Shown in pieces: positions 1-33,510 of a DNA stretch of 33,510 nt. The stretch is from assembly GCA_024642485.1 (NCBI GenBank), contig JAHEAY010000011.1, positions 1 through 33,510 on the forward strand, read 5' to 3'. A model generated the notes under the pieces. That model ran no database searches and was not told the origin of the DNA. It saw only the letters and a program-made list of their open reading frames with translations. A program made the position numbers and the translations under genes. Source of the stretch: Cytophagaceae bacterium. GTDB lineage: Bacteria; Bacteroidota; Bacteroidia; Cytophagales; Spirosomataceae. How positions within the stretch are numbered: position 1 is the stretch's first letter; each line of letters begins with the position of its first letter.

Positions 1-1795
1 GTAAAATTCGGCGCATGATTTTGCCCGAACGGGTTTTGGGTAGACCTGTAACAAATTGAATCTTATCCGGTTTAGCGATAGGCCCGATAACACGTGCTAC
101 AGTCGCCAAAATATCTTTTCTTGTTAATTCATCATTAATCGTTGGATGCTCGCAGATTACATAGGCATAGATTCCTTGACCTTTGACATCATGCGGAAAT
201 CCGACAACTGCAGACTCAATGACACCCGTGTGCATATTGATTGCATTTTCAACCTCAGCAGTTCCGATGCGGTGGCCTGAAATATTCATGACATCATCGA
301 CCCGACCCGTAATGCGGTAGTAGCCATCTTCATCACGCATGCATCCATCGCCGGTGAAGTAAAGTCCCGGATAGGTTGAGAAATAAGTGGATTTGCATCT
401 TTCATGGTCGCCATATGTGGTACGGATAATGGATGGCCAAGGGTATTTGATACACAAGTTTCCATTGACGCCATTTCCCACAATTTCCTTGCCATTTTCA
501 TCGACTAAAATCGGTTGGACTCCAGGCAATGGAAGTGTGGCAAAGGCAGGTTTCAACGGCGTAATTCCAGCAATGGGAGAGATCATTAATCCTCCGGTTT
601 CTGTTTGCCACCAGGTATCGACAATTGGGCAATTTCCTTTTCCAATCTTCTCATGATACCACTGCCAAGCCTCTTCGTTGATCGGTTCGCCGACTGAACC
701 TAATACGCGCAATGAACTTAGGTCTTTGCCTTCCAAAAACGCATCACCAAAACCCATCAGCGAACGAATCGCCGTAGGAGCCGTGTAGAAAATGTTGACC
801 TGATGACGTTTGATGATATCCCAGAAACGACCTGCATCTGGATAGGTCGGGATTCCTTCGAATAATACGGAAATCGCCCCATTCAATAATGGGCCATAAA
901 CCAAATAAGAGTGACCTGTAATCCATCCGATATCAGCCGTACAGAAGAATACATCGCCTGGATTGTATTGGAAAACATTGGCAAATGTATATGCCGTATA
1001 AACCATGTAACCTCCACACGTATGAACTACGCCTTTGGGTTTTCCGGTTGAGCCAGAGGTATAAAGAATAAACAAAGGATCCTCTGCGTTCATGGGCTCA
1101 GCAGCACATATTTCGGATGCCTGGGCCTCTTCCTCTTCCCACCATAAGTCACGGCCATTCAACATTGAAACCGGCGTTTTTGTGCGTGTTTTGACGATGA
1201 CTGTTTCTACGCAAGGACAAGAAGTTAATGCCTCATCCACGGTTTCTTTCATCGGAATGGTTTTATTCCCACGCACTGCACCATCGGTCGTAATCACGAT
1301 TTTACATTGCGAATCATTGATCCGATCCGAAATCGATTGTGCTGAAAAGCCGCCAAATACAACTGAGTGTATCGCCCCGATACGGGCACAGGCCAAAACG
1401 GCAATGGCTAATTCGGGAATCATCGGCATGTAAATACATACCCGATCCCCTTTTTTGACCCCTTGCGCTTTTAATACGTTGCTGAACTTACAAACCCGCG
1501 CGTGTAATTGGCGATAGGTCAATGTGATGGCCTCATCTCCAGGTTCGTTAGGTTCATAAACAATCGCTGCCTGATCTGGAATTGTTTTTAAATGACGATC
1601 CAGCGCATTGGCAGTAATATTCATTTGACCATCTTCAAACCATTTGACTGAATAGTCATCAAAACTCCAATCCAAAACTTTGGTAAATGGTTTAATCCAA
1701 TCAAATTCATTGGCAATATTCGCCCAGAATTCTTCTGGTTTTTCAATACTTAGGGAATACGCTTCGTGGTATTCTTGTAAACTCGTAATTCTCAT
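1..1795 (-). CDS. acsA: acetyl-CoA synthetase (AMP-forming), C-terminus cut by window edge
   Basis: Converts acetate, ATP and CoA to acetyl-CoA, AMP and pyrophosphate in the cytoplasm. The 598 codons in the window cover nearly the whole enzyme. The N-terminal ACAS region is followed by the adenylate-forming core with its P-loop-like motif TSGSTGKPKG near residue 245, then WWQTETGG, then the hinge and C-terminal lid with YFTGDG, GRVDDVMNISGHRIGTAE and KTRSGKIMRRIL. K592 in that last motif matches the catalytic lysine that is acetylated in Salmonella Acs (K609). Roughly the last 40-50 residues lie beyond position 1. The ATG at 1793-1795 lies 4 bases after the stop of the upstream MFS transporter, so the two are very probably cotranscribed. 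This suggests uptake of a short-chain acid followed by its activation. Propionyl-CoA synthetase is less likely given the close match to Acs motifs. Confidence 0.96.
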   Translation of the reverse strand, partial: MRITSLQEYHEAYSLSIEKPEEFWANIANEFDWIKPFTKVLDWSFDDYSVKWFEDGQMNITANALDRHLKTIPDQAAIVYEPNEPGDEAITLTYRQLHARVCKFSNVLKAQGVKKGDRVCIYMPMIPELAIAVLACARIGAIHSVVFGGFSAQSISDRINDSQCKIVITTDGAVRGNKTIPMKETVDEALTSCPCVETVIVKTRTKTPVSMLNGRDLWWEEEEAQASEICAAEPMNAEDPLFILYTSGSTGKPKGVVHTCGGYMVYTAYTFANVFQYNPGDVFFCTADIGWITGHSYLVYGPLLNGAISVLFEGIPTYPDAGRFWDIIKRHQVNIFYTAPTAIRSLMGFGDAFLEGKDLSSLRVLGSVGEPINEEAWQWYHEKIGKGNCPIVDTWWQTETGGLMISPIAGITPLKPAFATLPLPGVQPILVDENGKEIVGNGVNGNLCIKYPWPSIIRTTYGDHERCKSTYFSTYPGLYFTGDGCMRDEDGYYRITGRVDDVMNISGHRIGTAEVENAINMHTGVIESAVVGFPHDVKGQGIYAYVICEHPTINDELTRKDILATVARVIGPIAKPDKIQFVTGLPKTRSGKIMRRIL

Positions 1796-1799
1796 TGTT

Positions 1800-3446
1800 T
1801 TATTGGTCAAATTCACCGCGCAAAGCAAAATATCCGAAAAGGCTCATGCCAACCGTGATGAAGGGAGCTAAAATAAACGTGTAAATAATGGCTGGGACTA
1901 GATCGTTGCCTCCTTTTTGCCACAAAGGAACAGCTTGGAAATAGACGAGGTATAATCCCGTTGCAATGCCTAAAACCATCCAAACGATTCCTAAAAGTCG
2001 TTTAAGACCATTCATTTCGATTTCTTTTTTGATTTTGGCGTCTTTCATGTAGACCAAACCGATGATCAAACATACGGATATCATGGCAATAGGGTAGTTT
2101 AATCCTTCCAAATAGGGCTTTGCAATGCTGGTATCTTTGGCAGCTGTTGTGACTAAAAATGTCGCAATCGCAGGCATTAATCCACCAAATATTCCATTTC
2201 CAATGTGATAGGGGAAAGACATGGAGGTGTAACGAATTTTAATGGGAAATAATTCAACCAAAAATGCTGCAATAGGCCCGTAGGCCATACTGACAAAACT
2301 GATTAAGCAAAAAATCAGGCCTACTAATTTCCATTGAATGTCCACTGGGACATGGATTTTGGAACCTGAATCCGAAATCGTTTCGATACTTCCGTCTGTA
2401 AATGTTCGAACCGTATTTCCTTTTTCATAGGAAATAGAACCTGCAACCTCTGTTTTTTGCTTCGTGTCTACAAGATCATACATTTTCGAAAAGATAGGTC
2501 TGTAAAGGATAAGTGCTAATGCCATGCCGGCCAGCATGATTCCTTTGCGGCCAATTTTATCCGAAAGTGCGCCAAAAAGTACAAATAGGGGAGTTCCCGC
2601 GAGCAAACCAATGACTAAAATCAGATTCGTTTGGGTTTCTTCTAAATGGCATATTTTCAATAAAAATGTTTGAGCATAAAATTGGCCCGTATACCAAACG
2701 AGACCCTGTCCCATGGTTGCGCCAAATAAAGCCAATAGCACAAATTTCAAATTCAATTTATTGCCAAATGATTCCTTTAGCGGGTTTGTTGCAACATTTC
2801 CACTCGCTTTAGCTTCCTCAAATAAGGGTGATTCCGCCATGTTTTTACGGACAATGATGGATCCGATGACCATAACGATGGAGATGAGAAATGGAATACG
2901 CCAACCGTAAGAATCAAATTCTTCTGCCGACAAAACACTTCGAGTTAACATGATTACTCCGAGCGAAATGATTAATCCGAGCGTCGCAGTGGTTTGAATC
3001 CAAGACGTGTAAAATCCCCTTTGGTTTTCAGGGGAGTGCTCAGCTACGTAAGTTGCGGCACCGCCATATTCGCCACCTAATGCCAAGCCTTGCAATAAGC
3101 GCAGAACTAAGACCAAAATAGGGGCTAATGCTCCGATGCTTTGATAGGAAGGGATTAATCCGATGCCGAAAGTCGCTCCGCCCATCAACATTAAAGTCAC
3201 CATGAACGTGTATTTTCGACCAATCACATCACCAATTTTACCAAAGAACAAGGCTCCAAATGGACGAACAACAAAGCCCGCCGCAAAAGTGGCTAGGGTA
3301 TTCAAAAATGCTGCTGTAGGATTATCGGTAGGAAAGAATTTCGTCGATAAAACGGTGGCTAAACTACCAAAAATGTAGAAGTCGTACCATTCAATCAACG
3401 TACCAACCGACGAGGCGCCGATGATGTAGCTTAATTTTTTGTTCAC
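1800..3446 (-). CDS. MFS transporter, metabolite:H+ symporter (MHS) type with two extra C-terminal helices
   Basis: Inner-membrane secondary transporter of 548 aa. MHS signatures are clear: EWYDFYIFGSLA (19-30), RPFGALFFGKIGDVIGRK (61-78) and LGGEYGGAATYVAEHSP (123-139). SDKIGRK (295-301) is the matching motif of the second half. Two features exceed the usual 12-helix plan. A polar segment of about 50 residues (319-372) lies between predicted helices 9 and 10, which should be periplasmic. Two further hydrophobic helices (about 484-503 and 515-541) follow a charged linker, giving 14 in total. The start is GTG at 3446 (reverse of CAC); an in-frame stop lies five codons upstream and no ATG is available between. 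Its stop is 4 bases before acetyl-CoA synthetase, so acetate or another short-chain carboxylate is a reasonable substrate guess, but the sequence alone does not prove it. Confidence 0.9.
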   Translation of the reverse strand: MNKKLSYIIGASSVGTLIEWYDFYIFGSLATVLSTKFFPTDNPTAAFLNTLATFAAGFVVRPFGALFFGKIGDVIGRKYTFMVTLMLMGGATFGIGLIPSYQSIGALAPILVLVLRLLQGLALGGEYGGAATYVAEHSPENQRGFYTSWIQTTATLGLIISLGVIMLTRSVLSAEEFDSYGWRIPFLISIVMVIGSIIVRKNMAESPLFEEAKASGNVATNPLKESFGNKLNLKFVLLALFGATMGQGLVWYTGQFYAQTFLLKICHLEETQTNLILVIGLLAGTPLFVLFGALSDKIGRKGIMLAGMALALILYRPIFSKMYDLVDTKQKTEVAGSISYEKGNTVRTFTDGSIETISDSGSKIHVPVDIQWKLVGLIFCLISFVSMAYGPIAAFLVELFPIKIRYTSMSFPYHIGNGIFGGLMPAIATFLVTTAAKDTSIAKPYLEGLNYPIAMISVCLIIGLVYMKDAKIKKEIEMNGLKRLLGIVWMVLGIATGLYLVYFQAVPLWQKGGNDLVPAIIYTFILAPFITVGMSLFGYFALRGEFDQ

Positions 3447-3513
3447 AGGTTTAGAATTTTAACACAATATATTGATTTTTTAGCTAAAATTACGCTCTCA
3501 AATTATTCGAAAA

Positions 3514-3972
3514 ATGACTGATTTTAAAGAAATCCAACGCTTTACGCAATGGTGGTTGTGGTTGATCTTGATAGGGACATGGGGCTCAATGATCTATGCG
3601 TTTATTCAGGAGCCGCCCAAAACAAATGTTGCCTATTTTGTCACAGGTTTTATTGCTTTAGGATTGCCTATTTTGTTTTGGCAGATGCGTTTAACGACGC
3701 GCGTTAGCACCGATGGAATTTACGTACGTTTTGTTCCCTTTCACTTGAAAGAGCAGTTTTATCCGTGGGATTCGATTGAATCCGCGCAGGTTCGAACTTA
3801 CAGCCCTTTGATGGAATATGGAGGTTGGGGCATCAAGTATGGTTTCAACGGCCAAGGGAAAGTGTATAATGTTTCGGGGAATCATGGGCTTCAATTGATC
3901 TTCAAATCAGGTGAAAAGCTATTAATTGGGACCCAAAAACCCGAAGAAATTCAAGCGGCAGTTCGATTGTAG
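3514..3972 (+). CDS. small membrane protein with PH-like C-terminal domain, unknown function
   Basis: A 152-residue protein with two predicted N-terminal transmembrane helices (about 13-31 and 40-56). A soluble beta-rich region follows (about 60-150) and resembles the bacterial PH-like domain seen in many small Bacteroidota membrane proteins: the YPWDSIESAQVRTY strand pattern, a glycine-rich turn GGWGIKYG, and a final amphipathic helix KPEEIQAAV. No catalytic motif is visible. It starts at ATG 3514, divergent from the MFS-acs unit with 67 bases between them, and is followed by the long leader of the DEAD-box helicase. No function can be assigned. Confidence 0.8.
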   Translation: MTDFKEIQRFTQWWLWLILIGTWGSMIYAFIQEPPKTNVAYFVTGFIALGLPILFWQMRLTTRVSTDGIYVRFVPFHLKEQFYPWDSIESAQVRTYSPLMEYGGWGIKYGFNGQGKVYNVSGNHGLQLIFKSGEKLLIGTQKPEEIQAAVRL

Positions 3973-3994
3973 ATTATCAGTTTATTGGACAATT

Positions 3995-4002
3995 TATGTC
4001 TG
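3995..4002 (+). promoter_or_regulatory. possible -7 element for the helicase leader transcript
   Basis: TATGTCTG matches the Bacteroidota -7 consensus TAnnTTTG with one mismatch. It would place a transcription start around 4008-4010, just before the first strand of the long stem in the leader (4013). No convincing -33 TTTG is found at the usual spacing, so this is weak. Confidence 0.3.
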
Positions 4003-4012
4003 AAAAAACATT

Positions 4013-4119
4013 CGCAAGTTAACAGCTGCGCTGCCGGAGTCATGACCCCGGCAACATTACCCCACACGTGCGGCTGAAGGCCGAAAACGCGAAATGCGGA
4101 AATAAAGCCGTAACTTGCG
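4013..4119 (+). ncRNA. candidate structured 5' leader RNA of the DEAD-box helicase gene
   Basis: The 107-base segment is closed by a perfect 9-bp stem, CGCAAGTTA (4013-4021) with TAACTTGCG (4111-4119). Several short GC-rich hairpins lie inside: CAGC/GCTG (4023-4026/4030-4033), TGCCGG/CCGGCA (4032-4037/4048-4053, partly competing with the first), CGGC/GCCG (4071-4074/4080-4083) and CGC/GCG around loop GAAAT (4088-4090/4096-4098). CGGCT (4071-4075) can alternatively pair with AGCCG (4106-4110). This composition and pairing density differ from the surrounding AT-rich intergenic DNA. I recognise no known riboswitch or ribozyme family. It could be a cis-regulatory leader or an independent small RNA. 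Confidence 0.5.
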
Positions 4120-4127
4120 GCATCATT

Positions 4128-4177
4128 ATGAGAATGCTTGTTATTTCCAGTTATTACTCATAAGCACACATTCTCAT
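4128..4177 (+). promoter_or_regulatory. start-proximal inverted repeat in the helicase leader
   Basis: ATGAGAATG (4128-4136) and CATTCTCAT (4169-4177) form a perfect 9-bp inverted repeat around a 32-base loop. The second arm ends 6 bases before the ATG at 4184. A stem this close to the start codon could control translation initiation or act as an attenuator, since TTTT follows directly. Temperature- or helicase-responsive opening is an inference from the gene it precedes. Confidence 0.45.
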
Positions 4178-4183
4178 TTTAAT

Positions 4184-5470
4184 ATGACATTTCAAGAGTT
4201 ACACCTCATTGAGCCGATCTTAAAGGCACTCAACGAGGAGGGTTATACGAACCCAACACCCATTCAAGCACAAGCGATTCCGATTGTATTAAAAGGCACC
4301 GACCTATTAGGTTGTGCCCAAACAGGTACTGGAAAAACAGCTGCTTTTACCTTGCCCATCATCCAATTAATGGATGCCAAGCAAACTTTTCAAAAGCCCA
4401 AAAAAGTTCGCGCTTTGATCGTAACACCTACCAGGGAATTAGCGATTCAAATTGGCGAAAGCTTTAAAGCTTATGCACGTCACACTTCCTTGAACTATAC
4501 CGTTATTTTCGGTGGAGTAGGGCAGAGTCCACAAGTTTCCGCCCTTCGTGCCGGAGTCGATGTGGTTATTGCTACTCCAGGTCGTTTATTGGATTTGATG
4601 AATCAAAAACATTTGTCGATTGCCAATGTCGAATATTTCGTTCTTGATGAAGCTGATCGTATGCTCGATATGGGCTTTATTCATGATGTAAGAAAACTAT
4701 TAGCTGCATTGCCTCGTCAAAGACAATCGCTCTTTTTCTCGGCAACCATGCCTCCAGAAATCGTTCAATTGGCCGCGTCTATTTTGCGAAACCCTGCTGA
4801 GGTATCTGTTACGCCTGTTTCTTCGACAGTTGAAATCATCAATCAGTCAGTTTATTTTGTTGACAAAAACAACAAGAATACCTTATTGCTCGATATCCTA
4901 GAAGATACCAAAATCAAAACTGCCCTGGTTTTCACACGGACAAAACATGGTGCCGATAAAGTTGTCAAGGTACTATTGAAAGCTGGTATCAAAGCTGAAG
5001 CGATTCACGGAAATAAATCCCAAAATGCACGTCAAACGGCATTGAAAAACTTTACGGCTCAAACAACGCGTGTATTAGTTGCGACCGATATCGCCGCGCG
5101 TGGTATTGATGTGGATGATTTGGAATATGTCATTAATTTTGAATTACCGAATATCCCAGAAACCTATGTTCACCGGATTGGTCGGACAGGGCGTGCGGGT
5201 GCCAACGGAACTGCGATTTCCTTCTGTGATATAGAGGAAAAAGCCTATTTGAAGGATATTGAAAAGGTTATTGGCAAGAAAGTTCCTGTTGTGGAAGCGC
5301 ATCGTTACCCGATGAAGGTTTTAACGATCGAGAAAAAAGCGAAACAAGGACCTCCAAACCGCGGCGGAAAACCTGCTGGACCTGGAGCAGCTAAACCTGC
5401 TGAAAACCCACGTTCGTTCGATAAAGCAAAAGCTGGCCGTAAATGGTACGGCAAAAAGAATACATATTAA
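4184..5470 (+). CDS. rhlE: DEAD-box ATP-dependent RNA helicase, RhlE-like
   Basis: RNA-unwinding ATPase probably acting in ribosome assembly or mRNA turnover, often cold-induced. All helicase motifs are present: Q motif YTNPTPIQ (21-28), Walker A AQTGTGKT (45-52), PTREL (82-86), TPGR (131-134), DEAD (155-158), SAT (186-188), then in the second RecA domain the VFTRTKHGADKV region, TDIAARGIDVDD and HRIGRTGR. The C-terminal tail is basic and rich in Gly, Pro and Lys, as in RhlE-type enzymes, and probably binds RNA. The same frame is open to 4115, but that extension would run through the structured leader and is unlike the family. The ATG at 4184 gives the usual N-terminus MTFQELHL and 428 aa. 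miaA follows one base after the stop, so the two are cotranscribed. The subfamily name is less certain than the family. Confidence 0.93.
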   Translation: MTFQELHLIEPILKALNEEGYTNPTPIQAQAIPIVLKGTDLLGCAQTGTGKTAAFTLPIIQLMDAKQTFQKPKKVRALIVTPTRELAIQIGESFKAYARHTSLNYTVIFGGVGQSPQVSALRAGVDVVIATPGRLLDLMNQKHLSIANVEYFVLDEADRMLDMGFIHDVRKLLAALPRQRQSLFFSATMPPEIVQLAASILRNPAEVSVTPVSSTVEIINQSVYFVDKNNKNTLLLDILEDTKIKTALVFTRTKHGADKVVKVLLKAGIKAEAIHGNKSQNARQTALKNFTAQTTRVLVATDIAARGIDVDDLEYVINFELPNIPETYVHRIGRTGRAGANGTAISFCDIEEKAYLKDIEKVIGKKVPVVEAHRYPMKVLTIEKKAKQGPPNRGGKPAGPGAAKPAENPRSFDKAKAGRKWYGKKNTY

Positions 5471-5471
5471 G

Positions 5472-6365
5472 ATGAAAAAAACACTTTTGGTCATTGCGGG
5501 TCCTACGGCTGTTGGCAAAACAGCTTTATGTGTCGAAATGGCCAAAAGTTTTCATACTGAAATCATCTCCGCCGATTCTCGGCAATTTTACCAAGAATTG
5601 AGCATTGGTACCGCAAAACCCAGTCTAGATGAACAGGGGGGTGTCAAGCATCATTTCATTGATTCTCATTCCATTCACGACTATTTTTCCCCGGGTGATT
5701 TCGAGCGTGAGGCCCTGAAAGTCCTGACGGATTTATTCCAAACACATGATATTGTCATCTTGACAGGAGGTTCAGGTTTATACCTAAAGGCCCTCATGGA
5801 AGGTTTGGATGATATGCCTGATGTGGATTTAAATCTACGAGAAAATCTGATGCGTGCTTTGGAAACGGATGGATTGGAAAAACTTTTCAAGCAATTACAG
5901 GTATTAGATCCAGAATATGCCTTGAAAGTGGATTCGCAGAATCCCCAACGGGTTGTGCGGGCTTTGGAGGTATGTTTATCTACTGGCAAATCCTACACGT
6001 CATTCCGCAATCAGCAAAAAGCCGATCGTCCTTTTGAGATGATTAAGATTTGCCTGGACCGACCACGTGAGGAATTGTATGCGCGAATCGACTTGCGCAT
6101 GGATATGATGTTGGCCGCCGGATTAGTTCAAGAAGCCAAAGATTTTGAGGATTTTCAAGACCGATACGCCTTAAAAACCTTAGGCTATAAAGAAGTTTAT
6201 GGTTTTTTCCGAGGCGAGTACGACGAAGCAGAAATGATTCGTTTGTTAAAGCGAAACTCTAGGCATTATGCCAAAAAACAATTAACCTGGTTCCGTCATC
6301 AGGATGATTTCGAGTTTGTGCATCCCGACAAAGCATTCAATTACATTCAAGGCAGGCTTAAATAA
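5472..6365 (+). CDS. miaA: tRNA dimethylallyltransferase
   Basis: Transfers a dimethylallyl group to N6 of A37 in tRNAs reading codons that begin with U. The 297-aa length is normal. The P-loop GPTAVGKT lies at residues 10-17, followed by SADSRQFYQELSIGTAKP, the GGSGLYLKAL motif, the RVVRALEV region and the C-terminal TLGYKEVYGF and KRNSRHYAKKQLTWFR motifs. The ATG is one base after the helicase stop. The last 19 bases overlap the 3' end of a convergent rhodanese gene on the other strand. Confidence 0.97.
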   Translation: MKKTLLVIAGPTAVGKTALCVEMAKSFHTEIISADSRQFYQELSIGTAKPSLDEQGGVKHHFIDSHSIHDYFSPGDFEREALKVLTDLFQTHDIVILTGGSGLYLKALMEGLDDMPDVDLNLRENLMRALETDGLEKLFKQLQVLDPEYALKVDSQNPQRVVRALEVCLSTGKSYTSFRNQQKADRPFEMIKICLDRPREELYARIDLRMDMMLAAGLVQEAKDFEDFQDRYALKTLGYKEVYGFFRGEYDEAEMIRLLKRNSRHYAKKQLTWFRHQDDFEFVHPDKAFNYIQGRLK

Positions 6366-6628
6366 GCTTCTAATCCTCCTGTGACATTTTGGGCTAGATA
6401 ACCTTTGGCCGTTAACAGCCGACAGGCGATCTGGCTTTGGGTTCCGTTGTAGCAGATGACGGTGTATAAAATCGTGGGATTTAATTCTTGGATGCGCGTT
6501 AATAAATCATCCAAAGGGATGTGGATACCCCCTAAATCAAAATCCGCTCGTTCCCTGGGCGTTCGAATGTCCAACAGGGAAAGAGCGGATAAATGTTCCT
6601 TGAAATCGTTCGCGGAAATGGATTGCAT
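6347..6628 (-). CDS. rhodanese-like domain protein with atypical active-site loop
   Basis: Single rhodanese domain of 93 aa. The N-terminal fold motif LLDIRTPRERADFDLGGIHIPL is typical. The active-site loop reads CYNGTQS with C59, where most sulfurtransferases have CRxGxRS. The cysteine is kept but the loop arginines are not, so activity or substrate may differ. The start is placed at ATG 6626-6628, one base after the stop of the upstream rhodanese; the same frame is open to 6664, but that would overlap the preceding gene by 35 bases and adds residues unlike the family. It overlaps the 3' end of miaA by 19 bases in convergent orientation. It is probably a duplicate of its neighbour that has diverged. 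Confidence 0.85.
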   Translation of the reverse strand: MQSISANDFKEHLSALSLLDIRTPRERADFDLGGIHIPLDDLLTRIQELNPTILYTVICYNGTQSQIACRLLTAKGYLAQNVTGGLEAYLSLP

Positions 6629-6629
6629 C

Positions 6630-6929
6630 TTAATATCCAGCGGCTTGCCAAGCGAGCATGCCACCTAATACGTTGCGTACATTCGTGAAACCTTCGCTTG
6701 CTAAATATTCTTTGGCACGACCCGATCGTGCGCCAGAACGGCAATGCACTAAAACTTCTTGGTCTTTCCAAGCTTCGATTTCTTCCAAACGGTCCGGCAA
6801 TTCACCTAAAGGAATCAGTTTTGCCCCGATGTTGAATTCATCGAATTCATATTCTTCGCGGACATCGATGAGGTTTAAGTTTTCCCCTTTGTCCAAACGC
6901 TCTTTTAATTCTTCAATTGTAATATCCAT
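6630..6929 (-). CDS. rhodanese-like sulfurtransferase, single domain
   Basis: A 100-aa cytoplasmic single-domain rhodanese of the GlpE/PspE size class. It has NLIDVREEYEFDEFNIGAKLIPL near the N-terminus and a canonical active-site loop CRSGARS with C63 as the persulfide-carrying residue, then the C-terminal GGMLAW motif. The ATG at 6927-6929 sits 2 bases after the PASTA gene stop, which favours it over an in-frame start further upstream. It is the middle gene of a three-gene minus-strand unit. The sulfur donor and acceptor cannot be read from the sequence. Confidence 0.9.
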   Translation of the reverse strand: MDITIEELKERLDKGENLNLIDVREEYEFDEFNIGAKLIPLGELPDRLEEIEAWKDQEVLVHCRSGARSGRAKEYLASEGFTNVRNVLGGMLAWQAAGY

Positions 6930-6931
6930 GA

Positions 6932-7702
6932 TTATTGATCTTCGCCACCCACAACCCAAAGGTCGATCAGGTCGCCAGGTTTAACACTTGTTCCTTCGCA
7001 AGTCGCACAGCTCTGTTTAAAGACAGTACCTGCTGGAAATGCATCATTTGCTTCATATGTGATTTTACCCACTTTTAAATTCATTCCTGCCAAAACAATG
7101 GTCACTTCATCCATTGGCTTACCCACAAAATCAGGAATCTCCATGTCGACATCCGCCGTACCATTTCCTATGTATAAATCTACCATCGTGCCTTTTGGGA
7201 TACTTGCACCCGCTTCTATTTTTTTGCCAAAAGCTTGAACTTCAATAACTTCCTTCACACGCGGGTCATTCACCTCATGCACAATTCCTTTGCGCAATCC
7301 AGCAATGTATAATTGTTGCTCTGCACTGCGAACTGAGAGGCCAACTAACGTTGGCAACTTAATTGTAGGCGGTGTTTCTGAATTAATCGTAATGTATATT
7401 TTACGACCTGATTTTACCAAGGCATTGGGTAATGGATATTGGGATAAAACCGTCAATGGAGGTTTATCAGCCGTATAGGTGCAATCAGCTACCTCGTAAG
7501 ATAAGTCATTGGCATCAATGGCCTCTTCCATTTTGTCGACTGTCATACCCTTCAAATTAGGCACTTGAATCGTTTCGCCATGGTGCGTACTCCAAGGTAA
7601 ATACACAAAGAAAAAGCCAAAGAATAACACAAGAAACAACGAGATTAATATCGCGATGTGTGTGATTAAGTCCTTCTTAGATTGCGTGGGTATTTGAGCC
7701 AT
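6932..7702 (-). CDS. membrane-anchored PASTA-domain protein (no kinase domain)
   Basis: A 256-aa protein with a short basic cytoplasmic N-terminus, one transmembrane helix (about 14-34) and three PASTA repeats in the periplasm (about 42-108, 110-180 and 183-252). PASTA domains in Firmicutes and Actinobacteria sit on Ser/Thr kinases or penicillin-binding proteins and sense muropeptides. Here no kinase or transpeptidase domain is attached, which is common in Bacteroidota. The last repeat carries a CATC cysteine pair. It heads the unit with the two rhodaneses (2-base and 1-base gaps). A peptidoglycan-linked role is inferred from the domain only. Confidence 0.9.
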   Translation of the reverse strand: MAQIPTQSKKDLITHIAILISLFLVLFFGFFFVYLPWSTHHGETIQVPNLKGMTVDKMEEAIDANDLSYEVADCTYTADKPPLTVLSQYPLPNALVKSGRKIYITINSETPPTIKLPTLVGLSVRSAEQQLYIAGLRKGIVHEVNDPRVKEVIEVQAFGKKIEAGASIPKGTMVDLYIGNGTADVDMEIPDFVGKPMDEVTIVLAGMNLKVGKITYEANDAFPAGTVFKQSCATCEGTSVKPGDLIDLWVVGGEDQ

Positions 7703-7764
7703 GTGTGGAAATACGTATTTGTTGCAATATAGTTAAAACAATAACGCAAGGCAAATGGAAAGAT

Positions 7765-7813
7765 AGACGGTAGACTTTGGACTTTAGACGTTAGAGGTAA
7801 GTTGACTAGTTGG
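7765..7813. repeat. degenerate heptamer array (AGACTTT type)
   Basis: Seven consecutive 7-base units in phase: AGACGGT, AGACTTT, GGACTTT, AGACGTT, AGAGGTA, AGTTGAC and TAGTTGG. This is the reverse-complement orientation of the GTCYAAN family found elsewhere in the window. Confidence 0.75.
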
Positions 7814-7905
7814 ATTATTAGTATCTGACTTTTAGCATAAAAATGTTGTATCATATTTTTCATGTTAAGAGGCCAACGTCTACAGTCTAATGTCTAAGGT
7901 CAATA

Positions 7906-8123
7906 AGACGCGAAGTATCGCGTCTCTACTATCGAAGGTCCAACGTCCAATGACCAACGTTCACAGTCTAAAGTCCAACGTCGATTAGACGCGAAGTATC
8001 GCGTCTCTACAATTGAAAGTCCAAAGTCCAAATTCCAATGTCCACAGTCTAAAGTCCAACGTAGATTAGACGCGAGGTATCGTAAATCTACAAGCCAGCG
8101 TCCAATGTCTAAAGTCCAAAGTC
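7906..8123. repeat. 81-bp higher-order tandem repeat (palindrome plus seven heptamers)
   Basis: Palindromes start at 7906, 7987 and 8068, exactly 81 bases apart. Each full unit is a 24-base palindromic element (arms AGACGCGA and TCGCGTCT, loop AGTA, tail CTAC), an 8-base spacer and seven heptamers of the GTCYAAN family (24+8+49=81). The third palindrome (8068-8091) is degenerate in its second arm, and its unit is cut short after four heptamers. Five heptamers of the same family precede the first unit (7871-7905). Confidence 0.9.
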
Positions 8124-8124
8124 T

Positions 8125-8185
8125 AAAAAAATCCGAAGCAAAAAGTATTCAGTTGCTTTTGCAGACTGATACAATTCACTTCGGA
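8125..8185 (-). terminator. rho-independent terminator of the DUF1080-oxidoreductase operon
   Basis: Read on the minus strand, TCCGAAG (8185-8179) pairs with CTTCGGA (8138-8132), an inner hairpin GCAAAAG/CTTTTTGC (one bulged base) sits between them, and seven T follow (8131-8125). It lies about 50 bases downstream of the oxidoreductase stop, with a heptamer array in between. Confidence 0.65.
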
Positions 8186-8197
8186 CTTAATTCCTCC

Positions 8198-8239
8198 GGA
8201 CTCCGGACTAGCGACTAGTGACTGACGACTAGCGACTAA
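8198..8239. repeat. heptamer array (CGACTAG type) containing the oxidoreductase stop codon
   Basis: Six in-phase 7-base units: GGACTCC, GGACTAG, CGACTAG, TGACTGA, CGACTAG and CGACTAA. The last contains CTA at 8236-8238, the reverse of the TAG stop codon of the minus-strand oxidoreductase gene. Confidence 0.8.
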
Positions 8240-9561
8240 TATTTAAACACCTTATCTCCCGCCATCACCTCTTGCGTCTTTTCATCAAACGTAACGCGTT
8301 GGCCTGTGCGATATGCGGCATTCGACATAATCGTTGCGATCGAGTGTTGGTAACCTGCTTCAATCGGAGCATTAGGTGTCTTGCGAGAACGAACACATTC
8401 CATCCAGTTTTTCACGTGGTTGAACGTTAAAACATCTCCTCCTGTATCTGCATCAGTCGCTACTTTTGCACCCTCAATTTTCATTGTCGGTAATAAGTTC
8501 GCCTGCAAGCCCATCGCTTTCGCCTCACGCTCACGCAAACCTCCGTTTGGAGAAATGGTATTGGTATCCAAATTCAATTCACCCCCATTTGAGTAGTAAA
8601 TCTCTTTCGTGCCACCTGCCGAATTCGAGAAACGAGAGGTAAACTGTACTTGGAATCCTTTGTTTCCTTGGCCATAATCGAATACCACAGTCATGGTATC
8701 GGCATTTTTCCGACCGTCATTCCATTGGTAAATTCCACCATTAGCAACCACTGAGTTTGGATGCTTTAAGCCTGTAAACCAGTGAACGGTATCAATTTGG
8801 TGTGACATCCATTGGCCCGGAATTCCTGATGAATATGGCCAGAATAAACGGTATTCTAAATATTTACGTGGATCAAACGTATCTGCTGGACGGTTCATCA
8901 AGAAACGCTTCCAGTCGATATCGGATTCCTTCAAGATGCTAGTCAATTCTGGGCGTCTCCAACGACCCGGTTGGTTCACGTTCCACATCAATTCCACCAT
9001 TTTGATATCACCAAATTTACCTGATTTGATAAATTCTTCTGCTGCCCAGTAGTTTTCTCCTGAACGGCGTTGTGAACCAATTTGAACAACACGACCTGAT
9101 TCTTTCACCGCTTTCAATACCGCACGGTTATCTTCCATCGTTTCTGCCAATGGCTTCTCCGTGTAGGTATCGCAACCTGCTTTTACCGCTTCGATGGTAT
9201 GCAAGGCGTGTTGGAAATCCGCCGTGGAAATGAAAACAGCATCTATGCCTTTGGCAGAATACAATTCCTCATTGTTACGATATGTCTGAATCGTGCCACC
9301 TAATTCTTTTTCTAAAAAGGCTTTCCCTTCATCACGTCTGCGGTTCCAAAGATCCGAAAGCGCAACCATTTCAAAGTTCATGCCTTTCGCCAAAGCTTTG
9401 AATGGTGGCACATGTGATGCACGGTGACGATCGGAGAATCCAACACACGCCACGCGTACACGGTCGTTTGCTCCAATAATCTTACTGTATGATTTAGCAC
9501 TAAAAGCGAGTGTTCCCAGTGTCGCCAAAGCTCCTTTTTGAATAAATGATCTTCTTTCCAT
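8236..9561 (-). CDS. Gfo/Idh/MocA family oxidoreductase, Tat-exported
   Basis: NAD(P)-dependent sugar-type dehydrogenase of 441 aa. The N-terminus MERRSFIQKGALATLGTLAF is a twin-arginine signal, so the protein is probably exported folded with its cofactor. The Rossmann strand VRVACVGFSDRHRA (35-48) and the EKP motif (135-137, with K136 the usual catalytic-region lysine) are present, as is GSQRRSG. This subfamily of Tat-signal oxidoreductases is common in Bacteroidota and Planctomycetota gene clusters that oxidise and cleave sugars at C3. It lies 8 bases after the tandem DUF1080 gene and is cotranscribed with it. A role in glycoside or 3-keto-sugar oxidation is inferred from this partner. The stop codon lies within a heptamer array. 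Confidence 0.93.
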   Translation of the reverse strand: MERRSFIQKGALATLGTLAFSAKSYSKIIGANDRVRVACVGFSDRHRASHVPPFKALAKGMNFEMVALSDLWNRRRDEGKAFLEKELGGTIQTYRNNEELYSAKGIDAVFISTADFQHALHTIEAVKAGCDTYTEKPLAETMEDNRAVLKAVKESGRVVQIGSQRRSGENYWAAEEFIKSGKFGDIKMVELMWNVNQPGRWRRPELTSILKESDIDWKRFLMNRPADTFDPRKYLEYRLFWPYSSGIPGQWMSHQIDTVHWFTGLKHPNSVVANGGIYQWNDGRKNADTMTVVFDYGQGNKGFQVQFTSRFSNSAGGTKEIYYSNGGELNLDTNTISPNGGLREREAKAMGLQANLLPTMKIEGAKVATDADTGGDVLTFNHVKNWMECVRSRKTPNAPIEAGYQHSIATIMSNAAYRTGQRVTFDEKTQEVMAGDKVFKY

Positions 9562-9569
9562 GGTAAGGT

Positions 9570-10937
9570 TTAGTTAATTTCTCTGATTTTGATGTTTTTG
9601 TAAAACACGGAATCCCCGTGCTCTTGAAATAGGATTGGGCCTTTATCTTGCATACCAAATCCATTCCATTTTGCATGCTTGCTGTGTGCCACAAGTACTT
9701 TGAAAATATTGCTTTTGCGCTCGTATTCCAATACTTTAAAACCGTTCAACCAATGTTGGACGATGTTGTTTGGATACACAATGATGCGTCCTTGATTCCA
9801 TTCGCCAATTTTCCGTTGGAAACGAGGATCTAATTTGTTTGAAGGAATGATGTCATAAAGACTCGCTAAGGTACGATTTCCCACTGTTCCTAATTTAGCA
9901 TCTGGGTGTTTGGCATCATCTAAAACTTGATATTCTAAGCCAACTGCCGACATCCCCGAATCATAGGTTTCATTGACAAAATATTTCACACCAGAATTAG
10001 CTCCTTCCGTTAATTTGAAATCAAATGTCAATTCAAATGCACCAAATTGTTCATTCGTTAAGATGTCTCCACCATTCACGGATTCCTTACCACCGGAAGA
10101 ATTCACATGTAGTGTTCCGTCTTCAACCGTCCAAACTGCTGGAGGTGCTGTTGTTTTGAATGCTGAACGGAAACCCGTTAAATCCTTTCCATTGAACAAT
10201 AATTTGAATCCTTCAGCTTTTTCTTGCTCAGATAAATTATTCAACATGTAGTTATCTACCACCGTTTTTCCATCCAGTGGTCGTGGTTGCATATCTTCTC
10301 CTGTCTGAATGCGGATATTTTTCCACATCACTTGCATGCCCGGTTTCATGTCGGCATAAATGGCATGAACTTGGAATGCGATGAAACCTTTGGCAGTCAT
10401 ATCGTCAACTAAATAAGTCACAGGAACGTCATTAATCCAAGTGCGAATCGTAGTTCCAATCGCCTCGATGCGGTAATGATTCCAAACATCTCCTAATTTG
10501 AATGCTTTTTTCGCTTCGGGTTTTAGTTCATTTTGAGATAACCAGCCCCGACGAGATTCATCGTAAATTCCGCCTGACCATCCACGTGTAGAAGGGTCGA
10601 TTTCTGCTTGGTAACCATGAACACGTCCATTTTGATATTCTGGGACCGAAAGACTACGGAATTGAATGCCTGAGTTCATTTTGTTGTCGACTTTTACATC
10701 TACTTCCAAAATAAAATCCCCGTATTCTTGTTCGGTGGCCATAAATGAGTTGCCGGTATTCGGAACGGTTGTTCCTACCATCACGCCATCTTTGACTTCA
10801 TATTTCGCGGTTCCACCTAATTGTTTGAAACCTTTGAAGGTTTTTCCATCGAATAAATTTGTCCATTTTTGGGCATTTGATTCGATTGAAATGCACATGA
10901 GCGCGACGCTCAAAGCATAGAGTAATTGTTTTTTCAT
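9570..10937 (-). CDS. secreted protein with two DUF1080 (3-keto-disaccharide hydrolase) domains
   Basis: A 455-aa protein with a signal peptide (1-22, ending SNAQ), so it is periplasmic or secreted. Two copies of the DUF1080 jelly-roll domain follow. The first (about 24-210) opens with WTNLFDGKTFKGFKQLGG and the second (about 235-453) with FKLLFNGKDLTGFR. Both carry the family motifs: a GDF/GAFELxxDxK strand, NSGIQFR or NSGVKYF, and a late strand with the xxW/HWLNG pattern. DUF1080 members have been shown to cleave 3-keto-glucosides; here that activity is a family-based guess. The oxidoreductase directly downstream (8-base gap) could make or reduce the keto-sugar. One duplicated domain may serve binding rather than catalysis. 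Confidence 0.92.
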   Translation of the reverse strand: MKKQLLYALSVALMCISIESNAQKWTNLFDGKTFKGFKQLGGTAKYEVKDGVMVGTTVPNTGNSFMATEQEYGDFILEVDVKVDNKMNSGIQFRSLSVPEYQNGRVHGYQAEIDPSTRGWSGGIYDESRRGWLSQNELKPEAKKAFKLGDVWNHYRIEAIGTTIRTWINDVPVTYLVDDMTAKGFIAFQVHAIYADMKPGMQVMWKNIRIQTGEDMQPRPLDGKTVVDNYMLNNLSEQEKAEGFKLLFNGKDLTGFRSAFKTTAPPAVWTVEDGTLHVNSSGGKESVNGGDILTNEQFGAFELTFDFKLTEGANSGVKYFVNETYDSGMSAVGLEYQVLDDAKHPDAKLGTVGNRTLASLYDIIPSNKLDPRFQRKIGEWNQGRIIVYPNNIVQHWLNGFKVLEYERKSNIFKVLVAHSKHAKWNGFGMQDKGPILFQEHGDSVFYKNIKIREIN

Positions 10938-11052
10938 AGTTCTTTTTTATTGTTAGCTAAAGGAAGCTCAACGCTGAAATTTACTCATTAATCTTTAAAT
11001 AATTCTGTTTGGCTGTGGGCTAGCATCAGGGCAAAAAATACTGAATGCGGAA

Positions 11053-11085
11053 TTGACGCGTTTTCCCACTATTCTATTACTTTTG
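11053..11085 (+). promoter_or_regulatory. probable Bacteroidota-type promoter of metZ
   Basis: TACTTTTG (11078-11085) matches the -7 consensus TAnnTTTG exactly. A TTG (11053-11055) lies 22 bases upstream as a possible -33 element, slightly further than usual. Transcription would start near 11092, about 14 bases before the ATG, leaving no room for a methionine riboswitch. Confidence 0.5.
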
Positions 11086-11105
11086 TAGATTAATTTTACA
11101 GCCTG

Positions 11106-12272
11106 ATGCAAAAACAAACAAAAGCTATCCGTATTCAAGCCGAACGTTCTCATAACCGTGAACATTCTGTCCCTCTTTATTTAACCTCGAGTTTCACATT
11201 CGAAGATGCGGAAGAAGGTCGCGCTATTTTCGCTGAAGAGAAGTCGGGAAATATCTATTCTCGCTACATGAATCCCAATGTGGATGAATTCGTAGAGAAA
11301 ATGGTGATGTTGGAAAACGCAGAAGATGGCTTAGCCTTTTCTACCGGGATGGCAGCAATTTTTGCGTCGATGGCTGGATTATTAAAAGCAGGAGATCACA
11401 TTGTGGCTTCCAATGCGCTGTTTGGTTCATGCATTCAGATCTTAACGAAGATTACGGCCAAATGGGGGATTGAATGTACATTTGTTCCTGGAGCTGATCT
11501 AAAAGCTTGGGAAGCAGCTATTCAACCAAATACCAAATTTTTGTTCTGCGAATCTCCGTCTAACCCAGGTTTAGAATTAATTGACCTGAAGGCTTTGGCA
11601 GATTTAAAGAAAGGGCGTGATATCGTATTGGCGGTGGATAATTGCTTTGCAACACCGATTTTACAGACTCCTTTGGATTTAGGTGCAGATTTAGTGATTC
11701 ACTCGGCAACGAAATACATCGATGGTCAAGGTCGCGTATTAGGTGGCGTGATTTGTGGGAAGAAGGTTTACATGGATGAAATTCGATTCTTTGCGCGTCA
11801 TACAGGACCTTCATTGTCTCCATTTAATGCTTGGGTACTATCTAAAAGTTTAGAATTATTGGACTTGCGTATGCAGAAGCATTCTGAAAATGCTTTGGCA
11901 TTAGCCGAAGCGTTGGAGGGTCATGCGGCTTTAGTTCAAGTGAAATATCCCTATTTGAAATCTCATCCCCAATATGAATTAGCTAAACGCCAAATGAAAT
12001 ATGGTGGCGGAATCTTAACCTTGGATATCAAAGGTGGATTCGAAAAAGTCGTTGCTTTCAGCAAGGCTCTGAAAATTGCATCTATTTCACCGAATCTTGG
12101 GGATTCTAGAACGATCATTACGCATCCAGCTTCTACCACGCATGCGAAAATTGCCGCGGAGGAAAAAGTGGCTTTGGGTATTACCGATGGATTGGTACGT
12201 GTGGCTGTGGGATTAGAATCGATTGAGGATTTGAAAGCCGATTTCTTACAAGCTTTAAACGCGATTCAATAA
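11106..12272 (+). CDS. metZ: O-succinylhomoserine sulfhydrylase (PLP-dependent trans-sulfuration family)
   Basis: Converts activated homoserine plus sulfide to homocysteine in methionine synthesis. At 388 aa it has the fold-type I features of the Cys/Met metabolism family: YSRYMNPNVDEFVEKM near the N-terminus, AFSTGMAAIFASM, the AVDNCFATPILQTPL aspartate motif (D178) and the PLP lysine K203 in HSATKYIDGQGRVLGG. The YIDGQGRVLGG sequence is characteristic of MetZ rather than cystathionine gamma-synthase, which usually reads YxxGHSD. The preferred acyl group (succinyl or acetyl) cannot be read from the sequence. Its stop overlaps the start of nuoH by one base (TAATG). Confidence 0.9.
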   Translation: MQKQTKAIRIQAERSHNREHSVPLYLTSSFTFEDAEEGRAIFAEEKSGNIYSRYMNPNVDEFVEKMVMLENAEDGLAFSTGMAAIFASMAGLLKAGDHIVASNALFGSCIQILTKITAKWGIECTFVPGADLKAWEAAIQPNTKFLFCESPSNPGLELIDLKALADLKKGRDIVLAVDNCFATPILQTPLDLGADLVIHSATKYIDGQGRVLGGVICGKKVYMDEIRFFARHTGPSLSPFNAWVLSKSLELLDLRMQKHSENALALAEALEGHAALVQVKYPYLKSHPQYELAKRQMKYGGGILTLDIKGGFEKVVAFSKALKIASISPNLGDSRTIITHPASTTHAKIAAEEKVALGITDGLVRVAVGLESIEDLKADFLQALNAIQ

Positions 12273-13360
12273 TGTTCATCGCGCTCCTGATATGCTTGGT
12301 TTTGTTGACAGTCAATGTCATCATCGGCGTATATGTCGAGCGTAAGCTATCTGCCTTCATGCAAGACCGTTTAGGTCCAATGGAAGTTGGTAAATGGGGT
12401 TTATTACAAGTATTTGCTGATTTGTTGAAGTTGTTCCAAAAGGAGGACATAGTTCCTGCTTTGGCTCAAAAGCGCTTATTTTTATTCGCCCCTTGGATTA
12501 TTTTCTTGTCGATTTTTGGTGCTTTTTCCGTGGTTCCTCTGAGTTCAGGCACCTGGTTGCAAGGTTCTCAAACAGAAATGGGTATCATGTTGCTGATGGG
12601 AATTGTTTCGTTGGACACCTTAGGTATTTTGTTGGCCGGCTGGACTTCAAACAATAAGTATTCCTTGCTCGGTGCGATTCGTTCTGCAGCCCAATTAGTT
12701 TCTTTTGAGATTCCTTTAGGTTTAACGATTCTCTGTGTGGTGATTATATCAGGGAGTTTGAATTTGCAGGATATTGCGGCCCAACAAGGCATTTTTTCTT
12801 CGGAGGTGCAGTATTTATTTGGTTTAAAATCGTTGGGGATTGAAATTCAATCGATTGGTGGCGTTTTAGCCTGGAATGTGGTTCGAATGCCCATGTTTTT
12901 TATTTTATTCATCTTGTATTTTATCGCTTCGCTCGCGGAAGCGAATCGGGCACCCTTTGATATTCCCGAAGCAGAATCAGAATTAGTGGGTGGGTTTCAC
13001 ACGGAATATGCCGGCATGCGCTGGGCGCTATTGTTTTTGTCTGAGTATGGCATGATGTTGCTCGTCAGTGTTGTCGGAGTTATCTTATTTTGGGGTGCTT
13101 GGTATTCTCCTTTTCCAAATATCGGATCAGTCCGTTTGGCTGATTGGACGAATGGTACACCCGGCACAATCGCTGCAACTTTGTGTGGTTTTGGCTGGAT
13201 CATGTTGAAAACATACGTTTTAATAGCGATTCAAATGTGGGTTAGGTGGACCCTACCTCGCCTTCGAGTAGATCAATTCATGTACCTCTGCTGGAAAGTA
13301 CTCATTCCTTTCGCTCTCCTTTTCGTCGCAATATCCTCCCTTTGGTCGCTACTCGGGTGA
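12272..13360 (+). CDS. nuoH: NADH-quinone oxidoreductase subunit H, isolated from other nuo genes
   Basis: Membrane subunit of complex I at the quinone-binding junction. The 362-aa protein has about eight or nine hydrophobic helices and the conserved motifs ERKLSAFMQDRLGP (28-41), ANRAPFDIPEAESELVGG, FHTEYAGMRWALLFLSEY and the C-terminal WVRWTLPRLRVDQFMYLCWK. No other complex I gene lies within the window, although nuoH is normally flanked by nuoG and nuoI. Here it is fused translationally by a one-base TAATG overlap to metZ. The protein looks complete and functional, so the rest of the complex must be encoded elsewhere. Confidence 0.95.
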   Translation: MFIALLICLVLLTVNVIIGVYVERKLSAFMQDRLGPMEVGKWGLLQVFADLLKLFQKEDIVPALAQKRLFLFAPWIIFLSIFGAFSVVPLSSGTWLQGSQTEMGIMLLMGIVSLDTLGILLAGWTSNNKYSLLGAIRSAAQLVSFEIPLGLTILCVVIISGSLNLQDIAAQQGIFSSEVQYLFGLKSLGIEIQSIGGVLAWNVVRMPMFFILFILYFIASLAEANRAPFDIPEAESELVGGFHTEYAGMRWALLFLSEYGMMLLVSVVGVILFWGAWYSPFPNIGSVRLADWTNGTPGTIAATLCGFGWIMLKTYVLIAIQMWVRWTLPRLRVDQFMYLCWKVLIPFALLFVAISSLWSLLG

Positions 13361-13374
13361 GAAAAGTCTGAGAA

Positions 13375-13404
13375 TTTGCGTAACATTGGCGTTTGCAAAA
13401 TTTG
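13375..13404 (+). promoter_or_regulatory. weak candidate promoter of the TonB receptor gene
   Basis: TTTG (13375-13378) and AAAATTTG (13397-13404, one mismatch to TAnnTTTG) are 18 bases apart, close to the Bacteroidota spacing. Transcription would start just before the ATG at 13416. It suggests that the receptor may be expressed independently of metZ-nuoH. Confidence 0.3.
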
Positions 13405-13415
13405 ACCAATCAATT

Positions 13416-15818
13416 ATGATCAAAAAAATTACCCTAATGTTGCTATTAGGTATCACGTGTGTGATGTTTGACCTAAAAGCACAATCCACTTCATTACCCT
13501 CCATTTCCGGAAAAGTAATCGATGCCCAAACAGGCGAACCACTCAGAAGCGCTGATATATCCGTTGATTTTAAGAAATCGGGGGTTCACACCGACAGCCT
13601 TGGAAATTACCGAATCTATTTGCCTTATGGTGAAGTAGTTATTAAATACAGCCATGTCGGCTACAATCCTTTTCGTACCAAAGTCTATTTGAAGGGCGAT
13701 GTAACCTTAGATGTGGAGCTAAATGACGTTACCAAACAATTAGAAGAGGTAATTGTATCTGCATCAACAAGCAAGCGCGATATTCAGACGCCATCTTTGG
13801 GTGTGACGGTATTGAGTTTAAAAGGAATCAAAAAACTTCCTACGATGATGGGAGAGGTTGATGTGATCCGTAGTTTACAATCCTTGCCGGGTGTTTCATC
13901 AGTTGGAGAAGGAGCGAACGGCTTGAACATTCGTGGTTCCAATGTTGATCAAAACTTAATTTTCATTGACGATACACCCATTTTCAATCCGACACACATG
14001 TTTGGATTGTTTTCGGTATTTGCATCCGATGCCATTCGGGATTTGGAATTGTATAAAGGAGGTATTCCAGCGCGATTTGGAGGTAGAACCGCAGCGGTCT
14101 TAGATATCAAAATGACGGAACCGAATACGGAGAAGTTTAAGATGCAAGGGGGAATTGGTTTGGTTTCCAACCGTGTTATGGCTGAAATTCCCGTGATTAA
14201 AGATAAATTATCGGTCTTGGTAGCAGGGCGATTATCTGTCAATGACTTCATGTTCAAATGGTTCGCGCCGGATTACTTGAAAAATATTCGTGCGAATTTC
14301 TCAGATGTAGCTACTAAGGTATTTTACAGACCTAACAATAAAAATACAATCTCTTTATCGACTTATTTGAGTCATGATTATTACCGAGTTGATTCCTTGT
14401 TCAGTATTGAGAATGTGATAGCGAAGCAAACATCCTTTGATTATGGGCATAAAAATGCCTCGATTCATTGGAATCATTATTTCTCCGATAAGTTAAATAT
14501 GATGATCAGTGCCTCTTTGACGAATTATTCGACGAAAACATGGGCACCAGATACAGTGAACACGATTGATTTACAGAGCTCGATACTGTATCGTAATATT
14601 GCGGCAAGTTTTGATTACCAACCGCGTGTAAATCACAAGATGAATTTTGGGGTAACTGCTACGCGTTATGATATCAAGCCTGGATCATTAAACGATGGCG
14701 TTGTTTCGCGTGTGGCACGTGTCATGCTACCTGATGAGCAATCGATCGAAGCAGGAATTTATGCGGATGACGAATGGAAAATCAATGAAAAATTAACGGT
14801 TCAAGTAGGTTTGCGTTATTCTCAATACTGGCGAATTGGAGCGGGAACCGTGAATCAATATGTTCCAGGGCAAATGCCATCATTAAATTCAATCGTGAAT
14901 AAAGTGAATTACGGCGATGGGGATGTGATGGCTTCTTATGGTGGACTAGAGCCACGTTTGACCATGAAATATTCATTGGCAGAAAATACGACGATTAAGT
15001 TTGGGTATAATCGCCAACAACAGTTTTTCCAATTGTTGTCGAATAATACGACTCCATTGCCAACGTCCCGTTGGAAAACCGCCGACTCATTTATCAAGCC
15101 ACAAGTTAGTGATTTTGTCTCCTTGGGATTGTTTAAAACCTTCAATGATAACGTATATGAGGCTTCTGTAGAATCGTATTATCGTGATGTGCGTAATACT
15201 TTGGATTTCGTTTCGGGTGCGAATTTGCAATTGAATCCGAACATCGAGACCCAATTAATCACAGGCAAGAGCAAGGCATACGGAATGGAATTCATGGTTC
15301 AAAAGAAGAAAGGGGAGTATTCAGGATGGATTTCCTACACCTATGCAAGAGCTTTCAATCAAATGGTGGGTGACTTTCCAGAGGTTCAAGCGATTAATGG
15401 TGGAGAGTGGTTTGCGACAAATTACGACAAGCCTCACTCGTTTAACATGATGTTGAACATTCAGCCTACGACGCACCATAGCTTCTCATTTACATTTGCT
15501 TACAATACGGGCCGTCCATTCTCATCGCCTTCGGGTAGTTATGAGATCGGTGGAAAGAAATTCCCGGTGTTTGCAGAACGTAATAATGATCGTGTGCGGG
15601 ATTATCACCGCTTAGATTTTTCTTGGACGATTAATAATCCATCGATGCGCAAGCAACGCTGGGAAGGAAGTTGGGTATTTACGGTCTATAATTTATATGG
15701 ACGCCAAAACCCTTATTCGGTTTTCTTTAAATCGACCAAAAATGGCTTGAAAGCCTATGAGTTGAGCGTTTTCGCTTCACCATTTATTTCTCTTACCTAT
15801 AATTTTAAATTCTTATAG
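13416..15818 (+). CDS. TonB-dependent outer-membrane receptor with carboxypeptidase-regulatory-like domain
   Basis: Outer-membrane active transporter of 800 aa. A signal peptide (1-23, ending LKAQ) is followed by a CarboxypepD_reg-like beta-sandwich (about 27-105; SISGKVIDAQTGEPL), a plug domain (about 115-225) and a 22-strand barrel ending in the aromatic-rich FISLTYNFKFL. The plug region NLIFIDDTPIFNPTHMFGLFSVF is typical of receptors paired with DUF4249 lipoproteins rather than of SusC. The frame is open to a TTG at 13386, but the ATG at 13416 directly precedes a good signal peptide. The DUF4249 gene starts 2 bases after the stop. The ligand is unknown; iron or heme is one possibility given hemH downstream, but DUF4249 pairs occur in many contexts. 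Confidence 0.92.
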   Translation: MIKKITLMLLLGITCVMFDLKAQSTSLPSISGKVIDAQTGEPLRSADISVDFKKSGVHTDSLGNYRIYLPYGEVVIKYSHVGYNPFRTKVYLKGDVTLDVELNDVTKQLEEVIVSASTSKRDIQTPSLGVTVLSLKGIKKLPTMMGEVDVIRSLQSLPGVSSVGEGANGLNIRGSNVDQNLIFIDDTPIFNPTHMFGLFSVFASDAIRDLELYKGGIPARFGGRTAAVLDIKMTEPNTEKFKMQGGIGLVSNRVMAEIPVIKDKLSVLVAGRLSVNDFMFKWFAPDYLKNIRANFSDVATKVFYRPNNKNTISLSTYLSHDYYRVDSLFSIENVIAKQTSFDYGHKNASIHWNHYFSDKLNMMISASLTNYSTKTWAPDTVNTIDLQSSILYRNIAASFDYQPRVNHKMNFGVTATRYDIKPGSLNDGVVSRVARVMLPDEQSIEAGIYADDEWKINEKLTVQVGLRYSQYWRIGAGTVNQYVPGQMPSLNSIVNKVNYGDGDVMASYGGLEPRLTMKYSLAENTTIKFGYNRQQQFFQLLSNNTTPLPTSRWKTADSFIKPQVSDFVSLGLFKTFNDNVYEASVESYYRDVRNTLDFVSGANLQLNPNIETQLITGKSKAYGMEFMVQKKKGEYSGWISYTYARAFNQMVGDFPEVQAINGGEWFATNYDKPHSFNMMLNIQPTTHHSFSFTFAYNTGRPFSSPSGSYEIGGKKFPVFAERNNDRVRDYHRLDFSWTINNPSMRKQRWEGSWVFTVYNLYGRQNPYSVFFKSTKNGLKAYELSVFASPFISLTYNFKFL

Positions 15819-15820
15819 AA

Positions 15821-16972
15821 ATGCGTTTGAATTTTCTACGATATATATTTTTCGCTTCCCTTGTCGCTTTAGGTACATGGGCCTGTGTGAACCCGATTAA
15901 AGATTTTGTGCAAGTGAACGCCACATCGTTTATGACAATTGAGGCGGACATTTCCGATGATCCAGAATTGTGTAAGGTAAGGTTGACGAATTCTGCGAAC
16001 CGACTAACCTCTGTATTAGCTCAAGCCGTTGTCAAAGCAGAAGTTTATGTGACGGATCAAGATGGTATCAAAACTGTGTTCAAAGAAGGTATCCCGATTG
16101 GTTCTTATTTTCCTCCAGCAGGTTTTAAAGGGAAAATCGGTTCGAGCTATAAACTATATGTAAAAACCTTGGTTGGGAAACAATATGAAAGCGTAGTTGA
16201 AACCATGCGCGGAGTTCCAGATATCGAGAATGTGATTAATCGTTTTGAAACCTTTGATCAATATTCGCGTGTCGATCCACGTCGTGCTGGATTTACGGTC
16301 TATTTGGACTTTAAAGATTTACCATCTGAGGGCGATTATTACATGTGGAATTGGAAACATTTTGAGAAATTGGATTTCTGTGCGACATGTTCAGATGGTG
16401 GCAAATTCGATTTTGTAAAGACATTGGATTGCGTTCAACCTAAATTCCCGAATGATCAAATTTTGAATTATCGTTGCAATGGAAATTGCTGGGATATTAC
16501 CACAAACAACGATTTGAATGTCTTTTCGGATGTATTGACAAATGGTCAACGCGTCGTAGGCCGACAAGTCGCTCGCATTCCGTTTGACGGTTGGAAGTCA
16601 TATTATTTCCGTTTGGAGCAACGTTCAATTACGAAAAATGCGTTTAATTTTTATCAATCCCTGATTTCGCAAGTGCAGTCGAGTGGTTCTTTGTTTGATG
16701 TTCCAGCAGAAACGCGCTTTAGTATGAACATTAAGTCTTTGAGTGATCCGACGGAAAAGGTGTTGGGAATATTCAATGTGTTCTCTGTTCGCAAGAAAAT
16801 TTTCATTATCGATCGTAAAACAAATATCCCTGCGGGTGAGTTTCCAATCGTGTTCCCTGTACCGGGTGAGACCTATGCTTGTCCACCAGGATCCGTAGGA
16901 TGCCAAGATTTAGCCCCTTGTATCGAAGGACCTACACGGACAAAAATTACACCGGAGGGTTGGGAGTTCTAA
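15821..16972 (+). CDS. DUF4249 domain lipoprotein, partner of the TonB receptor
   Basis: A 383-aa predicted outer-membrane lipoprotein. The signal ends with TWAC and C22 is the likely lipidated cysteine; the lipobox is imperfect (T and W at -3 and -2). The following PIKDFVQVNATSFMTIEADISDD region and the repeated beta-strand pattern match DUF4249, which is usually encoded right after a TonB-dependent receptor and is thought to act like SusD as a surface-exposed capture partner. Conserved cysteines (CATC, CNGNC, and three near the C-terminus) probably form disulfides. The gene lies 2 bases after the receptor stop and 22 bases before hemH. Confidence 0.88.
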   Translation: MRLNFLRYIFFASLVALGTWACVNPIKDFVQVNATSFMTIEADISDDPELCKVRLTNSANRLTSVLAQAVVKAEVYVTDQDGIKTVFKEGIPIGSYFPPAGFKGKIGSSYKLYVKTLVGKQYESVVETMRGVPDIENVINRFETFDQYSRVDPRRAGFTVYLDFKDLPSEGDYYMWNWKHFEKLDFCATCSDGGKFDFVKTLDCVQPKFPNDQILNYRCNGNCWDITTNNDLNVFSDVLTNGQRVVGRQVARIPFDGWKSYYFRLEQRSITKNAFNFYQSLISQVQSSGSLFDVPAETRFSMNIKSLSDPTEKVLGIFNVFSVRKKIFIIDRKTNIPAGEFPIVFPVPGETYACPPGSVGCQDLAPCIEGPTRTKITPEGWEF

Positions 16973-16994
16973 ATTTTAAGGCCAAATTTGTGCT

Positions 16995-18005
16995 ATGATT
17001 GGAGTTTTATTAGTGAATTTGGGTACCCCGGATAATCCGAAGACCCCTGCTGTTCGTAAGTATTTGCGTGAGTTTTTGATGGATGGTCGGGTGATTGATA
17101 TCCCTTACATTTTTCGTTCGTTGTTGGTGAATGGAATTATCGCTCCATTCCGTGCACCTAAATCGGCCAAAATCTATCAAGAACTTTGGGATGAGCGAGG
17201 TTCACCACTTAAATATTATGGGGAGGATGTAGCGCGTGATTTACAAGCCTATTTAGGTGAAGGGTATTACGTTCGTTTAGCGATGCGCTACCAGTCGCCT
17301 GATATGGCTTCTGCTTTGGCGGATATGCAGGCTAAGAATCTCAAGAAACTAATTATTATTCCTTTCTTCCCACAATACGCATCCGCTACGACGGGTTCTG
17401 TGTATGAGCGCGTGATGGAATTGATGAAAGACTGGCAAGTGATGCCAGATTTATCTTTGGTTAGTTATTTTTATGATCATCCAGATTTTGCCAAGTATTT
17501 TGCTTCCAAAGCTGCGAATTACCAAAAGGATGTTGATTTCGATTATTATTTGTTCTCTTACCATGGTGTTCCAGAACGTCATATCCGGAAAGGGGATTAT
17601 TCAAAAAATACATGTGTTTTTGGAACGTGTTGTGATAGCATTACGGAGAAAAATCATGGATGTTATCGGGCGCAATGCCACGAAACAACGCGTCGGATTG
17701 CGGCTGAAATGGGCTTAAAGCCTGGAACTTTTGGGACAGCATTTCAAAGTCGCTTAGGTCGGGATCCTTGGTTGCAACCCTATACCGATGAAACCATCAA
17801 GAAATTAGTAGGAGAGGGTAAGAAAAAAATCTTAGCCTTTTCGCCTGCCTTTGTCGCGGATTGTTTGGAAACGACCATTGAAGTAGGTGAGGAGTACAAG
17901 GAATTGTTCGAAGAAGCTGGTGGAGAGCATTGGCAATTGGTCGAAAGCTTGAATAATTCACCGGAATGGGTGGGTATTTTAGAAGACCTCGTTAAAAAAT
18001 CATAG
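16995..18005 (+). CDS. hemH: ferrochelatase
   Basis: Inserts Fe2+ into protoporphyrin IX (or coproporphyrin III) in the last steps of heme synthesis. The 336-aa length is normal. Family motifs include LLVNLGTPD at the N-terminus, FFPQYASATTGS (124-135), the catalytic histidine H190 in FSYHGVPERH and the acidic metal-site segment CLETTIEVGEE (290-300). Cysteines 207, 212, 213, 223 and 228 cluster after the catalytic histidine; some bacterial ferrochelatases carry a [2Fe-2S] cluster, and these could be ligands, but this is an inference. The gene follows the DUF4249 lipoprotein by 22 bases and precedes the EamA permease by one base. Confidence 0.96.
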   Translation: MIGVLLVNLGTPDNPKTPAVRKYLREFLMDGRVIDIPYIFRSLLVNGIIAPFRAPKSAKIYQELWDERGSPLKYYGEDVARDLQAYLGEGYYVRLAMRYQSPDMASALADMQAKNLKKLIIIPFFPQYASATTGSVYERVMELMKDWQVMPDLSLVSYFYDHPDFAKYFASKAANYQKDVDFDYYLFSYHGVPERHIRKGDYSKNTCVFGTCCDSITEKNHGCYRAQCHETTRRIAAEMGLKPGTFGTAFQSRLGRDPWLQPYTDETIKKLVGEGKKKILAFSPAFVADCLETTIEVGEEYKELFEEAGGEHWQLVESLNNSPEWVGILEDLVKKS

Positions 18006-18006
18006 T

Positions 18007-18876
18007 ATGCTTTATTTACTTTTAAGCGTTGTATTCTCGGTATTATTGCTGGTGAATTTCAGAGCGCATGCCCGCTTTCAGGTGGATACACGCATTGCGA
18101 TTTTGTTAAATTATCCTGTTTGTTTTTTAACGGCCTATTTGCATCAGCCAACTGCGATTCCCTTTCATTGGCCTTCTGCTTCCGATACCGGTTTATTGAT
18201 GGCGATGGGAATCGGTTTTGTAATTACCTTTTTGCTATCCGGGTTTTCTACACAGCGGAATGGGATGGCGCCTACTTCCTTGGCGAATAATATCTCGTTG
18301 GTGATTCCCGTGTTGATTAATTTGTTCATTCTGAAGACGGGAGGAGATATTACGATGAGCATTTTAGCTGGATTGTTGTTCTCCTTTGCTGCAATCTATT
18401 TCTGCAGTCCACAGGTAAGTTCGACAACTGGCGTTAAACCCGTAGTTTCATTATTGTTGGCCGTTTTTGTGGCTTACGGTCTTACGAATACGCTTTTCAG
18501 TTATTTAAATAGTACGTTAACCGCTCAGGTAGGAGGTACTTTGCCGTTTATTATGATGTTGTTGATTGGCTCCATGGCGAGCTCTGCCATCGTGTTAATC
18601 TGGAAGTCGGTGAACGGCACCCTGAACTGGAATACGAATTCTGTATTGGCCGCTATTCCCTTAGGCTTGCCAAATTTCTTTTCATTTTACTTCCTGTTGA
18701 AGGCCTTAGATGCCTACCAAAATAACGTTGCCGTTGTCTTAACGACTTACAATTTAAGTGTGATTTTGTTGAGCGCTTTGGCTGCTTATGCATTCTTTAA
18801 GGAAAAACTCACTCGCCGACAATGGCTGGGTTTGGGATTGGGATGTGTGGGGATAGCGTTGCTTAATGGACTTTAG
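18007..18876 (+). CDS. DMT superfamily (EamA-like) permease
   Basis: A 289-aa inner-membrane protein with about ten hydrophobic helices in two homologous halves. The C-terminal half ends with the EamA-type FFKEKLTRRQWLGLGLGCVGIALL, a charged cytoplasmic loop followed by the last helix. The substrate cannot be predicted; the family exports amino acids, nucleobases and other metabolites. It starts one base after hemH. Its last two codons and the stop (TAG, 18874-18876) lie inside a heptamer repeat array, so the final Gly-Leu is encoded by repeat sequence. Confidence 0.85.
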   Translation: MLYLLLSVVFSVLLLVNFRAHARFQVDTRIAILLNYPVCFLTAYLHQPTAIPFHWPSASDTGLLMAMGIGFVITFLLSGFSTQRNGMAPTSLANNISLVIPVLINLFILKTGGDITMSILAGLLFSFAAIYFCSPQVSSTTGVKPVVSLLLAVFVAYGLTNTLFSYLNSTLTAQVGGTLPFIMMLLIGSMASSAIVLIWKSVNGTLNWNTNSVLAAIPLGLPNFFSFYFLLKALDAYQNNVAVVLTTYNLSVILLSALAAYAFFKEKLTRRQWLGLGLGCVGIALLNGL

Positions 18877-18916
18877 ACGTTAGACTTTGGTCTTTAGTCT
18901 TTAGTCGTTGGATTAG
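18868..18916. repeat. heptamer array (AGACTTT/AGTCTTT type) containing the permease stop codon
   Basis: Seven in-phase units: GGACTTT, AGACGTT, AGACTTT, GGTCTTT, AGTCTTT, AGTCGTT and GGATTAG. The TAG stop of the EamA gene spans the first and second units. Confidence 0.8.
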
Positions 18917-18926
18917 CTATATTAAT

Positions 18927-19092
18927 AGCGAGGTTTCGCGTCTAGTCCTGTTTTGTAGAGACGCGATACTTCGAGTCTAGTCTGGAGTTCAATAATCAAG
19001 GGCATCGAATTTATTCAAGAAAAAAGACGCGAAGTATCGCGTCTCTACAAAATAGTCCAACGTCTAATAGACGCGAAGTATCGCGTCTCTAC
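18927..19092. repeat. four dispersed copies of the AGACGCGA/TCGCGTCT palindrome
   Basis: Copies lie at 18927-18943 (degenerate first arm), 18955-18978 (opposite orientation, loop TACT, one mismatch in the second arm), 19025-19048 and 19069-19092 (both perfect, loop AGTA, tail CTAC). The last two are 44 bases apart with two GTC-type heptamers between them. Arms of 8 GC-rich bases with a 4-base loop would form stable hairpins in RNA or single-stranded DNA. Confidence 0.88.
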
Positions 19093-19098
19093 AAGTTT

Positions 19099-19133
19099 TT
19101 CCAACGTCCAAAGTCCAACGTCTAACGTCTAGA
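19099..19133. repeat. heptamer array (GTCCAAC type) containing the yicC stop codon
   Basis: Five in-phase units: TTCCAAC, GTCCAAA, GTCCAAC, GTCTAAC and GTCTAGA. CTA at 19129-19131 is the reverse of the TAG stop of the minus-strand yicC gene. Confidence 0.8.
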
Positions 19134-20019
19134 GCACATTCGCCGTCTGCTCCTTAATCTTCTCCAACTCATCCTTCATGTTCACCACCAATCGCTGAAT
19201 TTGTGAATCATTCGCTTTGGATCCAATCGTGTTAATTTCCCGACCAATCTCCTGCGCCATGAAGTTAAGCTTCTTGCCATTTCCTTCTGCAAGGATGTCG
19301 ATGAAATAGCCTAAGTGGGTATTCAAACGAACCTTTTCTTCCGAGATATCGAATTTCTCGATGTAATAAACGACCTCTTGCTCAAAGCGATTTTTGTCGA
19401 AATCTTCATTCAATCCTAATTCTAAAAGCGACTTTTTCATCCGCTCACGGATACCCGGCATACGCACTAAATCTTGTTCTGAAACTTGTTGTAAGCCCGT
19501 CGCAATGGATGAAATGTATTCTCTAAACTTGTCTTCAACAATCTTTCCCTCACGGGCACGGAATTCTTTACATTCGGCAACTGCCTCTTGGATTGCTTCA
19601 TAAATCACTTGCCACAAAGCTTCAATTTCCTCTTCGTTCTCTTCTTTGGTCTCTTGTGAAATACTTGCTGGTACATTCAACGCCTGCAAATACAAGGCTC
19701 CTTCGTCTAAACTTGAAACGCCTAATTCTGTAGCCACACGCTTCAATTCCGCATAATACAAGGCAATCTGACCCTGAGGTAAGATGCTCGCCTCTGCTCC
19801 ATCATGATTCTTTTGAATTTGAACACTTAATTCAATCTTACCACGTTCCAATTGCTGCGTCAAGAAATTACGAATCTCAATTTCTCGTGCTGAAATGGAT
19901 TTTGGGAGCCGACAAAAAATATCAGTAAACTTTGAATTCAAGGTTTTTACCTCAACACGTATTTGTAAGTCTTGCGCCTCTTTTTGGGATTTCCCAAAAC
20001 CGGTCATGGAATAAATCAT
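19129..20019 (-). CDS. yicC: YicC/YloC family endoribonuclease
   Basis: A 296-aa protein with both hallmark ends of the family: [10 protein letters not shown] at the N-terminus with [13 protein letters not shown], and the C-terminal DUF1732-type block [24 protein letters not shown] followed by [20 protein letters not shown]. coli YicC is an RNase that acts on small RNAs; the same activity is inferred here. The C-terminus has the usual family length, so the adjoining repeat array has not removed coding sequence. Its ATG overlaps the yfhO stop (ATGA), and it is the last gene of slyD-yfhO-yicC. Guanylate kinase, often next to yicC, is not here. Confidence 0.94.
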
Positions 20020-22463
20020 GCGTCTGTTTTTGTTTGTTGTTTAATCGTCAGCCCGATGGCCAATGCGATAAATATGAGTAAGCCAATGGAAGCTATGCCG
20101 TCAACTTTTTGGCCCATTTCAACTGAATATGGCTCAAATTTGAATTCGATGGTATGTTTTCCTGCCGGTACCACTAAGCTGCGTAAAACATAGTTTGCAC
20201 GTGCATGCTGAACTTCCTTGCCATCGATGTAAGCCTTCCAGTCTTTATTGCCACGGTAATAGATTTCGGAAAATACAGCTAAACCTGTTTTTGTCGAATT
20301 TGACGTATAAGTCAAATGATTCGGCTTATATTCTTGCAATTGTATCGAAGAAATTGCTGTAGAATCCAATGTAACTTTACCTATAATCGCACGATCTTGT
20401 TCTTCTAAAATGACCTGCGACGCCGGATTGATTTTCTCAATGCCATTTAATGCCTCGTCCGCATTCTTCGCCCACTGAATCGATTGCACAAACCAAGCAT
20501 TTCCTAAAGCAGTAGGATTGGTTTGTACAGCCGGCTGACCTGCTGAATCCGCTACAATGATGTATTTGGTATTCAACATATTCAATACGTTCATTTGGCC
20601 AGGATTACCTGCAAAGTACTTTTCAATTAATTCCTGGTAACGACGCAATTTAGCCGCATGGTACCCACCCAATGATTGGTGATAATAACTTGTCGTCGCA
20701 TCATTCATGAAAGAAACCGTCGAGTTTAATACGCGGAATGTCCCATGATCGGCTAAGATTTGTTGGTCTACCGCCGTCGGCTGAATTTGTTCCTCCAAAG
20801 TGCTCTTGGATACAAATGCCTCCTTACCAAAATAACGTTTGGCAACGGGAGTCAAGTCAAATATTCCTAACAAGACGATTCCAATCACCCAAATGGATTT
20901 CTTTATTTTCGCAAGACTCGCAAGATAAATCAAAGCTGCCCCCAAGAGAATAATGACCAAACTTCTAAACGCATCAGCTTGGAACAAATCAATCCGATCC
21001 AATCGGATGCTATTCCAAATCGCTGTATTCAAGGCTTGATCTTGTATAATGGCTGCTCCATCTTGCGCTCCTTTGAAATCGAAGAACAGATCCGGTAGAA
21101 TTCCGAATAGTAAACATAAGCCGCCACTAAGTCCTACAGCATATAGGAGCGGTTTCTTGATTTCAGCGAAGCTTGGTTTGTGTTTGGCCAACTGGATTAA
21201 TCCCATCAGACCTAAACTCACCATTCCAAACTGCACAAACGATAAAACCATCGTAATCGCACGGAACTTGTTGAACATCGGAATGTAATCAAACCAAACA
21301 TAATTCAATGGGAAATTCTTTCCCCAAGCCATCGTTAAAAACAAAGTTGTGATGCCAAGAATCCACCATTTTTCGGCTGATTTGACAAAAAATGCCCCGA
21401 ATAAAAACAGGAAGATCACCAAAGCTCCTGCATACGCTGGACCAGCTGTATAGGACTGCTCTCCCCAATAGGTCGGTGCCTTTTCTACAAATCCCAATAC
21501 CTGATCTTCCGGAAATCCTGCATCAACCATCGTTTTGTAGGTCGCAGATTTTGTTCCGCCCAAGTCCCCTTGTGAGGCTCCACCTTTGAAATTGGGAATC
21601 AATAAGGTTCCCGTTTCTGATAATCCATAAGACCAATCAAAGGCGTAACCACTGTCTAATCCGTCTCCACGTTTGGCATTAGCTGCTAATTCAGACTTTC
21701 CACGGGTTGTCTCTTTGGCATAATCATAGTTATTCCAAAGACGCATGCCGTGAGTTCCGATGGCTAAAATCAAACCTAGGCCCAACAATAATCCACGGCT
21801 ATACCAGTCGATTAAGGTTTTGTTTCGGTAGGAGTGCACCAACATATACAATTTGTAAGCCCCAATAATGAAGAATAAATAATAGGTAATCTGCACGTGA
21901 TTGGCATATAATTCCAAGGCCATTGCGAGCGCAAATACCGCCGCACCTAACCATTTACGCGTTCCCCAACACATCCGAATTCCCGCAAGGACCATCGGTG
22001 CATAAGCAAGCGCTAAAACTTTGGACGTATGTCCTGCTGGAATAATGACTAAATTATAGGTCGCGAAGGCATAAAATACGGCTCCCGCAAAGCCTAATAG
22101 TGGCGAAGCTCCCATCGCCCACAAGAATAAATACATGCCTAGTAATTGAAGCATGATTAAATTCACGGGTGTCGGGAATAAATTGGTAATAAAACTCCCC
22201 AAATAACTGGAAATGCTGTATGGATAAGATCCCGAAATCTGATACGTTGGCATTCCCCCAAACATCGAGTTGGTCCACCACGCATCCGTTCCTGTCGACT
22301 TTTTAAATTGAATGCTCTCCTGTGCCGCCGCTTGGGCCTGCATAATATCATGTTGAATCAAGACCTTTCCTTGCAACACGGGGCCACAATACAGAAAGGA
22401 AATAATGATAAATCCAATAATAACGAGTCCATGAGGGACAAAGGAGCGCAAATCAATTTTCAT
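20016..22463 (-). CDS. YfhO family multispanning membrane protein
   Basis: An 815-aa membrane protein. The N-terminal two thirds (to about residue 550) contain around a dozen hydrophobic helices with extracytoplasmic loops, including the family segment [17 protein letters not shown] after the first helix and [11 protein letters not shown] soluble beta-rich region follows (about 560-775), and one last helix sits near 785-805. YfhO proteins are related to GT-C glycosyltransferases and are linked to glycosylation of envelope polymers in Gram-positives; the substrate in Bacteroidota is unknown. It lies 5 bases after slyD and overlaps yicC by 4 bases (ATGA). Confidence 0.9.
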
Positions 22464-22468
22464 AAAAG

Positions 22469-22897
22469 CTATTGAATACTTACTAATTCCAATTCAAATG
22501 TTAAATCACGACCAGCCAATGGATGGTTTGCGTCCAATGTTACATGTGTTTCTGTCAAATCTGTGATAACAACTTCCACAACATGACCACCATCTTGGTG
22601 CATGCTTAGCGAAGAACCTAATTCCAATTCAATGTGTGGTGGAATTTGAGCACGTTCAATCGTCACAGTATTTTCTGGAGAATGCTCACCATAAGCCTCA
22701 GCCGCAGGAATTACAACGGTTTTTTTCTCACCAATGGTCATACCCGTAACGCCATCATCGAAACCTTTGATCACCATTCCTGAACCTAATTGAAATTCTA
22801 ATGGAGTACGTCCAACTGATGAGTCAAAAATTGCTCCATCATCGTGTTTTCCTGTGTAATGTACGGCTACTTTATCGCCTGTTTTTGCAATAGACAT
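22469..22897 (-). CDS. slyD: FKBP-type peptidyl-prolyl cis-trans isomerase, SlyD-like
   Basis: A 142-aa cytoplasmic prolyl isomerase and chaperone. The FKBP half has [16 protein letters not shown] and [21 protein letters not shown], interrupted by the SlyD insert-in-flap domain ([24 protein letters not shown] to [33 protein letters not shown]). The histidine/cysteine-rich metal-binding tail of E. coli SlyD is absent, as in many non-enteric relatives. ATG at 22895-22897 gives the usual start [10 protein letters not shown]; the same frame extends eight codons upstream but with no family resemblance. It heads the slyD-yfhO-yicC unit. Confidence 0.94.
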
Positions 22898-23015
22898 GTT
22901 GTTAAAATTAATCCTGCTCACACAATTGCGCCCAGGCAGTAAATAAATTGATTTCTTTTTCTAAGCTCTAAAGCCTATCCTTCAAAGTTCGGGATTTTTT
23001 TTGCTTTTTCATACC

Positions 23016-23516
23016 CTATTCAGGTCGCTTTAAGCTCCTACAATAAATATTTAAATAGCCCCAGGATAAGGTATCTCCCAAATCAGCCGCATACTGAAAA
23101 TCATAGCAGGCATCGGTTACATTCCCAATGCTCATTAATTTGATTCCGCGATTAAAATAAGCCTCAGAGTAGTAAGGGTAGATGGAAATCGTTTTGGAAT
23201 AATCCGAAATCGCACCTTTTTCATTTCCCATTTTCGATTTGAAATAAGCACGGTAAAAATAGTAGTCGGCATGATCATCTTCCAAACGAATCGCCCGGGT
23301 GATATCAGCAACAGCTCCCGAGTAGTTTTCTTGAAATCCCCGACTAATTCCGCGTGTAAACAGAATTTGAGGATGTTTCGGGTATTTGGCATGTGCGAGT
23401 GTCAACAGTTCAGTCGCCTCTTGAAATTTCCCTTCTTTGATTTTAGTCAAGCCCAAATTGTAATCGATCATACAACCGCTCAACAAGAAACAAGATAAAA
23501 TAATCAGGTATTTCAT
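23016..23516 (-). CDS. TPR-repeat lipoprotein
   Basis: A 166-aa predicted lipoprotein. The signal ends with LSGC (C15), followed by about four tetratricopeptide-like helical pairs (roughly 20-50, 51-84, 85-118 and 119-152) with typical motifs such as YFYRAYFKSKMGNEKGAISDYSKTISIYP and EAYFNRGIKLMSIGN. TPR proteins mediate protein contacts; no enzymatic function is visible. The start overlaps the mutS2 stop by one base (TAATG), making it the last gene of the pdxA operon. It may be a Bacteroidota-specific envelope assembly or gliding-related factor, but nothing in the sequence settles this. Confidence 0.85.
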   Translation of the reverse strand: MKYLIILSCFLLSGCMIDYNLGLTKIKEGKFQEATELLTLAHAKYPKHPQILFTRGISRGFQENYSGAVADITRAIRLEDDHADYYFYRAYFKSKMGNEKGAISDYSKTISIYPYYSEAYFNRGIKLMSIGNVTDACYDFQYAADLGDTLSWGYLNIYCRSLKRPE

Positions 23517-25948
23517 TACTTAAATGTTACAATGGATATTCCTGCACCTCCACGGTCGGCATGTTCATCTTGCACCAATTTGATTTCGCGGTAGCGTTTC
23601 AATTGCTCTTTGACCAAATTGCGCAAAATTCCATCGCCTTTGCCATGTAAAATACGAACCTCAGGTACGCCGAGTAATAGCGCATCATTCATGTATTGAT
23701 CCAAAATCACATAAACTTCCTCGCCGCGTTTACCACGCACATCGAGCGTCAAACCAAAATGGGCCATGCGATCATTCATGTCGATGCCGCGCATGGCTGT
23801 GCGAGCCGACTTTTCCGCTTTAGGCGCCTTAACTTGTTCTAAGCGGTTTAATTTAATCGTGGTGCGGATTCCACCTAAGGCGACAACAGCGTCTTTGCCT
23901 TTCATTTCCATCACTTCACCTATCGCACCTTCACCATCCGCTTGTTTAATCGCTACCCAAGAGCCTACCGCAATTGGTCCGTTGATTGTAGCTTTTTGTG
24001 GTGTAGAAGGAGTTACGGGGGCCTGCACCTTTAATTTTTTCTCTGAAAATTCATTAAGGCCTTTTCGGATTTCCTTGGTTACCTCTTTTTCAGCGGATTT
24101 CTCCTTGATTTCTCGAATGGTTTGTTCGATTTTCTGATTGGCATCTTTGACCAATTGCTTGGCTTCTGCCTTGGCTTGATTGAGCAAACGTTTCTGCTCT
24201 TCTTCCAAATGACTCTTCAGGCTCGCATATTGCTCTTTGATACTTTCAGCCTGTGCTAGTTGAACAGCTAAACTCGTATTTTTTGCCTCCCAAATCTGCT
24301 TCTCCGTCTCCGTTTCCATCAATAACTTGTCGAAATCCACTTGGTTTTTACCCAGTTTTTTTCGTGCATTTTCAATGATTTGATTCGGTAAGCCTATTTT
24401 TTGCGCAATCTCAAAAGCAAAAGAACTACCCGGTTTCCCCATGTCCAAAATGAACTGCGGTTCTAAATGGGTTGTATCGTAACGCATCGCCGCATTAAAT
24501 AATCCTTGCTTGCGATCTGCTAAGCTTTTCAGATTGCCAAAGTGCGTATTGATAGCACCGTATGCGCCTTTATCGGCTAATTTCTCTAAGATCGATTCCG
24601 CGATGGCTCCTCCCAAAGAAGGCTCCGTTCCCGTTCCAAATTCGTCAACCAATAAAAGCGTTTTCTCCTGCGCATGCGCTAGAAAATAACGCATATTGCT
24701 CAAGTGAGAAGAATAGGTACTTAATTCATTTTCGAGATTTTGCTCATCGCCCATATCCAAAAAGATTTGGTCGAAAAAGCCCATGGTTGATCCTTCCGTT
24801 AAAGGAACTAAGCAACCAGCTTGGAATAAATATTGCAATAATCCGATGGTACTCAAAGTCACCGATTTACCCCCGGCATTGGGTCCTGAGACGACCATGA
24901 TGCGTTTTTGGTCATCTAATGTAATATCCAAGGCTTTGATTTTCTTGCCGATTTTAGCGAGCGATTCTTCTAAGATTGGATGTCTCGCGCCTTTCCATTC
25001 CACCCAAGGTATGGATTTTAAATGAGGTAAAATGGCATCGTGTTCGATGGCCCAAACGGCTTTGGCACGTACAAAATCGATGATTCCGAGCCATTGATAC
25101 CAGGCTGTCAACATGGGAACCATCGGACGAACACGATCGGATAAGCGTGAGAGAATTTGAATAATTTCCCGTCGTTCCGCGGATTCCAATGACTTTATCT
25201 CATTGTTTAAAACCAAGGCATCTGCCGGTTCCAAATAAACGGTCTTCCCGGTGTCCGACTCATCCTGCACAAAACCTTTGATTTTGCGCTTATGTTCAGC
25301 AGCTAAGGGAATCACCATCCGACCATTCCGTAGCGTCAACGAAAAATCCTTGCTAACCCAGCCTTCCTTGTAGGCCTGCTGAATATAGGAGTCTAATTTT
25401 TTACGTAGGTTTTGTTCTTCCGCAAAACGTTTTCTTCGCAAATCACCTAGCGCAGCCGAAGCTGTTTCCTTGATTTGACCATTGATGTCAAATACGCGGT
25501 CCAACTCTTGTACGATGGGAATGATTTGTCGGAAATTCGATCCTTGCTCTTCCTCTTTGTTGAGGTAATTCTGCGTGATTTTCGCTATTTCGGGGTATTT
25601 TTCCGCATCAATGTTCGCGAAAAAGCGAATGACTTGATAGAGGATATCTAATCCACGATGCCAATCACGCCATTCTTCAGGTGCTAAATAATGACCTTCT
25701 AGTGTCAAAGGTGCGAACCATGGGCGTAGGTCAAAATAATCTTGTTGGGGCCATTCACCCCCATGCTCCGCCATGATTTGCTTCATCTCGTGCACTTGTT
25801 CTACCCATTGTTTGACAACGGGGAAACGCATGGAGAATTTCATTTTGGCAGCATATTCCGCACCCATCGGGCTTAGACAAGCCTCTTGGATGTGTTCCTT
25901 GATCTGTTGGAACCCTAGTTTTTCAGCAATGTTTTCTGGATAATTCAT
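23516..25948 (-). CDS. mutS2: endonuclease MutS2
   Basis: An 810-aa protein of the MutS2 family, lacking the mismatch-recognition domain of MutS. The lever/clamp helices (1-300) precede the ATPase with Walker A SGPNAGGKS (354-362) and Walker B LLLVDEFGTGTEP (near 430). A long coiled-coil segment (about 520-640) leads to a KOW-like region and a C-terminal Smr nuclease domain with LDVRGKRGEE and HGKGDG. MutS2 suppresses homologous recombination and, in Bacillus, acts on collided ribosomes. It overlaps the upstream dehydrogenase by 4 bases (ATGA) and the downstream lipoprotein by one base. Confidence 0.97.
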   Translation of the reverse strand: MNYPENIAEKLGFQQIKEHIQEACLSPMGAEYAAKMKFSMRFPVVKQWVEQVHEMKQIMAEHGGEWPQQDYFDLRPWFAPLTLEGHYLAPEEWRDWHRGLDILYQVIRFFANIDAEKYPEIAKITQNYLNKEEEQGSNFRQIIPIVQELDRVFDINGQIKETASAALGDLRRKRFAEEQNLRKKLDSYIQQAYKEGWVSKDFSLTLRNGRMVIPLAAEHKRKIKGFVQDESDTGKTVYLEPADALVLNNEIKSLESAERREIIQILSRLSDRVRPMVPMLTAWYQWLGIIDFVRAKAVWAIEHDAILPHLKSIPWVEWKGARHPILEESLAKIGKKIKALDITLDDQKRIMVVSGPNAGGKSVTLSTIGLLQYLFQAGCLVPLTEGSTMGFFDQIFLDMGDEQNLENELSTYSSHLSNMRYFLAHAQEKTLLLVDEFGTGTEPSLGGAIAESILEKLADKGAYGAINTHFGNLKSLADRKQGLFNAAMRYDTTHLEPQFILDMGKPGSSFAFEIAQKIGLPNQIIENARKKLGKNQVDFDKLLMETETEKQIWEAKNTSLAVQLAQAESIKEQYASLKSHLEEEQKRLLNQAKAEAKQLVKDANQKIEQTIREIKEKSAEKEVTKEIRKGLNEFSEKKLKVQAPVTPSTPQKATINGPIAVGSWVAIKQADGEGAIGEVMEMKGKDAVVALGGIRTTIKLNRLEQVKAPKAEKSARTAMRGIDMNDRMAHFGLTLDVRGKRGEEVYVILDQYMNDALLLGVPEVRILHGKGDGILRNLVKEQLKRYREIKLVQDEHADRGGAGISIVTFK

Positions 25949-26853
25949 AGCTGATAATGGGTTTTAATTTTGTCGATGAGCGCATCGTTAATTTTCCAAT
26001 AACTTTCTGTGGTCCAACCTGCTACATGCGGGCTGAATAAGGTCATGGGATGTGAGGCAATTTGATCAAATAGCGTTTTTTCTGTAGCTGTCCATGTGGC
26101 CAATTTTTCATTGGGCAACACATCTAAAGCCAAACCACGTAATTTACTGCTCGATAATCCTGCAGCTAATGCTTCCAAAGAACAAACGCCACCCCGCGAA
26201 CTGTTGATCAATACGATGGGTTTTTTAAATTGTTCAATAAATGCTGAATTAACCATCTCCTTCGTTTCGTCCGTTAAGGGAACGTGTAAACTTAGGATGT
26301 CAGCTTGCTCGAAAATATCCTTTAATGCATGAGTCGCTGGCGCATATTTGTCATAGGCCAAAATATTCATGTCGAAACCTTGCAGTTTCTTGGCAAGACT
26401 TTGACCCATATTTCCATAGCCGATGATGCCCAAAGTTTTGCCTTGTAACTCCCAGCCCCGATTTCCTTCGCGGTCCCAAATTCCATTGCGAACTTGTGTA
26501 TCTGCTGTATTAATTTTCCGAGCTAGCGTAATTAATTGGCCGATTACATGTTCCGCCACCGCATCGCGATTGCCTTCGTTGGCACTAAAAACAGCGATTT
26601 GATTCGCTGAACAATAAGCCTCATCGATCAAATCCAATCCGGCTCCCGCACGGGCAATGAATTCTAATGTAGATCCTTCCAGTTCTTTGGTCCCGAGCGA
26701 CATTTTTGAACGAAGTACTAAGCCTTGATAGCCTGCTAATTGCACCTCTTTCGGGTGAATTTGTGGCTGTTCGTCTACCTCAAAGCCCAAGGAACGTAAA
26801 TCCGCAGCGAGGGATGGGTGAACTTCATCAATGATCAAGACCTTTTTTGCCAT
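25945..26853 (-). CDS. D-2-hydroxyacid dehydrogenase (phosphoglycerate/phosphoerythronate dehydrogenase-like)
   Basis: A 302-aa NAD-dependent dehydrogenase of the SerA/PdxB superfamily. The nucleotide-binding motif GIIGYGNMG lies at 142-150; catalytic candidates are R220 in NSSRGG, E249 in LPNEKL and H276 in SPHVAG. There is no ACT or other regulatory C-terminal domain. The gene is 3 bases downstream of pdxA. In the DXP-dependent vitamin B6 pathway PdxB, a member of this superfamily, makes the precursor that leads to the PdxA substrate. The neighbourhood therefore suggests a 4-phosphoerythronate dehydrogenase role, although a serine-pathway 3-phosphoglycerate dehydrogenase is equally compatible with the sequence. 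Confidence 0.9.
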   Translation of the reverse strand: MAKKVLIIDEVHPSLAADLRSLGFEVDEQPQIHPKEVQLAGYQGLVLRSKMSLGTKELEGSTLEFIARAGAGLDLIDEAYCSANQIAVFSANEGNRDAVAEHVIGQLITLARKINTADTQVRNGIWDREGNRGWELQGKTLGIIGYGNMGQSLAKKLQGFDMNILAYDKYAPATHALKDIFEQADILSLHVPLTDETKEMVNSAFIEQFKKPIVLINSSRGGVCSLEALAAGLSSSKLRGLALDVLPNEKLATWTATEKTLFDQIASHPMTLFSPHVAGWTTESYWKINDALIDKIKTHYQL

Positions 26854-26856
26854 AGA

Positions 26857-27864
26857 CTAAACGTGCATGCGGTTTTTGACCAAATCGATAGCTAGAAAAA
26901 ATGCATGTAAAAACGAGCTTGGGTCAGCTTCATTTTTACCTGCGATGTCATAAGCCGTTCCATGATCAGGTGATGTACGAATGATCGGTAAACCCGCCGT
27001 GAAATTCACACCCGTCTCAAAAGCAATATATTTAAACGGAATCAATCCTTGGTCATGGTACATGCCCAAAACACCATCAAATTCCTTGAATTGTGCTTTT
27101 CCGAAGAAACCATCGGCCGGGTAAGGCCCGAAAACCAAAACACCTTTCTTGCGGTATTCTTCTATCACCGGTTGGATGATTTCCAGTTCTTCTTGACCTA
27201 ATAAGCCCGACTCGCCCGCATGTGGATTCAATCCCAATACGGCTAATTTAGGTTTCTCGATGGCAAAATCTTCTTGTAAACTCTGCAAGAAAACGTCGAT
27301 CTTATTTTTGATTAATTCCTTCGTCAAGGCTTTGCTGACATCTTGCAAGGGTAGGTGACCGGTCGCAACACCCATGCGGAAGCCTTCACTTACCATCATC
27401 ATCAAGGAGTTTTTCGCCTCGAAACGTTCGGTTAAGTATTCTGTGTGGCCAGGGAATTTGAAGTCCTCCGACTGGATATTATGCTTGTTGATAGGAGCAG
27501 TAACTAATGCGGCTAATAATCCCTTGTCTAAATCTTGTGCGGCACGGTCTAAGCAAGCAAATGCAGCTTTACCGGCTTCAGGGGTTACTTTTCCAGGTTC
27601 TACAACGGTGTTGGAATCGTCCCAACAAGTAATCAACGAAGTATGTCCTTCTGTTGCTTCTTCCATGGAACCAATGCTTTTGATTGACCAATCTTGTAGA
27701 TCTAATTGCTTTCGGTAGAATTTAACGACTTGTTGGGAGCCATAAATCACCGGTGTACACCATTTTAAGATACGCTGACTGCCTAAGGCTTTTAAAATGA
27801 CTTCGGGACCAATGCCGTTGTAGTCGCCTAAGGTTATGCCAATAAAAGGTTTCGTTGCGCTCAT
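26857..27864 (-). CDS. pdxA: 4-hydroxythreonine-4-phosphate dehydrogenase
   Basis: Oxidises 4-phosphohydroxy-L-threonine in pyridoxal phosphate synthesis. It is 335 aa, the normal length. Family motifs include GITLGDYNGIGPEV (9-22), TAPINKHNI, FPGHTEYL and the metal-binding histidines H170, H215 (NPHAGESGLLG) and H270 (MYHDQGLIPFK), equivalent to E. coli H166, H211 and H266. It leads the operon pdxA, 2-hydroxyacid dehydrogenase, mutS2, TPR lipoprotein, with gaps or overlaps of 1-4 bases throughout. It is divergent from pyruvate carboxylase across 198 bases. Confidence 0.96.
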   Translation of the reverse strand: MSATKPFIGITLGDYNGIGPEVILKALGSQRILKWCTPVIYGSQQVVKFYRKQLDLQDWSIKSIGSMEEATEGHTSLITCWDDSNTVVEPGKVTPEAGKAAFACLDRAAQDLDKGLLAALVTAPINKHNIQSEDFKFPGHTEYLTERFEAKNSLMMMVSEGFRMGVATGHLPLQDVSKALTKELIKNKIDVFLQSLQEDFAIEKPKLAVLGLNPHAGESGLLGQEELEIIQPVIEEYRKKGVLVFGPYPADGFFGKAQFKEFDGVLGMYHDQGLIPFKYIAFETGVNFTAGLPIIRTSPDHGTAYDIAGKNEADPSSFLHAFFLAIDLVKNRMHV

Positions 27865-28062
27865 ATAAAATGGGTGAATTTTGGGCTTGCAAGTTAAGAA
27901 ATTTCACAGGAAGGATGTAGATATTTTTTTTGCCCTGCATATTTTGGTAACGAAGCCTATAAAAATTGTAAATTTTCAAGTTTTGCCAAATAAAATAGCT
28001 GTCATTGTACTTAAATCCCAATTAATTTATCATTTTTGTTACAATGCACTAAAAATATTAGC

Positions 28063-31000
28063 ATGCCAAAATCATACGTTAAGAAAATCTCGAGTCTTCT
28101 CATCGCGAACCGCGGTGAAATTGCCATCCGTATCATGCGTGCCGCTTCTGAACTGGGAATCAGAACTGTTGCGGTTTACACCTTTGAGGATCGCTATTCT
28201 TTACACCGTTATAAAGCGGATGAGGCTTACCAAATTGGTAAGGACAATGAGCCATTAAAACCTTATTTGGATATCGAAGGACTGATTGCTTTGTGTAAGT
28301 CCAAAAAGATCGATGCCATACATCCAGGTTATGGATTCTTATCAGAAAATGTTGGTTTAGCGCGTCGATGCCGTGAAGAAGGCATCGTTTTCGTAGGTCC
28401 GTCTCCTGAAGCCATGAATGCATTAGGGGACAAAGTAGCTGCGAAAGTTGCTGCCTTGAAAGCAAATGTACCGATGATCCAAGATTCGAAAGGAGATATG
28501 TCGGTGTACGAAAATGCCTTATCCGAAGCTCGCCGTATCACATTCCCCGTGATGGTGAAAGCCGCAGCAGGTGGAGGTGGTCGTGGAATGCGTGTCGTTC
28601 GTACGGAAGAGGAATTAGAAAAAGCACATTCAGAAGCGAAAAATGAGGCAAAAAATGCCTTTGGTGATGATACATTGTTCATCGAGAAATTCATCGATGA
28701 TCCTAAGCATATTGAGGTTCAATTACTCGGTGACCAACACGGTAATTTGGTTCACCTTTACGAACGTGATTGTTCCGTACAACGCCGTTTTCAAAAGGTT
28801 GTAGAGGTAGCCCCTTCTTTTGGTTTAAAAGAAGAAACGAAGCAAAAATTATATGCGTACGCTTTGTCTATCGGTAAGGCGGTAAATTATTACAATGCGG
28901 GAACGGTTGAGTTCCTAGTGGATAAAGATGAAAATATCTATTTCATCGAAGTGAATCCGCGTATTCAAGTGGAACACACGATTACCGAAGAGGTAACAGG
29001 AATTGATATCGTGCGTACCCAAATCTTGGTTGCGCAAAATTATAAATTATCCGATCCGGGAATTTTCATCCAAAACCAGGAAGATATTCCATTGAAGGGT
29101 TTTGCGATTCAGTGTCGGATTACCACAGAAGATCCATCGAATGGCTTTAAGCCCGATTTTGGTACGATTATTGCTTACCGTAATGCTGCCGGATTTGGTA
29201 TTCGTTTGGATGAAGGATCATCGTATCCAGGGGTTAAGATTTCGCCTTATTTTGATTCAATGCTGGTAAAAGTTTCTGCCAAAGGTCGTACGCTACGTGG
29301 TGCTTCTGAGCGTTTGAACCGAGCATTGTCGGAGTTCCGTATTCGTGGGGTGAAAACTAATATTCCATTCTTGCGTAATGTGATCACGCATCCCGTGTTC
29401 CAAGAAGGAAATTGTACGGTTCCGTTTATCGCGAATCATCCAGAATTATTTAACATTAAGCCTACACGTGACCGTTCAACAAAAGCGTTGCGCTATTTGG
29501 GTGAGGTAATCGTAAATGGGAATCCTGACGTGAAAGTGAAGCCATCTGCTCCTTTCCGTACACCTATTATTCCTTCTGTGGATGAGTTTGCGGAATTCCC
29601 ACGTGGACACAAACAATTATTGACAGAATTAGGACCTGAGCGTTTCGCGAAACACATTCGCGATTCGAAACAAGTTTTATTTACGGACACAACTTTCCGC
29701 GATGGACACCAATCGCTCTTAGCGACACGTGTTCGTACACAAGATATGTTGGCCGTTGCTTCCGGCTTCGCTAAAACCTTCCCGAATTTATTCTCGATGG
29801 AGGTATGGGGTGGTGCAACTTTTGATGTGGCGATGCGATTCTTGCATGAATCTCCTTGGAAGCGTTTGGAAGAGTTTAGAGAGGCGATGCCAAACATGCT
29901 TTTACAGATGTTGTTCCGTGGTTCCAATGCCGTGGGGTATTCAGCTTATCCGGATAATTTGATTGAGAAGTTCGTAGAAAAATCATCCGAATCAGGGATC
30001 GATGTCTTCCGTATATTCGATTCCTTGAACTGGATCGATGCAATGAAAGTATCTATCAAAGCAGTTCGTGAGCGCACGCCAGGTATTGCTGAGGCTGCAA
30101 TTTGTTACACTGGTGATGTGTTTACAAATGAGAAGTACAACATGCAGTATTATTTGGATTTAGCTCGCCAACTAGAAGATGCGGGAGCGCACATGCTTGC
30201 CATTAAAGATATGGCTGGTTTGTTACGTCCATTCCAGGCAGAGAAATTGGTTACTGAATTGAAGAAAGCAGTTGCTATTCCGATTCACTTACATACGCAT
30301 GATACAGCTTCGGTTCAATCGGCTACCTATTTGAAGGCGATTGAGGCGGGTGTTGATGTGGTTGATGGGGCTTTGGCAGCGATGTCTGGCTTAACATCCC
30401 AACCGAATTTGAACTCCTTGGTAGCGATGATGCAAGGTCATCCTTATGATAGTGGATTGGATTTGGATGCCATGAATGATTATTCCAATTATTGGGAAGC
30501 GGTTCGTACGATGTACTTCCCATTTGAGTCGGAATTAAAAGCAGGAACAGCAGAGGTTTATAATAATGAGATTCCGGGTGGGCAATACACCAACTTACGT
30601 GGTCAGGCGATTGCCTTGGGCGTAGGGGATAAGTTTGAATTATTGAAGGACAATTATTCGGAAGCGAATAAGTTATTTGGTGATATTGTTAAGGTAACTC
30701 CATCTTCGAAAGTAGTAGGCGATATGGCCATTTTCATGACGGCAAATAGCTTGTCGGCAGAAGATGTATATGCCAAAGGTTCTACGTTATCTTTCCCAGA
30801 ATCTGTGAAGGATTTCTTCAAAGGAGGATTGGGTCAACCTTATCAAGGTTTTCCAAAGCAATTGCAAGAAATCATCTTAAAAGGAGAAACCGCTTACGAA
30901 GGACGTCCGAACGATAACTTAGCGCCGATTGATTTTGATAAGGATTATGCGGCATTTGTTGCGAAATTCCCTGACAATGAAGGAGGCTTCTTGGATTACT

Positions 31001-31923
31001 TGTCATACAAAATGTATCCAAAGGTTTACGAGGATTATTACAAAAATCAAGCCTTGTATGGTGATTTATCAGCGATGCCTACGCCAGCCTTTTTCTATGG
31101 CTTAAAGCAGGACGAGGAAATCATGATCACGATTGAGCCAGGTAAAACAATCATCGTGAAGTATTTGTATATGTCGGACCCTGATGAATCCGGCTTGCGT
31201 AACATTACGTTTGAATTGAATGGTCAAGCTCGCCGATTGAAAATCTTGGATAAGAATATCAAGGTTGAGCGTGCTCAACATGCCAAAGCGAAAGCCAAAG
31301 GCGATATTGGAGCCCCTTTGCAAGGTCGTTTGAGTCGTATATTGGTGAAACCAGGTGAGGAAGTGAAGAAAAACGCTCCATTGTATGTGATTGAGGCGAT
31401 GAAGATGGAGTCGATTGTTTCGGCGCCGTTTGAGGGGATTATTGGAAATGTAGTTTTGAATGAAGGTACGGTCGTGGAGCAAGAGGATTTGGTATTGACT
31501 TTGGAAGAAGCCAAATTGCCAGAACCTGATGTTGAGGAGTATTTATTCGTTTATGGAACTTTGCGTCGTGATTGTGGCAATGACTTACATCGTTTAATCG
31601 CACGTAACTCGGATTATGTGGGCATGGCGACTTATCAAGGCCAAATGTATCAAGTGGCAGATTATCCGGGAATTATTCCTTCGGAGGATGCCAAAGATCA
31701 GGTGGTAGGGGAGTTGTACTTGCTTTCAAACACGATCAAGTTGTTGAATGTCTTGGATGAATACGAGGAATTTGATCCAGAAAGCTCTGAGAAATCCTTA
31801 TTTGTGCGTGAACATGTGACGGTGAAATTAAAGGACAAGGAAATTACTTCATATGCATATCTTTACAATAAACCCGTTGATTCGAAGAAACGAATTGCTT
31901 CGGGGGATTATTTAAAAGGATAA
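28063..31923 (+). CDS. pyc: pyruvate carboxylase with C-terminal gamma-glutamylcyclotransferase/AIG2-like domain
   Basis: Biotin-dependent, ATP-driven carboxylation of pyruvate to oxaloacetate. Domains in order are biotin carboxylase (about 1-455; ATP-grasp KAAAGGGGRGMRVV, then EVNPRIQVEHTITEE), carboxyltransferase (about 530-800; LFTDTTFRDGHQSLLATRVRT), the allosteric/tetramerisation region and the biotin carrier (about 1085-1150) with K1114 in EAMKMES as the biotinylated lysine. The frame then continues through a short linker (LPEPD) into about 130 residues (1157-1286) that look like a complete AIG2/GGCT fold: YLFVYGTLRRDCGN, DYPGI, VVGELYLL and LDEYEEFDP. Ordinary single-chain pyruvate carboxylases stop near residue 1150. 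The frame is open to a TTG at 28036, but the ATG at 28063 gives the usual N-terminus. A phosphodiesterase gene follows after 4 bases. Confidence 0.95.
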   Translation: MPKSYVKKISSLLIANRGEIAIRIMRAASELGIRTVAVYTFEDRYSLHRYKADEAYQIGKDNEPLKPYLDIEGLIALCKSKKIDAIHPGYGFLSENVGLARRCREEGIVFVGPSPEAMNALGDKVAAKVAALKANVPMIQDSKGDMSVYENALSEARRITFPVMVKAAAGGGGRGMRVVRTEEELEKAHSEAKNEAKNAFGDDTLFIEKFIDDPKHIEVQLLGDQHGNLVHLYERDCSVQRRFQKVVEVAPSFGLKEETKQKLYAYALSIGKAVNYYNAGTVEFLVDKDENIYFIEVNPRIQVEHTITEEVTGIDIVRTQILVAQNYKLSDPGIFIQNQEDIPLKGFAIQCRITTEDPSNGFKPDFGTIIAYRNAAGFGIRLDEGSSYPGVKISPYFDSMLVKVSAKGRTLRGASERLNRALSEFRIRGVKTNIPFLRNVITHPVFQEGNCTVPFIANHPELFNIKPTRDRSTKALRYLGEVIVNGNPDVKVKPSAPFRTPIIPSVDEFAEFPRGHKQLLTELGPERFAKHIRDSKQVLFTDTTFRDGHQSLLATRVRTQDMLAVASGFAKTFPNLFSMEVWGGATFDVAMRFLHESPWKRLEEFREAMPNMLLQMLFRGSNAVGYSAYPDNLIEKFVEKSSESGIDVFRIFDSLNWIDAMKVSIKAVRERTPGIAEAAICYTGDVFTNEKYNMQYYLDLARQLEDAGAHMLAIKDMAGLLRPFQAEKLVTELKKAVAIPIHLHTHDTASVQSATYLKAIEAGVDVVDGALAAMSGLTSQPNLNSLVAMMQGHPYDSGLDLDAMNDYSNYWEAVRTMYFPFESELKAGTAEVYNNEIPGGQYTNLRGQAIALGVGDKFELLKDNYSEANKLFGDIVKVTPSSKVVGDMAIFMTANSLSAEDVYAKGSTLSFPESVKDFFKGGLGQPYQGFPKQLQEIILKGETAYEGRPNDNLAPIDFDKDYAAFVAKFPDNEGGFLDYLSYKMYPKVYEDYYKNQALYGDLSAMPTPAFFYGLKQDEEIMITIEPGKTIIVKYLYMSDPDESGLRNITFELNGQARRLKILDKNIKVERAQHAKAKAKGDIGAPLQGRLSRILVKPGEEVKKNAPLYVIEAMKMESIVSAPFEGIIGNVVLNEGTVVEQEDLVLTLEEAKLPEPDVEEYLFVYGTLRRDCGNDLHRLIARNSDYVGMATYQGQMYQVADYPGIIPSEDAKDQVVGELYLLSNTIKLLNVLDEYEEFDPESSEKSLFVREHVTVKLKDKEITSYAYLYNKPVDSKKRIASGDYLKG

Positions 31924-31927
31924 TTTT

Positions 31928-32674
31928 ATGAAAAAGCTGCTTTTGTTGTTGATGATTTCCAGTACAGTTTGGGGTCAAAATTTGTTGACAAAAGCACATG
32001 CACACAATGATTATGAACACGAGAGGCCTTTTTATGAGGCCTTTTCGTTGGGCTTTGGTTCCATTGAAGTGGATGTTTATGCGGTCAATGGCCAATTGTT
32101 GGTAGCCCATGATGTGAAGGATCTAAAAGCTTCACGGACCTTTCAAAATTTGTATTTGGATCCATTAGTTCAAGTTTTAAGTTCTGGAAAAGCGGGGAAT
32201 TTTCATCAATTATTAATTGATTCGAAAACTTCTGCGGATTCAACTATGCCGCTATTATTGAAGGCCATCGAGCCTTATAAAGACTTATTGCTCAAAAATA
32301 ATTTCCGAATTGTCATTTCGGGCAATCGGCCAGCCGTTTCGGATTATGTCAAATTCCCGAATTGGATTACGTTTGACGGTCGGTCGAATGAGGAAGTCCC
32401 TTCCTTTTTAGCATCCCATGTGGTTTTAGAAAGTGAGGCCTTTTACAAATTCGGCATTTGGAGTGGAACAACTCCGATGTCACCTACATTGCGGACTAAA
32501 TTGAAAAGCTATATCGACAAGGTGCATGCATCTGGCCGAAAAGTTCGTTTGTGGGCAACGCCGGAGGGATTGATGGCTTATCAGACTTTCTTGGATTTAG
32601 GCGTGGATTATATCGGGACTGATCAGTTGGTGGCTTTGGCGGAGTATTTGAAGGCAGCGCGAAGTGGGCAGTAA
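31928..32674 (+). CDS. secreted glycerophosphodiester phosphodiesterase / PI-PLC-like protein
   Basis: A 248-aa protein with a signal peptide (1-17, ending VWGQ). The TIM-barrel phosphodiesterase motifs follow: HAHNDYEH (24-31), the acidic pair in IEVDVY (E47, D49) and VAHD with H61. These match the two histidines and acidic residues of the GDPD/PI-PLC fold. It probably cleaves phosphodiesters such as glycerophosphodiesters in the periplasm; the exact substrate is unknown. It lies 4 bases after pyc. Its stop codon (TAA, 32672-32674) is inside the first unit of a heptamer array. Confidence 0.85.
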   Translation: MKKLLLLLMISSTVWGQNLLTKAHAHNDYEHERPFYEAFSLGFGSIEVDVYAVNGQLLVAHDVKDLKASRTFQNLYLDPLVQVLSSGKAGNFHQLLIDSKTSADSTMPLLLKAIEPYKDLLLKNNFRIVISGNRPAVSDYVKFPNWITFDGRSNEEVPSFLASHVVLESEAFYKFGIWSGTTPMSPTLRTKLKSYIDKVHASGRKVRLWATPEGLMAYQTFLDLGVDYIGTDQLVALAEYLKAARSGQ

Positions 32675-32696
32675 TCAGTAATCAGTTGTCAGTTTC
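32669..32696. repeat. heptamer array (CAGTAAT type) containing the phosphodiesterase stop codon
   Basis: Four in-phase units: CAGTAAT, CAGTAAT, CAGTTGT and CAGTTTC. The last sense codon CAG and the TAA stop of the phosphodiesterase are both part of the first unit. Confidence 0.75.
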
Positions 32697-33346
32697 CTGT
32701 CGTCATGTGATCGACTGAAGTTTTCATCGTTTATGTAGAGACGCGATACCTCGCGTCTATTTTTGGTAGATTTTGAATGATACTTCTTCCGTTGACTTTA
32801 GTCTGGGGTAAATAATTCTATGTACAGACGCGATACCTCGCGTCTATTTTTGGTAGATTTTGAATGATATTTTTTCCATTGACTTTAGTCTTGGGTAAAT
32901 AATTCTATGTAGAGACGCGATACCTCGCGTCTATTTTTGGTAGATTTTGAATGATATTTTTTCCATTGACTTTAGTCTTGGGTAAATAATTCTATGTAGA
33001 GACGCGATACCTCGCGTCTATTTTTGGTAGATTTTGAATGATATTTTTTCCATTGACTTTAGTCTGGGGTAAATAATTCTATGTACAGACGCGATACCTC
33101 GCGTCTATTTTTGGTAGATTTTGAATGATATTTTTTCCATTGACTTTAGTCTAGGGGAATAAAAGTATTTAGGTTATTCGCCATAGTTCTCTTTTTTATC
33201 TCTGATTTTTTTTGTTGTTTTAGAGGTAAAACCTATTTAAACATCTAACGTCCAACGTCTAACGTCCAACGACTAATGTCTAACGTCCAATCTCTTACCT
33301 CTTAACTCTTACCTCTTAACTCTTAACTCTTAACTCTCACCTCTCT
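32675..33346. repeat. gene-free repeat region (672 bp)
   Basis: It contains the remainder of a CAGTAAT array, five 87-bp tandem repeats (32734-33168), an AT-rich stretch without recognisable features (33169-33242) and a 15-unit heptamer array (33243-33347) reaching the next gene. No protein-coding or RNA gene is seen. The promoter of the right-edge gene should lie in 33169-33242 or within the array, but no clear -7 element was found. Confidence 0.85.
32734..33168. repeat. five-copy 87-bp tandem repeat with terminator-like hairpins
   Basis: Units start at 32734, 32821, 32908, 32995 and 33082, exactly 87 bases apart, and are nearly identical; the first differs most in its middle part and the last at its end. 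Each begins with the palindrome arms AGACGCGA and TCGCGTCT (loop TACC) followed by ATTTTTGG, so on the plus strand each unit resembles a short intrinsic terminator. The remaining 60 bases are unique to this array and include GACTTTAGTC, which matches the heptamer family. Confidence 0.95.
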
Positions 33347-33347
33347 A
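33243..33347. repeat. 15-unit heptamer array abutting a start codon
   Basis: Seven units of the GTCYAAN type (ATCTAAC, GTCCAAC, GTCTAAC, GTCCAAC, GACTAAT, GTCTAAC, GTCCAAT) switch without loss of phase to eight units of the CTCTTAM type, ending in CTCTCAC and CTCTCTA. The final A is the first base of the ATG of the next gene. Confidence 0.9.
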
Positions 33348-33510
33348 TGTTATCACGTCGCCGATTTCTCGCACAAAATTCTTTATTAGCCCTAGCGGCA
33401 TTTTTACCTTCAGCAAAATCCAAAACTTATCGAATGGGCTATTCGGCCATCACATGGGGTGGAAAGGATGAATTAGCCATCGAGGAATTGTCGGGCTTGG
33501 GTTATAAAGG
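33347..33510 (+). CDS. Tat-exported sugar phosphate isomerase/epimerase-like protein, 5' part only
   Basis: The first 54 codons are in the window. The N-terminus MLSRRRFLAQNSLLALAAFL is a twin-arginine signal, followed after the cleavage region by YRMGYSAITWGGKDELAIEELSGLGYKG. That pattern matches the first strand and helix of xylose-isomerase-like TIM barrels (AP endonuclease family 2). Such proteins are often partners of DUF1080 and Gfo/Idh/MocA enzymes, which occur at 8236-10937. The untranslated leader is made up of heptamer repeats. The assignment rests on a short fragment. Confidence 0.7.
   Translation, partial: MLSRRRFLAQNSLLALAAFLPSAKSKTYRMGYSAITWGGKDELAIEELSGLGYK

Follow-up and report, generated by a model that had tools for sequence, protein, structure and literature searches.

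The window analyzed here, the whole 33,510-nucleotide stretch of contig JAHEAY010000011.1 from a Cytophagaceae bacterium (assembly GCA_024642485.1), carries a gene in which pyruvate carboxylase (PYC) is fused to a gamma-glutamylcyclotransferase-like domain of the GGCT/AIG2 (GGACT) type. The fusion places an anaplerotic enzyme and a gamma-glutamyl enzyme in one chain, an arrangement conserved in every sampled member of the host genus that has the gene, and its carriers are a group of freshwater bacteria. From gene content, gene trees, and residue conservation, we think it probable that this is a two-enzyme chain that arose in one fusion, with the free cyclotransferase gene lost, and that its tail is likely a working cyclotransferase that forms 5-oxoproline.

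One open reading frame, two enzyme folds

The reading frame is uninterrupted on the forward strand from either TTG at 28036 or ATG at 28066 to the stop codon at 31921 to 31923, and the ATG is the likelier start. Counted from this ATG, the fused gene (28066 to 31923) has 1285 codons and a product with a computed mass of 143.7 kDa, in line with the roughly 143 kDa given in a preliminary description of this DNA. The pyruvate carboxylase part (28066 to 31506, forward strand; residues 1 to 1147, 127.9 kDa) was identified with TIGR01235 and Pfam. TIGR01235 (NCBIfam, EC 6.4.1.1) matches residues 11 to 1147 of 1285 with 1617.8 bits against a cut-off of 1114.45, spanning profile positions 2 to 1143 of 1143. 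The Pfam families found in this part (PF00289, PF02786, PF02785, PF00682, PF02436, and PF00364) cover the biotin carboxylase, carboxyltransferase, PYC_OADA, and biotin carrier domains. The biotin-acceptor motif AMKME lies at 31396 to 31410 on the forward strand, its lysine (residue 1113) being encoded by AAG at 31402, and the other motifs that we take to be typical of pyruvate carboxylases are also in place.

The chain continues for 138 residues beyond the carboxylase end. A short, conserved linker of about 12 residues, EAKLPEPDVEEY (31507 to 31542, forward strand), leads from the biotin carrier into the GGCT/AIG2-like domain (GGACT, PF06094; 31543 to 31914, forward strand), which was assigned by Pfam and by a structure model with fold searches. 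PF06094, the sole Pfam family for the tail at E ≤ 0.01, matches residues 1160 to 1283 with 78 to 84 bits (cut-off 22.8) over profile positions 1 to 119 of 120; with this score and near-full coverage, the domain is complete and its match is far above chance. The VYGTL motif of the domain begins at 31549. The preliminary description had set the domain at 31531 to 31923, and it does lie there, but the Pfam limits are narrower. An Rfam scan of the whole window gave no match.

AlphaFold2 was run on the 213-residue segment of carrier, linker, and domain (mean pLDDT 66.7). The domain itself, about residues 83 to 213 of the segment, was modeled confidently, with blocks of ten residues at pLDDT 70 to 95; the carrier half stayed below 50, and we read the model for the domain only. 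The best structural match to the model is Bacillus subtilis YkqA (2qik; Z 15.5, 109 residues, 1.8 Å), and further matches include mouse GGACT (1vkb; Z 13.8, 121 residues, 2.4 Å), human GGACT with bound 5-oxoproline (Z 13.2, 119 residues, 2.4 Å), and the C domain of Kluyveromyces lactis allophanate hydrolase (Z 12.8, 116 residues, 2.4 Å). Foldseek returned the same families as the other structure search. Modeling the domain and comparing it with GGACT, as the preliminary description had advised, recovered a GGACT-type fold, and we assign the modeled tail to the GGACT/cyclotransferase fold. The central claim of that description, a pyruvate carboxylase joined to a complete GGCT/AIG2-like domain, is borne out by the profile scans, the confident domain model, the structural matches, and the many assemblies that share the join.

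The window's assembly is fragmented (238 contigs), and an in-frame TTG at 31516 falls within the linker; both could favor an artifact, in which a missed stop or frameshift joins two neighboring genes or an internal start translates the domain separately. We give this a negligible chance. A pattern scan of genome contigs found 42 loci, 39 of which (L029 to L067), named isolates included, are fused and stop-free from carrier to domain, with one (L066) cut by a contig end inside the domain. Because the same joined frame recurs in many independent assemblies, sequencing error or read-through is excluded for practical purposes. The domain had also been described as unlikely to be translated separately, for want of an in-frame ATG between the biotin motif and the domain. 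This absence holds, and the first in-frame Met past the motif is at 31624, inside the domain and behind its first strand. In-frame TTG codons do exist behind the biotin motif, which the argument from Met starts does not cover, but of 40 sequences just 16 have TTG at the linker position and 24 use a different Leu codon. With the TTG so poorly conserved, we reject it as an internal start.

Downstream, the next gene (31928 to 32674) starts 4 bases past the stop of the fused gene and gives only sub-threshold matches to glycerophosphodiester phosphodiesterase families. At 32732 to 33157, an 87-base non-coding unit is repeated in tandem 4.9 times (97% matches). All units contain the palindrome AGACGCGATACCTCGCGTCT, with near-copies of it at 7906 to 8006 and 18959 to 19088; the palindrome has 10 matches in the window at two mismatches or fewer, against a mean of 0 in shuffled sequences, and looks like a REP-like dispersed element. 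Two short arrays with 7- and 14-base units (AACGTCC/AACGTCT and CTCTTAA) at 33240 to 33344 lie directly ahead of the gene that follows.

Distribution and origin of the fusion

The domain was matched in 25 of the 39 genomes of a first sample; all 25 belong to the host genus, the window's own genome included, and all matches lie in stop-free open frames of at least 501 residues. A genus sample gave the carrier, linker, and domain in one stop-free frame in 37 of 38 genomes. The frames below 1288 residues are seven short ones (204 to 1092 residues), and the single genome with no match (G675) is 89% complete. The preliminary description had recommended a search for the joined architecture and had reasoned that genes always separate in relatives would point to a sequencing error; the search instead returned the same open frame across independent assemblies, isolates included, and the genus members just counted carry the genes joined. 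Named carriers, isolates among them, belong to Aquirufa, Sandaracinomonas, Arcicella, and Flectobacillus. NCBI places these genera and Pseudarcicella in the Flectobacillaceae; no locus named Pseudarcicella was among those found. The pattern scan also returned two relatives without a carboxylase, from Acidobacteriaceae (L068) and Hadesarchaea (L069) genome records, and an unfused carboxylase from Jiulongibacter (L070).

We then drew a family sample of 101 genomes evenly from the larger group. A protein search matched the domain in all 101, and the PF06094 profile did so in 97, while the C-terminal 235 residues of PYC were matched in 66 (E ≤ 1e-20). Among these 66, the carboxylase is fused in 24 genomes (8 genera) and unfused in 42, in frames of 1053 to 1192 residues. 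Each of the 24 fused genomes has a single PYC match and a single PF06094 match, and both are the fused protein; one (G089) has in addition a truncated domain remnant, which only the protein search, the more sensitive of the two, picked up. In the two fused genera sampled next best after the host genus, g16 (5/5) and g50 (6/6), every sampled genome is fused, and the two halves are split in none of the 24 fused family genomes or the 37 genus genomes. No other PYC-size frame with PF06094 was found in 241 genomes of the order (65 matched) or 345 of the phylum (87 matched), with one exception, a marginal PF06094 match in a 6170-residue frame of genome G489. For genomes outside the phylum, the sole evidence is the pattern scan, whose reach is close relatives.

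Several records deserve separate mention. The name 'Cellulophaga sp. BC115SP' (L061) is probably wrong, since the fused tail in that record is almost the same as in Flectobacillus longus (L059). In an Arcicella metagenome contig (L063, positions 1 to 900), what looks like a short tandem duplication breaks the pyc frame in its carboxyltransferase part and leaves the tail intact. Arcicella aurantiaca (L062, 6511 to 7347) has a 237-base copy of the 3' end of its fused gene, 94.5% identical and about 840 bases downstream of it. Two small ORFs lie in the interval, a layout that might reflect an inserted element that duplicated the tail. In the family sample, a pyc match (E ≤ 1e-20) is absent in 35 of 101 genomes, including members of genus g41.

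To place the fusion, we built quick trees with SH-aLRT support for each half. In the cyclotransferase tree (62 rows, without the contig-cut L066, L036, and most near-identical fused rows), the 22 fused sequences form one side of a branch with support 96. They are nested among the family's free genes, the nearest being those of genus g41 (support 84); no pyc match was found at E ≤ 1e-20 in the g41 genomes G064, G086, and G098. In the tree of the PYC segment (48 rows, 44 of them different, most near-identical fused rows being omitted), the 21 fused sequences likewise form one side of a branch, with support 99. Because the fused copies form one clade in both trees, one fusion event suffices, and a single event is the simplest reading of these sequences. 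Gene content and gene trees are observed, and from them we infer the direction of fusion and loss: the fusion would have occurred once, in a common ancestor of the Aquirufa, Sandaracinomonas, Arcicella, and Flectobacillus lineages, the fused domain deriving from the family's ordinary free-standing cyclotransferase gene, which would have been lost afterwards.

The preliminary description had also suggested that the domain was captured from a neighboring gene, and the sampled relatives do not support this. Where pyc is unfused (42 genomes), no frame that holds the domain exceeds 299 residues, and the two genes are far apart or on different contigs in all 42. The cyclotransferase is on another contig in 31, a comparison made by eye in which genes on different contigs may still be near each other at contig ends, and on the same contig in 11, where the distance always exceeds 700 kb (minimum 733 kb). 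Direct searches agree: the 40 stretches surrounding free cyclotransferase genes (up to 8.5 kb each) yielded no pyc, and no cyclotransferase was found within the 743 to 1500 bases covered downstream of pyc at 26 unfused loci in 24 genomes.

The surroundings of the free gene give a hint of where the domain came from. In 11 of the 40 stretches, the free cyclotransferase lies near genes that, from their sequences, we take to be ispG and an MmcQ/YjbR-like gene. Five MmcQ-like loci of fused genomes have an ispG edge and no cyclotransferase (L185, L186, L188, L189, and L192), and five others have neither (L191, L193, L195, L196, and L197). Among unfused genomes, MmcQ-like loci without the free gene have ispG in two cases (L187 and L194) and lack it in one (L190). 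These loci are mixed in fused and unfused genomes alike; they suggest that the fused genomes may have a vacated site of origin near ispG and the MmcQ-like gene.

Constraint on the tail and its possible role

The fused domain appears to be well maintained. Among 29 sequences of the Aquirufa/Sandaracinomonas group, median dN/dS is 0.061 for the domain, 0.033 for the linker (12 codons), and 0.016 for the PYC part, these medians being taken from the 75, 80, and 69 of 406 pairs, respectively, within 0.1<dS<1.5 (331, 326, and 337 pairs fall outside), with synonymous sites mostly near saturation (median pS 0.77 to 0.84 over all pairs). These ratios indicate strong purifying selection on the tail domain. 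In an alignment of 30 rows, mean column identity is 0.91 for the carrier, 0.87 for the linker, and 0.66 for the domain, and the LPEP of the linker shows no substitution in these 30 rows or in the additional fused rows listed. The higher conservation of the linker, compared with the domain it carries, argues mildly for a defined arrangement of the two halves, not a loose string.

Twelve columns of the domain (Y7, G8, L10, G36, P45, G59, D75, Y77, E78, R92, Y109, and G124), among them those of the YGxL loop and of D-x-YE, do not vary in any of the 36 aligned rows, which comprise 9 fused and 27 of 40 fetched free sequences; the other 13 free sequences also have the YE, as judged by eye. E78 of the alignment is Glu1234 of the chain, encoded by GAG at 31765 to 31767 (forward strand) within LDEYEE, and it pairs with the Glu in the LDDFE of human GGACT. 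Counted along the printed alignment, this is E82, the residue replaced in the E82Q mutant (entry 3jud), and the LDEYE glutamate region is complete, as the preliminary description had it. Judged by the conserved residues and the fold, the tail would most likely take the place of the free enzyme and split 5-oxoproline off a gamma-glutamyl amide, with Glu1234 as the putative general acid/base. In the printed alignments, the two best PDB sequence matches of the tail, Escherichia coli YtfP and YkqA (first domain), lack the Glu at this column, so some proteins with this fold may not be GGACT-type cyclotransferases.

Could the tail instead be a structural or regulatory module, which binds a gamma-glutamyl compound or 5-oxoproline and tunes the carboxylase without turnover? 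Pyruvate carboxylases are widely allosteric, and the identical LPEP and the high identity of the linker relative to the domain suggest a fixed arrangement. However, the free-standing enzymes share the putative catalytic Glu and the rest of the invariant columns, and none of the 24 fused genomes has a PF06094 match outside the fused copy. With the residues of the free enzyme kept and the sole copy fused, the original activity is probably still needed, and we regard a purely regulatory tail as unlikely.

It is tempting to look for a metabolic reason for the join. In the reading that we prefer, a linker of about 12 residues connects a complete single-chain pyruvate carboxylase to what would be a complete AIG2/GGACT-type gamma-glutamyl cyclotransferase on its C-terminal side; the carboxylase half would yield oxaloacetate as usual, and the most economical reason for the join would be shared, stoichiometric production of the two. 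Metabolic coupling of the two halves is possible, and we searched for partner genes in 22 genomes, 13 of them fused. The PxpB-type family PF02682 is present in 8 of the 22 genomes and 2 of the 13 fused, and the hydantoinase/5-oxoprolinase-type family PF05378, which also holds hydantoinases, in 11 and 7. Neither was found in the fused genomes G000, G005, G067, and G047. Gamma-glutamyltransferase (PF01019) is present in 21 of 22 genomes (12 of 13 fused) and, being so general, says little about a metabolic link. These three gene families provide no consistent metabolic partner. A link through 5-oxoproline is unsupported, with disposal genes patchy in the fused genomes, and we count this patchiness against our preferred explanation.

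The lack of a consistent partner also lends weight to a reading in which the domain is a passenger: after a rearrangement had put it on pyc, the free gene disappeared, and joining the halves does nothing more than keep both expressed. This overlaps with the preferred explanation and differs solely in denying that the tether brings a benefit. It fits the sufficiency of one fusion event, the single match for each half in every fused genome, and the lack of a cyclotransferase gene adjoining pyc in the sampled relatives. Against it stand the strong conservation of the linker and the fact that the halves have never been split in the fused genomes sampled. In all, we consider a passenger a real but less probable account, and a two-enzyme chain with a working tail the better one.

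A bolder proposal is that the tail acts on its own carboxylase, removing gamma-glutamyl groups from lysines, for example a mis-modified biotin acceptor, or that it couples gamma-glutamyl turnover to oxaloacetate supply. The bond cleaved by GGACT is an isopeptide on the epsilon-amine of lysine; the LPEP linker would hold the tail by the biotin carrier, and the gamma-glutamyl groups would leave as 5-oxoproline. If true, a biotin enzyme would carry its own repair or control domain, but we hold this to be very improbable.

Relation to known systems

No description of a PYC-cyclotransferase fusion was found in the literature searched (top matches, with subscription journals thinly covered). The fusion is a combination of two known families, and there is no evidence yet of a new principle. 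To our knowledge, the function of bacterial AIG2-like proteins is largely unassigned; because the partner enzyme is known here, the fusion makes their role testable. The effect of the tail domain on the movement of the mobile biotin carrier becomes testable as well.

The carboxylase part resembles the single-chain pyruvate carboxylases (TIGR01235) in all its domains, in its full-length profile match, and in the AMKME motif. The known family, however, stops at the biotin carrier, and the unfused PYC rows (27, from 24 genomes) end 0 to 10 residues past the query segment, whereas the fused chain goes on into a second enzyme fold. The tail resembles GGACT/AIG2-like enzymes in fold (Z 11.4 to 15.5) and in the YG(T/S)L motif, and shares the catalytic Glu with GGACT; the structures compared were human (3jub, 3juc, and 3jud) and mouse (1vkb) GGACT, YkqA (2qik), and YtfP (1xhs). 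All of these are free-standing proteins, YkqA being longer (285 residues), whereas the fused domain sits at the end of a biotin-dependent enzyme.

A parallel in architecture is urea amidolyase. The C domain of allophanate hydrolase (K. lactis; 4iss, 4ist) has the same fold as the tail (4iss residues 481 to 609) at 13% identity, and in urea amidolyase, according to a published account (PMC5770610), a single protein holds both a biotin-dependent carboxylase and allophanate hydrolase, the latter comprising an N and a C domain. The carboxylase of urea amidolyase is a different one, and the N and C domains take its own product, allophanate, stepwise to ammonium, whereas pyruvate carboxylase has no evident product relation to the tail domain. 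The fused gene nonetheless provides a second case, beside urea amidolyase, of a GGACT-type fold in one protein with a biotin-dependent carboxylase.
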